Below, one piece after another: positions 1 through 49,681 of a DNA stretch of 49,681 bases; the first letter of the stretch is position 1, and every line of letters begins with the position of its first letter. The stretch spans positions 1-49,681 of the forward strand of contig JAJXWQ010000017.1 of the NCBI GenBank assembly GCA_021781555.1, in the 5' to 3' direction. Both the position numbers and the translations under genes were made by a program. A model generated the notes under the pieces. It saw only the letters and a program-made list of their open reading frames with translations. It had not been told where the DNA came from and searched no databases. The stretch comes from a bacterium (GTDB lineage Bacteria; Cyanobacteriota; Sericytochromatia; S15B-MN24; VGJW01).

Positions 1-3000
1 ACGGCTTGTTCGGGCCGGCCCGTGGCTATGGCGGCCTGGCCGAGAAGCGAGGCGATGGAGGCCTGGCCCAGCGGGTTGCCCAGGCGCGCGTAGATGTCGC
101 CGCCGATCCGGAACGCCTGCTCGGCGCGCTCGACCTCGCCCATCGAGAGCAAGAGGGCCCCGAGGTTGGTCTGGAGCGTCGCGACCATGGCGATGTCCCC
201 GATGCGCGAGTACATCTTGAGGGCCTTGTCGTAGGCCTCGGCGGCGACCGTCCACTGGCCCTGGCCGGCATACGCCAGGGCCAGGTTGTTGAGCGCGCCC
301 GCGAGACCGGGTGCGTCCTTGATCTTCTCGCGCAGAGACACGGTCCGCTGGTAGTGCTCGATGGCTTCGGCAAAGTTCCGGCGCAGGAAGGCGCCCGTGC
401 CGAGGATGTTGTAGGCGCCGGCCATCTCCTCGATCCGCTCCGTACCTTCGAGGAGTTCCAGAGCCTGGCGGCAAGATGCCGATGCAGCCTCGAACTCGCC
501 GAGGCGCTGCTCGATCTCGGCGCGGGTCGTGAGCAGCACGGCGCGCTCTCCCCGCTCCTCCTCGCCGAGCGCAGCGCGCTGCAGCGTCGCCTCGAGCTCG
601 CCGAGACGAGCCGTGCAGCGCACCAGGGCGAGCCGATCGTCGCCCTTGCGGATGAGGGTCTTCAGGATCAGACGGTGGCACTCGGTTTGAATCGCGGCCG
701 CCGGAACCAGGGCCAGGGCGGCTTCCAGGTGTTCGAGCGCCGGGTTCAGATCGCCGGTCATGATCTCGACCGATGCGAGTCCGGCCAGCAGGCTGGCCTG
801 GTCGACGTCCGCGGCGCCCTCGGCCCGGTGGTACCACTCGAGCGCCTGGCGATAGGCGGCCAGGGCTTCGGAAACGGCATAGGAGGCGCGGAGGCGATCG
901 GCCGAGGCGAAGAGGTAGTGGCAGGCCTTGTCGGCCACCTCGCCACGGACGAAGTGGAAGGCCAGGGTGCGCGCGAGCGATCCGGGATCCTCGGGGCTGC
1001 TCATCTCGAGGACCGTGCCGACGCGCTGGTGCAGCTCCCGCCGAGTCGCCATGAGGAGATTCTGGTAGGCAACCTCCTGGATGATCGCCTGGGAAAAACC
1101 CATCTCGCCCGTGGAGCGCTTGTAGAGGAAGCCGGCCCGCAAGAGCTGGTCGAGGCCCACCTGCGGGTCGGCCTCGAGGACGGCCGCCAGCAGCCCCGGC
1201 TCGAAGGAGCGCCCGAGCACCGCCGCCACCTGCAAGAGGTGGCGCGGCTCCGGGTCGAGGCGGTCGAGGCGGGCGGCGATGGCACCCTGGACGTTGGTAG
1301 GCAGCCGTAACTCGCCCGCGGTACGCTCCAGGGCCCAGGATGCGCCCTGACGTACCAGGATGCCGCTGTCCTGCAGGGAGCGCACCAGCTCCGTCAGGTA
1401 GTAGGGATTGCCCTCGGCGCGCCAGTGTACCTGGTCGAGGAGACCCTGCACCGCGGCAGCCAGACCGCCCGTCGTGGCTCCCAGGAGAGCCGACGCGAGG
1501 GCCATCGACGCCTCGGCGGAAAGGGGCCGCAGGGCAATGCGCGATCGATCGATGCCGTCGTTGAGGGCCAGCTGGAGGAAGGGGGCGTCGGGGCGCGTCT
1601 GGCAAACCACCAGGATCGGCACGGGAGACTCGCCGAGGAAGTCGGCCAGGTGTGCGATCCACTCGAGGGAGGCTTCGTCCGCCCAGTGGAGATCCTCGAG
1701 GGAGAGCACCAGCGGCCCCCGGGCCGCCAGCGCCGAGAGCACTCCGTCGAGCGCCACGAAGGCTGCCGAGCGCTTGTGCTTGGGGGGCAGGCTATCGACC
1801 TCCGCGTGTGGAGCGGCCAGGGCCAGCAGATGGGCCAGGAGGGCGACGATGCGCGCGGGATCCTCGAGCCGGTGGTCACGGACGAGTGCGTCGAGGCCAT
1901 CGCGGATCTCGGCAGCCGGTGCCTGCTGCGACAGGCCGAGGAGGTGGTGGAGGAGGTGGGCCACGACCTGGTAGGGCTGGCGATCGTAAGACAGCGAGCG
2001 ACCCCAGACGACCTGGGCATTGGACTGGGACTTCAAGCCCATCAGGAACTTGCGGGCCAGGGCCGACTTGCCGAGGCCCATCTCGCCCACGATGTTGATC
2101 CACTGCGGGCGGCCCCTCTGGACCATGCTCCAGACGCGGTCCAGGTGCTCGAACTCGAGCTCCCGGCCGATCACCAGGACATCTTCGGTCAGGGTGGCCG
2201 TGAGGGTCCGGGTGCCGGCGAGCTCGTAGACGGCCACGGGCTCCGCCTTGCCCTTGACCATGATCGGCGCGAGGGCCGTGAAATCGAAGGCATGGCGGGA
2301 GAGGTTCCAGGTCTCGGCCGTCACCAGTACCTTGCCAGGCTTGGCGTTGGCCTCCATGCGCTGGGCGAGGTTGACCGTGTCGCCCATGACGGTGTAGTCG
2401 GACCGCTGCGTCCCGCCCACCGCTCCGGCCACCACGAGCCCGGTGTTGAGGCCGATCCGGACTTTGAGTCCGATCCCCGTGCGCGCTTCGAGTTCGGCGG
2501 CATGCCGCTGTGCGGCGTGCTGCATCTCCCAGGCCGCCAGCACGGCCCGCTCGGGATCGTCCTCGTGGGCCACCGGCGCGCCGAAGAGCGCCATGATGGC
2601 GTCGCCGATGTACTTGTCGACCACGCCGCCGTAGCGGTAGATGGGCTCCACCAGGACGTTGAAGAAGTTGTTGACGATCTCCGTGACTTCCTCGGGATCG
2701 AGCTTCTCGCTCATCGCCGTGAAGCCGGAGACATCCGTGAACAGCACCGTCACGACCCGCCGATCGCCGGCTGGCTTCTGCAGCGAGGCCGTCGTGGAGC
2801 GCTTCAGAGCACCCGTGGGGGAGCGTGGTCGCTCGGCCTCGGTCGGCGTCTTTGCGGTCGCCTGCGCGGTCCCGCACTGGTCGCAGAACTTCTGACCAGG
2901 CTGCACGAGCGCCTGGCACCCGGAGCAGACCAGGGCCAGCTTGCCGCCGCACTGGCTGCAAAACTTGGCAGTGTCGACCACCTGGGCCGAACAATGGGGA

Positions 3001-3008
3001 CAGACCAA
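1..3008 (-). CDS. Adenylate cyclase / AAA ATPase / TPR signalling protein (3' end outside window)
   Basis: The frame is open to the window edge, giving more than 1000 residues. The N-terminus holds two zinc-ribbon knuckles (Cys 3, 6, 17, 20 and Cys 28, 31, 42, 45). A class III cyclase domain follows at about 84-265, with metal-binding Asp in VLFTDVSGFT, the adenine-type Lys in VVDKYIGDAIM and the GDTVNLAQRM motif. Next come an STAND/AAA-type ATPase with a P-loop (GEMGLGKS) and a Walker B-like LSLEDLHWADE, and then TPR-like helices to the edge. Predicted role: making cAMP under control of a regulatory ATPase/TPR region. The start is TTG at 3008, 5 nt after GGAGGG; no upstream ATG fits better. 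The substrate (ATP rather than GTP) is inferred from the Lys and Asp positions. The architecture is common in environmental bacteria, and the input signal cannot be told. Confidence 0.9.
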   Translation of the reverse strand, partial: MVCPHCSAQVVDTAKFCSQCGGKLALVCSGCQALVQPGQKFCDQCGTAQATAKTPTEAERPRSPTGALKRSTTASLQKPAGDRRVVTVLFTDVSGFTAMSEKLDPEEVTEIVNNFFNVLVEPIYRYGGVVDKYIGDAIMALFGAPVAHEDDPERAVLAAWEMQHAAQRHAAELEARTGIGLKVRIGLNTGLVVAGAVGGTQRSDYTVMGDTVNLAQRMEANAKPGKVLVTAETWNLSRHAFDFTALAPIMVKGKAEPVAVYELAGTRTLTATLTEDVLVIGRELEFEHLDRVWSMVQRGRPQWINIVGEMGLGKSALARKFLMGLKSQSNAQVVWGRSLSYDRQPYQVVAHLLHHLLGLSQQAPAAEIRDGLDALVRDHRLEDPARIVALLAHLLALAAPHAEVDSLPPKHKRSAAFVALDGVLSALAARGPLVLSLEDLHWADEASLEWIAHLADFLGESPVPILVVCQTRPDAPFLQLALNDGIDRSRIALRPLSAEASMALASALLGATTGGLAAAVQGLLDQVHWRAEGNPYYLTELVRSLQDSGILVRQGASWALERTAGELRLPTNVQGAIAARLDRLDPEPRHLLQVAAVLGRSFEPGLLAAVLEADPQVGLDQLLRAGFLYKRSTGEMGFSQAIIQEVAYQNLLMATRRELHQRVGTVLEMSSPEDPGSLARTLAFHFVRGEVADKACHYLFASADRLRASYAVSEALAAYRQALEWYHRAEGAADVDQASLLAGLASVEIMTGDLNPALEHLEAALALVPAAAIQTECHRLILKTLIRKGDDRLALVRCTARLGELEATLQRAALGEEERGERAVLLTTRAEIEQRLGEFEAASASCRQALELLEGTERIEEMAGAYNILGTGAFLRRNFAEAIEHYQRTVSLREKIKDAPGLAGALNNLALAYAGQGQWTVAAEAYDKALKMYSRIGDIAMVATLQTNLGALLLSMGEVERAEQAFRIGGDIYARLGNPLGQASIASLLGQAAIATGRPEQA

Positions 3009-3065
3009 ATGGTCCCTCCGCGTGCTCGATCGGCTTCCACTATAGCATGGAGCCGCCTGGTACCC

Positions 3066-4097
3066 TCACTGTGACCTGGCGGGCAGCAGCAACCCGGAGT
3101 TGAGTTCCGAGACCGCCTGCACTCCGGCGGCGAACATCGCCAGGCGAAGCTCCTGGATCACGCTATCGAGCCATTCGTGGGCAGCGTCGGCCGATTCCGA
3201 AGCTGCCGCCAGCAGGCCGCCCGTGACCGAGCACCAAGACGCACCTAGCGCCAGAGCCTTGGCGACGTCGATGCCGCCCCGGATGCCGCCGGATGCGATG
3301 AGGGGAATCTCGGGAGCGGCCTGGCGGCACTGGCGGATGCTTTCGGCCGTGGGCAGGCCCCAGTCGGAAAATGCCAGAGCGACCTTCTTCCAGACGGCAT
3401 CGGGATGCCGGTACCCCTCGACCAGGGCGAAGGAGGTCCCGCCGGCGCCCGCCACGTCGAGGATCGCTGCACCCGCCTGCCGCAGCTCCTCGGCATCCTG
3501 ACCCGACAGGCCGAATCCGGTCTCCTTGACGACCACGGGAACACTCACATCCGCGATGACCTCGGTCAGCCGGCGCAGGACCTGGTGCCAGTTGGTCTGG
3601 CCCTGCGGCTGCAGGACCTCCTGGAGCGGATTGAGATGGAAGACGATGAAATCCGCATCGATCATCCGGATCGCCTTCTGGCATTCCTTGACCCCGAATC
3701 CGTTCACGAGCTGGATCGCCCCGAGGTTGGCCCCGAGAGGAATGTCAGGAGCTTCCTCGCGCACGACGGCGAAGGTGTGCGCAACCTCCGGATACTCGAT
3801 CGCAATGCGCTGGCTACCCACGATCATGCCGATCTTGAGCGCCGCCGCGGCCGTCGCGAGGTTGCGGTTGATCTCCCGCCCCCGGGCAGTGCCACCGGTC
3901 ATCGGGCCGATGAGGAGAGGGGCGGCGATGGGCTTGTCGATGAAGGTCGTCCAGCAGGTCACCTGGGAGAAGTCGCAGCCCGGCAGGGCGCGGTTGCCGA
4001 AGCGGTAGTCCTCGAGTCCGGTGCGGGCGCGACTCGAAACATCCTGAGTCAGACAGATGTCCAGGTGCTCTTGCTTGCGGTTGAAGATCTCCGGCAT
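3066..4097 (-). CDS. fni: Type 2 isopentenyl-diphosphate delta-isomerase
   Basis: 343 aa, the usual length for the FMN- and NADPH-dependent type 2 enzyme that interconverts IPP and DMAPP for isoprenoid synthesis in the cytoplasm. Visible family motifs in order are RKQEHL near the N-terminus, GPMTGG, GSQR, NLGA, HLNPLQE, KETGFG and ASGGIR. These match the TIM-barrel FMN and phosphate sites of Idi-2 (Fni), not type 1 Idi. The ATG at 4097 is the natural start. It lacks a Shine-Dalgarno and instead has a -10-like TACGAT 6 nt upstream. It is followed on the same strand by the cyclase gene after 57 nt. Assignment is secure. Confidence 0.95.
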   Translation of the reverse strand: MPEIFNRKQEHLDICLTQDVSSRARTGLEDYRFGNRALPGCDFSQVTCWTTFIDKPIAAPLLIGPMTGGTARGREINRNLATAAAALKIGMIVGSQRIAIEYPEVAHTFAVVREEAPDIPLGANLGAIQLVNGFGVKECQKAIRMIDADFIVFHLNPLQEVLQPQGQTNWHQVLRRLTEVIADVSVPVVVKETGFGLSGQDAEELRQAGAAILDVAGAGGTSFALVEGYRHPDAVWKKVALAFSDWGLPTAESIRQCRQAAPEIPLIASGGIRGGIDVAKALALGASWCSVTGGLLAAASESADAAHEWLDSVIQELRLAMFAAGVQAVSELNSGLLLPARSQ

Positions 4098-4103
4098 GGG
4101 GCG

Positions 4104-4109
4104 ATCGTA
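4104..4109 (-). promoter_or_regulatory. -10 element of idi2, probably leaderless
   Basis: Reading the minus strand, TG-T-TACGAT (extended -10) lies 6 nt before the ATG of the isomerase gene. Transcription would then begin at or next to the start codon, and no Shine-Dalgarno is visible. Inference from spacing only. Confidence 0.45.
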
Positions 4110-4245
4110 ACAGAATGGCGATCGGCCCGCCGGGCGAGCCAGGGCAGCGGGAGCCGTCCGGACCGGAACCGATCCGGTTTCGGATCCCGAGCTGGAACTA
4201 AATTTAGCCGTTGTTTACCGGCGACTTAGTCGTTCCTTTACCGGG

Positions 4246-4251
4246 TAGGAT
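4246..4251 (+). promoter_or_regulatory. -10 element of LysM-glucosaminidase gene, probably leaderless
   Basis: TAGGAT sits 6 nt before the ATG at 4258 with no clear ribosome binding site. Just upstream there are two similar 13-14 nt stretches (cgttgtttaccgg at 4209 and cgttcctttaccgg at 4231), 22 nt apart, which could be a regulator site. Confidence 0.4.
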
Positions 4252-4257
4252 GGCTCC

Positions 4258-5280
4258 ATGGGCGAAGACCGAGGCATGGGAACCCCGGTGCCAACCCTTC
4301 GCTCTCGCCGAGCCGGCGTCGCTGGCTTCGAGGCGCAGCCGGCGAGCGTGGCGGCCGCTGGCACTGCGGCTGCGACCGGCGCCCGGACCGGCCCGGCGCT
4401 ACCCCTGGACCTCTGGTCAGGGGGTCTGACCGCCGTCGCCTGGTTCGAGAGCGCGGTCGAGCCCTACGTCGGCTCTGCGGGGACCGGACTGGGCCAGCCG
4501 GCCCTGGGGCGGCCCGATTACGCCGGCCTCGCCACGCAGACGCACCCTGCAGGTACCGCGGTGGTCCAGATCGGCGACAGCCTGCCCAAGATCGCCCAGC
4601 AATATCTCGGCGACGCCTCTCGCTGGCCCGAAATCTGGGAGCTCAACAAGGACCAGCTCCTGTCGCCCGACGTGGTATTGCCCGGAATGGTCCTCAAGCT
4701 CCCGGCCGGAGCCAAGCCCGCCAATCCGCCCAAGGCGCCGTCGGTTCTGCCGGTCGCCAAGCCAGCCCAGCAGGCGACCCCATCCAAGGATCCGTCCAAG
4801 CTCTCTGCGGTGACCCCGCAGCAGCTGGCCTGGCTCGGAGCCAACGACAAGGCGCAGTTCTTCGCCGTGCTCAAGCCGGCGGCCGTGGCGGCCCAGCAAA
4901 AGTACGGGGTGCCCTGGCAGGTCACGCTCGCCCAGGCGGCGCTCGAGAGCGGCTGGGGCCAGCATGGCATCGGTGGCTACAACATCTTCGGCATCAAGGG
5001 CTCGGGTCCCGCCGGCAGCACGACGGTACCGACCGAGGAATGGTCGGGCGGCCGGTACGTCAAGACCCAGGCGGCGTTCGCCAAGTACGACAACTTCTAT
5101 CAGGCGGTCGAGGAGCACGGCGCGCTCTTCCACAACGGCTACTACGACAAGGCGATCTCGCAGTTCGCTAAGGATGGCGATCCCGTCCACTTCGTCGACA
5201 ACATCCAGGGCATCTACGCGACCAGCCCCACCTATGCCCAGAACCTGATCTCGATCATGAAGCAGTACAAGCTGATCTGA
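4258..5280 (+). CDS. LysM and FlgJ-type glucosaminidase domain protein
   Basis: 340 aa. A LysM module at about 100-150 (GDSLPKIAQQYLGD ... LPGMVLKLP) binds peptidoglycan. A Pro/Lys-rich linker follows, then a C-terminal glucosaminidase domain (about 205-340) with AALESGWGQHG carrying the likely catalytic Glu and YNIFGIKG, typical of the FlgJ C-terminal/AcmA family that cuts beta-1,4 bonds in murein. No standard signal peptide is seen at the N-terminus, which is rich in Gly/Ala/Arg, so export may follow a flagellar-type or other route. A later start at 4276 is possible. The flagellar FlgJ in this window (25763-26164) lacks this hydrolase half, so this protein could serve rod passage; that link is inference. 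It is followed by tandem repeats. Confidence 0.85.
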   Translation: MGEDRGMGTPVPTLRSRRAGVAGFEAQPASVAAAGTAAATGARTGPALPLDLWSGGLTAVAWFESAVEPYVGSAGTGLGQPALGRPDYAGLATQTHPAGTAVVQIGDSLPKIAQQYLGDASRWPEIWELNKDQLLSPDVVLPGMVLKLPAGAKPANPPKAPSVLPVAKPAQQATPSKDPSKLSAVTPQQLAWLGANDKAQFFAVLKPAAVAAQQKYGVPWQVTLAQAALESGWGQHGIGGYNIFGIKGSGPAGSTTVPTEEWSGGRYVKTQAAFAKYDNFYQAVEEHGALFHNGYYDKAISQFAKDGDPVHFVDNIQGIYATSPTYAQNLISIMKQYKLI

Positions 5281-5286
5281 GGCGAA

Positions 5287-5530
5287 GGGGGACTCCCTCG
5301 CTGCGCTCGGGCAATGGCTCGAGGGAACCCGCCGGTTCCCTCGAACTCTCTCCGGCTGCGGGCAAGCTGCTGCGCGGCAAAGCTCTCACGGTGGCGAGCT
5401 TTCCCGTTGGCCGGGAGCGGGGGACTCCCTCGCTGCGCTCGGGCAATGGCTCGAGGGAACCCGCCGGTTCCCTCGAACTCTCTCCGGCTGCGGGCAAGCT
5501 GCTGCGCGGCAAAGCTCTCACGGTGGCGAG
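5287..5530. repeat. Two tandem 112-bp direct repeats with internal palindrome
   Basis: Copies at 5287-5398 and 5419-5530 (period 132) are identical as far as I can compare by eye. Each contains a perfect 11-bp inverted repeat around a 4-nt loop (TCGAGGGAACC, cgcc, GGTTCCCTCGA; 5319-5344 in copy 1). They fill the gap between the convergent glucosaminidase and glycosyltransferase genes, and could act as terminator or REP-like structure. No convincing gene lies here. Confidence 0.85.
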
Positions 5531-5535
5531 GTTTT

Positions 5536-5578
5536 CAGGATGCTCCCGGATTGAGTGGATCGGGCCCGATCATTTCCA
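5536..5578 (+). repeat. Left-arm fragment of the dispersed intergenic repeat
   Basis: The stretch beginning gctcccggattgagtggatc resembles the left arm of the element at 18294-18395 (gctcccggtttgaatggatc). The GC-rich palindromic core is missing here. It overlaps the 3' end of the glycosyltransferase gene by a few bases. Confidence 0.6.
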
Positions 5579-6727
5579 GGCGGGAACGCGGCGTCTGGCC
5601 ACCAGAGCCTCGTAAAGGGAACCGACCGCCTGCACGGTCTCGTGGACGTCGAATCGCTGCCGGATCTCCAACCGGGCGGCCTGGCCCAGGCGATGGGCGA
5701 GGGTGCGATCTCCTAGGACGCGACAGATCGCTGCAGCGAGGGCAGGAGCGTCGCCCGGCGGGACCAAGAGTCCCGTCTCGTTGTCGATCACGGCCTCGGC
5801 CGAGCCGTGGACCGCAGTGGCGATGACCGGTTTGGCTGCGGCCATGGCCTCGAGGAGCGCAAGGGGCATGGCCTCCCAGTAGCTCGGCAGGACCACGACG
5901 TCGAGGGCCGCCACGACATCGGGAATGTCACGCCGAAGTCCCGCGAAGACGACCTTGTCGGCCAAGCCGAGACGAGCGGCTTGAGCGGCCAGCACGCCCT
6001 GGTCCTCCCCTTCGCCAACGAGGACGACGATCGCCTCGGGATGGCGCGCCAGGATGCCGGGGGCGGCGGCCAGCAGGAGACGCTGGCCCTTCTGGCGCGT
6101 CAGCCGTCCGATGACCCCGATGGCCTTGCTCGACGGGCCGAGTCCCAGCTCCTGGCGCTTGTCCTCCCGACGATGGCCGGCATCGAAGACCGCCGGGTCC
6201 ACGCCGTCGGCGATCACCCTCGAGCGCGCCGGGTTGACGAGGCTCTGCCTGAACCCCTCAGACAGCTCCCCGTGGGAGACGCAGATGACGGCGTCTGCGA
6301 GGTGCGTGATCTGGCGTTCGGCGCTCCGGGCCAGGATCGACACGAGGGGACCGGAGCTGTAATGGCAGGCCCAGCCGTGGACCGTGTACAGCGACGCGAC
6401 CCGTGCAACCCGCGCTGCCGCCACACCCGCCAGTCCGGCCCGGGTTCCGTGAGCGTGCACGATCTCGATGCCACCCCGGCGCACCATCCGTGCGAGGTGG
6501 ACGATCGCCCACGGGTCGAACCGACCCGCGATCGAGATCGGGTGTATGGCAACGCCAGCTGAAGCCAGATCTGACAGCAGCGGCCCCTCATCCGAGCAGG
6601 CGACGTGAACCTCGAAGCGCTCGGCGTCCAGCTTCAGGGCCAGCGCGCGGACGTGTGCCGACGCGCCGCCGAGGGCGCCGCTGGCCAGGACTTCCAGGAC
6701 ACGGATACGCTGCACCGTCATGACCAT
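5570..6727 (-). CDS. GT4-family glycosyltransferase
   Basis: 385 aa, GT-B fold. The N-terminal half has the glycine-rich acceptor-side segment (SGALGGASAHVRAL) and VHAHGTRAG. The C-terminal half has GRLTRQKG, VLVGEGED and the EX7E donor-site motif in SYWEAMPLALLEAM, followed by GLLVPPGD. Predicted to transfer a sugar from a nucleotide donor to an envelope or exopolysaccharide acceptor; donor and acceptor cannot be told. There are two possible starts (ATG 6727 and ATG 6721); the protein core begins at RIRVLEVL. It is divergent from the plus-strand sugar-metabolism operon at 6922. Confidence 0.9.
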   Translation of the reverse strand: MVMTVQRIRVLEVLASGALGGASAHVRALALKLDAERFEVHVACSDEGPLLSDLASAGVAIHPISIAGRFDPWAIVHLARMVRRGGIEIVHAHGTRAGLAGVAAARVARVASLYTVHGWACHYSSGPLVSILARSAERQITHLADAVICVSHGELSEGFRQSLVNPARSRVIADGVDPAVFDAGHRREDKRQELGLGPSSKAIGVIGRLTRQKGQRLLLAAAPGILARHPEAIVVLVGEGEDQGVLAAQAARLGLADKVVFAGLRRDIPDVVAALDVVVLPSYWEAMPLALLEAMAAAKPVIATAVHGSAEAVIDNETGLLVPPGDAPALAAAICRVLGDRTLAHRLGQAARLEIRQRFDVHETVQAVGSLYEALVARRRVPAWK

Positions 6728-6799
6728 AGCGCCCCCGCGGCTCTTGCCCTTGTGAGGTAGCAGAGAACCTCTTTGTCCCTCGCGACGGACGCTCGTGCG

Positions 6800-6828
6800 T
6801 TGACGATCGAAGATGCGCTCTTTAGGCT
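6800..6828 (+). promoter_or_regulatory. Candidate sigma-70-type promoter for the 6922-10518 operon
   Basis: TTGACG (6800-6805), 17 nt, TAGGCT (6823-6828). Good -35, moderate -10, with a plausible 5' leader of about 85 nt to the first gene. Confidence 0.4.
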
Positions 6829-6921
6829 GCTAATTGGCAGCGAGGGATGGAGATCCTGTGGAGGACCGCGATCCTCTGGAGGGTTGCATCTCGCGAGAGG
6901 CCAGGGGAGGACGGGGGAGCC

Positions 6922-7143
6922 ATGGCCAAGCCGAAGCCGCTTTCGGTTTGTTCGGGAGACGCGATCCGCCTGGTGCTCGAGCTGGCGCAAGAACACGCCG
7001 GGCACGTGCGGCTCAGCTTCCGCGAGCGCGGAGATCGCCTCGAAGTCGTACTGCTCGCGGATACGGAGGAGCTTGCGGGGTACTTCGCGTACCTGATCGA
7101 CAGGGCCTCTACGGCCTCCTGCGCGACGGCGGGGGGGCGTTGA
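6922..7143 (+). CDS. Small protein of unknown function, coupled to a glycosyltransferase
   Basis: 73 aa beginning MAKPKPLSVCSGDAIRLVLE, with GGGGGAG upstream of the ATG. It looks like a compact alpha/beta protein with alternating hydrophobic strands (HVRLSF, RLEVVLLAD) and no recognised family. Its TGA overlaps the ATG of the next gene (TGATG), implying translational coupling with the GT4 enzyme and a shared role. The downstream part past residue 62 is Ala/Thr-rich and may be loosely structured. Confidence 0.7.
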   Translation: MAKPKPLSVCSGDAIRLVLELAQEHAGHVRLSFRERGDRLEVVLLADTEELAGYFAYLIDRASTASCATAGGR

Positions 7144-8237
7144 TGCGGGCGTTGCGAATCGCACTGGTCGCACCTGTCCACGAGGCCTGTCCGCCCCCCG
7201 GATACGGCGGGATCGAGCTCGTCGTCTCGCTGCTCGCGGAGGGGCTGTGGCGCCGCGGTCATCATGTGACTCTTTTCGCGACCGGAGACTCGGTCACGCC
7301 GGCCGAACTTCGCTGGACCGAACCAACTGCGCTGCGCAGGCGGCGGCTGACTCCGGGCGAATCCCTCGCGGCCGAGATCATCCACGTCAAGAATGCCTTT
7401 GCCGCAGCTGGAGAGTTCGACGTCATCCATAACCACACGGGCATCGCCGGAATCGCCATGGCGGGTCTGGTGAAGACGCCGGTTCTATCGACGCTGCACG
7501 GGCCGTTCACGCTCGAGAACGCCGCCTTCTTCGAAGCGCTGAGCGATCATCCCTACGTCGCGATCAGCCGGGCGCAACAGGATCTGGCGCCGCGTTCCCT
7601 GCGCGTCGTGGGCGTCGTGCACAACGGCATCGACACCGCGGGCTTCCGCCAGCGGACGGAGCCCGGGCGGTTGGTACCACCCGAGCTGTGGGGCCGCGGA
7701 CTGCTCTTTTTGGGCCGGGTGTCGCGGGAGAAGGGAACGCACCTGGCCTGCCAGGTCGCTCGCCGCTGCGGCTTGCCGCTCACGATCGCCGGGAAGATCG
7801 ACGCCGTCGACGAGGTGTACTGGAAGGCGGAGGTCCAGCCCCACGTAGATGGCCATCAGATCCGGTACATCGGCGAGGTGGGGGGGGACCGGAAGCGCGA
7901 GGTCCTGGCCGGATCGCTCGCGCTCCTGCACCCGGTGCAATGGCCCGAGCCCTTCGGATTGGTGATGGTCGAGGCGATGGCCTGCGGGACCCCGGTCATC
8001 GCGCTGAGCGACGGCTCGATCCCGGAGGTCGTGGATGATCGGATCACCGGCTATGTTTGCGACGACGTAGACCAGATGGTGGCGGCGGTGGAACGCCTCG
8101 AATACCTCGACCGCCAGACGATCCGCGAGGTGTGCCGGACGCGGTTCGATGCCGCTACGATGGTCGACAGCTACCTTGCGCTTTACGAAGAACTGATCGC
8201 GGATCCCCTGCGAATGGCAAGCACCCGTGACGCCTGA
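7143..8237 (+). CDS. GT4-family glycosyltransferase
   Basis: 364 aa. GT-B enzyme with PPPGYGGIELVVS near the N-terminus, FDVIHNHTG, FLGRVSREKGTHL, and EX7E in WPEPFGLVMVEAMACGTPVI. The sequence type is the one often found beside amylo-alpha-1,6-glucosidase-like genes; the next gene here is exactly that and overlaps it by 11 nt. The start is the ATG at 7143 overlapping the previous stop. Probably makes or modifies a glucan or a compatible-solute-type glycoside (inference). Confidence 0.9.
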   Translation: MRALRIALVAPVHEACPPPGYGGIELVVSLLAEGLWRRGHHVTLFATGDSVTPAELRWTEPTALRRRRLTPGESLAAEIIHVKNAFAAAGEFDVIHNHTGIAGIAMAGLVKTPVLSTLHGPFTLENAAFFEALSDHPYVAISRAQQDLAPRSLRVVGVVHNGIDTAGFRQRTEPGRLVPPELWGRGLLFLGRVSREKGTHLACQVARRCGLPLTIAGKIDAVDEVYWKAEVQPHVDGHQIRYIGEVGGDRKREVLAGSLALLHPVQWPEPFGLVMVEAMACGTPVIALSDGSIPEVVDDRITGYVCDDVDQMVAAVERLEYLDRQTIREVCRTRFDAATMVDSYLALYEELIADPLRMASTRDA

Positions 8238-10518
8238 AGAACCTCGCCGGGCCGCCGAACGGGGCGCTCCGCCCAACGAGATCGAGGTTGGCGGGAGGAG
8301 GTACCGGGTCGACCGGGAGCTCCAGCAAGTGCTCTCCGAGGGGCTGCCCGCGATCGCGACCGGCTGCCGCCACGGTCGTCAGGTGATCAAGCAGGAGAAC
8401 CTGTTCCTGATCAGCGACGACGACGGCAACCTCTACCCCGAGTGCAGCTGCGGCATGGGGCTGTACTTCAACGACACCCGGTTCCTGTCGGGCTGGGTCC
8501 TCAAGCTCGAGGGGCTGATCCCCACCCTGCTTTCGTTCTCGGCCGAGCGCAACTACATGGCGCAGATCGAGTTCATGAACCCGCAACTCACCCTGGAATC
8601 CGGCCAGGTGGTCCCGCAGGAGACCGTCTACTTCAGCATCATGCGGGCCATCGGGCACGTCGTTCGCGACAAGATCCGGGTCGTGAACTACAACCCGTTC
8701 CCGGTCTCCCTGCACTTTTCCCTGGCCTTTCACGCGGACTACTCCGACATCTTCATCGTCCGTGGCTTCAAGGGGAAGCAGGCCGGGGTCTTCCTCGAGC
8801 CGCAGATCGATGCGTCCTCGGTCACCTTCGGGTACGTCGGCGAGGACAACGCCCTGCGTCAGACGCGGGTCCAGTTCGCGACCCACCCCGAGCGGATCGG
8901 GCCCGAGGCCCCCGGGGGCAAGGTGCGGGCGACCCGCGCCGTGGCGGAGTTCACCGTCGATCTGGCGGGGCTCGGATCCCAGAGCACGGTCGAATACACC
9001 ATCGCAGCCCTGATCGACGGTAACGGCGGTTCCGAGGAGCAGGCGGCCGCGCCCTTCGTCGATTTCCTCGCCGATCTCGGCACCAGCCAGAAACAGCGCG
9101 AGGCCTCGCGGGCGCACCTGACCACGAGCCACGAGATCTACAACGTCATCCTGGACCGCAACAAGTGTGACCTGGCCTCGCTCACGACCTTCTACGATAC
9201 CGGGCCTTACGCCTCGGCGGGCATCCCCTGGTACACCGCGCCGTTCGGGCGGGACGGAATCATCTCGGCGCTCCAGACCCTCCTGCTCGGTCCCGAGCTC
9301 GCGATGGGGACCCTGCGCTACCTCGCCAGGTTCCAGGCCAAGGATGACGATCCGTTCCGCGACGAGGAGCCAGGCAAGATCATGCATGAGCGGCGCGTAG
9401 GCGAGCTGGCCACCATTCGCGCCATCCCGCACACGCCCTACTACGGCTCGGTCGACAGCACGCCCCTCTTCCTGATCCTGCTCTCGGAGACCTTCCGGTG
9501 GACCGGGGATCTCGCCTTCGTCCGGGAGCTCTGGGACGCAGTAGAGGCCGCCCTGATGTGGCTCGAAGGCTACGGGGATCTCGATGGTGACGGCTTCGTC
9601 GAGTATCAGCGCCGGAGTCCGTCCGGCCTGTTCAGCCAGGGGTGGAAGGATTCGTACAACAGCGTGATCCACCCCGACGCCACGATCGCCCAGCCGCCGA
9701 TCGCCCTGGCCGAGGTGCAGGGCTACGTGTACGACGCCAAGATCCGGATCGCGCAGCTCTGCTACCTGCTGGACTTGCGCATCCTGGGCGATCGCCTGGT
9801 CCGCGAGGCCCAGGATCTCAAGGATGCCTTCAACGAGGCTTTCTGGGACGAGGAGATGGGGTTCTACGTCATGGCCCTCGACGCAGACAAACGTCCGGTC
9901 CGGACCCGGACCTCCAACCCTGGCCATTGTCTCTGGAGCGGCATCGTGCCCCCGGAGCGGGCCCAGCTCGTGGCTTCGGCCCTGCTGGCCGACGACATGT
10001 TCAGCGGCTGGGGCATCCGGACGATGGCGTCGAGTAGCCCCGTCTACAACCCGCTCTCCTATCACAACGGCACCGTCTGGCCGCACGACAACGCCCTCAT
10101 CGCCATGGGCCTGGCCCGGGTCGGCCACAAGGCCGAGAGCATGAGGATCTTCGACGCGCTGTTTCACGCGGCGCTCCATTTCGAGTACTACCGGCTGCCC
10201 GAGCTGTTCTGCGGCTTCGCCCGCGTGGGGGAGCTGGATCGGCCCGTTCCCTATCCTGTCGCGTGCTCCCCGCAGGCCTGGGCTGCGGGCGCGACGTTCA
10301 TGCTCTTGCAGGCGGCCCTGGGCTTGTCCCCGGACGGCCCGGGCAACGCGGTGCACATCATCGAGCCGCAGCTCCCGCCCTGGCTTTCCGAACTCCGGAT
10401 GGAATCTTTGCGCATCGCAGGCTCGACTCTCGATCTGCAGTTCCTGCAGGCCAACGGCATCACCACCGCTCGCGTACTGCGCAAAGAGGGCAACATCAAG
10501 GTCCTGATCGAAGGATGA
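8227..10518 (+). CDS. Amylo-alpha-1,6-glucosidase / glycogen debranching-type protein
   Basis: 763 aa. The N-terminal GDE_N-type domain is seen in LISDDDGNLYPECSCGMGLY and FNDTRFLSGWVLKLEG. A C-terminal (alpha/alpha)6 barrel of the GDE_C/MGH1 type includes WYTAPFGRDGIISALQ, GSVDSTPLFLILLSETFRWTGD and SYHNGTVWPHDNALIAMGLA. The family hydrolyses alpha-1,6 or related glucan linkages; many members are not tested and may act on other glucosides. The start is GTG at 8227, inside the end of the GT4 gene, so the pair is translationally coupled. No signal peptide: cytoplasmic. Confidence 0.9.
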   Translation: MTPEEPRRAAERGAPPNEIEVGGRRYRVDRELQQVLSEGLPAIATGCRHGRQVIKQENLFLISDDDGNLYPECSCGMGLYFNDTRFLSGWVLKLEGLIPTLLSFSAERNYMAQIEFMNPQLTLESGQVVPQETVYFSIMRAIGHVVRDKIRVVNYNPFPVSLHFSLAFHADYSDIFIVRGFKGKQAGVFLEPQIDASSVTFGYVGEDNALRQTRVQFATHPERIGPEAPGGKVRATRAVAEFTVDLAGLGSQSTVEYTIAALIDGNGGSEEQAAAPFVDFLADLGTSQKQREASRAHLTTSHEIYNVILDRNKCDLASLTTFYDTGPYASAGIPWYTAPFGRDGIISALQTLLLGPELAMGTLRYLARFQAKDDDPFRDEEPGKIMHERRVGELATIRAIPHTPYYGSVDSTPLFLILLSETFRWTGDLAFVRELWDAVEAALMWLEGYGDLDGDGFVEYQRRSPSGLFSQGWKDSYNSVIHPDATIAQPPIALAEVQGYVYDAKIRIAQLCYLLDLRILGDRLVREAQDLKDAFNEAFWDEEMGFYVMALDADKRPVRTRTSNPGHCLWSGIVPPERAQLVASALLADDMFSGWGIRTMASSSPVYNPLSYHNGTVWPHDNALIAMGLARVGHKAESMRIFDALFHAALHFEYYRLPELFCGFARVGELDRPVPYPVACSPQAWAAGATFMLLQAALGLSPDGPGNAVHIIEPQLPPWLSELRMESLRIAGSTLDLQFLQANGITTARVLRKEGNIKVLIEG

Positions 10519-10566
10519 TGCAGGTGGTGACCACCAGGGACGCCCGCCAATCTCTCGGCCCGCCCG

Positions 10567-10575
10567 TGCTAGAAT
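10567..10575 (+). promoter_or_regulatory. Extended -10 promoter for gene at 10608
   Basis: TGCTAGAAT (TG-n-TAGAAT) lies about 32 nt upstream of the GTG start, with a purine-rich ribosome site (agaggaga) between. Confidence 0.5.
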
Positions 10576-10607
10576 GACCATTCATCCCCACAAGAGGAGA
10601 AGCGCGC

Positions 10608-10880
10608 GTGGACGCCAACAACTTCCGGACGCTCGGAGAGTGCGACTTCGGAACCGTCTGGTTCGTCGAGGGCGAGAACAAGGTCGTCGTCAACGCCTAT
10701 CAGGCTGCCCTTTACTTCAGCGTCGAGGATTTCGCGGCGTTTGCACGCATGGTTTCGGATGCCGAGCGACGCTTTGCCGAGATCTTCAATCGCAAGCCCG
10801 CATCGCCGCCAGAGAAGCCCGCGGCCAAGAGTTCCAAGATTCGCCAATTTCGGCCACTCAATCCCAACCCCGAGGATTAG
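10608..10880 (+). CDS. Small protein of unknown function
   Basis: 90 aa, GTG start after agaggaga. The first 60 residues look like a folded alpha/beta domain (FGTVWFVEGENKVVVNAYQ, then an amphipathic helix FAAFARMVSDAERRFAEIF). The last 30 are Pro/Lys-rich and probably disordered. No known family recognised. It is flanked by its own promoter and followed 54 nt later by the BON protein on the same strand. Confidence 0.7.
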   Translation: MDANNFRTLGECDFGTVWFVEGENKVVVNAYQAALYFSVEDFAAFARMVSDAERRFAEIFNRKPASPPEKPAAKSSKIRQFRPLNPNPED

Positions 10881-10934
10881 CGGTACATCCGGATTTTCAG
10901 GCGGGGGCCCCAGCGACACGGCGGAGGTACGTCC

Positions 10935-11624
10935 ATGGCGACGGACGCTGAAATCTTGGACCACGTTCACGCGGCCCTGACCTGCGATCCACGGGTCAAA
11001 TCTGGCCGGGAAGGGCCGATCAAGGCGATCTGCAACGACGGGCAGGTCGTGCTGGCCGGCCAGGTCGACGAAATCCCGCAGAAGATGGTGCCCGAACGCC
11101 TGGCGCGTTCGATCGAGGGGGTCAAGGTCGTCATCAACGAGCTCAAGCTCCGGGCCATTCCTCGGCGCTCGGACGCCGAGATCCTCGCTCACTTGATGGA
11201 TGCGATGGAGCAGGACCACAGCCTGGATGAGCGCCAGCTCGTCCCGGTGGTCGAGGGTGCGGTCGTGACACTTACCGGCACGGTCGATGCCCTTGCCAAG
11301 AAGCGCCTGGCGGGCCTGCTGGCTTGGTGGACCGCCGGCGTGGAGGATGTCCGCAACCATCTGGTGGTGCAACCGTCCGAGGACGACTCCGACGCCGAGA
11401 TCGTCGATGCGGTCCGCGTCGCGCACGAACTCGACATCCTGGTGGATGCCAACCGGATCGGAGTCAAGTCTATCGGCGGCATCGTCACTCTGGTGGGAAC
11501 GGCTCGCAGCGCGGAGGAGTGGCGCCAGGCGGAAGCCGACGCCTGGTTCACCTGGGGGGTGAAGGACGTGGTAAACAAGCTCGAGATCGAAGGCAACTCC
11601 GCTTCACGAGCCCATTCAAAATGA
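10935..11624 (+). CDS. Triple BON-domain protein
   Basis: 229 aa composed of three BON-like repeats, at about 1-75, 80-150 and 150-222. Each has the pattern DAEIL helix, a central strand with [11 protein letters not shown] / [12 protein letters not shown] / [11 protein letters not shown], and an end like [14 protein letters not shown] domains bind lipid or membrane surfaces and occur in OsmY and in mechanosensitive channels. No signal peptide or membrane helix, so this copy appears cytoplasmic. GGAGG precedes the ATG. Its TGA overlaps an ATG of the cyclophilin gene (ATGA at 11621). Confidence 0.85.
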
Positions 11625-11638
11625 AGGATTCTCAAGTC

Positions 11639-12070
11639 ATGAAGCACGCGGTCATCTCCACCCCATCCGGCGAAATCGCCATCGACCTCTTCGAGGAGGA
11701 TGCACCTGGAACGGTTGAAAACTTCGTCAAGCTCGCCAAGAGCGGCTTTTACGACGGACTCACCTTCCATCGGGTCATCCCTGGGTTCGTCTCGCAGGGC
11801 GGCTGCCCCAAGGGTGATGGAACCGGTGGCCCCGGCTACACGATCCGGTGCGAGACCGATGGCAACCCGCGCAAGCATGGCGTCGGTTCGCTGTCCATGG
11901 CGCATGCCGGCAAGGATACGGGCGGCTCGCAGTTCTTCATCGTCCACGAGCCGCAGCCGCATCTAGATGGCCGGCACACGGTTTTCGGCCAGGTCACCCA
12001 GGGCATGGATATCGTCCTGGCGATGGAGCCGGGAGCCGTGATGGAGAAAGTCGAGATCGTCGAGGGTTAG
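11639..12070 (+). CDS. Peptidyl-prolyl cis-trans isomerase, cyclophilin type
   Basis: 143 aa from MKHAVIST. Short bacterial cyclophilin with [28 protein letters not shown] and FGQVTQGMD; the Arg of FHR and the QGG/SQFF residues form the proline-isomerase site. No signal peptide, so cytosolic folding helper. I chose the ATG at 11639, which follows aagga and matches the family start. An in-frame ATG at 11621 overlapping the BON stop would add six residues. Confidence 0.92.
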
Positions 12071-12271
12071 CTCGGTTCCGCAGACGGTCGGGAGTCTCCC
12101 GGGCATCCTTGCGAGGGGTACCCGGGCTGGATCTTCCGGGCGTGCGCAGGGCGGTGAGGAAGATCGGCAATCTTTGCTGTCCCGCTTGCTTTGCACAGAC
12201 GCATTAATCGTAACTATGCGCCGCCGGCCGATGATGGTCGGCGGCCGCCAGCCAAAGAAGGAGAGCGGCAG

Positions 12272-13621
12272 ATGGCATTGAAGGAGACTCTTCAACGCAA
12301 GATTGACGAGGCGCGCCCCCGGACCAAGCGCCTCGTGGAGGAATTCGGCAAGGTCGTCATCGACCAGGTGACGATCGATCAGGCGATCGGCGGTGTCCGC
12401 GATGTGCGCTGCCTCGTGACGGACATCTCCTACCTCGACCCGCAAGAGGGGATCCGCTTCCGAGGCAAGACCATCCCCGAGACCTTCGCGGCCTTGCCGA
12501 AGGCCCCCGGTTCGGATTACCCCACGGTCGAGTCGTTCTGGTACTTTCTGCTGACCGGCGAGACCCCGACCCAGGCCCAGGTCGACGAAGTCCTCAAGGA
12601 GTGGAAGGTCCGCCAGCAGGTGCCGCCGCACGTCTTCGACGTCCTGCGTGCCATGCCCCGCGACAGCCACCCGATGGCGATGCTATCCGTCGCGATGCTG
12701 GCCCTGCAGAAGGATTCCAAGTTCGCCCGGAACTACCACACGGTCAACAAGACCTCGGCCTGGGAGTACGTCTATGAAGATGCGTACGACCTCGTCGCTC
12801 GCATCCCCGTCATCGCCGCCTTCATCTACAACCTCAAGTACCGCGATGACAAGCAGGTGGCCATCGATCCCGACCTCGACATGGGCGCCAACTTCGCCCG
12901 GATGATCGGGCAGAACGAGCAGTACAAGGATGTGGCCCGGATGTACTTCATCCTCCACTCCGATCACGAGTCGGGCAACGTCTCCGCCCATACCACCCAC
13001 CTGGTCCACTCGGCCCTCTCGGATCCCTACTACGCCTATTCGGCCGGGCTCAACGGTCTGGCCGGCCCCCTGCACGGTCTCGCCAACCAGGAGGTGCTGG
13101 ACTGGACCCTCAAGTTCCAGGAGAAGTACTGCAAGGACGTCGAACCCACCAAGGAGATGATCCGACTGGCCCTCTGGGAGACCCTCAACGCCGGCCAGGT
13201 CGTGCCGGGTTACGGCCATGCCGTCCTGCGCAAGACCGATCCGCGCTACATGGCCCAGCGGGAGTTCTGCCTGAAGACCCCGGGCCTCAAGGACGACCCG
13301 CTGTTCAAGCTCGTCTCGCTCATCTTCGAGGTCGCCCCGGGCGTCCTGGCCGAGCACGGCAAGGCCAAGAATCCCTGGCCCAACGTCGATGCGCAATCCG
13401 GCGTCATCCAGTGGTACTACGGCGTCAAGGAGTGGGACTTCTATACCGTCCTCTTCGGCGTGGGGCGGGCGCTGGGCGTCATGGCCAACATCACCTGGGA
13501 CCGCGCCCTGGGCTATGCCCTCGAGCGGCCGAAATCGGTGACCACCGACATGCTCGAGCAGTGGGCGCACGACGGTGGGCGCGAGTTCGGCGCCAAGCCG
13601 GTCGCCGCCGCCGCCAAGTAG
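12272..13621 (+). CDS. Citrate synthase, mitochondrial-type sequence class
   Basis: 449 aa. Condenses oxaloacetate and acetyl-CoA. The catalytic triad is visible as His268 (GPLHGLANQE), His316 (PGYGHAVLRKTDPRY) and Asp373 (PNVDAQSG), with the substrate His-rich loop LHSDHESGNVSAHT. This wording is that of the eukaryotic/mitochondrial class (also found in some Bacteroidetes and other bacteria), not the usual GltA hexameric class. The ATG at 12272 is preceded by aaggag with 8 nt spacing. It forms a monocistronic unit closed by a strong terminator, with 200 nt of upstream DNA. Confidence 0.95.
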   Translation: MALKETLQRKIDEARPRTKRLVEEFGKVVIDQVTIDQAIGGVRDVRCLVTDISYLDPQEGIRFRGKTIPETFAALPKAPGSDYPTVESFWYFLLTGETPTQAQVDEVLKEWKVRQQVPPHVFDVLRAMPRDSHPMAMLSVAMLALQKDSKFARNYHTVNKTSAWEYVYEDAYDLVARIPVIAAFIYNLKYRDDKQVAIDPDLDMGANFARMIGQNEQYKDVARMYFILHSDHESGNVSAHTTHLVHSALSDPYYAYSAGLNGLAGPLHGLANQEVLDWTLKFQEKYCKDVEPTKEMIRLALWETLNAGQVVPGYGHAVLRKTDPRYMAQREFCLKTPGLKDDPLFKLVSLIFEVAPGVLAEHGKAKNPWPNVDAQSGVIQWYYGVKEWDFYTVLFGVGRALGVMANITWDRALGYALERPKSVTTDMLEQWAHDGGREFGAKPVAAAAK

Positions 13622-13680
13622 CGGTTTTCGGCACCTCGCCCTCGCGCCCCTGGCGCTTCTTACTGGTTGGCTGGCTCTCT

Positions 13681-13717
13681 CCACGCTCCCGGACTCTCCT
13701 TCCGGGAGCGTGGTTTT
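13681..13717 (+). terminator. Intrinsic terminator of the citrate synthase gene
   Basis: Perfect 13-bp stem (ccacgctcccgga / tccgggagcgtgg), 7-nt loop, then TTTT. It lies 60 nt after the citrate synthase stop. Confidence 0.85.
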
Positions 13718-13846
13718 GCAGGGGGTGAAGATCGGCATCCGGAGTCGGGTTAACCGACGTCTGAACGGAGTTTAACCCCGAAATAAGAAGGATCTCGGGG
13801 CGATCGGCTAGAACTCTTTCAGGTAGGCAAGAGGAGGATTCACGTC

Positions 13847-14911
13847 ATGCCCGAGGGAACGATCAAGGCTTCGGCTCGCCGTCTCGGCGGTATTGCCGGG
13901 CTCCAGGCGATACTCGGTTCGGCTTCACAGCCAGCGCCCGCGCCCAGGGTTCCAGCTCAGGCCGACAAGATGCGCATCTCAGCGACGGCCAGTGCGGCCG
14001 CAAAGCATACCGCAGCCGGGGCGACGGCCCTCGGACAGATCAAGGCCATCGACTCGAGCGTCGGCGCCCTTCAGGGCGGACGCGACAAGGTCCTGGCTGA
14101 CATCCGTACTCTCGAGGCCAGCAAGGCCCAGGCGATGAGCCAGCTCGAGACCGATCGCCAGCGCCTCGCCACGGCCCAGTCCGGTGCCGGCACCGCGCAG
14201 GCCGACTTCGATGCTCTTCGCAAGGCGGTGGCCGCCGACCGCGCCCAGCTCAAGCAGATCTCGGATCGCCTCGACTCCTTGCACGGCCAGGCTGCTGGCC
14301 TCGCGAACCATGCCCGGGCCCTGGGCACGACCCAGCGCCAGGATTACGAGGCGGCTTACGGCGCCAGCAATTACCTGAGCTATCTCGATTCGCTCAAGTC
14401 CTCGGCCGTGCCCGAGGGATCCCGCGCTGCCGCCCAGGCCCAGGCCGACGGTTCCCAGGCCGCTTCGGCAAAAGCAGCGCTCGCCCAGGACGACGTGGCG
14501 ATTCATGCCAACAACTCGCAGCAGGCCGCCATCGCCAAGGCCCTGGAAAGTGTCCTGGCCGATCGCACCGGCACCCGCAAGCACCTCGCGTCCGACTCTT
14601 CGAGCGCACAGGTGGCAGCCAGCAAGCTTTCTGGCGCACAGGCCGAGGTGCAGGATGCCGGGCAGGCCTTCAACGCCGCGCAGGACAAGCTCTACCACGT
14701 GAACGATCGCCTTGGCATCGACGACGCCCAGGTCCGCGGTCTGCAGAGCCAGATCGACGATCTTCAGGCTCAGCGCAAGGCCCTGGTGTTCTCGGCCATC
14801 GACACGGATCAATCGCAGCTTGCTACGCTCGATCAGAAGATCGCCGACCTCGAGGCCAAGAAGGCCCACACCGAGAAGGACCTCGCGGCCCTCGAGGCCC
14901 TGCGCCAGTAG
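13847..14911 (+). CDS. Coiled-coil protein of unknown function
   Basis: 354 aa, Ala/Gln/Asp-rich with no Cys or Trp seen. From about residue 50 to the end it is almost entirely heptad-like helix (for example LEASKAQAMSQLETDRQRLA and LDQKIADLEAKKAHTEKDL). The arms break around NYLSYLDSLKSSAVPEGS (about 176-193), suggesting a hairpin coiled coil. No signal peptide or membrane helix. AAGAGGAGG precedes the ATG. It stands alone between the citrate synthase terminator and the convergent recN-linked gene. Structural or scaffolding role is a guess. Confidence 0.75.
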   Translation: MPEGTIKASARRLGGIAGLQAILGSASQPAPAPRVPAQADKMRISATASAAAKHTAAGATALGQIKAIDSSVGALQGGRDKVLADIRTLEASKAQAMSQLETDRQRLATAQSGAGTAQADFDALRKAVAADRAQLKQISDRLDSLHGQAAGLANHARALGTTQRQDYEAAYGASNYLSYLDSLKSSAVPEGSRAAAQAQADGSQAASAKAALAQDDVAIHANNSQQAAIAKALESVLADRTGTRKHLASDSSSAQVAASKLSGAQAEVQDAGQAFNAAQDKLYHVNDRLGIDDAQVRGLQSQIDDLQAQRKALVFSAIDTDQSQLATLDQKIADLEAKKAHTEKDLAALEALRQ

Positions 14912-14923
14912 GGCGGTCCGGAG

Positions 14924-14938
14924 CCCGCCCCCGGCGGG
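14924..14938. terminator. Possible bidirectional hairpin between convergent genes
   Basis: CCCGCC-CCC-GGCGGG lies between the stop of the coiled-coil gene and the stop of the gene at 14940. It has no T-tract, so termination is uncertain. Confidence 0.3.
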
Positions 14939-14939
14939 A

Positions 14940-15566
14940 TCACCTGAACCTGTCTGCCAGCCCGTTCTGGACGTAGGCCTCGCCCGAGAAGGAAAGGGTC
15001 AGGTGGCCTCCGACCTCTTCGATGTAGCCGCAGCGCACGGCCTCGAGACAGAGTTCCGTGCTGAAGGCATCGTCGGGAAACGCCTCTGCCCAGGCAAGGT
15101 CGAGCTCAGCCATGCCATAGTGATTCTGGCCTTCATACTTCTCGAGGTAGTAGGCCAGGGTAAGAAGGCGATCGAGCGAGGCCTTGGGCTCCTTGAGCGC
15201 GAGGAAGTCCGCGAAGGTGATGTTCTTGCGGACCCGTATCGCCATCGGCGCACCCGGCACCCGCGGGGTGAGAATGCCCGGGGACCAGGAGCCCGCACCC
15301 GCTGGCGGTCTGAACCGGGAATCGCCGGGGCCAGATACAGCCTCCCGCGCGAATCCGGCGACCGGGTCGGGCGGGGCGCCGAGGTCCGGGGGACCGCCCA
15401 CGCCGGATCGGGATTCCGGTTCCTCGTCGCTCGGAGTCGGGACCGCTCCGGCGGTGCCCAGGGCCGCCTCAGCCCAGCGCTCCACCTGTTGCTGGACGAA
15501 GTCGCGATCGCCGCGGACCTCGAACTCGACATCCCCTCGCCGCAGTCTGAAGACGTACTCGCTCAC
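14940..15566 (-). CDS. Protein of unknown function coupled to recN
   Basis: 208 aa. It has a basic/acidic N-terminal domain (1-36, MSEYVFRLRRGDVEFEVRG, possibly small beta then helix), a Pro/Gly-rich linker of about 65 residues, and a C-terminal helical domain (about 108-205). The latter (TFADFLALKEPKASLDRLLT ... CLEAVRCGYIEEVGG) resembles a winged-helix or similar DNA/protein-binding fold. The GTG start directly follows the recN stop (TAG|GTG), so the two are translated together. Function unknown; co-transcription suggests a link to DNA repair but does not prove it. Confidence 0.75.
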   Translation of the reverse strand: MSEYVFRLRRGDVEFEVRGDRDFVQQQVERWAEAALGTAGAVPTPSDEEPESRSGVGGPPDLGAPPDPVAGFAREAVSGPGDSRFRPPAGAGSWSPGILTPRVPGAPMAIRVRKNITFADFLALKEPKASLDRLLTLAYYLEKYEGQNHYGMAELDLAWAEAFPDDAFSTELCLEAVRCGYIEEVGGHLTLSFSGEAYVQNGLADRFR

Positions 15567-17312
15567 CTAGGCCCCCTTGAACTCGCTCGCGCGCTCGAGC
15601 AGCTCTGCGGCTGCGCCCGCAGCGGCCGCGGAACCGCCTTCGCCTGACATCAGATGGGCCAGCTCCCGGACGCGTTCGTCGTGGGACAGGACGCTCGCCA
15701 CCAGGCGGGTCCGCCCGGTTTCGACCTGCTTGGCCAGGCGGACGTGATGGTCGGCGACGGCCGCGATGGCGGGCAGGTGCGTGACCAGCAGCAGCTGGTG
15801 CCGGCCGGCGAGGTCCGCCAGCTTGCGCGCGACCCTCTGGGCCGCCGAGCCCGAGACACCGGCATCGACCTCGTCGAACACCAAGGTGCCGACCGGAGCC
15901 GCGTCGATCATCGCCACCTTCAACGCCAGCATGAGGCGAGATAGCTCTCCTCCCGAGGCGATCTTACCCAGCGGACGCCCCGGTTCGCCCGGGTTTGGAG
16001 CAAAGAGAAACTCGACGGATTCGGATCCAGAGGCTCCGGGATCGCCTTCGCTGGGCGTCAGGCGGACCTCGAGGCGGGCGTTGCCCATAGCGAGTTCGGA
16101 CAGCTGGGTACCGAGGGCTGCCTCGAGGTCTCGAGCGGCCGCTCGGCGGGCGGCCGATAGCTCGGCGGCGACCCTGACCAGATCCTGGCGAGCGGTGCGC
16201 ACGGTCTCGTTCAGGGCAGAGATCAAGCGCTCGCCGGCGCCGGCAGCCGCCAGTTCAGTTGCAAGTCGATCCCGCAAGGCGAGAGCCTCTGCGACGGTCG
16301 GCCCGTACTTGCGCAAGGTGCGGGAAAGGAGGTCGCGCCGAGCCTCGATCTCGGCAAGACGCTCGCCGTTCTCCTCGACGGACTCGGCATAATGCCGCAG
16401 ATCGTTCACGGCGTCGTCGATCAGGGCCTCGGCCTCGGCGAGGCGGCCCGCCGGGCCCGACAGGCGATCGTCGTCACCGCTGGCCGTGCGGATCCGGCGC
16501 GCGGCCTGGCCCAGTGCCGTGCGGACATCCTCGGCAAGCATCGCGTGCGCCGCCTCGGCCGCCTGTCTCAGGGCTCCGGCATGAGACAGGACCCGGGCCT
16601 CGTCCGCAAGGCGCTCGGGTTCGTCGAGCGGGCCCAGGCGCGCCTGATCGATCTCCGCGACCTGGAAGACCCAGAAGTCACGCTCCCTGGCCCGGCGCCC
16701 AGCTTCGTCCTCGGCGCGGGCCAGATCGGCCCGGGCCTGGGCCAGGCGCTGATAGGCCGTGTCGAACTCGGCCCTCACGGCCGTGGCCCCGGCAAAGGCG
16801 TCAAGGGCTTCGAGCTGCTGGGCGGGCCGGGCGAGGAGGACCTGGTCGTGCTGGCTGCAGGACTCGACCAGGAGGTCGCCCAGGTCCCGCAAGGCCCCCG
16901 CCGTGACCAGGCGGCCATCCACACGGCAGCGGTTGCCCCTGTCGCTGATCTCCCGGGACAGGACCACGCTGGACCGCTTCCCCGGACTCCCCGCGCCGGC
17001 GGCCAGCTCGGTCGCCCCGCCCGCAGCTCCCGTCGGATCGACGGCGCCGTCGAGCTCGTCGATCCCGTGCAGCTCGCGCCAGGCCGAAATCCTGGGATCG
17101 TCGCTATGGAAGGTTGCCTCGACCAGCGCCAGTGCCGCGCCGGACCGGATCACATCCGAGCCGATCCGCTGGCCCAGGGCCGCCTTCAGGGCCTCGAGAA
17201 CCAAGGATTTGCCCGCGCCGGTCTCTCCCGTGAAGGCGCAGGCGCCGCGCTCGAAATCGAGCGCGAGCTCGTCCACGTGCACGAAGTTCGAGATCGCGAG
17301 GTGCACCAGCAT
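15567..17312 (-). CDS. recN: DNA repair protein RecN
   Basis: 581 aa SMC-like ATPase for double-strand break repair. Walker A is in FTGETGAGKSLVLEALKAAL, followed by the RecN hallmark VLSREISDRGNRCRVDGRLV. A long coiled-coil middle (about 250-380) and the ABC signature KIASGGELSRLMLALK follow, then Walker B in TLVFDEVDAGVSG and VTHLPAIAA. I chose ATG 17312 (MLVHLAISNFVHVDEL), the family start; an upstream in-frame extension to 17399 is possible but not family-like. Neighbour gene 14940-15566 abuts its stop. Confidence 0.95.
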   Translation of the reverse strand: MLVHLAISNFVHVDELALDFERGACAFTGETGAGKSLVLEALKAALGQRIGSDVIRSGAALALVEATFHSDDPRISAWRELHGIDELDGAVDPTGAAGGATELAAGAGSPGKRSSVVLSREISDRGNRCRVDGRLVTAGALRDLGDLLVESCSQHDQVLLARPAQQLEALDAFAGATAVRAEFDTAYQRLAQARADLARAEDEAGRRARERDFWVFQVAEIDQARLGPLDEPERLADEARVLSHAGALRQAAEAAHAMLAEDVRTALGQAARRIRTASGDDDRLSGPAGRLAEAEALIDDAVNDLRHYAESVEENGERLAEIEARRDLLSRTLRKYGPTVAEALALRDRLATELAAAGAGERLISALNETVRTARQDLVRVAAELSAARRAAARDLEAALGTQLSELAMGNARLEVRLTPSEGDPGASGSESVEFLFAPNPGEPGRPLGKIASGGELSRLMLALKVAMIDAAPVGTLVFDEVDAGVSGSAAQRVARKLADLAGRHQLLLVTHLPAIAAVADHHVRLAKQVETGRTRLVASVLSHDERVRELAHLMSGEGGSAAAAGAAAELLERASEFKGA

Positions 17313-17406
17313 ATGGATGGTGCATACCCCGAACCGCCACGAAGGCCTGCGGCACGAGGCCCCGGGGCCGAGGACGGGCCCCTGTCGGACCGATCCCATG
17401 GTTGCG

Positions 17407-17415
17407 TGGTAAAAT
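17407..17415 (+). promoter_or_regulatory. Extended -10 promoter for the HTH gene
   Basis: TGGTAAAAT (TG-n-TAAAAT) lies in the divergent recN/HTH interval, giving a 5' leader of roughly 90 nt. Confidence 0.45.
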
Positions 17416-17512
17416 CAGGGATTCGACCCTCTAGCCCTGTCCGGGACAACGATCGCCGTGGGTTTTCCACGCGATTTCCGCCACGAACCGCTGCTTGGAG
17501 ATCCCCGACCGC

Positions 17513-18262
17513 ATGACTTCGGTGAGCCAGATCCTTCGCCAGACTCGCGAGAACAAGGGCATCCTTCTCGACGAGGTCGCTCGCCGGACGTACATCAAGC
17601 TCCCCTACCTGACGGCCCTCGAGGAGGGACGCATGGACGAGCTTCCGGCCCTGGTCTTCGTCCACGGCTACATCCGCCAGTATGCCAAGCTCCTGGGTTT
17701 GAACGCCACCGAGCTCGTGCACCTCTTCCAGCAGGAGGTCCATCACGAAGCCCCCTCGCTCGTCCTTGCACCTGCGCGCATGATGGCCGACAATGAGGCC
17801 GATTCGCGTGGTCAGGATGGCGCCGCCAGTGGCAGGGGATACAGCAACGGCAGCGGATACTCTGCCGCTCCGCAGCCCGACGGCGACGAGCTGGCAAGCG
17901 AGATCATTTCCCGCGTCGAGCTGTCCACCGAGCGTCGGGTTCCGGCGGCGGCCCGCGAGTCCCTCGAAAGGACGCTTCCCGTGACGGACGAACCGGCCGA
18001 AGAACCCGCCAGCTCGTCGTCGAGCGAGAACGTCAAGCAGGCTCAGCAGCAAGCGCAGCGCATCATCGACCAGGCCCACCAGGAAGCCGCGATGCTCCGG
18101 CGTGAGGCGGAGCGGTACGCCCATCAGGTCCTCGCCGAGCTCGAGGCCGAGATCGGTCGGGCCCTGGCGATCGTGCGCAATGGCCGCCAGTTCATCCAGC
18201 AGCGTCGCAAGACCTCGGGAGCGTCGTCCTCGCCATCTTTCGACGTCCGCTCGCGGACCTGA
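17513..18262 (+). CDS. RodZ-like HTH protein with coiled-coil tail
   Basis: 249 aa. Residues 1-75 form an HTH_25/RodZ-type domain (ILRQTRENKGILLDEVARRT, IRQYAKLLGL). A low-complexity linker (about 85-170) leads to a C-terminal coiled coil at 175-235 (AQQQAQRIIDQAHQEAAMLR, EIGRALAIVRNGRQFIQQ) like DivIVA or ATP-synthase b-type helices. RodZ's transmembrane helix and periplasmic domain are absent. Role could be cell shape/division scaffold or transcription regulator. I prefer ATG 17513; a TTG at 17495 would add six residues. Confidence 0.75.
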   Translation: MTSVSQILRQTRENKGILLDEVARRTYIKLPYLTALEEGRMDELPALVFVHGYIRQYAKLLGLNATELVHLFQQEVHHEAPSLVLAPARMMADNEADSRGQDGAASGRGYSNGSGYSAAPQPDGDELASEIISRVELSTERRVPAAARESLERTLPVTDEPAEEPASSSSSENVKQAQQQAQRIIDQAHQEAAMLRREAERYAHQVLAELEAEIGRALAIVRNGRQFIQQRRKTSGASSSPSFDVRSRT

Positions 18263-18263
18263 A

Positions 18264-18395
18264 CCAGCGCGGGCGCTACGCTGCGCAGCCGCTCTAGAGT
18301 GCTCCCGGTTTGAATGGATCGAGCCCGATGAGTCAAACGGGGCCCGGTTGCGCAGCGAAGCGACCGCGCAGAGGGCCCCGTTCAAACTGCAAAAG
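18264..18395 (+). repeat. Dispersed palindromic intergenic repeat, full copy
   Basis: The core at 18336-18382 runs from AACGGGGCCC to GGGCCCCGTT with inner ttgcgcagcg/cgaccgcgca forming the imperfect stem. The left arm is at 18294-18335 (gctcccggtttgaatggatc). A partial inverted piece (gctacgctgcgcagcc) precedes it at about 18272. It lies between the convergent ends of the HTH gene and flhG, where it may also end transcription. Confidence 0.85.
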
Positions 18396-18397
18396 GC

Positions 18398-19288
18398 CTA
18401 GCGGAACAAGGCCTTGCCCAGGCGGGCGAAGAATCCCGCGCCTGCCACCTTGGGTGCCGGGTCGGCCTCCTGAGCGAGCAGGGCGCCTGCAAGCAGGTGA
18501 ATGCGCCGGGTCGCCAGGGAGTAGGGATAAGCCCTCACGAACGGCTTTTGCTGCAATACCGAGCGGCCCACGTTCCCGTCTTTCTCGATCCAGCCCAGGA
18601 GGCGAACGCGCACGGCCAGAAATCTCGCGATGATGCTTACAAGCTTGGAGAAGACGGCGCGGGCCTCGCTCTCGGACTCCACCATGTTGATCAGCAACCA
18701 GACCTGAGCACCTTGGTTCTTGCCGTCGACGGCCTTGATGATCCCGTAGGCGTCCACGATGGCCGTGGGCTCGGGGGTCGTGACCACGATGACCTCGGGG
18801 GCGGCCAGGACGAAGCCCAGCACGTTGGGAGAGATCCCCGCGCCCGTATCGACCAGTAGGAAGTCCGCACGGCTCTCGAGCTCGGCCAGCTTGGCCACCG
18901 TCTGGTCGAGCACCGCTCGCTCGAGGGAAGCCAGCTGGGCGATGCCGCTTCCGCCCGGCACCACCTCGAAGTTGTCGGTCACCGGCAGGATGATCTCGGC
19001 CAGCTGGCGGCGCCCGGCAATGACATCGGCGATGGTGAACGGCGGCGAAAGGTTGAGCAGCACATCGACGTTGGCCATGCCGAGGTCGGCGTCGAAGAGC
19101 ACGACCTTGCGGCCCCGCTGGGCCAGGATCAGCGCGAGGTTGACCGTGACGTTCGTCTTGCCGACCCCGCCCTTGCCGCTCGTCACCACGACGATACGCG
19201 TGGGTGGCTGGAACTGCCCCGCGGGCTCCCCGCGCTGGTCGCGCACCAGCTCTCGCAGGCGAGCGGCCTGATCGACTCCGGCGCTCAT
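18398..19288 (-). CDS. flhG: Flagellar number regulator FlhG (MinD-like ATPase)
   Basis: 296 aa. Starts with the FlhF-activating motif DQAARLREL (residues 6-14), then the deviant Walker A SGKGGVGKTNVTVNLAL, FDADLGMANVDVLL and LLVDTGAGIS. MinD/ParA-family ATPase that with FlhF sets the number and place of flagella. ATG at 19288 follows GAGGAAGCAGG, 10 nt after the flhF stop. It is the last gene of the flagellar cluster. Confidence 0.94.
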   Translation of the reverse strand: MSAGVDQAARLRELVRDQRGEPAGQFQPPTRIVVVTSGKGGVGKTNVTVNLALILAQRGRKVVLFDADLGMANVDVLLNLSPPFTIADVIAGRRQLAEIILPVTDNFEVVPGGSGIAQLASLERAVLDQTVAKLAELESRADFLLVDTGAGISPNVLGFVLAAPEVIVVTTPEPTAIVDAYGIIKAVDGKNQGAQVWLLINMVESESEARAVFSKLVSIIARFLAVRVRLLGWIEKDGNVGRSVLQQKPFVRAYPYSLATRRIHLLAGALLAQEADPAPKVAGAGFFARLGKALFR

Positions 19289-19298
19289 GCCTGCTTCC

Positions 19299-20609
19299 TC
19301 ATAGCAGCATGGTGCGGGCGAGGTCGAGGGCGTCGGCCTCCTTGAGATCGTCCGGCACCGACTGCCCCACGGTGAGGTACGAGATCGGCGCGCTGGCCGC
19401 ATGCGCCGCGCTGACCACGGATCCGAGGGTGGCCGCCTCGTCGATCTTCGTGAAGAGCAGGCGGTCCACGCCCACCGGAGCGAAGCTCTCGATCGCACGC
19501 AGCAGGTTGGCTTTCGATGCGGTAGCCGCCAGTACCAGGTGGACCTCGCGTTCGCCCACGGCCTCGAGAAAGGTCTTGAGCTCGTGGAGGTGCAGCTTGT
19601 GCGAGGGGGAGCGACCGGCCGTGTCGATCAGAACGACATCGCGATCGGCCAGCTTGGCCAGGGCCTCTTTCAGGCTCCCGGGGGTCATCACGACCTCGAC
19701 CGGGATGCCGATGATATCCGCATAGACCTTGAGTTGCTCGACGGCGGCGATACGGTAGGTGTCGATGGTGACCAGGCCCACCCCCTTGCCGTGCGCCAGG
19801 CGGAAGGTCGCTGCGAGCTTGGCGATCGTCGTGGTCTTGCCGACTCCCGTGGGGCCGACCAAGGCGACGACCTTGGGCCCCGGGCCGGCGGGTGCGAGTG
19901 CGATGGGGCCGGAGACCGAGACCAGCGAGGCGATCGCCTGTGGCAACTGCTCGGCCATCGCCTCCTCGGTGCTGCTGCCCTGACCGTGCAGGCGCGCCAG
20001 GATCCTCCGGGCCAGGGCGGTGTCGAGGTCCCTCTTGAGCAGCAAGTCGTAGATCCGTTGCTGGCCTGCGGTCCAGGCCCCCTTGGCGGGCAGGGCGGTC
20101 TCGAGGCGGGTCACCGCCGCCTCCATCTTCTGCGTGACGTCTCCGACGGCCGTCTCGACCGCCTGCGACACCGCCTGCCGGACCTGCCCCGATAAGAGCT
20201 GCTCGAGCACGGCCGTCTTGACGTCCTCGGCGACCTGCGCGACCGTGGCGGCAACCTGCAAACCGGAGGTTACGGCCGCGGCGACCTGCGTGGATGCTGC
20301 GGTGGCCGGTGGCGGGGCGTCCCAGGGACCGATTCCGCCGCCGCTCGGACCGCCCGGCAGGGGATCGACCGCAGCTCGGGCGGGGGGCCGCCCGGTCTCG
20401 GGAGTCTCATCGTCCCGCCGGCGCTTTCGCTCCGAGGGCGATGTGTCCACGGCCGCGAGGACCTCGACGACCTCCCGTCCGAACAGGCCCAGGATCCCGC
20501 CCCTCTTGACCGTGCGCTGGTGCAAGATCACCGCGTCGGGCCCGAGGTCGAGCTTGATCTTGAGCAACGCTTCTTGCATCGTCGCAGCAGAGTACTGGCG
20601 GATCTTCAT
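19299..20609 (-). CDS. flhF: Flagellar biosynthesis GTPase FlhF
   Basis: 436 aa SRP-type GTPase. N-terminal B domain MKIRQYSAATMQEALLKI with GPDAVILHQRTVKRGG. The middle is Ala/Thr-rich, and the C-terminal NG domain has VGPTGVGKTTTIAKL (G1), VTIDTYRIAAVEQLKVYAD, VVLIDTAGRSP (G3) and LLFTKIDEA (G4). It recruits early flagellar components to the insertion site and is regulated by FlhG, the next gene. ATG 20609 chosen as the family start (gagg 8 nt upstream); an in-frame extension of 8 residues exists. Confidence 0.94.
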   Translation of the reverse strand: MKIRQYSAATMQEALLKIKLDLGPDAVILHQRTVKRGGILGLFGREVVEVLAAVDTSPSERKRRRDDETPETGRPPARAAVDPLPGGPSGGGIGPWDAPPPATAASTQVAAAVTSGLQVAATVAQVAEDVKTAVLEQLLSGQVRQAVSQAVETAVGDVTQKMEAAVTRLETALPAKGAWTAGQQRIYDLLLKRDLDTALARRILARLHGQGSSTEEAMAEQLPQAIASLVSVSGPIALAPAGPGPKVVALVGPTGVGKTTTIAKLAATFRLAHGKGVGLVTIDTYRIAAVEQLKVYADIIGIPVEVVMTPGSLKEALAKLADRDVVLIDTAGRSPSHKLHLHELKTFLEAVGEREVHLVLAATASKANLLRAIESFAPVGVDRLLFTKIDEAATLGSVVSAAHAASAPISYLTVGQSVPDDLKEADALDLARTMLL

Positions 20610-20699
20610 TCTTTCCGCCTCAGACCGACCCACGGCGGGCCGCGAGGCGCGACGCGCTCCAACCAGCTTTCCGTGACCGCCCGTTACCCAAGATAGTTA

Positions 20700-20708
20700 C
20701 TTATACCA
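20700..20708 (-). promoter_or_regulatory. Extended -10 promoter upstream of flhF
   Basis: On the minus strand, TGGTATAAG lies 90 nt upstream of the flhF start, in the csrA-flhF gap. It suggests that flhFG can be transcribed apart from the rest of the cluster. Confidence 0.45.
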
Positions 20709-20738
20709 CGCTGCCGTACACCTGCCGCGGGTACAAGC

Positions 20739-21014
20739 TCACCTCGCCGGCGGCGGGCTCTCGGGCTTGCCGAGGGCCTGCTTGAGCAGCGCGCCGGCAC
20801 TGGGAACCGTCTTTCCTGCGACGGATGGGGCTGCCGCGGCGGCGCGTTCGTTCTCGGCCTTGATCTCGAGGTAGATTTCCTGGCGATAGACCGGGACGTC
20901 GCGAGGCGCCTTGAGGCCAATCTTGACCGAGTCGCCCTTGATTTCCAGGACGACGACCTCGATCTCCTCGCCGATCATGATGGACTGGTTGATCTTGCGG
21001 CTCAAGACTAGCAC
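20739..21014 (-). CDS. csrA: Carbon storage / translational regulator CsrA
   Basis: 91 aa. The canonical CsrA fold covers residues 1-60 ([35 protein letters not shown] with RNA-binding Arg44). A further 30-residue Ala/Pro tail is longer than the usual 60-75 aa protein. Binds GGA motifs in mRNA leaders, classically repressing flagellin translation, and is antagonised by FliW, encoded just upstream. GTG start at 21014 after GAGGCGGG; the frame continues upstream without a family match. Confidence 0.93.
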
Positions 21015-21066
21015 TAGCGACCCGCCTCTATGACTGCTGGGGAAGGCCAAGCCCGAAATTGCGAGT

Positions 21067-21522
21067 TCATGCTGTCACCGGCGCCGTGGTGCGGGCCTCA
21101 TCGGAGATGAGGCGCTGGCGAACCGGGTAGCCCGAGTCGTGGAGCACCAGCTGGCGCCCCATGCGGGTCTCCGGATTGAGGACCAGGGGACCGAGGAGGT
21201 TGGCCGTCATCAGCCTCGGATCCTCGGGGATGGTCACCAGCGCGAGCACCAGCGGCCGCTCGTTCTCGGCCAGCTGCAAGGATTCGCGATCCTCTCGGGA
21301 AAGCTTGACGGCGTAGTCCGGAAAGAAGAGCAAGGGGTCGATAACGGTGAACGAGAGCCGGCCCTCGTCGACCGGCTGGAGCCACCGCAGGGGCGCGATT
21401 TCTTCTTGATCGATGAGCAGGAACCCGGTCAGCTGCTCGAATCCCAGCAGGCCCTGCGGAAAGGTCAGCACGGCCGTCGGGTCGAACTCGAGCGCGCCAA
21501 ACTGCGCCGTGTCTATCTTCAA
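21067..21522 (-). CDS. fliW: Flagellar assembly factor FliW
   Basis: 151 aa, family-typical size. Contains [32 protein letters not shown] and [20 protein letters not shown]. FliW binds CsrA and flagellin, coupling flagellin level to its own translation. TTG start with GAGGG 7 nt upstream. It lies directly between flgL and csrA, the common order in non-gammaproteobacterial flagellates. Confidence 0.94.
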
Positions 21523-21570
21523 CGGTCGTCCCTCGTCATCTTGTCCTCGAGTTATTTAGCCCGGACCGGT

Positions 21571-22485
21571 CTAGCCCGTGCTCGACAGGTAGTTCATCAG
21601 CGTGGGCTCGATCATGCGGGCGCCCGCTGCAAGCGATGCCTGGTATACCGAATTCTCTTGATTGAGCTGGGTGATCAGACTGGCCATGTCGGCGTCGCCC
21701 GTCTGGCTCTTGAGATTGCCCAGGTCAAGGTTCTGGTCGTCGATCCGGCTCGACAGGAGATTGAGGCGATTGACCTTGGCACCGACGATCGCCTGCTGCC
21801 CGACGATCTGGGCATTGCGCTGATCGATCTGGGGGAGGATGGACTGGATGGTATTCGTATCGTCGGCACGCAAAGCGGTCGAAAGGTTCGTCATCAGGGT
21901 GAAGATGTTGGTCGGATCGACCGGTACTCCGCCCGACGTTGCTGTCGAGCCAAAAACATCGGTCCCCAGAGTATTATATTGCACCGAGATCGACTCGCCC
22001 ATCTCGAGAGAAATCCCACTGGTGTTGTTGGCTCCGGTTCCGGTCGCCGGATAGGGCTGGTTCTGGACGTCCGTTCCCGCGAAGATGTACTCGCCATTGA
22101 GCTGCGTGTTGCCGATCTGCTGCATCTGCTGGTTGAGCTGATCGACCTCGTCCGCGATGGCCGACCGGTCGCTCTGCGTGAGCGTATCGCTCGACCCCTG
22201 GACGGTCAACTGGCGCACGCGGGCCATGACGGACTCGGCTTCCTGTAGGGCGCTGTCGGTCGAGTTCAGCCAGTCGATCGCATCCTGGGCGTTGGCCTTG
22301 TACTGCTTGTTGGCATCGATGGCTGCGGAAAACGACATGACCTGGCTGAAGCCGACCGGATTGTCGGACGGTTGGTTGATGGACTTTCCCGTCGAGAGCT
22401 GCTCTTGGATGTTGAGGAGGCTCTGGAGGTTGTTCTCGACGTTCGTGACCGTCGTATCGGTCAGCATCGCTTGGGTGACGCGCAT
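21571..22485 (-). CDS. flgL: Flagellar hook-filament junction protein FlgL (HAP3)
   Basis: 304 aa. Flagellin-like N-terminal helix (MRVTQAMLTDTTVTNVENNL, STGKSINQPSDNPVG) and C-terminal helix (ASLITQLNQENSVYQASLAA, LMNYL) with a variable middle. Builds the junction between hook and filament outside the cell. Follows flgK after about 100 nt, consistent with the FlgKL unit. Confidence 0.94.
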   Translation of the reverse strand: MRVTQAMLTDTTVTNVENNLQSLLNIQEQLSTGKSINQPSDNPVGFSQVMSFSAAIDANKQYKANAQDAIDWLNSTDSALQEAESVMARVRQLTVQGSSDTLTQSDRSAIADEVDQLNQQMQQIGNTQLNGEYIFAGTDVQNQPYPATGTGANNTSGISLEMGESISVQYNTLGTDVFGSTATSGGVPVDPTNIFTLMTNLSTALRADDTNTIQSILPQIDQRNAQIVGQQAIVGAKVNRLNLLSSRIDDQNLDLGNLKSQTGDADMASLITQLNQENSVYQASLAAGARMIEPTLMNYLSSTG

Positions 22486-22582
22486 CTTGTGGGCCCCTCT
22501 CTCTCTCTACATCATCCGCCAGCCGCTCGCGCGGTACGATGGAAGCTTCTCGCTTCAATCCGGGAAGGCTCTGGAGCGTCCA

Positions 22583-24145
22583 TCAGCCGTTGCTACCCAT
22601 GTTGTTGATGATCGTGTTCAGCATCGAATCGAAGGTCGAGATCAGGCGCGCAGAGGCTTCGTAAGCGTGCTGGAACTTGACCAGGTTCGTCATCTCCTCG
22701 TCGAGGTTGACGCCGCTGGTTGACTGGCGCTGGGTATTGATCTGCGTCACCAGCGCCTGCTGGTTCGTCTGCTGACTCTGGGCTGACTGACCCTGGGAGC
22801 CCAGCTGGGTCAGCATGTTGGTGTAGAGGTCCTGCGCGGTGTAGGTTCCGCTCGTCGTGGGAGCCCCGAAGGTGCCATCGCTGATCAAGGAGGTCTGCAG
22901 CGCGGCGACGGCCGTTGCCGTGGTGTTGTCACCCGCCGGCGGGGCGATGCCCCCGACGGGCGGACCGCCACAGGGGATCTGATCCAGGCCACCCGGCGAG
23001 TCGAAGAGCGGGTTGACCTCGATATCGGCCGAGTTGATGATGGAACTGTTGAACTGGTTGCCGGTGCTGTTGATCACGAAGAACGGCTGGCCCGGGGGCG
23101 GGGTGGTGGTCACCGCAGTTCCTGCCTCCGCGAGCGTCGTACCGGCCTCGGTTAGCGAGTTGACGGCCGTCGCGAGGCTGTTGGACAGGGTATCCATCTG
23201 GTAGAGCAGGCCGCCCGGGGTGTTCTGCAGCGGCGAGGTCGACGGCACGATGGGCCGCCCGATGAGCTGGTCTCGAACCTTGAGAAGGGCCCCCATCTCG
23301 CCGCCGAGCGTGTCGGCACTCAGCGCCGCGCCCTGGTAGGTCACGTTCGAGAAGGTCAGCTCCCCGTTCTGGGTGGCCGTCAGCGGCATGGCGGTATCTC
23401 CAGCGACCACCGCCTTTCCGGCGATGTAGACCCAGGTCTCGCCGTTCGACTGCTGGCTCAGCTGCACCTTGGCGTAGCCAGACAGCTTGTCCAGGAGCTC
23501 GTCGCGCTGATCGAGTAGCGCGTTGGGCTGGGCTCCCGTCCCCTCGGCGGTCGCGATCTGCTTGTTGAGGCCGGCGATCTGGCTGAACATGCTGTTGACC
23601 TGCGTCACGTCCGTCGCAAGCTGCGTGTCGGCCTGCTGGCGGATGGCGGTCAGCGAGCTGGAGGCCTGGTTGAGGGAATTGGTGAGGCTCTCGGCGGTCT
23701 GGACCAGCGCACCGCGGGCCGAGGCCTGCGTTGGATTGGCTGCCAGCGTGTTCCAGGCATCGAAGAAATTGCTGAGCTGCTGCTGGATGCCGGTGGTGGA
23801 CGGTTCGTTGAACAGGCCCTGGATCTGGTTGATGTACTGGCTGGTGGTCGTCTGCTCGGAAAGCGAAAGGTTCGAGGACCGGTACTGGTCGTCGAGGAAC
23901 TGATCGCGCATGCGCGCCACCCCCGTGACGTCCACGCCGCCGGGGATCGACGCGACCGAGGGATCGCCGCTGGTTGCCAGCCCGGCCTGAGAGTAGTCGA
24001 CTGCCGCTAGCTGGACTTCCTCGCGGGAATAGCCGGGCGTGTTGGCATTGGTGATGTCGGCCCCGGCCGTATCGATCGCCTCCTGGGAGGCATACAGGCC
24101 CCTCATCGCCGAGCTGATGCCCGAGAGAATGAGATCTGAGCTCAA
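22583..24145 (-). CDS. flgK: Flagellar hook-associated protein FlgK (HAP1)
   Basis: 520 aa. N-terminal rod/hook motif GLYASQEAIDTAGADITNAN with TPGYSREEVQL. C-terminal helix VNLDEEMTNLVKFQHAYEAS with LISTFDSMLNTIINNMG is the classical axial-protein ending. Start is TTG at 24145 with GGGGAG upstream; no ATG fits the family N-terminus. Exported through the flagellar apparatus with help of the FlgN-like chaperone encoded upstream. Confidence 0.95.
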   Translation of the reverse strand: MSSDLILSGISSAMRGLYASQEAIDTAGADITNANTPGYSREEVQLAAVDYSQAGLATSGDPSVASIPGGVDVTGVARMRDQFLDDQYRSSNLSLSEQTTTSQYINQIQGLFNEPSTTGIQQQLSNFFDAWNTLAANPTQASARGALVQTAESLTNSLNQASSSLTAIRQQADTQLATDVTQVNSMFSQIAGLNKQIATAEGTGAQPNALLDQRDELLDKLSGYAKVQLSQQSNGETWVYIAGKAVVAGDTAMPLTATQNGELTFSNVTYQGAALSADTLGGEMGALLKVRDQLIGRPIVPSTSPLQNTPGGLLYQMDTLSNSLATAVNSLTEAGTTLAEAGTAVTTTPPPGQPFFVINSTGNQFNSSIINSADIEVNPLFDSPGGLDQIPCGGPPVGGIAPPAGDNTTATAVAALQTSLISDGTFGAPTTSGTYTAQDLYTNMLTQLGSQGQSAQSQQTNQQALVTQINTQRQSTSGVNLDEEMTNLVKFQHAYEASARLISTFDSMLNTIINNMGSNG

Positions 24146-24194
24146 AGCGCGGTCTCCCCCGAAGTCTGCACCCCGTTTCGAGGCGCTCTTCCGC

Positions 24195-24701
24195 TCAGGC
24201 CGACCGGCTCATCAAGCTGACGTTCGACACTCCGGTCCCGACCGCGGCGGGTCCGTATAACATATCGGCAAGACGTCCATCCGGATTGAGGAAACGGGCA
24301 TAGAACTCCAGCGAGAACCGCACGAACTCGAGTCCGGCTCGCAAGAGAATCCCGCAGTGTTCGTCGCCCTCCTTGAGCCGCCGGGCCAGATCGCCGAGGC
24401 GATCGCCCAGCGCGCGAAGGCGCTCGGCGGCGGCGCGGTCCGGAATTCGACCCAGCGTCGCGGCAAGCGGCGCGTCGGCGGGCAAACCAAGTGTGCCGTT
24501 GAGGCGAGCCGACTCCTCGAGACGCTCCTGCTCCAGCTTGCGGAGCTTGCGCTGTTCCTCGCTCTCGCGTGCGAGCAGCTGCTGAAGCGCGGCGATCTCT
24601 CGCTTCTGGATGATGGCGATCTTCAGCGGGAGCCTCGTCACGAAAGACGCGTAACCCGAGGCTTCGGCCGCGAGAATCCGCTCGAGCCGGCTAGTGTCCA
24701 T
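24195..24701 (-). CDS. flgN: FlgN-like flagellar export chaperone
   Basis: 168 aa, all-helical. The order ILAAEASGYASFVTRLPLKI, KREIAALQQLLARESEEQRK, then a second long helix (LEFVRFSLEFYARFLNPDG) fits the FlgN/FliT fold that holds FlgK and FlgL before export. It lies between flgM and flgK, the normal flgN place. Sequence identity in this family is low, so position carries much of the assignment. Confidence 0.85.
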   Translation of the reverse strand: MDTSRLERILAAEASGYASFVTRLPLKIAIIQKREIAALQQLLARESEEQRKLRKLEQERLEESARLNGTLGLPADAPLAATLGRIPDRAAAERLRALGDRLGDLARRLKEGDEHCGILLRAGLEFVRFSLEFYARFLNPDGRLADMLYGPAAVGTGVSNVSLMSRSA

Positions 24702-24710
24702 GCCGCTACG

Positions 24711-25034
24711 CTACTTGCCGTGAAGCTGATCGATGTCGATCTGCTCTCCGCCCCGCTCGAGGATGGCCTGTGCGATATCGGAGCCGCTGGGCCTGTAGGA
24801 GCCGTTGGCAACGGCGTCCTTCAGACGTGCAACTTTCTCGGATCTCACGGCCGGTCCTGCCTTGATCGCGGGGCCAAACTTGGACAGCGCTCCGGCTGAC
24901 TCCGAGAGGGACACATCAGCAGCCGCTCGAGCCTTCGGCGGAGCCTTGACGGCGTCGGCCTCTCGCTTGCGCGCGGTGGCCGCGACGTCGCTCGTCTGAG
25001 CCAGAAGCCGCGGATCGATTCTCACGGTAATCAC
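24711..25034 (-). CDS. flgM: Anti-sigma-28 factor FlgM
   Basis: 107 aa. The C-terminal sigma-binding helices are clear: RSEKVARLKDAVANGSYRPS and GSDIAQAILERGG. The N-terminus is disordered, as in FlgM, for export. Likely GTG start at 25034. It lies directly downstream of a sigma-28-type promoter, which gives the expected feedback. The intergenic repeat at 25098 separates it from the yvyF-like gene. Confidence 0.9.
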   Translation of the reverse strand: MITVRIDPRLLAQTSDVAATARKREADAVKAPPKARAAADVSLSESAGALSKFGPAIKAGPAVRSEKVARLKDAVANGSYRPSGSDIAQAILERGGEQIDIDQLHGK

Positions 25035-25070
25035 CCCGATTTCGCTGGGAAATTTGTTCTCCCGTCTTAT

Positions 25071-25098
25071 TTATCGGCCGCACCACAGGAGGACTTTA
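25071..25098 (-). promoter_or_regulatory. Sigma-28 (FliA-type) promoter of flgM
   Basis: On the minus strand TAAA (25095-25098), 16 nt, then a perfect GCCGATAA (25071-25078). Consensus is TAAA-N15-GCCGATAA. It lies 37 nt before the flgM start, followed by an AT-rich stretch. It implies a FliA-dependent late class flgM-flgN-flgK-flgL unit and a sigma-28 encoded elsewhere. Confidence 0.75.
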
Positions 25099-25196
25099 GA
25101 GCGCTCTCGCCTCGAAATGATCGAGCCCGAACAGTCAACCGGGGACCGGTTGCGCAGCGAAGCGACCGCGCAGAGGGACCCGTTCAAGCTGCAGAT
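25098..25196 (+). repeat. Dispersed palindromic intergenic repeat
   Basis: Left arm from gcgctctcgcctcgaaatga and core at 25137-25184 (aaccggggaccgg to gggacccgtt). It lies between yvyF-like and flgM, abutting the -35 of the sigma-28 promoter, and separates these genes transcriptionally. Confidence 0.8.
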
Positions 25197-25214
25197 GCGC
25201 ATCCTGGCAGGCCC

Positions 25215-25649
25215 CTAGCGCGTGTACTTGTCGCCGCGGAGCTCGTGGCCGATGTCCGGACGATGCCCCGCCGGGGCGTCCGCAGAACCTGGTTTGCGCG
25301 GGGTGCCGGAGCTCGCGTCCGGATGCTCGCCAAGGGAAGCCTGGAACTTGCCGGCGCAGCGCTGGCACAGCCGTCCCTCGCTGACCGGAATGCCGCAGCG
25401 CTCACACGGCCAGGTGATCGAAGGATCCTTGGCCAGCAGGCGTCGGTTCCGGAACCATTCGAGGATGAGACGCTCGGGGACCTCGGTGTCGCTGGCGATC
25501 TTGGGGATGAGCACACCGGGGTGGTCGCGGAGGTACGTGTAGACACGCTCGAATTGCTGCTCCTCGACCTCTTGGCAGTCCGGACAAAGCTTGGCAGACG
25601 GGAGCCTGTTGAAGGTCTTGCCGCAGCGGGGGCAGTTGGAAAGTGGCAC
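25215..25649 (-). CDS. YvyF-like flagellar-operon zinc protein
   Basis: 144 aa. N-terminal zinc knuckle Cys6-X2-Cys9 ... Cys22-X2-Cys25 (CPRCGKTFNR, LCPDCQE), a helical middle with FERVYTYLRDHPGVLIPKI and LILEWFRNRRLL, and a second CERCGIPVSE/LCQRC knuckle. This is the order seen in the YvyF/TIGR03826 proteins found next to flgM in Firmicutes. The last 40 residues are Pro/Gly-rich. GTG start behind aaggag. Exact function in flagellar control is not established. Confidence 0.85.
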   Translation of the reverse strand: MPLSNCPRCGKTFNRLPSAKLCPDCQEVEEQQFERVYTYLRDHPGVLIPKIASDTEVPERLILEWFRNRRLLAKDPSITWPCERCGIPVSEGRLCQRCAGKFQASLGEHPDASSGTPRKPGSADAPAGHRPDIGHELRGDKYTR

Positions 25650-25762
25650 GGTGCCGAACTCCTTTCCGGCCGATCTTTCGCATCTAGTCTAGTGCGAGGG
25701 CCAGAAGGCTGGCAAGTCGCGGAATTCACCGACCCGCGCAGGGCAACCCTGGCGCAGTCTTG

Positions 25763-26164
25763 TCAGCTGGCAGCAGGGCCGGCCGCCGTCGCGGCTTGGT
25801 GGCCAGCCGAACCGGCCATGCCCGAGAACTCGCGGTAGATCGCATCCGCAAGGCCGAAGCTCTGGCTGTGGGCGATCTGCTTGCCGAGCTGAGCATCGAG
25901 CATGCTGTGCATGATGTCGCTGGCGTTGCCGCTATCCAGAGGATCCTTGGCCAGATGGGCATGACGCATCGCCGTCAACATCTGGGTGACGAGGATTCCT
26001 TCGAAATCCTGAGCGGCGCCCATCAAGCGCTTCTGCTCGGGTGTCATGGTCTTGTCCTGCGCGGCGGTTAGCGCGGGTTTCGACCCGACGGACCTGAGGC
26101 TGGGATTCGCCATGCCCAGGGCGGCTGGGCCCAGGGCCGGCAGGTCGAGAGATGCGAGACTCAT
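25763..26164 (-). CDS. flgJ: Rod-binding protein FlgJ (N-terminal type only)
   Basis: 133 aa. The conserved rod-cap/binding domain is AAQDFEGILVTQMLTAMRHA and MLDAQLGKQIAHSQSFGLAD. The muramidase half found in gammaproteobacterial FlgJ is missing, as in many other phyla. A separate lytic transglycosylase gene lies 1.8 kb upstream, and a FlgJ-type glucosaminidase elsewhere at 4258. Follows flgG. Confidence 0.92.
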   Translation of the reverse strand: MSLASLDLPALGPAALGMANPSLRSVGSKPALTAAQDKTMTPEQKRLMGAAQDFEGILVTQMLTAMRHAHLAKDPLDSGNASDIMHSMLDAQLGKQIAHSQSFGLADAIYREFSGMAGSAGHQAATAAGPAAS

Positions 26165-26190
26165 TTGTTCTTATTGTCGGTCTGACTCGC

Positions 26191-26973
26191 CTACTGCTTG
26201 AGCTGGTTGGCTTCGCTCAGCATGGTATCGGAGGTCTGAATTGCCTTGGAATTGGCCTCGTAGGCCCTCTGGGCCGTGATGAGGTTGACCATCTCATCCA
26301 CGACACGCACGTTCGACTGTTCAAGGTAGCCCTGGAGAATCGACCCGGTCCCTTCCGCTTCCGGCAAGCTTTCCTGCGGATCTCCGGAGGCCTGGGTCTG
26401 CAGCAGCAGGTTGCCGCCGGCCGAAGACAGGCCGGCCGGGTTCATGAAGCGCACCAGGGAGAGCTGGCCGAGGGTGTTCTGCTGACCGTTCACCTGGGCC
26501 GTGATCACGCCTTCCTGGCTGACGGTGATGTTCTGGGCGCCCTGGGGGATCGTGATCTGCGGTGACAGGGGGAGGCCCTCGTCATTGACGACCGTGCCAT
26601 CCCTGTCGACCTTGAAGCTGCCGTCGCGGGTGTAGGCGATCGTGCCGTCGTTCTGCTGGACCTGGAAGAAGCCGTCGCCCTGGATGGTGAGATCGAGCGG
26701 ATTGCCGGTCTGTTCGAAATCTCCCTGCGAGAAGATCTTGGTGGTCGCGACCGGGCGAACTCCCGTTCCGACCTGCTCGCCCACGGGCGTGGACGTGCCC
26801 TGACTGACCGGCACGCCCGCCGCGGTTGCCGTGCGATAGAGAAGATCCTGGAATTCAGCCCGCTGCCGCTTGAACCCGGGTGTGTTGACGTTCGCGAGGT
26901 TGTTCGAAATAACGTCGATGTTCAGCTGCTGCGCCTGCATTCCGCTGGCGGCGCTGTACAACGCTCCCATCAT
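26191..26973 (-). CDS. flgG: Flagellar distal rod protein FlgG
   Basis: 260 aa, standard size. N-terminal ALYSAASGMQAQQLNIDVIS with NNLANVNTPGFKR. Central GDFEQTGNPLDLTIQGDGFF. C-terminal LEQSNVRVVDEMVNLITAQR and AYEANSKAIQTSDTML. Forms the distal rod through the peptidoglycan. GAGG lies 12 nt before the ATG. Confidence 0.96.
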   Translation of the reverse strand: MMGALYSAASGMQAQQLNIDVISNNLANVNTPGFKRQRAEFQDLLYRTATAAGVPVSQGTSTPVGEQVGTGVRPVATTKIFSQGDFEQTGNPLDLTIQGDGFFQVQQNDGTIAYTRDGSFKVDRDGTVVNDEGLPLSPQITIPQGAQNITVSQEGVITAQVNGQQNTLGQLSLVRFMNPAGLSSAGGNLLLQTQASGDPQESLPEAEGTGSILQGYLEQSNVRVVDEMVNLITAQRAYEANSKAIQTSDTMLSEANQLKQ

Positions 26974-27030
26974 GGCCCTGTTACCTCACTCTCGTTCCAA
27001 AAACGTCTGGCGCCAGCCGGTTCGGCGCCC

Positions 27031-27795
27031 CTACATGCGGGCGATGTCGTTCACCGCGCGGCCGAGTTCCGAGTCCTCGGTCTGGAGAGCCTTCTGCGAG
27101 CTCTCGTAGCCGCGCAGGGCCGTGATCATGTCAACCATCTCGCTGATCGGGTTGACGGTCGATTGCTCGAGGGAGCCCTGCTGCACCGCGGCTCCGGTGG
27201 CCGGCAGCTCGGTGCCAGAGACCATCTGGTAGTAGGAGTTTCCCCGCTTGACGAGCTGCTTGGCCCGATTGGCGAAATCTGCCAGCCGTAGCCGGCCCAC
27301 GATCTGGGCGCCCGCGCTCACGGTGCCGTCCTGGGCGACGTGGAACTGGCCGGTCGGCGGCAGCTGGATGAGGCCGCTGGTGGAAAGGACCGGGTTGCCC
27401 TCCGAGTCGACGAGGATCCGGTTGTTGTTGAGCTGGAAGGATCCGTTGCGGGTATAGGCCAGGCCCTGTGGAGTCTGGATCGTGAAAAAGCCGGCGCCGC
27501 GCAAACCCAGGTCGAGGGGGTTGCTGGTAGGGCGAAGGTTGCCCTGGGCATAGTCGACACTGATCCGGTCGACCGTGGTCCCGGTGGAGAGGAGGCCGAG
27601 CTTCTGCACGCTCGGATTGCCGCCGCTGGAGCCCGGGGCGATGCCGTAGATCGTCTGGTCCATCCGGGCCCGAAATGAGATGGCGTCCTGCTTGAATCCC
27701 GTGGTGTCCATGTTGGCGAGATTGTTGGCAATGATGTCCTGCTTGGCCATCTCCGTGATCATGGCTGAAGCCGCGGTGTAAATGCCTCGGACCAA
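27031..27795 (-). CDS. flgF: Flagellar rod/hook-basal body protein FlgF
   Basis: 254 aa. FlgG-like but shorter N-terminus: VRGIYTAASAMITEMAKQDI, NNLANMDTTGFK, TSNPLDLGLRGAGFF, C-terminal VNPISEMVDMITALRGYESS. The TTG at 27795, 8 nt after GGAGGA, gives the family start. An in-frame extension to 27906 codes for Pro/Gly-rich residues unlike any rod protein, so I reject it. FlgF versus a second FlgG is decided by gene order and the divergent N-terminus. Confidence 0.9.
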   Translation of the reverse strand: MVRGIYTAASAMITEMAKQDIIANNLANMDTTGFKQDAISFRARMDQTIYGIAPGSSGGNPSVQKLGLLSTGTTVDRISVDYAQGNLRPTSNPLDLGLRGAGFFTIQTPQGLAYTRNGSFQLNNNRILVDSEGNPVLSTSGLIQLPPTGQFHVAQDGTVSAGAQIVGRLRLADFANRAKQLVKRGNSYYQMVSGTELPATGAAVQQGSLEQSTVNPISEMVDMITALRGYESSQKALQTEDSELGRAVNDIARM

Positions 27796-27929
27796 GCCGC
27801 CGTTCCTCCCCGTGCAATTCGGATCAGGGCCCTGCTGGGGACGTGCGGGATCGTTCGACCCCTGCCCGCCGCCGGACGGATTCCTGACCGGCACCCTGTA
27901 CTGCATGCATCGGCTCGGTTGCCCGTTTG

Positions 27930-27980
27930 TTTAGAGCGAATTCGTTCAGAAACGATCGAGCCCGAGCCGTCGCGGCAAGT
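27930..27980 (+). repeat. Left-arm remnant of the dispersed repeat
   Basis: gagcgaattcgttcagaaac followed by gatcgagcccgagccgtc resembles the left arm of other copies (gatcgagcccga). The palindromic core is lost. It lies between the lytic transglycosylase stop and flgF. Confidence 0.5.
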
Positions 27981-27995
27981 TTGCGCCCGGGCGGG

Positions 27996-28541
27996 CTACT
28001 CAGGTCCCTGCTGGCCGAGATGCTCGCGGTAGAGGTCGAGAACGTGCTTGACGTAGTGCTGGGTCTCGGGATAGGGCGGAATGCCGTGGGCCTTGGTGAC
28101 GGCTCCGGGGCCGGCATTGTAGGCGGCGATCGCCAGCGGCAGGTTCCCGAACTTGTCGATCATGGACCGCAGGTAACGCGAGCCGCCCTCGAGGTTCTGG
28201 GTGGGATCGTAGGGATTCGTGAGGCCCATGTCCTGGGCGGTCTGCGGCATCAGCTGCATCAGGCCCATCGCACCCTTATCCGATGTCGCCGAGGGATCCC
28301 CACCCGATTCGGCCTCCACGACGGCCTGCACGAGTCGGGGGTCGAGGCCGTTCGCCTGCGCCGCCTTGGCGATCGCAGGGGCCAGCCCCTGGACCTTGTC
28401 CAGCGCTGCTTGAAAATTCCCGGGTGCCGCCGCCGCCGGAGTGTTCCCGGCCGGGCTTGCCGGCAGCGAGTCGAACCGAGATGTGATCTCGGAGATCCGT
28501 TCCAGCACGTGCGAGAGGTCGCCAGGCATGAAACCGTCCAT
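27996..28541 (-). CDS. Lytic transglycosylase (SLT domain)
   Basis: 181 aa. The SLT fold covers about 55-175: LVQAVVEAESGGDPSATSDK contains the catalytic Glu, then GAMGLMQLMPQTAQDMGL, NPYDPTQNLEGGSRYL, and LAIAAYNAGPGAV. The N-terminus lacks a Sec signal peptide, like flagellum-associated SltF-type enzymes that reach the periplasm by other routes. First gene of the flagellar cluster; likely opens murein for the rod. AAGAGG precedes the ATG. Confidence 0.88.
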   Translation of the reverse strand: MDGFMPGDLSHVLERISEITSRFDSLPASPAGNTPAAAAPGNFQAALDKVQGLAPAIAKAAQANGLDPRLVQAVVEAESGGDPSATSDKGAMGLMQLMPQTAQDMGLTNPYDPTQNLEGGSRYLRSMIDKFGNLPLAIAAYNAGPGAVTKAHGIPPYPETQHYVKHVLDLYREHLGQQGPE

Positions 28542-28586
28542 GGGCCTCTTGTACCCGAGCCGAGAACTCGGGAACCCGGCTCGAGC

Positions 28587-29873
28587 TCAGACCCCCATGA
28601 GCCAGTCGAGCTTGCGAGCGGGGTCGTCAGGCGATGCGGGCTTGCGCGGGCGCGGGCGCGACCGGGAGCTGACAGCGGCCGGCTTGGGGGGCTGGTGCCC
28701 CGAGCTCGCGGGCGAGCTGGTCGCCAGACGCTCGACCTGTTCGGCGATGGCGGCGATCGCCCGCAGCATCTCGCGCTCTGCCACGCTGCCGGTCGTTGCC
28801 GGGACCGCGAGCTCGAGCTCGCCCAAGGGAGATGCATCCGAGCTCGCGTCGACCGCCGGGTGGTCCGCGGGCTCGGGTGCGGCTTCTGGCGAGAGGACCG
28901 GCGAGGAGACCGGCTGGCGCGAGCTGGCGAGTTCGGCCTGCAGTCGCACGACCTCCTGCGAGCTGGCGTCGAGCTGCTCCGCTAGCTCGGTGCTCCGGGT
29001 GCCGGCCGAGACGAGCTGGTCTTCGAGTTCCGCGTTCCGGCGCGTGGCGACGGCGAGCTGCTCGGCGAGATCGGCTTTCTGGCCAACGATGGCCTGCAGC
29101 TTGAGGTCGGCGATCTGCATGGCTTCGGCCTGCGCGTCGGAGGCCAAGGCATCCGCGTCCGCACTCTCGGTTAGCAGGCGATCGCGCTCCTGGCGCAACT
29201 CCGAGCTCTCCGTCAGCAGGCGATCGCGCTCCTGGCGCGTCAGCATCAGTTCGTCTTGAAGTTCGGCGCGGACGCGCTCCATCCTGGCGCGCTCGGCTTC
29301 GAAACCCTGCCCCGCCTCGCCCGGACCGCCTTGTTCCTGCTGGCCTCTGGCCGCAGCAAGCTGGTCCTCGAGCTCGGCGAGCTGAGCTCGCAACGCCAGC
29401 TTTTCTGCGTCGGCGTCGGACAAGCGCAAGGCCGTGGCCCGAGCCTCGTTGGCCTCGGCCAGCTCGGATTCGAGCTGGGCCACGCGGCTCCCCGCAGACT
29501 CCAGGGCTTCGATACGTGCCAGGAGTGCCTCTCGATCGTGGCCGGCCTCGTCCTGCCGGGCCAGAGCGGCGTCGCGATCGCGCAGGGCGGCATCGCGCTG
29601 GAGGCTCAGCTCCTCGACCTGGCTATTCAGGGCCAGGATCCGGTCCTGATCCTGAACCTCCCCGGCAGGCTTCGGCGTCTCGCCGGATCGGGCCAGCGCC
29701 ACGCGCTGCTCCTCGACAACGGACTTGAGGCGCCGGTTGTCCTCACGCAGGGCGTTGTACTTGCCCTCGATGGACTTGAGGACGGCCTTGAGTTGCTCGG
29801 GCGTGATCGCTCCGAGCGGATCCCCCTCGCGCCTGAAGAGCCCCGCGATCGTCGCCTGGAGGTCCTTGAGCAA
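28587..29873 (-). CDS. Long coiled-coil protein, partner of the actin-like protein
   Basis: 428 aa. Residues 1-45 form a small folded head (MLKDLQATIAGLFRREGDPL, EQLKAVLKSIEG). A nearly continuous coiled coil covers about 45-310 (LRQERDRLLTES occurs twice in near-tandem copies). Then come a Ser/Pro/Ala-rich linker, a short helix EREMLRAIAAIAEQVERLAT, and a basic tail ending KLDWLMGV. No signal or membrane helix. Its TTG start abuts the stop of the actin-like gene (TAG|TTG), so the two are coupled. Perhaps a filament-binding or nucleation partner (inference). Confidence 0.78.
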   Translation of the reverse strand: MLKDLQATIAGLFRREGDPLGAITPEQLKAVLKSIEGKYNALREDNRRLKSVVEEQRVALARSGETPKPAGEVQDQDRILALNSQVEELSLQRDAALRDRDAALARQDEAGHDREALLARIEALESAGSRVAQLESELAEANEARATALRLSDADAEKLALRAQLAELEDQLAAARGQQEQGGPGEAGQGFEAERARMERVRAELQDELMLTRQERDRLLTESSELRQERDRLLTESADADALASDAQAEAMQIADLKLQAIVGQKADLAEQLAVATRRNAELEDQLVSAGTRSTELAEQLDASSQEVVRLQAELASSRQPVSSPVLSPEAAPEPADHPAVDASSDASPLGELELAVPATTGSVAEREMLRAIAAIAEQVERLATSSPASSGHQPPKPAAVSSRSRPRPRKPASPDDPARKLDWLMGV

Positions 29874-30908
29874 CTAAGCCTCCACGGCCTCGACCGCCGA
29901 TCGGTCGGGAATGCGCGTGACGTACTCGAAGGCGCCCTTGACGTTGAAGTACCGGCTGTCGCTGGCCAGCACGAGCGAAGCGAAATACGGATACTGGCTC
30001 AGCAGCGGGAACAGGACCTGACCGAAGCCGCCGACCAGGATCATGTTGTCGATGGAGACGTCGCGCCACACCTGCTTGACGGTCAGGGCGACGTGCTGCG
30101 CCATGAGCTCGCAGAGCCCCTGCGTGAGCTCGGCTGGAATCGAGATCTCCCGGCCGTTATCGAGGTAGCGCCCGGTCGTCACGGCCTCCATGGCGGCCAG
30201 CGGATCGACCCGGACAACCCCCTCGGCGAAGAGGCTGTCGGCGATGGCCTCGGTCAGGCGGATACCCGCGGCGGCCGTGGTGTGTCCGGAATAGCGGGGA
30301 AGTTCCTTCGGGAGCTTCACGACGACCCAGTCGGTGGCCAGGTGGCCGGGGTCGAGGACGGCCGTGAGCTCGTCGGGACTCGGGTCGAGCTGGCCCTCCA
30401 GCGTGGCCGCATAGATGGCCCCGAGCGAGCGAGGCAGGACCTCGATCTGCGCTATCTCGACCTCCATGGCTTGGCCACAGAACTCGAAGCGGTGCAAGCG
30501 CGTCCAGCGCGCGGCGCCCTGCTCGGCGTATTCCGGCCGCTTGGTGAGGAACACCGGGGTCGCCAGGCCAAGCTTGAATCGAGCCGTGCCCGCGATCTGG
30601 CGCTTGCGCACGTAAAGACCGAGGGCCGCCAGCAGGAGGACGAGGTTGAGCTCCTCGGCGAAGAGATCGATGTCGTTGACGGGGAAGAGGAACGGCTGCT
30701 CGAGCGCCTGGCGCCCGACCGAGTAAAGGTGCTTGCCTACCTTGACCGAGAGGTTGGCCGCGAGGGTCTCCTCGAGGATCTTGGCCGAGCCCCTGGACAC
30801 GACCTCGACCGGCCCACCGACGAGGGTAGGGAACGTGTACAGCGCCTCGCCGTCGTAGATCCGGATCTCGCTGCGGCCGAGATCGACGCCAAGCGTGATG
30901 AGTTCCAT
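29874..30908 (-). CDS. ParM/StbA-type actin-like ATPase
   Basis: 344 aa, actin fold. Phosphate 1 is ITLGVDLGRSEIRIY (4-18), phosphate 2 VLDPGHLATDWVVV (184-197), and the adenosine loop MILVGGFGQVLFPLL (289-303). ParM-like features include the short early strand pair TFPTLVGGPVEVV. Predicted to polymerise with ATP in the cytoplasm. It is chromosomal, with no centromere-binding ParR-like gene or iteron array beside it. Instead it is coupled to the coiled-coil gene and sits upstream of the flagellar cluster. AAGGAG precedes the ATG. Confidence 0.82.
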   Translation of the reverse strand: MELITLGVDLGRSEIRIYDGEALYTFPTLVGGPVEVVSRGSAKILEETLAANLSVKVGKHLYSVGRQALEQPFLFPVNDIDLFAEELNLVLLLAALGLYVRKRQIAGTARFKLGLATPVFLTKRPEYAEQGAARWTRLHRFEFCGQAMEVEIAQIEVLPRSLGAIYAATLEGQLDPSPDELTAVLDPGHLATDWVVVKLPKELPRYSGHTTAAAGIRLTEAIADSLFAEGVVRVDPLAAMEAVTTGRYLDNGREISIPAELTQGLCELMAQHVALTVKQVWRDVSIDNMILVGGFGQVLFPLLSQYPYFASLVLASDSRYFNVKGAFEYVTRIPDRSAVEAVEA

Positions 30909-30949
30909 GGGAGCTCCTTGAAGGGGCGCGCGGGATACGCCCTCTTGTC

Positions 30950-30955
30950 ATTCTA
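30950..30955 (-). promoter_or_regulatory. -10 element of the actin-like operon
   Basis: TAGAAT on the minus strand, about 42 nt before the ATG, with AAGGAG in the leader. The rest of the 265-nt divergent gap up to 31173 is GC-rich and shows no gene. Confidence 0.45.
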
Positions 30956-31093
30956 CGCCATGTGCAGGCGGCCGGAGCCTCGCGCCTCGCGGTGGCGCGA
31001 TCCGGCGCTCCAGCCGCAGCCCGGCGTGGAACTTGCTCGAGCTCTGCCCGGTCCCATGGTGCATGGGACCGCCCTGCCGACGAACCGGGAGGG

Positions 31094-31102
31094 TGCTATT
31101 CT
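31094..31102 (+). promoter_or_regulatory. Extended -10 promoter for the NHL lipoprotein gene
   Basis: TGCTATTCT (TG-n-TATTCT), 72 nt upstream of the GTG. The leader contains a short hairpin (cctccgagcccggagg). Confidence 0.4.
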
Positions 31103-31173
31103 CGGGGACGACCCTCGTTTCCGCCCCGGGGCCTCCGAGCCCGGAGGGCGGCACCTACCAAGGGGTGATTCCG

Positions 31174-32115
31174 GTGCTCGATCTGCGATCCCAGCCGAGG
31201 CCCCGCGCGCACCTGGCCATGGCCGCGGCGGCGTTGGCGCTGGCTGGACTGGCCGCCGGCTGCCAGAACGTCGTGCGCAAGCTGCCGCCTTACTCCGTCC
31301 GCGTCCTGGCAGCGGGCCCGGCCACCGAGATCGCGGCAGCGCCGGACGGCTCCTGGTTCGTGACGGGAGCCGGGCAGTCCTGGCGGATCCTGGCGAGCGG
31401 CGCCACGGCTTCGTGGGATCTCCCGAGGACGCCTCGCGCTCAGCCTGGCGTCTCGAAGGTTGCCGGGTTGGCGATTTCTCCCTCCGGCCGCATCGCCGTG
31501 GCCGACCCGACGAGCAATCTGGTGTGGAACGCCGGGACCGCGGCGTCGCCGAGCACGCGGGTCAAGCCGCTGGCCGGCACCGGTACAACCTTCTATCCCA
31601 TCGGGGATGGCGGCCTCGCCATCGCTGCGCAGATCGCCCACCCCGAAGGGGTCGCCTGGGGCCCCCGGGGGGATCTTTTCGTATCGGACACCGGGCACAA
31701 CCGGGTACGCTGGGTCGGCCTCGACGGCCGGATCTTCACGCTTGCTGGCAGGGGTTTCCCCGAGCCGCTCGGCGATGGCGGGCCAGCTGCCAACGCGGGC
31801 CTCTGGGAACCCGGGCCCCTGGCCACCAGCCAGGCGGGGGATGTCTTCGTGGTGGATGAAGGTCACGATCGGGTTCGCGTCATCCGCGATCGCGTCATCC
31901 GCACGGTCGCGTTCGAGTCCGGCAAGGGCCTGGCGGTCGACAGGCAGGGAACTCTCTTCGTGACCCGCAAGAAGCAAGTCGATGCCTTCGTGGATGGTCA
32001 TCGGACCGTCGTCGCGCGAGACCTGCATGCTCCGGTGGGTATCGCGGCAGATGGCCGTGGCGATCTGGCCGTTGCAGACGGAGACCGCGTCGTGCTCCTG
32101 TCGCCCCGGGGCTAG
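31174..32115 (+). CDS. NHL-repeat / six-bladed propeller lipoprotein
   Basis: 313 aa. Basic N-region, hydrophobic core and lipobox LAAGC with Cys30, so a lipoprotein. The rest is repeated propeller blades, for example AHPEGVAWGPRGDLFVSDTG with HNRVRWV, SQAGDVFVVDEGHDRVRVI, APVGIAADGRGDLAVADGDR. Such propellers bind ligands or proteins; no enzyme site is evident. GTG at 31174 is 8 nt after AAGGGG; an earlier in-frame GTG lies four codons upstream. Stands alone, followed by a degenerate repeat. Confidence 0.85.
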   Translation: MLDLRSQPRPRAHLAMAAAALALAGLAAGCQNVVRKLPPYSVRVLAAGPATEIAAAPDGSWFVTGAGQSWRILASGATASWDLPRTPRAQPGVSKVAGLAISPSGRIAVADPTSNLVWNAGTAASPSTRVKPLAGTGTTFYPIGDGGLAIAAQIAHPEGVAWGPRGDLFVSDTGHNRVRWVGLDGRIFTLAGRGFPEPLGDGGPAANAGLWEPGPLATSQAGDVFVVDEGHDRVRVIRDRVIRTVAFESGKGLAVDRQGTLFVTRKKQVDAFVDGHRTVVARDLHAPVGIAADGRGDLAVADGDRVVLLSPRG

Positions 32116-32145
32116 GAGCGGAGCTTGCGAAACGTGCGGCGCCCC

Positions 32146-32245
32146 GAGTCCAGGGCGATTTCGCCTGGCCGGGATCGGCCCGCAGGCGTCAGACAGGGCC
32201 CGGTAGCGCAGCGCAGCGACCGCGCCGAGGGACCCGTCTTCACGG
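32146..32245 (+). repeat. Degenerate copy of the dispersed palindromic repeat
   Basis: Left arm gcgatttcgcctggccggga and core about 32191-32238 (acagggcccggtagcgcagc ... gagggacccgt) with several mismatches. It lies between the lipoprotein and GH1 genes. Confidence 0.7.
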
Positions 32246-32320
32246 CCACGGCCCTCCCGGTGAAGGGCCAGAGCTGCCGCCCCTTAGCAAGACCGTGCTC
32301 ATCTCGGCGTGCATTCGTCC

Positions 32321-32326
32321 TACAAT
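32321..32326 (+). promoter_or_regulatory. -10 element upstream of the GH1 gene
   Basis: TACAAT 18 nt before the ATG at 32345. The short leader has no Shine-Dalgarno. Confidence 0.4.
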
Positions 32327-32344
32327 GTAGCCAGCTAGCACCCT

Positions 32345-33787
32345 ATGCTCGAGACGATGATTTCCGCCCGACTGTTTTTTGAGCGATTCTTCGCCGACCT
32401 GGCCGCCAAGGTCATCGCCCTCAGTCTCTTCTGGATACCGATGGCGCATCACGCGTCCACGCGTCTCGAACTTCGTCCGCGACCGGCACGGCACCCGAGC
32501 GCGCCGGTCGAGGCGATCTACCCCGAGGCCCTGCGTTTCCCCAAGGGTTTCATGTGGGGAGTCGCGGTCGCCGGGCACCAGGTCGAGGGCGACGATACGA
32601 CGTCGAGCTGGGCCCGATGGGAGGCCACCGGGCACACCCCGCAGGTTGCAGGGGAGGCGATCGACGACTGGGATCTCTATGCGGACGACATGCGTCTGGC
32701 GGCTGAGACGGGCGCCACCGCGTACCGGATGTCGATCGAGTGGAGTCGGGTCGAACCCAGGCGGGGGGTGTTCGACCGGGCCGCCCTCGCTCGCTACGTC
32801 GACATGATCGCCATGTGCCGCAGCCTCGGCATGGAGCCGATCGTGACCCTCTACCACTTCGCGTATCCGGCCTGGCTCGACCGTCCTACCCGGGGCGTGC
32901 CCGGCCCGCTCCGGGCCCGCGGATGGGCACGGAAGGACGCCGTTCCCGAGTACTCCCGCTTCGTCAAGGTCGTGGCGAAGGCCCTCGCGGGACAGGTCCA
33001 TTACTGGATCACCGTGAACGAGCCCAATGTCGAGCCTGCGCTGGGTTATTTGCTCGGGATCTTTCCCCCGGGGGACCTCAGCCCCATCGCTTACGAGGCT
33101 GCCATCCGGCACCTCGAGGAAGCGCACGTTGCGGCTTACGACATCCTCCACGCGGCGGACCCGGGCTGCGCAGTATCGACGAACATGTTCCGGATGGTTC
33201 GCCGCAGCGGGATGCGGACGACGACGCTTTTACCGGGCCTGGATCCCGCGCAGGCGATGCTGGACAAGCTCACGCACTGGCGCGATCACCCCGGCGACCC
33301 GCCGCGCTCGACGCTCGACTACATCGCCTTCGACTACTACTACGCCTTCGCCACCCTGCCGGAGATCTTCGAGGCCCGGACGTACTGGCGCTGGCCGATC
33401 TATCCCGAGGGTCTCTACGACGCCGCCGAGTACTACTACCACCGGTACCACCTACCCGAGCTCGTGGCCGAGAACGGCATGGCGACGCACAACGACATGC
33501 CACGCAAGGACGGCTGGACCCGCTCGGCGTTCCTGGTCAACCACCTGTACGAGCTGCACCGCGCGATCGCCAATGGAGTGCCGGTGATTGGATACTGCTA
33601 CTGGTCCTTGATGGACAACTACGAGTGGGGCAGCTACGCGCCGACCTTCGGGCTGTACGAGGTCGATCGCGCCGACGGTTCGCTGGCGCGCATCCCCACC
33701 CCTGCGGTCGCCGTGTATCGCGAGCTGGCCACATCCGATTCCTTGCCCATCGCTCTACTGTCTCGCTATCTTGGAAGGAAGTCCTGA
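32345..33787 (+). CDS. Glycoside hydrolase family 1 (beta-glucosidase type)
   Basis: 480 aa. The TIM-barrel GH1 domain begins near FPKGFMWGVAVAGHQVEG. Acid/base Glu226 in ITVNEPN and nucleophile Glu376 in LVAENG; also YCYWSLMDNYEWG near the C-terminus. Hydrolyses beta-glucosides or related sugars. About 55 N-terminal residues precede the domain and include a hydrophobic stretch (LAAKVIALSLFWIPM); if real this could be a membrane or export segment, but an ATG at 32441 (MAHHASTR) would remove it. It is followed 42 nt later by a glycosyltransferase, probably as one operon. Confidence 0.9.
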   Translation: MLETMISARLFFERFFADLAAKVIALSLFWIPMAHHASTRLELRPRPARHPSAPVEAIYPEALRFPKGFMWGVAVAGHQVEGDDTTSSWARWEATGHTPQVAGEAIDDWDLYADDMRLAAETGATAYRMSIEWSRVEPRRGVFDRAALARYVDMIAMCRSLGMEPIVTLYHFAYPAWLDRPTRGVPGPLRARGWARKDAVPEYSRFVKVVAKALAGQVHYWITVNEPNVEPALGYLLGIFPPGDLSPIAYEAAIRHLEEAHVAAYDILHAADPGCAVSTNMFRMVRRSGMRTTTLLPGLDPAQAMLDKLTHWRDHPGDPPRSTLDYIAFDYYYAFATLPEIFEARTYWRWPIYPEGLYDAAEYYYHRYHLPELVAENGMATHNDMPRKDGWTRSAFLVNHLYELHRAIANGVPVIGYCYWSLMDNYEWGSYAPTFGLYEVDRADGSLARIPTPAVAVYRELATSDSLPIALLSRYLGRKS

Positions 33788-33829
33788 CCGCACCCCCGCG
33801 CTGTCTGGCCCCGCGTACCCAGGAGGGAG

Positions 33830-36061
33830 ATGCCCCCCTTGTCCAGTCGTGTCCTGTGGATAGGTGATAACCCGACCTTGCCGTCGCTCTCGGCCGAGGC
33901 AGGGCGCAAAACTTGCCGGCAGCTGGCCAGTGCCGGTCTGGAGGTCTTTTACTACGGGCTGCACCGGACTCAGGCGCCGATCCTCTGGGAAGGCGTCACG
34001 CTGATGCCCGCCTTCGTCTTCACCGGCGACGCGTCGGCGGCTTCCGGCCGGGGCGGGGCCACCGGGCTCGAGTACGCCCTGCGGGTGGTGCACCCGGACG
34101 CCGTGGTGACCTGCGGTGCGCTGGATGCCTTCGAAGACCTCCGGTACCTGCGCAGCATCGAAGACTCGCCGGTGCCGTGGCACCACTGGCCGGCTCCGGA
34201 TGGCGATCCGGGTGAAAGCACGTTGCACCGAGCCGGGGGCTTCGAGCTCCAAGCCTTCGCATTCCCCGTCGAGCCGGTCTTCCGCCTGCTCGAGGATCGC
34301 AGCGCACCGCGAGCCCGCATCGGAGCCGCGACCGACTTCGTGGTGGGCTCGCTGGCGCGCAATCTCCCGCGGCGGGGAATCGCACGCGTCCTGCGTCAGC
34401 TCGACGAGCTGGCCACCGAGCTTTCTGAGCTCAAGTTGCTGTGGGTCGAGGACGTGCATCGCCGCGAGGTCGAGAGCTTCAAGGTCGAGGCGGCACGCCT
34501 GGAGCACCTGAGACACCATCGGGCTTACTGGACCGATACCGCCGAGGACGCATCGATCCTGGTCTTCGACCTCTTGAACGCGCACTTCAACGCCATGGAC
34601 GTGTTCCTGTCCTTCGCACCCCCTGGGGCCGTCGATCTGGCGGCCCTGGAGGCGGCCTGCACGGGTGCCGACGTGGTGCGCCTGAGCGATCCGGATTGGG
34701 TCGACCGGCTGCGCGAACTCTATCGACTTCGCCAGGCGCCAACCCGGGCGACGAAGGCTGCCGAGGCTGCGACCCTGCACCATGTCGGCCCGGCGACCAG
34801 GGGCTGGATCGACCTCTTGCAGGCCGCAGCGCCCCCGGTCTCCCCGTCGCGGCCGGCGGGACCCCGGATCAACTGGTACTGTACGGTCTTTGGCTCCGGG
34901 AGCGTGAACCACGGTTCTCGCGAACTCATCCTCGCGCTCGATCGCGCCGGTGCCGATCTGACGATCGAGGAGCCTTTTCCGCGCTTCGAAAACCCGGTTC
35001 TGTTCCCCGACGCCTTCGAGGAGAACTACGCCGAGCACAATCCGCTCCAGTACGCCCGCTTGAAGGAGCTGCTGAGCAGGCGGCCCCACGATTTGCCCTA
35101 CACGACGGTCCGCTTCATCGTGTCGCGTGCCGAGACCTCGCAGTATCAACTGATGCGGTCCCTCAAGGCTCCGGTCGTGGAGTACTCCAACAACGACAAC
35201 CCCGGCCGTCTGGGACCAGACTTCGTGCGGGGGTTCTTCGAGGGCCGGCGCTACTGGGTTTGTTCGGAGTACATCCGCTCCATCCACGGCGCGGCGGCTA
35301 GCTTCCCGGCGGGGGAGATCCCCCGGATCGACGTGGTATACCACGGTGCCGATCCCGAGGTCTATCATCCGGGCGTCGAACCCGTAGATCTCGGGACGCA
35401 AGACCGCTTCGTCTTCTTGACCTGCTCGTTCCCCCGCGTGCAGCACAAGGGCCTGGACCTCCTGTGCGAGGCTTATGCGACCGAGTTCCGGGGCGACCCG
35501 GAGGTCGTACTGGTTCTCAAGCTGCCGGACCCGGACCTCGTCGTGGCTCCCAACGAATACGACGACGTGGAGGCCGTCTTGACCCGAGTCCGCGCCTTGC
35601 CAGGCTGCCCCGAGATCCGGGTCGTCACCGCGGATACCCCCGGTCGCGGGGATCTCGCCCGCTACTATGCTTCCGGCGATGCCTACGTTCATCCATCGCG
35701 CTGGGAAGCCGGAAGCATCGCGATCTTCGAGGCCGCCGCAGTGGGTGCGCCCCTGATCTTGACCCGGTGGGGCGGCCACCGGGAGTTCATCCCCGAGGAC
35801 CTGGCCTATTACGTCGATTGCCAGCCCGCCCTGGTCGATTATGGCCGATCGGCCGAGCCGGATCTGGCCTCGCTGCGCCGCCAGATGCGGTACGTGTACG
35901 AGCACTCGGAAGAGGCCTACGAGCGGGGGCTGGCGGCCTCGAACCACGTCCGCGAGAACTACACGTGGGACCACGCCGCCAGGCGGATCCTCGAGCTGCT
36001 CGAGGCGCCCGGCGATCAGGCGACGACGTTCGCGTCGATGGCCGAGAGGTTGTCCAGGTAG
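33830..36061 (+). CDS. Large two-lobed glycosyltransferase
   Basis: 743 aa. Residues about 1-335 look like one GT-B-like half-pair (VLWIGDNPTLPSLSAEAGRK, DAVVTCGALDAFEDLRYL) without clear donor motifs. About 340-743 is a full GT4-type enzyme: CSEYIRSIHGAA, VVYHGADPEVYHPG, SFPRVQHKGLDLL and EX7E in SRWEAGSIAIFEAAAVGAPL. So one probably active and one degenerate or acceptor-binding unit. AGGAGG lies only 3 nt before the ATG; a TTG at 33839 has longer spacing and may be used. Its 3' end overlaps the convergent dusB by 46 bp. Confidence 0.82.
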   Translation: MPPLSSRVLWIGDNPTLPSLSAEAGRKTCRQLASAGLEVFYYGLHRTQAPILWEGVTLMPAFVFTGDASAASGRGGATGLEYALRVVHPDAVVTCGALDAFEDLRYLRSIEDSPVPWHHWPAPDGDPGESTLHRAGGFELQAFAFPVEPVFRLLEDRSAPRARIGAATDFVVGSLARNLPRRGIARVLRQLDELATELSELKLLWVEDVHRREVESFKVEAARLEHLRHHRAYWTDTAEDASILVFDLLNAHFNAMDVFLSFAPPGAVDLAALEAACTGADVVRLSDPDWVDRLRELYRLRQAPTRATKAAEAATLHHVGPATRGWIDLLQAAAPPVSPSRPAGPRINWYCTVFGSGSVNHGSRELILALDRAGADLTIEEPFPRFENPVLFPDAFEENYAEHNPLQYARLKELLSRRPHDLPYTTVRFIVSRAETSQYQLMRSLKAPVVEYSNNDNPGRLGPDFVRGFFEGRRYWVCSEYIRSIHGAAASFPAGEIPRIDVVYHGADPEVYHPGVEPVDLGTQDRFVFLTCSFPRVQHKGLDLLCEAYATEFRGDPEVVLVLKLPDPDLVVAPNEYDDVEAVLTRVRALPGCPEIRVVTADTPGRGDLARYYASGDAYVHPSRWEAGSIAIFEAAAVGAPLILTRWGGHREFIPEDLAYYVDCQPALVDYGRSAEPDLASLRRQMRYVYEHSEEAYERGLAASNHVRENYTWDHAARRILELLEAPGDQATTFASMAERLSR

Positions 36062-37011
36062 GCGTCGAGCGCCAGGTAAAGCTCGGCCGCGGTCCGGGTC
36101 GAGTTGACCACGTGGCGGAGTTCGGCCGAGCCCGGCAGGCCACGGGTATACCAGGCCACGTGCTTGCGGCTCTCGGCCACGCCGGCGCGCTCGCCCTTTT
36201 CCTCGATCAGCATGCGGCAGTGATCCCTCGCCACCTGCAGGCGCTCCGCAGCCGGGGGCTCGGGAGGCAGCCGGCCCGTGCGGAGATACTGGTCGATCCG
36301 AGGCACGAGCCAGGGATTGCCCTGGGCGCCGCGACCGATCATCACTCCAGAGCAGCCGGATTCGCGTAGCCTTCGGGCTGCGGTCAGCGGGTCGCAGACG
36401 TCCCCGTTGCCGACCACGGGGACCCTGACCGCAGCGGCAACCTGTGCGATGGCACCCCAGTCTGCCGTCCCTGCATACATCTGACTGCGAGTCCGGCCAT
36501 GGACCGTGATCATGCTGACTCCGGCGGCCTCGGCGATCCGGGCGACCTCGAGGTAGTTGCGCTGCTCGTCGTCCCACCCCAGCCGCATCTTGATCGACAC
36601 CGGAACCCGATCGCCCACGGCCCTCACCATCGCATCCAGGATCCGCGACAGCCGTGGGGTGTCCTTGAGAAGCGCCGAACCATCGCAGTTCTTGGCGACC
36701 TTGGGCACCGGGCAGCCGAGGTTGACGTCGATGACGTCGCACCCGCCTTCGGCGAGCACGATCGCGGCCTCTGCCATCGCACCGGGATCATGCCCGAAGA
36801 GCTGCAGGCCGATGGGCCGCAAGTCCTGGGGAACCTCGAAGCGGGGCTGATTCTTCCAGTGCAGCAGCCCCACGGCGCTGAACATCTCGTGAAAGACCAG
36901 GCTCCGGGGGTCGAATCGCCGGAGCAATCGCAAGTAGGGCAGATCGCTCACGCCGCACATCGGAGCCAGGATGACCTGGCTCTCCAGCGCGAGCGGACCG
37001 ATCTTCAGCAT
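36016..37011 (-). CDS. dusB: tRNA-dihydrouridine synthase (DusB-like)
   Basis: 331 aa FMN-dependent TIM barrel that reduces uridines in tRNA D-loops. Motifs: LAPMCGVSDLPYLRLLRRF, catalytic Cys100 in DVNLGCPVPKV, SIKMRLGWDD, ITVHGRTRSQMY, VVGNGDV and GVMIGRGAQGNPWL. The ATG at 37011 is the family start, 6 nt after TATAAT. DusB versus other Dus paralogues rests on overall wording. The 3' 46 bp are shared with the convergent glycosyltransferase gene. Confidence 0.93.
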   Translation of the reverse strand: MLKIGPLALESQVILAPMCGVSDLPYLRLLRRFDPRSLVFHEMFSAVGLLHWKNQPRFEVPQDLRPIGLQLFGHDPGAMAEAAIVLAEGGCDVIDVNLGCPVPKVAKNCDGSALLKDTPRLSRILDAMVRAVGDRVPVSIKMRLGWDDEQRNYLEVARIAEAAGVSMITVHGRTRSQMYAGTADWGAIAQVAAAVRVPVVGNGDVCDPLTAARRLRESGCSGVMIGRGAQGNPWLVPRIDQYLRTGRLPPEPPAAERLQVARDHCRMLIEEKGERAGVAESRKHVAWYTRGLPGSAELRHVVNSTRTAAELYLALDAYLDNLSAIDANVVA

Positions 37012-37017
37012 TCGATC

Positions 37018-37023
37018 ATTATA
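37018..37023 (-). promoter_or_regulatory. Consensus -10 (TATAAT) of dusB, probably leaderless
   Basis: A perfect TATAAT on the minus strand ends 6 nt before the ATG, so transcription should begin at about the start codon. No Shine-Dalgarno is present. Confidence 0.6.
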
Positions 37024-37116
37024 AAGAGCCGCGCTCTGACCGCCACCGCCGCTGCCCGTCGCCCCGGGACGGATCCCCATGGATTCGCCCGGCTGCCCCG
37101 CGGCCTGGCCAGGACG

Positions 37117-37470
37117 CTACCGGCGGACGTCCGGCTGGCAAAAGCCCTGGTAGCGATCGCCAAAGAGCGTGAACCGACCGTCCTCGAGCACGGTGGGCGG
37201 CAAGTCGGTGCCATACCCCGCCAGAGTCACCTTCACGTAGGGGTGGGCGACCGAGAGGCGCTGCAGGCGACCGATGAGGTGCTCCGCATCGCTCTGGGTG
37301 CAATCCTCGACCAGACCGAGGATGGCCGGCGCTCCCTGGTTGGCGTAGGTGATCTGGACCGGCCGATCCTCGAGGACATCGGCAAGGTCGTCGGCGGCGC
37401 GACGGAGCCCGCGTCCCTCGGCCACCCGGACCTGGAAGACGAAGGGATGCCCGGAAACCACGCTTCTCAT
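37117..37470 (-). CDS. Small protein of unknown function
   Basis: 117 aa. GGAGG lies 6 nt before the ATG. It has a regular alpha/beta pattern: FVFQVRVAEGRGLRRAADDL, PVQITYANQGAPAILGLV, a helix AEHLIGRLQRLSV, then YVKVTLAGYGTDLPPTVLED. Cys58 and Cys111 are present but no metal motif. I recognise no family. Divergent from the next unknown gene, which begins 123 nt away. Confidence 0.7.
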   Translation of the reverse strand: MRSVVSGHPFVFQVRVAEGRGLRRAADDLADVLEDRPVQITYANQGAPAILGLVEDCTQSDAEHLIGRLQRLSVAHPYVKVTLAGYGTDLPPTVLEDGRFTLFGDRYQGFCQPDVRR

Positions 37471-37592
37471 GCGGCCTCCACTGAGCGTGCGTCACCTTGG
37501 CCCACACGCTTGCAGGTTGCAGACAGACGAACGAGCCCGGGACCGTCCGAGACGGCCTCGAATTACCACCCCCGCCTGTTGCTTGCCAAGCC

Positions 37593-37982
37593 ATGCATAC
37601 CCGGCCAGGCGAGCGACCAAACGACGTCTGGTGGCAGCAAATCGACGCGATCTTGCAGTCTTCGGCGGGCGCTGCTAGGTTGGATGCCGACCAGTTGTGG
37701 GAGATTTCCTTCATGCCAGCGCCTTCGCTACGGACCCGGGTCCGCGTCCAGTTTCCTGACGGCACGCTTTTCGAGGTCGACCGCGATCCCTCGGTCGAGG
37801 TAGGCGGGCTCATCGCGCCGTCCTCGGTCGGAGCCTTCTGGACCGCTCGCCGCAAGCTCCTGGTCAAGGCCAAGGAGGTCACGCCGGCCAGTGACCTCGA
37901 CCCCGGCGAGCTCCGGTACGTGGTCGACGTACTCGGCGGCTCGGGAACCGAGGCGCCCTGCACGGAGCCGCTCGGGGCGTAG
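37593..37982 (+). CDS. Small protein of unknown function
   Basis: 129 aa from MHTRPGERPNDVWWQQIDAI. A helix (1-35) is followed by a beta-rich part with TRVRVQFPDGTLFEVDRDPS and VGAFWTARRKLLVKAKEVTP. No signal peptide or known family. The start is uncertain: the ATG at 37593 has no clear ribosome site, and a TTG further upstream (37497) is open. A hairpin follows the stop. Confidence 0.6.
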   Translation: MHTRPGERPNDVWWQQIDAILQSSAGAARLDADQLWEISFMPAPSLRTRVRVQFPDGTLFEVDRDPSVEVGGLIAPSSVGAFWTARRKLLVKAKEVTPASDLDPGELRYVVDVLGGSGTEAPCTEPLGA

Positions 37983-37987
37983 CCGAG

Positions 37988-38015
37988 AGGAGCGAGGGGA
38001 GTGCCCCCCGCTCCT
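37988..38015 (+). terminator. Hairpin after the 37593 gene
   Basis: AGGAGCGAGGGG-agtg-CCCCCCGCTCCT, a 12-bp stem with one mismatch, starts 5 nt after the stop. The tail gtgtgcctttcg has only a weak T-run. Confidence 0.5.
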
Positions 38016-38091
38016 GGTGTGCCTTTCGCTGCTAAAACGGACCCGAACCCTTCAAACCGGGATCCCCTGGATGCTGGGCTGGCCGAATGCG

Positions 38092-38874
38092 TCAGAATCC
38101 GAGCTGCAGCCCGGCGATGAGGTTGTTGGCGTTCGGGGGGGTGCCCCTTACCGGAATGACGTAGCCGACGCCGAGCCGGATCCCCTGCGTGAGCCCGAAC
38201 TGGATCCCTGGCGCCAGGCCGAGCGAGAACATCCCCGCCCCGCCGATGGGGACCGTTCCGACGATATCAAGACTCGGTGCCAGAGCCTGCGTCGCCTGCA
38301 TCACCAGGCCGGCACCGTAGTCAATGCGCCCGGCAAACGGCCGGAACATCGCGTCCAGGTTGGTCTGTGCGGGTCCGATGGTGGTCAGGGCCCTCAATCC
38401 GAACGCGGGCCTGAGCCCGGCAAGGTTCAAGCCACCGGCCGAGCCCGGCGCTTGCAGCGCTCCGACCAGCGACAGCCCCGCGGCCTTGTCCGCGCTCTGG
38501 AGGATCGAGTACTGGCCTTCAACGGCCACGTTGTTCCAGAAGCCGCCGGTCAGACCGGCCGTCCGCGTGTAGTTGCCGATCACGTTGAGCCCGAGCCGGT
38601 TGGTCAGGCCGAGGATGGCCGTGGCATTCGCGCCCGTCGCCGCCGGCGAGACCACACCGGAAAGCAGGCCGTTCGCCCGCAGGGTAAACGAGCCGGCCGG
38701 ACCTGGCATCCCGGGCATCACCAAGAGCGGCTTGGCGACCACCGGCACGGCCTTGCCCTTGGCCGACGGGATGACGGCCGGCCGGTTCGACGCCGGTGGA
38801 TTGGCTGCTAACGCCACGCCGGGCAGCGCGATGATTCCCGCTGCCGCGGCTGCCGCCGTTACCTTGAGGCTCAT
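38092..38874 (-). CDS. Secreted outer-membrane barrel-like protein (paralogue 1)
   Basis: 260 aa. Signal peptide MSLKVTAAAAAAGIIALPGV with cleavage after ALA, then a Pro/Lys linker, then alternating hydrophobic strands rich in Gly/Ala/Leu and a C-terminal aromatic (LIAGLQLGF), typical of outer-membrane barrels. Similar in layout and ending to the next gene upstream (for example GLGVGYEIPI there and GVGYVIPVRG here). AAGGAG precedes the ATG. No family recognised. Probably co-transcribed with 38948-39664. Confidence 0.75.
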   Translation of the reverse strand: MSLKVTAAAAAAGIIALPGVALAANPPASNRPAVIPSAKGKAVPVVAKPLLVMPGMPGPAGSFTLRANGLLSGVVSPAATGANATAILGLTNRLGLNVIGNYTRTAGLTGGFWNNVAVEGQYSILQSADKAAGLSLVGALQAPGSAGGLNLAGLRPAFGLRALTTIGPAQTNLDAMFRPFAGRIDYGAGLVMQATQALAPSLDIVGTVPIGGAGMFSLGLAPGIQFGLTQGIRLGVGYVIPVRGTPPNANNLIAGLQLGF

Positions 38875-38947
38875 GTCTCGCTCCTTCCTGACCCTCTGGC
38901 CCCCCTCGAGGAGTCCTGCAAACCGTCCCGCGTCCGCCCCTCGGGCG

Positions 38948-39664
38948 CTAGAAGAGAAACTGCGCCTGTGCCACGACCTGACCGGTCGCAGAGCCCGCGA
39001 TCGGAATCTCGTAGCCGAGCCCCACCCCCAGGTTGGGAACAGGCCGGACATTGATCTCGGGCGTCAAGGAGGCGAGCTGGACGGGGCCGCCCACCAACCC
39101 GAGTTCGAGTCCCGGAGCCAGCACGGGCAGCACCTGCCAGAGGCCGGCGGCCCGGATCTCGGTCTGATTGAGTCCCGGGAACCACCCCACGTTCGCCAGG
39201 CCCAGGAAGGGACCGACCTGGGCCTGCCCTCGCAGGCCGACCAGGGGCTGCATCGAGCCGATGCTCAAGCCCGCCGCGCTCCCTGGCACGTGAAGACCCA
39301 GGATGGCCGAGATGCCATTACCCGCAGGCCGCCCCACGATACCGAGCTGAACATCCGCTCCGAATTCGGACAGGTAAGCCCCGTTCGTCCCGAGGCCGAC
39401 ATAGGGGGCCGTCACCTCCAGGCCGAGCTTGCTGGTGAGTCCCGCGTCGAGGATGAACCGCGTGGTCGTCAAACCCGGGGCCATCGCGGCCGATGCCGCC
39501 AGGTTGAGCGCCCCGGCCGGCAGGGGCATGCCGATGCCGGTCAAGATGGGGCGCGGCAATGCCGGCAGGCGCGGAAGCGGCGGCTGGGCCAAGACGGGAC
39601 CCGCAGCGCCAGCCGTGATCCACGAAGCCGCCATGAGTACGAGCGTCGGTCGCACCAGGTGCAT
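38948..39664 (-). CDS. Secreted outer-membrane barrel-like protein (paralogue 2)
   Basis: 238 aa. Signal peptide MHLVRPTLVLMAASWITAGA with cleavage near VLA, a Pro-rich stretch, then repeated Gly-rich amphipathic strands (TSKLGLEVTAPYVGLGTNGA, GLELGLVGGPVQLASLTPEI) and a final aromatic QAQFLF. Shares architecture with 38092-38874, so a tandem duplication is likely. GGAAGGGGG precedes the ATG. A purine-rich 5' leader and the repeat array lie upstream. Confidence 0.75.
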   Translation of the reverse strand: MHLVRPTLVLMAASWITAGAAGPVLAQPPLPRLPALPRPILTGIGMPLPAGALNLAASAAMAPGLTTTRFILDAGLTSKLGLEVTAPYVGLGTNGAYLSEFGADVQLGIVGRPAGNGISAILGLHVPGSAAGLSIGSMQPLVGLRGQAQVGPFLGLANVGWFPGLNQTEIRAAGLWQVLPVLAPGLELGLVGGPVQLASLTPEINVRPVPNLGVGLGYEIPIAGSATGQVVAQAQFLF

Positions 39665-39812
39665 TCGAAGCCCCCTTCCCCCGCAGATGGCCTGCTCTGC
39701 GCGATCCGCGGTCATACTGGGCTGCGCTGGCCGCACTCCCAATGTTCAATCTGGACAGACGCCCCCGCCAGAATTTGACGCCGGGACGCGCCGGCTCGGC
39801 CCGACAACGCCA

Positions 39813-40030
39813 GGCCTGGAGCGCTTTCGCCCGAAAACGATCGACCCGGAAGAGTCAAACGGGGCCCGGTTGCGCAGCGTAGCGACCGCGCAGAGGGACC
39901 CGTTCACAGCCAACAAGAAACGGGGCCCGGTTGCGCAGCGTAGCGACCGCGCAGAGGGACCCGTTCACAGCCAACAAGAAACGGGGCCCGGTTGCGCAGC
40001 GTAGCGACCGCGCAGAGGGACCCGTTCGGG
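39813..40030 (+). repeat. Tandem array of three dispersed-repeat cores with left arm
   Basis: Left arm gagcgctttcgcccgaaaac ... gatcgacccgg, then three near-identical cores with a 61-bp period (cores start at about 39858, 39919 and 39980). They are joined by a spacer cacagccaacaagaa. Each core runs from AACGGGGCCC to GGGACCCGTT with ttgcgcagcg/cgaccgcgca inside. This fills the 426-nt gap between the barrel and FlgO-like genes. Open frames through the array are by-products of the repeat. Confidence 0.9.
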
Positions 40031-40090
40031 CTGCATCAGCTATCGGCTACCCGGAGGGCACCCGCCGTCGCTCGGGGATCGAAAGCGAAG

Positions 40091-41197
40091 CTACTGGAAG
40101 ACGATCCCGAATCCGACGTCGTAGGTGAACCCGCCGAACTTGGCGGTGCTCGAGAAATTGTTTCCGGAATCAGGCAGCATCACGACGTTGGCCGGATTGG
40201 GCTCGATGTCCACGAAACCCAGGTTCAAGAACAGCGAGTGCGTGAACCTGAACATCATCCCGCCCTTGAAGTCGACCGTATTCAGCAGATTCTGGCCGAT
40301 GATGAAGCTCGGCCCGGCGCCGGCGTAGAGGTTGAAGATCCGTTGATCCGTTCCCCTGACGAAGAGGGGATCCAGCGCCAGCATGAAGTACGGGCCGACC
40401 GATACCACGGGAAGGCTCAGATTGGGATTGAGGGCTCCGGCTTGCAGCACGTTGGCCTCCAGGCCGTAAGCGAAATCGTCGAGAAAGCTGCTCTGACGCA
40501 GCAATATCAGGCCGAGATCGAGCCCTTGCGCGACGAACTGGTTCGAAGCGCTGCTTCCCGGGAGTGCCTGGCGCGAGGTGTTGAAACCCTGGAGGCCTCC
40601 GTACACGTACAGGCCGGACATCCGATCCCGGTCCAGTTTCTGGGCGGCGATCTCCTCTTGCTCCTTCTCGCGAGCCAGGGGCTCGGTCTCGAAGTGCTTG
40701 CTCCAGATGATGGCCCCGTCGTTGGCCCGGATGAGCTTGAACGTGACGATGACGTTCTTGCCCGTGCCGAGCGTATTCCACATCAAGACCCCATCGACGC
40801 CCAGCCGATGCGCCAGCGCGGCCAGCGCCGCGTCGGAGTCGATGGTGTTCGAGAACGTGAAGCTCGTGCGGGTCGACTCGATGTGCGGAACCGAGCACTC
40901 GCGGCAGTAGACGACCTTGAAGCGGTTGGTCTTGATGAGGTCATCGATGATGCGGTTCTCGATGATGGTATTGAGCTCCGGATATGGATCCTTGCGCTTC
41001 TCGCGGTAGACGAAGATCTTGACGACACTCGGATCCGCCTGCGAGATCGACCGGCCGAACCCGGCGAAGAGCTGATCCATCAGCTCCGGATGCGTGAGCA
41101 TCGCCACGGCCGGATCGCGCGGCCTGGAATCGGCGGCCAGTGCGGGCGTGGCCAGCGAGACGGCGAGGCACGCGGCCATGAGCAAGGCGGCTTTCAT
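40091..41197 (-). CDS. Exported FlgO/CsgG-like domain fused to a beta-barrel
   Basis: 368 aa. Signal peptide MKAALLMAACLAVSLATPAL ending ALA. Residues about 45-175 resemble the FlgO/CsgG/TolB-N alpha/beta fold: PSVVKIFVYREKRK, IIENRIIDDLIKTNRFKVVY, ALAHRLGVDGVLMWNTLG and IRANDGAIIWSKHFE. From about 195 the protein has amphipathic strands with turns and a terminal aromatic (FTYDVGFGIVFQ), as an outer-membrane barrel. AGGAA lies before ATG 41197. Third gene of the FliF-FliG fusion operon, 34 nt behind the second. Outer-membrane anchor is inference. Confidence 0.78.
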   Translation of the reverse strand: MKAALLMAACLAVSLATPALAADSRPRDPAVAMLTHPELMDQLFAGFGRSISQADPSVVKIFVYREKRKDPYPELNTIIENRIIDDLIKTNRFKVVYCRECSVPHIESTRTSFTFSNTIDSDAALAALAHRLGVDGVLMWNTLGTGKNVIVTFKLIRANDGAIIWSKHFETEPLAREKEQEEIAAQKLDRDRMSGLYVYGGLQGFNTSRQALPGSSASNQFVAQGLDLGLILLRQSSFLDDFAYGLEANVLQAGALNPNLSLPVVSVGPYFMLALDPLFVRGTDQRIFNLYAGAGPSFIIGQNLLNTVDFKGGMMFRFTHSLFLNLGFVDIEPNPANVVMLPDSGNNFSSTAKFGGFTYDVGFGIVFQ

Positions 41198-41231
41198 CTG
41201 GGGATTCCTCATCGAGATCGGCAGCTGGCGG

Positions 41232-42674
41232 TCACTGCGGGAACGCGGGGGCGGAGGATAGGTGCGCGAGCGCCGTCCGGACATCGGACATCGTGGGATC
41301 GTACAGAAGCGCCTGGGCCCACGATTCACGGGCCAGGCCGACAGCCCCTTTGCCGTAGTAGAGCGATCCCTGGAGTGCCAGGAGGGTCGGGTTGGTCGGC
41401 TCCATCGCCAGGGCCTCGTCGATCGAGAGCATCGCCAGGTCCAGCTTGTGGGCGTACGCGAGCTGCTGTGCCGTCGAATAGAGTTCGAGGACCGCGATCG
41501 ACTCCGAGGCCACCGACACGGGGGGTGGCGTCTGCCAGACCATGCGCTGCGTGTAGGTGGCATTCACGGAACGATTGGACTCGCGGTGGACAACCTCCCG
41601 CCGCTGGATCGCCTCGGAATCGGCCGAGACGGTCCGGAGCGGCTGCGGCGCTCCGGCGCTCGCTGCCGGGGTCGCCAGCGCCGGAGCGGGGGACGGCGCT
41701 GCGCCCTGGCCCCGGGGAATGCTGGCCGTCAAGACGAAGTCCTCGTCCTGCGGCAAGAACGCGGTATCGAGGGAGATTCCCGGGCCCTCGCGTTGCAGCC
41801 GTATGATCGGCTCGGTGGGGCCCTGGGGCGCGGCGGCCAAATTCGTGGGGGCGGGCGTTGTGACCGCGGCCGGCATCGCAGCCAGCGCAGGGGCCGCCGG
41901 CGAGGGGGTGCCCGGCACCGGGGCGGGCGACCCTGCGAGCGGGTTGGGGAAATACCTCGCGAGCTGAGAGGTCGAGCTGACGGGCAGCGCCAGTGTGGCG
42001 GGCGGCACCAGGACAAAGGCAGGAGCCGGTGTCGCGCCCGGAACCTCCGCCAGTGGGTCGAACGCGGCCGGAAACACCGGCTCGGGCGGTGGCGGTGGTG
42101 GTGGCACGGCGACCGACGCCATGGCGTCTCCGGTGAGGGGCAAGGCCGCCGACCTGCCCGATGCCAGCTCCGCGCCTGGCGCCGAGGCATCGCTGCTGGA
42201 CCTCGCCACCGCGACCGCCGGGGCTGCCGGGGGCAAGCTGGTTGCGGCTCGAGTCCCCTCCGGAGCCGCTCCGGATCCGGCCTCGAGGCCCCGCGGTGGC
42301 GCAGGAGTCGCTACCGGGTGACCGGGCTTGAGCGGCCGGTGGACGACGACTACCGGGTGACCGGGCTTGAGCGGCCGGTGGACGACGGCTACCGGGTGAC
42401 CGGGCTTGAGCGGCCGGTGGACGACGGCTACCGGGTGACCGGGCTTGAGCGGCCGGTGGACGACGGCTACCGGGTGACCGGGCTTGAGCGGCCGGTGGAC
42501 GACGGCTACGCGCTGGCCCGCCCGGGCACTTGCCGTTGCCAGGCGAGCCAGCGCCGGCGGAGCGGGTGCCCGCGCTGCCAGAGCTGGGGCGATCCCGGCC
42601 GTGCTGGCGAGAAGCCAGGCCAGCGCGCCGCTGCGAAGCCCGGCAAATCTGGAAGACAGCAGTTCGAGGCGCAT
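41232..42674 (-). CDS. Exported Pro/Ala-rich protein with 13-residue repeats and TPR-like end
   Basis: 480 aa. Signal peptide (1-33, ending APALA). Five tandem copies of VAVVHRPLKPGHP follow (56-120; the fifth starts VVVV), then about 200 low-complexity residues rich in Pro/Ala, and a C-terminal helical region (about 395-475) with TPR-like spacing: SIAVLELYSTAQQLAYAHKL, SIDEALAMEPTNPTLLALQG, ARESWAQALLYDPTMSDVRT. Likely a long flexible periplasmic linker carrying a protein-binding end. ATG is 4 nt after the stop of the fusion gene. Confidence 0.8.
   Translation of the reverse strand: MRLELLSSRFAGLRSGALAWLLASTAGIAPALAARAPAPPALARLATASARAGQRVAVVHRPLKPGHPVAVVHRPLKPGHPVAVVHRPLKPGHPVAVVHRPLKPGHPVVVVHRPLKPGHPVATPAPPRGLEAGSGAAPEGTRAATSLPPAAPAVAVARSSSDASAPGAELASGRSAALPLTGDAMASVAVPPPPPPPEPVFPAAFDPLAEVPGATPAPAFVLVPPATLALPVSSTSQLARYFPNPLAGSPAPVPGTPSPAAPALAAMPAAVTTPAPTNLAAAPQGPTEPIIRLQREGPGISLDTAFLPQDEDFVLTASIPRGQGAAPSPAPALATPAASAGAPQPLRTVSADSEAIQRREVVHRESNRSVNATYTQRMVWQTPPPVSVASESIAVLELYSTAQQLAYAHKLDLAMLSIDEALAMEPTNPTLLALQGSLYYGKGAVGLARESWAQALLYDPTMSDVRTALAHLSSAPAFPQ
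42312..42506. repeat. Five tandem 39-bp coding repeats
   Basis: Five in-frame 39-bp units, almost identical (the unit nearest 42312 differs by one base, gac for ggc). They encode the 13-residue repeats of the gene 41232-42674. Such arrays change copy number by slippage. Confidence 0.95.
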
Positions 42675-42678
42675 CGCG

Positions 42679-44526
42679 CTAGCCCTCGGCCAGGGATTTG
42701 AGAGAAAAGCGACCCTGGGCGATCAGGGTGCGGATCCTGGTGACGAGCTCGCGCCGGGCGTCCCCGACGGCCTGAGGTTCCGGCGGCCGGCTTTCGAGCT
42801 CCTCGATGCCGTCCATCACCAGGGCGCGCCGCCTTTCGGTCAGGACGTCCAGGATCCGCTCGTCCATCCCCTGGTCGGTTCCGCGCAACGCCGTTGCCAG
42901 GCGCACGGGATCCATCTCCCGCACCGCATCTTTGATGAGCGCCGGTGGAAGGCGGGGAATGTCCTCGAAGGTGAAGTAGACCTCCTTGACCCGCCGCATC
43001 ATCGAAGGGTTGGATGTCCTGAGGGTGTCCAGGATCCGCCGCTCCGTGGCGTCGTCGGCATTGTCGAGGATATCGACCAGAAGCTGGACGCCGTCCGTCA
43101 CGATGGCCGAGAAAGAGGGAGCTTGCTCGGCCTTCGCTGCCAGCTTGTCGGCGATGCTCTGGAATGCGGTGATGGGCACGGCCTCGAGCTCGCCGATCGC
43201 GCTCGCGATGGCTCCCTGCTCCTCGGGCGGCCAGCGGCGCAGGAGTGCGGCGGCTCGCTTGATCGGGAGCTGTGAGAGCGCCAGGGCCTTGATCTTGATG
43301 CCTTCCTCCTCGAGGATGAAGACGATCTGCGAATCGTCGAGCTTGTCGAGGAAGGCGAACGGCGAGTTCTTGCGTCCGGACCCGGTGGCCAGCGAAGCCG
43401 CCCGTTCTGCAACGAGCACCTGGTAAGCCTCCTCGATGGCCCGGTGAGTCTCGGCGGGCGAGGCCTCGCGGGCAGCCGGAAACTCGGCCTCGACCTTGCC
43501 CCACTGGGAGGCCGCGAGACCCGAGAACATCCGGCTCGAACCCTGGAGTCCCAGGGCCCGGAGCACGATCGCCGCCTTACGCGAGCCATCCTCCTTCTTG
43601 AGGAGATCCTGGACGAAGGCCACGCCGAGGTCCGGATACTCCAGGAGCATCACGACGAGCTCCTGGCGCAGGATCGCCGCCTCGCGGTCGGCCTTCTGGA
43701 GGGGATCGTCGACGGGCGCCAAAGGGGCTGCCTGCAACTCGGCCAACAAGGCCGGACCGGGCCCCTGCGGCAGGGCGGGCGCGGGCACGATGCCGGGCTT
43801 GCGGCGCAGGAGCGCGAAAAGCGCCGCCAGCAGTCCGACACCCAGCAACGCGACCAGGGCCTCGAGCCACCAGCGCGTGGCGTTCCCGGCCGGCAGCGAC
43901 GGGACCGGTGGCGATCCCGAGGCCACCAGCGCCTCCGCAGGGCCGCCCGGAAAATTCCGCTGCTCGAACCTGAGGTCGTCGCCGCGGGCATAGTCGAGGT
44001 TGGCCTTCTGATCGATAAGGGTCTTCAGGAAGTCCCGGTCGTCCTGGGTCAAAGACCTGTCCACGACCACGAGAATCCGCTGGCGATCCACGCTCAGGCC
44101 AGCGGGTATCGCCGGCTCCGTCAGGGGCGCACCCGGCGGGACGAGCGGCTCGGGGACCTGGTTTGCCGCCGTGACCGGCGCGCTGTTCAGACCCGGCAAT
44201 CCCGGTAGCGGAAAAGTATCATTGCCGACCTGAGGCGCGACGGGCACGGGGGATCCAGCGGTCGCCCCGGCTCGGCTCATCGCCACCTGTACCTGGATGA
44301 TGAAGCGATCGCCCCCGAGATAGGAGTCAACGGCCTGCGTGAGACTCTGCTCCATGAGACGCTCGTAGGAGAGCTCATCGAGGGCCAGACCGGCATCGTC
44401 GGCGGGCGCAACCACGGGGGCAGCCACTGCCAGCGCGGGCGCGGCCAGCATGCCGCCGCACACGACCGCTGCGATCGACCCGGCCAATCCCAGTGGTATC
44501 AGGCGGGAGATACGAGACTTGGGCAC
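42679..44526 (-). CDS. FliF C-terminal region fused to FliG (natural MS-ring/switch fusion)
   Basis: 615 aa. Residues 1-35 form a signal peptide (SRISRLIPLGLAGSIAAVVC ... PALA). Residues 50-200 match the C-terminal periplasmic part of FliF (YERLMEQSLTQAVDSYLGGD, ILVVVDRSLTQDDRDFLKTL). The membrane helix at 219-241 is followed by RRK. A FliF-tail-like helix at 283-311 is followed by FliG-N (314-380, RKAAIVLRALG), FliG-M (388-465, SPFAFLDKLDDSQIVFILEE) and FliG-C (475-610, DGVQLLVDILDNADDATERR, VYFTFEDI, TERRRALVMDGIEEL). FliF's RBM1/RBM2 ring modules are absent. GTG 44526 chosen because the signal peptide starts there. First gene of a three-gene operon; divergent from the cysteine desulfurase. 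Confidence 0.85.
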   Translation of the reverse strand: MPKSRISRLIPLGLAGSIAAVVCGGMLAAPALAVAAPVVAPADDAGLALDELSYERLMEQSLTQAVDSYLGGDRFIIQVQVAMSRAGATAGSPVPVAPQVGNDTFPLPGLPGLNSAPVTAANQVPEPLVPPGAPLTEPAIPAGLSVDRQRILVVVDRSLTQDDRDFLKTLIDQKANLDYARGDDLRFEQRNFPGGPAEALVASGSPPVPSLPAGNATRWWLEALVALLGVGLLAALFALLRRKPGIVPAPALPQGPGPALLAELQAAPLAPVDDPLQKADREAAILRQELVVMLLEYPDLGVAFVQDLLKKEDGSRKAAIVLRALGLQGSSRMFSGLAASQWGKVEAEFPAAREASPAETHRAIEEAYQVLVAERAASLATGSGRKNSPFAFLDKLDDSQIVFILEEEGIKIKALALSQLPIKRAAALLRRWPPEEQGAIASAIGELEAVPITAFQSIADKLAAKAEQAPSFSAIVTDGVQLLVDILDNADDATERRILDTLRTSNPSMMRRVKEVYFTFEDIPRLPPALIKDAVREMDPVRLATALRGTDQGMDERILDVLTERRRALVMDGIEELESRPPEPQAVGDARRELVTRIRTLIAQGRFSLKSLAEG

Positions 44527-44730
44527 GGCTGGAACTCTCTGGCTCGGTGAGCAGTACGGTGAAGTACGAGCGCTTCGCGGAACTACGATCGGCTGCGTCG
44601 ATTTGCCGTCGCCAAGGCATCGGGTCAAGTTCCGGACGCCCGGAAGAAAGCTCCGACCCATATACCCGAAGCGAGTCCGGATCATTCGGACGAGCTTGAC
44701 GGGTCGGGTGCTCGGAGGGAGGACTGAGGC

Positions 44731-45894
44731 GTGATCTATCTGGACTACCACGCCACGACGCCCGTCGATTCCGAAGTTCTCGCCGCGATGCTGCCCTACT
44801 TCTCGCAGCGCTTCGGCAACGCCTCGTCCCGGAGCCACCGTTTCGGCTGGGAGGCCGAGGCCGGTGTCGACAAGGCGCGCGCTCAGGTGGCCGACCTCAT
44901 CGGAGCAGCGACCAGCGAGGTCCTCTTCACCAGCGGCGCGACCGAAGCCAACAACCTAGCCTTGCTCGGCGTGCTCTCGGCAGCCGGGCCCGGCGCCCAC
45001 GCGATCACCCAGGTGACCGAGCACAAGGCCGTGCTCGACACGCTGGCCGTCTGGGAGAAGCGGGGAGGGAGCGTGACCCGCGTCGGGGTCGATCGGTTCG
45101 GGCGGGTCGATCCCGCGCAAGTCGAAGCCGCCATCACCGACCGCACCGCCATCATCTCGATCATGTTCGTCAACAACGAGATCGGGACCATCCAGCCGAT
45201 CGCCGAGATCGGTCGCATCGCCAGGCGGCACGGCGTTTATTTCCACACGGACGTAGCCCAGGCCGCCGGCAAGCTCCCGATCGATGTGGAAGAGCACTCC
45301 ATCGATCTGCTTTCCATCAGCGCGCACAAGCTGTACGGCCCCAAGGGCGTGGGTGCGCTCTACATGCGGCGGCGGGGGCCGAGGGTCGTACTCGAGCCGC
45401 AGGTCTTCGGCGGCGGCCAGGAGGGTGGGATGCGCAGCGGTACGCTCGCGGTGCCGCTCATCGTGGGGCTGGGGCAGGCGGCCGAGATCGCCGGCGCCGT
45501 GATGACCGAGGAGAGCGCCCGGATCCGCCAGCAGCGGGATCGGCTGTGGGGCGCGCTGCAGGAGGGCCTTGGCGACGCGATCAGCCTCAACGGCCCCCCG
45601 GTGGATGGCGATCGCATCCCGGCCAATCTCAGCGTCACCTTCCGGGGTCTCGGAAGCGAGGCCGACACCTTGCTGACGGCGCTGGTCCAGCACGTGGCCG
45701 TCTCACCGGGATCGGCATGCAACAGCGCCCACGCGGACGCCAGCCACGTCCTCAAGGCGATCGGCGTGCGTGCCGAGGATACGCGCGCCACCTTGCGCTT
45801 TGGCCTGGGGCGCCCCACGACCGATGCCGAGATCACAGAGGCCGCGGCCCAGACCGTCCGTCTGGCAAGAAGCCTGCTCTCGGCCGCTCGCTAG
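44731..45894 (+). CDS. Cysteine desulfurase (IscS/NifS family)
   Basis: 387 aa PLP enzyme that takes sulfur from cysteine for Fe-S clusters and thiolation. MIYLDYHATTPVDSEVLAAM, His98 in VTEHKAVLD, HTDVAQAAGKLPID, PLP Lys200 in SISAHKLYGPKG, and the sulfur-carrying Cys330 in SPGSACNSA. GTG start with GGAGGGAGG upstream. No iscU or iscR beside it, so it may serve tRNA thiolation or a general pool. Divergent from the FliF-FliG fusion operon with a 204-nt shared gap where I saw no clear promoter. Confidence 0.93.
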   Translation: MIYLDYHATTPVDSEVLAAMLPYFSQRFGNASSRSHRFGWEAEAGVDKARAQVADLIGAATSEVLFTSGATEANNLALLGVLSAAGPGAHAITQVTEHKAVLDTLAVWEKRGGSVTRVGVDRFGRVDPAQVEAAITDRTAIISIMFVNNEIGTIQPIAEIGRIARRHGVYFHTDVAQAAGKLPIDVEEHSIDLLSISAHKLYGPKGVGALYMRRRGPRVVLEPQVFGGGQEGGMRSGTLAVPLIVGLGQAAEIAGAVMTEESARIRQQRDRLWGALQEGLGDAISLNGPPVDGDRIPANLSVTFRGLGSEADTLLTALVQHVAVSPGSACNSAHADASHVLKAIGVRAEDTRATLRFGLGRPTTDAEITEAAAQTVRLARSLLSAAR

Positions 45895-45926
45895 AGCGGC
45901 AGCCCGCCAGCGCTCCCCAAAACGAA

Positions 45927-45947
45927 CAGGCCAGAAAGACTGGCCTG
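45927..45947 (-). terminator. Intrinsic terminator of the zinc-ribbon gene
   Basis: CAGGCCAG-aaaga-CTGGCCTG, an 8-bp perfect stem. On the minus strand it is followed by ttcgtttt. A second small hairpin overlaps the stop codon (45964-45980). Confidence 0.6.
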
Positions 45948-45973
45948 GTGGGTATCGCTGAAACGCCTGAAGC

Positions 45974-46129
45974 TCAGGCGGCCTGGCTCATCCGGATCTC
46001 GATGTGGCAACCACAGACGCAGGTATAACTCACCTCGCCCTTGGGCAGCTCCACGCAAAGGATGATGCCACACCGTGGGCAGCTGAGCTCTTGGGTCTGC
46101 GCGGGCCTCATTTGCGTCGGCTTGAACAC
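45974..46129 (-). CDS. Small zinc-ribbon protein (51 aa)
   Basis: GTG start at 46129 with AAAGGAG 9-10 nt upstream. The product has Cys17-X2-Cys20 (SCPRCG), Cys25, and Cys37-Cys39-Cys41 (CVCGC), enough for one zinc ribbon. It ends HIEIRMSQAA. Own -10 (TATTAT) upstream and a terminator downstream, so a separate transcription unit. A shorter start (ATG 46111) is possible. Function unknown; the gene is easily missed because it is short. Confidence 0.75.
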   Translation of the reverse strand: MFKPTQMRPAQTQELSCPRCGIILCVELPKGEVSYTCVCGCHIEIRMSQAA

Positions 46130-46171
46130 CTCTGGAGGCTCCTTTCTTGGGATCGGCGACCAGGGGTTTGC

Positions 46172-46177
46172 ATAATA
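46172..46177 (-). promoter_or_regulatory. -10 element of the zinc-ribbon gene
   Basis: TATTAT on the minus strand, 42 nt before the GTG. A second candidate with TTGACG and TAAAAT lies further upstream (about 46205-46240). Confidence 0.5.
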
Positions 46178-46346
46178 CCAGGATGGCTTATTGACCCGAT
46201 CCTGGCCCTATTTTACCCACAAGTGGCAGAAGATCGTCAATCGGATTGCATAGCTGGATCTCGAGACCCGGGGCGAGGTCTCATGCGGCGGAAAATCGGT
46301 CAGCTAGCAGGAGCGAGCCAGCACCAGCAAGAGCACGGCCCCCGGT

Positions 46347-46475
46347 TTACCGTGCGATCTCGAGGTGCTCCTCGATCGCCCGCAGCTTGGCCTTGATGGC
46401 CTCGAGCTGGGCCTGGAGGTCGTCGTTGCGGCCGGTGATGGCCGCGTCACTCGTGGTCATTGTGTCAAGATTCAT
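46347..46475 (-). CDS. 42-residue helical peptide
   Basis: MNLDTMTTSDAAITGRNDDL then QAQLEAIKAKLRAIEEHLEI-AR: a short disordered head and one heptad-patterned helix of about 24 residues. AGGAGG and GGAG precede the ATG, with a -10 (TAATAT) 22 nt further up. Looks like a real small gene with its own promoter; partner or role unknown. Confidence 0.65.
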   Translation of the reverse strand: MNLDTMTTSDAAITGRNDDLQAQLEAIKAKLRAIEEHLEIAR

Positions 46476-46497
46476 TTTCTCAACTCCGTTGCCTCCT

Positions 46498-46503
46498 ATA
46501 TTA
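46498..46503 (-). promoter_or_regulatory. -10 element of the 42-residue peptide gene
   Basis: TAATAT on the minus strand, with TTGCGC 18 nt upstream as a weak -35. Confidence 0.45.
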
Positions 46504-46629
46504 CGAGGAGTAACGGAAAGGGCGCAAGGCTTTACATCTAGTAACACTCTTCACACCTTGGAATTCGGGGGAAGGGCGGCTCGCCGGCTACACCATTGTC
46601 GCTCCTCTTCCCCTACCTGGCCAAGGACC

Positions 46630-46735
46630 CCAGGGTGCTCCCGGTTTGAAGGCATCGGTCCCGAGGAGCCAAACGGGCCCCGATTGCGCAGCGCAGCGGG
46701 AACGCAGAGGGAACGCAGAGGGAGCGGATCAAACA
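46630..46735 (+). repeat. Degenerate copy of the dispersed repeat
   Basis: Left arm gctcccggtttgaaggcatc is close to the copy at 18301. The core (aaacgggccccgattgcgca ...) is altered, and its right part is replaced by a doubled gaacgcagagg. It lies at the 3' side of the Clp-N gene. Confidence 0.7.
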
Positions 46736-46743
46736 GCAAAGAT

Positions 46744-47682
46744 CTAGGACGTGGCGGCTTCGTGGCGCCGATCCGAGAGGAACTGCTCGACGTCGAGACC
46801 GATCGCCGAAAGGTTGATCTTGAGCAGATCCATCAAGTACAGGGCTCCGCCCTCGTCGAGATCGAGCAGGCCCGAGAGGAGGTGGCAGGTTCCGATCTGC
46901 TCGTGCTGATCGCGACGCGCAATCTGCCAGGCTCGTTCCAGGGCCTCATCGACCCAGCCGGAGTGGGTCGGGGTCGAAGTCGTCCCCGAGCCCCGGCCGA
47001 TGACGCGATGCGCGATCGCCTCGATGTCCAGCGGCGTGAGACCGTTTCTGCACAGGATGCCGCTGGCGGCGCCGTCCGTGACCTCGAGAAGGCCGACCAG
47101 CAGCTGCTCGGTCCCCACGACCCGGTGCCCGAACTCGATCGTCTTGACCGTGGCCCTCTCCAGGACCTTCCGGGCGAGCGGCGAGAGGAGCCGGGGATGG
47201 AAATGGCGCTGCACGGCGGCAGTGGGGGTCCCGCTGATCTCGCCGGCCAGGAGGTGCTCGCGCTCGGCCAGGAGCTGCCGCAGGAGCTCCTCAGGCGAGA
47301 TGCCCGCATGCTCGAGCAACTCGAAGCCGCGGCTGGCGGGCTGACCGAGAATGGCGCGCAGGAGGTCCTGCGTGTCGACCACGAGGGGCTCGCTTTGCCC
47401 GGCGATCGCCATCGCGGCCTCGACCAGGCGTGCAACCTCCTCGGTCGGGCTGACTGTGCTCGTGACTTCGTAGCCCCTTCCCCAGGACCGCTCGGCCGCC
47501 AGACGCCCCCGGCGCACGTCGAAATCGACGGCCTTGAGCGCCCGGGCGGCGACCCCGTGTTCCTCGGCGGCGAGGGCGATGAGCACATGGGCGCTGTCAA
47601 ACTGGCTGAATTCAAGTCGCTGGGCTTCGAATCGGGCCAGCGCCATCACCTCGATGGCACGTTCAGAGAAGTGTTCGAACAT
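46744..47682 (-). CDS. Protein of two Clp-N domains without ATPase
   Basis: 312 aa. Two Clp repeat (R/N) domains. The first, about 1-150, begins MFEHFSERAIEVMALARFEA (the ClpC-type start) and has DSAHVLIALAAEEHGVAARA and LVVDTQDLLRAILGQP. The second, about 165-305, has LSPLARKVLERATVKTIEFG, VGTEQLLVGLLEVTDG and IGTCHLLSGLLDLDEGGALY. No Walker motifs, so not an unfoldase. Plant ClpT and other Clp-N-only proteins are structural partners of Clp protease, so an adaptor role is plausible. The in-frame upstream part is repeat-derived and not used. Confidence 0.85.
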   Translation of the reverse strand: MFEHFSERAIEVMALARFEAQRLEFSQFDSAHVLIALAAEEHGVAARALKAVDFDVRRGRLAAERSWGRGYEVTSTVSPTEEVARLVEAAMAIAGQSEPLVVDTQDLLRAILGQPASRGFELLEHAGISPEELLRQLLAEREHLLAGEISGTPTAAVQRHFHPRLLSPLARKVLERATVKTIEFGHRVVGTEQLLVGLLEVTDGAASGILCRNGLTPLDIEAIAHRVIGRGSGTTSTPTHSGWVDEALERAWQIARRDQHEQIGTCHLLSGLLDLDEGGALYLMDLLKINLSAIGLDVEQFLSDRRHEAATS

Positions 47683-47689
47683 CCATGAG

Positions 47690-47698
47690 ATCGTACCA
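47690..47698 (-). promoter_or_regulatory. Extended -10 of the Clp-N gene, probably leaderless
   Basis: TGGTACGAT on the minus strand ends 7 nt before the ATG at 47682. No Shine-Dalgarno. Confidence 0.5.
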
Positions 47699-47710
47699 TC
47701 GCCCCGGGCC

Positions 47711-47935
47711 TTCCGTTCAACCGGGCCCCGTTTGACTCCTATCGCCCGATCCCGACCAGGCGAAAGCGCCCCTGATTGCAGTGTAAACGGGTCCCTCTGC
47801 GCGGTCGCTACGCTGCGCAACCGGGCCCCGTATCTTTTTCAGTTTAGATGGGTCCCTCTGCGCGGTCGCTACGCTGCGCAACCGGGCCCCGTTTGACTCC
47901 TATCGCCCGATCCCGACCAGGCGAAAGCGCTCAGC
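47711..47935 (-). repeat. Array of dispersed-repeat units, reverse orientation
   Basis: Two cores (about 47785-47831 and 47848-47893) in the opposite sense to the other copies, framed by an exact 51-bp direct repeat (47719-47769 and 47880-47930) containing the arm tcgcccgatcccgaccaggc. It fills the space between the DD-carboxypeptidase stop and the Clp-N promoter. Confidence 0.88.
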
Positions 47936-49115
47936 TGCGTTGGGCGGCCGGGCGAGCGGCCGGTCGGCGAGCGCGCCGGCGGTTCCGGAGCAGTCGCCAG
48001 CGCACGGCGCTGAAGAGGCCAAACGAGATCAGCCCGCCCGAGAAAAACCAGCCGAGGGCCGTCAGGAGCCTCCGGGTCAGCGGCACTCCCCGGGGATCTC
48101 CTTGCTGGGCGACCAGGGGGAAGCTGCCCAGGACCGTGCCTGCTCGCGTCAGCTCGAGCTGTCCGAGGGCCTGGTTAGCCGCTACCGGCGCCGTGACCTG
48201 GGGATCGAGCAGCACCCGGGGCACGATGCCGGATCCCGGATCGCCCCTGGGTACCGAAACCTGGGCCGGCTGGGCCAGGATGGCCGTCACGGTCTTGTCC
48301 TGGCCACCTTCCACGGGGACATGACCTTCGATCGTGTTCCGTGCGATCGCCGGGTAGTTCTGGAAGTCGTCGAGGCCGTAGTTCAGAAGCGCGGCGGCAT
48401 CGTGCCAGAGTCGGCGGCTGTGCAGGATGGCCTCGATCACGAAGCGTCCATTTCGCTTCGCCGAGCCCACGAAACATCGTCCAGCCAGGAGCGTGTACCC
48501 GGTCTTCCCGCCCAGGGCTCCGTCGAAGCGCCCCAGGAGCTTGTTGTGGTTGACCAGGAAGCGTCGCTTGATCCGGTCGTTCCCCTGCATCACCAGGGTG
48601 CGGGTATCGGTGATCTTGGCGATCTCGGGATTGGCGAAGGCAGCCCTCGCGATGACGGTGAGGTCGTAGGCGCTGGTGTAGTGATCCGGATTGGGCAGTC
48701 CATGGGGATTGGCGTAATGGGTATCGGTCAGATGCATGCTCGCGGCCCGGGCGTTCATCATCGCCACGAAACGCTCATCGCTTCCCCCGACCGCACGGGC
48801 GATGGCGTCGGCGGCGTCGTTCCCCGAGATCATCAGCATCCCGTACAGCAGCTGCTCGAGCGTCATCTTCTCGCCAGCTTCCAGGTAGAGGCTCGATCCG
48901 CCCACCCTGGCGCTATCCGTCGAGACGGTCACCACCTGGTTGAGATTGCCGTTGCTCACGGCAACCAGGGCAGTCATGAGCTTGGTCGTGCTGGCGTTGG
49001 GCAGCTCCTCGTGCGGGTGTCGTGCAAAGAGCACCTGGCCGGTACTCCCGTCGACGACCACGGCGGCACGGGCCGTGATGGCTGGCGGTGGCGGAGGCAG
49101 GTAGGCGGCGACCAA
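47931..49115 (-). CDS. D-alanyl-D-alanine carboxypeptidase (PBP5/DacF type)
   Basis: 394 aa serine peptidase that trims stem peptides in murein. Active-site motifs are Ser42-X-X-Lys45 (STTKLM), Ser97-Gly-Asn99 (SGNDAAD) and Lys204-Thr-Gly (GKTGYT). A beta domain follows, then a C-terminal membrane helix (about 350-372, LGWFFSGGLISFGLFS) and an Arg-rich tail. The TTG at 49115 has GGAGG 5 nt upstream, but gives only MVAAYLPPPPP before the catalytic domain: no signal peptide, and a stop lies in frame about 60 nt upstream. Export is therefore unexplained. Confidence 0.9.
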   Translation of the reverse strand: MVAAYLPPPPPAITARAAVVVDGSTGQVLFARHPHEELPNASTTKLMTALVAVSNGNLNQVVTVSTDSARVGGSSLYLEAGEKMTLEQLLYGMLMISGNDAADAIARAVGGSDERFVAMMNARAASMHLTDTHYANPHGLPNPDHYTSAYDLTVIARAAFANPEIAKITDTRTLVMQGNDRIKRRFLVNHNKLLGRFDGALGGKTGYTLLAGRCFVGSAKRNGRFVIEAILHSRRLWHDAAALLNYGLDDFQNYPAIARNTIEGHVPVEGGQDKTVTAILAQPAQVSVPRGDPGSGIVPRVLLDPQVTAPVAANQALGQLELTRAGTVLGSFPLVAQQGDPRGVPLTRRLLTALGWFFSGGLISFGLFSAVRWRLLRNRRRARRPAARPAAQRS

Positions 49116-49376
49116 GAGGTCCTCCAGGTCATGTAGCTGGCATCGTGCGCCGGGTTTGCGGCTGTCGGGTCAGCAGGGTAGCGGTGAGACCGAGGTCCTG
49201 GCCACCGGGGGCAGCGCCGGATCAGACGAACATGCATCGTAAGGCCCGCCCTCATCCGAGGGAGGTGACGCCCGCCACAGGCAGGGACCGGGCGATCGTC
49301 GGATGGCCGGCGTGGGATCGCCTCCGCGATCGCGCCGAAGCGGGCCAGCGCTGGAGGCGGAGGGCTGCGGCGAGCT

Positions 49377-49681
49377 TCAGTCAGGTTCCCGCTCCGCCTG
49401 GACCGCCTGACGGAACGGCAGGACCAGGGCGAGCAGCTCCTCGCCGTATTTCTTGACGGTCTTGTCCCCGATCCCTTTGAGCCGCCGAAGATCCTGGGCC
49501 GTGCCGGGCAGCGTCCTGGCAATCTGAAAAATGGCTTCCTGGTGCAGGATCTGGCAGTGCGGCACGTTGGCTTCGGCAGCCCTTTGCGCTCGCCATTGCC
49601 GCAGCACCCCCAAGAGCTCTTCGGCGCCGACCGGCGCGTCGCCGGAGGGACCTCGTGGGCCGGGTTCGACCCTTGAGCGCC
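49377..49681 (-). CDS. HRDC-domain protein, C-terminal end (RecQ-like helicase likely)
   Basis: The frame is open to the window edge, so only the last 100 residues are seen. A Pro/Gly linker is followed by an HRDC domain: ELLGVLRQWRAQRAAEANVP, ILHQEAIFQIARTLPGTAQD, LRRLKGIGDKTVKKYGEELL. HRDC domains end RecQ helicases and RNase D and bind nucleic acid. The helicase core is not visible, so the family is an inference. A 260-nt gap without a convincing gene separates it from the carboxypeptidase. Confidence 0.75.
   Translation of the reverse strand, partial: RSRVEPGPRGPSGDAPVGAEELLGVLRQWRAQRAAEANVPHCQILHQEAIFQIARTLPGTAQDLRRLKGIGDKTVKKYGEELLALVLPFRQAVQAEREPD

Follow-up and report, generated by a model that had tools for sequence, protein, structure and literature searches.

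A natural FliF-FliG fusion in Sericytochromatia, the probable rotor of a flagellum-independent MotAB-driven motor

This study analyzed a stretch of 49,681 nucleotides (the window) in which one gene encodes the C-terminal region of FliF joined to a complete FliG. The protein probably serves as the rotor in a MotAB-driven motor that works independently of flagella and is linked to the outer membrane, a third system beside two flagellar ones. The host, nonphotosynthetic and related to the cyanobacteria, is a Tanganyikabacteria/Sericytochromatia MAG (Cyanobacteriota) carrying two flagellar gene sets, system A (contigs C134/C66) and system B (C16/C128). In the following, G000 denotes the genome of the window, G001 to G009 and further G numbers denote other genomes of the class, and C and L numbers denote contigs and loci, respectively.

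Domain architecture and conservation of the fusion

Across the fusion gene (Table 1) the plus strand is interrupted by stop codons, and the 615-codon frame reads from 44526 to 42679. The preliminary description, made from the sequence alone, had given the correct coordinates without a strand, which is minus. The GTG start is supported by the orthologue in G001, the nearest genome, which begins with MPKSRISR at the codon equivalent to that of VPKSRISR in the window fusion.

Table 1. Features of the fusion operon in the window and domain map of the fusion protein (residue numbers are those of the fusion)
Feature	Position	Strand	Description
FliF(RBM3-TM-tail)-FliG(N,M,C) fusion	42679..44526	minus	615 aa, GTG start
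Fusion, FliF half: signal-type N-terminus	residues ~1-36
Fusion, FliF half: RBM3	residues ~43-192		with long insert
Fusion, FliF half: TM	residues ~216-240
Fusion, FliF half: FliF-tail-like helix	residues ~275-312
Fusion, second half: FliG_N	residues ~313-380
Fusion, second half: FliG_M	residues 399-469
Fusion, second half: FliG_C	residues 501-609
Exported TPR-like protein	41232..42674	minus	480 aa; Pro-rich, tandem RPLKPGHPVAVVH repeat, C-terminal TPR-like region
Exported barrel protein	40091..41212	minus	373 aa; TolB_N/LpoB/FlgO-like periplasmic domain, then OmpA-like beta-barrel (predicted outer-membrane protein)
Small exported protein, candidate operon member	38948..39664	minus	no family assigned
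Small exported protein, candidate operon member	38092..38874	minus	no family assigned; orthologue only in G001

The second half of the protein was recognized as FliG by several comparisons. The Pfam families FliG_N (residues 314-376, E 4.8e-9), FliG_M (1.5e-9), and FliG_C (1e-20) all scored above their gathering scores, a profile built from the FliG of the class itself aligned to residues 313-608 (E 6e-22), and sequence comparison also matched the fusion to solved FliG structures of several species. The fusion reached 80.8 bits against the NCBIfam equivalog model for FliG (TIGR00207) and so missed its cut-off of 226.7.

The first half comprises the RBM3 domain, the second transmembrane helix, and the C-terminal tail of FliF. 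On its own this part had no Pfam match, including PF08345; profile-profile comparison by hhalign aligned the fusion with the system-B FliF (E 9.9e-10, covering the latter half of RBM3 together with the membrane helix) and with the system-A FliF (E 4.7e-6). An HMM of the six known fusions, run on 386 genomes of the phylum, matched ordinary fliF genes adjoining fliG in dozens of genomes. In these alignments FliF was matched from approximately residue 250, in several cases to its last residues (530/532, 538/540), and FliG from approximately residue 10; because the alignment ends fall there, the junction corresponds to the 3' end of fliF and the 5' end of fliG, which are neighboring genes in flagellar system A. 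The tail matched weakly in pairwise comparison (mean z 1.1), so its assignment rests on the profile alignments. An AlphaFold model, poor overall (mean pLDDT 62.7, pTM 0.30, six sequences), placed the RBM elements in the order helix-strand-(insert)-strand-helix-strand with modest confidence, and a Foldseek search listed FliG structures at the top, followed by MS-ring RBM3 structures. Pfam, hhalign, HMM, and Foldseek results agree on what the preliminary description had proposed: the FliF half leads to MS-ring RBM3 and the second half to FliG within one frame, behind a signal-type N-terminus, and RBM1 and RBM2 are missing, with no PF01514 match in the fusion.

The full fusion was found only in G000-G003, G006, and G009, that is, in 6 of the 386 phylum genomes searched and 6 of the 18 of the class, nearly all genomes compared being MAGs. 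Between G000 and G001 the dN/dS ratio was approximately 0.15 for the whole gene; the FliF part taken alone gave 0.22 and the FliG part 0.09. These findings indicate that the fusion is under purifying selection.

Operon partners, dedicated stator, and rotor surface

The TPR-like protein starts with an ATG 4 bases beyond the fusion gene, which places both genes in the same operon. An orthologue of this protein adjoins the fusion in G001, G003, G006, and G009, and the order of fusion, TPR protein, and barrel protein was observed in five of the six fusion genomes, the contig of G002 ending too early; a survey of homologues suggested in the preliminary description thus yielded both further fusions and shared synteny. 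At least five tandem RPLKPGHPVAVVH-type units occupy the N-terminal half of the TPR protein (window ~42280-42440, minus strand), and the unit is degenerate in G001. The predicted fold of the barrel protein matches TolB/LpoB-type periplasmic domains and OmpA-like barrels, and the Pfam family FlgO was above its cut-off in the G006 orthologue, whereas the copy in the window scored no better than E 0.23. For the candidate member at 38948..39664, no orthologue was called in the operons of G001, G003, G006, or G009. At the loci read, the fusion operon contained no export gate, rod or hook genes, and no FliM/FliN.

The operon reads fusion-TPR-barrel-MotA-MotB in G006 and G009, and motB lies directly upstream of the fusion in G002. 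In G000 a motB-motA pair with orthologues in G001-G004 is located on contig C103; the stator is on a separate contig in G000, G001, and G003, where its pairing with the fusion relies on tree position and co-occurrence. The MotB proteins of G006, G009, G000 (C103), and G001-G004 formed one clade apart from the flagellar stators in two trees (support 100/99 and 99/95). This MotB type was present in all six fusion genomes and also in G004, a genome 64% complete that yielded no fusion. A blast check of the MotB proteins in the other 11 class genomes revealed none closer to the fusion type than to the flagellar type, the G010:C118 protein being ambiguous and nearly undecided. The fusion-type stator retains the channel Asp of MotB and the TM3 Pro of MotA, MotA Arg90 is not exactly conserved, and MotB carries a peptidoglycan-binding OmpA domain. 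A GNAT/FeeM-type acyltransferase follows the motB-motA pair in G000 (L055:7299-10011, C103) and also in G001, G002, and G003; it has a cyclic-nucleotide-binding domain in G000 and is possibly a regulator or a link to surface lipids.

We read the EHPQ motif and the Arg281 and Asp288 positions after E. coli FliG, drawing in addition on PMC12505986. The FliM-binding EHPQ, conserved in the ordinary FliG of the same class, was absent from all six fusions, which carry EGIK, EGLK, EGSK, EGPR, or ESPR instead. In the torque helix, five of the six fusions have Arg at the Arg281-like position, where G003 has Lys; at the Asp288-like position five have Asp and G009 has Glu. The preliminary description was correct in noting that an Arg and an acidic residue are kept.

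These components might instead form a Tol-Pal- or Ton-like energy-transducing or mechanosensing envelope complex, in which the stator would move a FliF/FliG ring so as to put strain on the outer membrane or supply it with energy, without continuous rotation for motility. The combination of a TolB_N/LpoB-like domain with an OmpA-like barrel in one operon protein, the membership of MotAB in the TolQR/ExbBD superfamily, and the finding that no appendage genes are linked to the fusion operon are consistent with such a complex. However, a simple Tol-like piston needs neither a whole FliG with its torque-helix charges nor a ring-forming RBM3, and Tol and Ton systems have no rotor ring, which makes this explanation unlikely.

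Flagellar systems of the host genome and unfused relatives

The preliminary description had suggested a search for an ordinary fliF and fliG in the genome, and both are present: FliG on C134, and FliF at two loci, one on C16 and one on C66 running on into C134. PF01514 (RBM1/RBM2) matched in G000 only on C16 and C66. The fusion as the sole FliF/FliG of the cell is thereby ruled out. G000 has two FliM/N sets, and its FliMN_C proteins all lie within flagellar sets A and B. The flagellar cluster reported at 18-28 kb of the window is real, comprising FlgF/G by Pfam and FlgK, FlgL, FliW, CsrA, and FlhF/G by inspection, and the fusion is separate from it.

System B encodes FliF, FlhA, FliPQR, FliM/N-type proteins, and hook and rod genes, and has no fliG of its own. 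Its FliF (L030:8711-10633, G000:C16) consists of RBM1-3 followed by a C-terminal FliG_M (E ~1e-11) and lacks FliG_C; it is a second natural FliF-FliG fusion of the same genome, of the chlamydial type.

The missing fliG raises the question of whether the window fusion is a specialized or alternative rotor of one of the two flagella, such as system B, and engineered FliF-FliG fusions are known to assemble and rotate (PMC10128058). However, the system-B FliF has its own FliG_M and occurs in 16 of the 18 class genomes, among them genomes that lack the fusion, so a role of the fusion as the FliG of system B is unlikely. The fusion moreover lacks RBM1/2 and the FliM motif, shows no linkage to flagellar operons, and comes with a stator clade of its own. 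We consider a flagellar role improbable. That the gene is a functionless decaying duplicate or assembly artefact is highly improbable: the window comes from a draft MAG and the FliG motifs are divergent, but the operon is conserved, and six separate genomes together with a dN/dS of approximately 0.15 rule out an assembly joint or a pseudogene.

Several further genes related to flagellar components were observed in the class. An actin-like protein (ALP_N and MreB-like_C; window 29874-30908, minus strand) lies beside FlgF/FlgG and a transglycosylase. A 139-aa protein with FliF_C/RBM3 only (L056:14358-14777, G000:C152) is located approximately 6 kb from a motA-motB pair of the C152 type. Relatives without the fusion carry a second, divergent lone FliG (G010:C89, G011:C72, and G013:C8), with housekeeping neighbors in G010. 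The genomes G007 and G008 (also G009, G002, G006, G011, and G013) gave 10-12 FHIPEP matches each; many of these comprise only the cytoplasmic domain of FlhA in frames of 300-900 aa, and a family of stand-alone FlhA-C proteins is possible.

Unfused relatives occur in another phylum, the Neomarinimicrobiota. At locus L092, motA, motB, and a FliF-like gene whose only domain is FliF_C precede a FliG, and FliG relatives of this type were present in 169 of the 245 Neomarinimicrobiota genomes searched. All 20 loci read contained the FliF-like RBM3-type gene, and 18 contained MotB with MotA beside it, the order being TPR/barrel-type proteins, MotA, MotB, FliF-like, and FliG. The FliF-like proteins are related to FliF RBM3 by hhalign (E 1e-9 to 1e-11), no RBM1/2 domain was present in the 10 that were tested, and FlhA was not found in the one genome tested for it. 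In both the FliG and the MotB trees, a supported branch divided the fusion-type and Neomarinimicrobiota proteins from the flagellar proteins, in trees whose long branches, flagged by the program, call for caution. The grouping of the fusion FliG with one Neomarinimicrobiota FliG could have arisen by long-branch attraction; we retain it because the MotB tree is independently congruent. As to the outer-membrane partners, the window barrel protein gave no match to the Neomarinimicrobiota proteins in profile comparison, and the link between the TPR proteins of the two phyla may be generic TPR similarity.

Proposed motor and comparison with known systems

In the flagellum-independent motor that we favor, the RBM3 parts would build a ring at the periplasmic side of the inner membrane, each chain would span this membrane with a single helix, and the FliG ring, covalently joined, would hang in the cytoplasm. 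The stator, a dedicated MotA5MotB2-type unit fastened to peptidoglycan through the OmpA domain of MotB, would turn the FliG_C ring by ion-motive force. Neither a FliM/FliN switch nor an export gate would take part, and the exported TPR protein and the TolB/FlgO-like barrel protein would transmit the movement to the outer membrane. As a guess, the motor may drive gliding or the movement of a surface adhesin.

In a broader reading, which on balance appears plausible, the fusion belongs to a class of flagellum-independent rotary motors composed of an RBM3-only FliF, FliG, dedicated MotAB, and TPR/barrel partners at the outer membrane, with neither export gate nor switch. Such motors would be common in Neomarinimicrobiota and have their rings fused in Sericytochromatia; they may drive gliding and would be either a relic of a pre-flagellar motor module or what remains of a flagellum after loss of the export machine. 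If this is true, flagellar rotor and stator parts have a wide use beyond the flagellum, both in a marine phylum that is abundant and uncultured and in a lineage that is sister to the cyanobacteria. A minimal rotor of one protein plus MotAB would then be available for structural study of torque generation, a comparison point would exist for the question of whether the flagellum arose by joining an older motor module to an export module, and movement in lineages presumed nonmotile would become a testable hypothesis.

A natural FliF-FliG fusion as such has already been published, and the present architecture differs from it. In Chlamydiaceae, FliF and FliG_M are fused in one gene, which has been discussed together with the injectisome (PMC4768692); that protein has an RBM2-like part and FliG_M only, without the FliF-specific RBM3-type domain, whereas the window fusion has kept RBM3, lost RBM1/2, and contains a complete FliG with its torque domain. 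It is the system-B FliF of the host genome, rather than the window fusion, that the chlamydial type resembles. The engineered FliF-FliG fusions that assemble and rotate (cited in PMC10128058 and PMC9389320) are laboratory constructs on full flagella, unlike the natural gene described here with its own stator. In the open-licence literature only these chlamydial and engineered fusions were found, and no earlier description of the present system.

Ion-driven motors outside the flagellum are known from GldLM of T9SS gliding, AglRQS of Myxococcus gliding, and TolQR (PMC13104615, PMC9389320). Similar to the proposed motor, these systems have a 5:2-type ion-driven stator on the cell envelope without a flagellum; unlike it, none has been described with a FliF/FliG rotor ring, and neither FliF nor FliG is named in the text of a review on microbial gliding motors. 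The sporulation ring protein SpoIIIAG is related to FliF RBM3 (PMC4768692) and, like the window fusion, has an RBM3-type domain without RBM1/2; unlike the fusion, it has no FliG part and no stator.

The flagellar rotor, in which the FliF MS-ring and the FliG of the C-ring work with MotAB, shares with the fusion the order RBM3, TM2, FliF tail, and then FliG N, M, and C, as well as a MotA/MotB-type stator and the Arg and acidic residue of the torque helix. In contrast to that rotor, the fusion is a single chain without RBM1/RBM2, begins with a signal-type N-terminus, and has lost EHPQ, and its operon, without export gate, rod, hook, and FliM/N, supplies TPR and barrel partners at the outer membrane.
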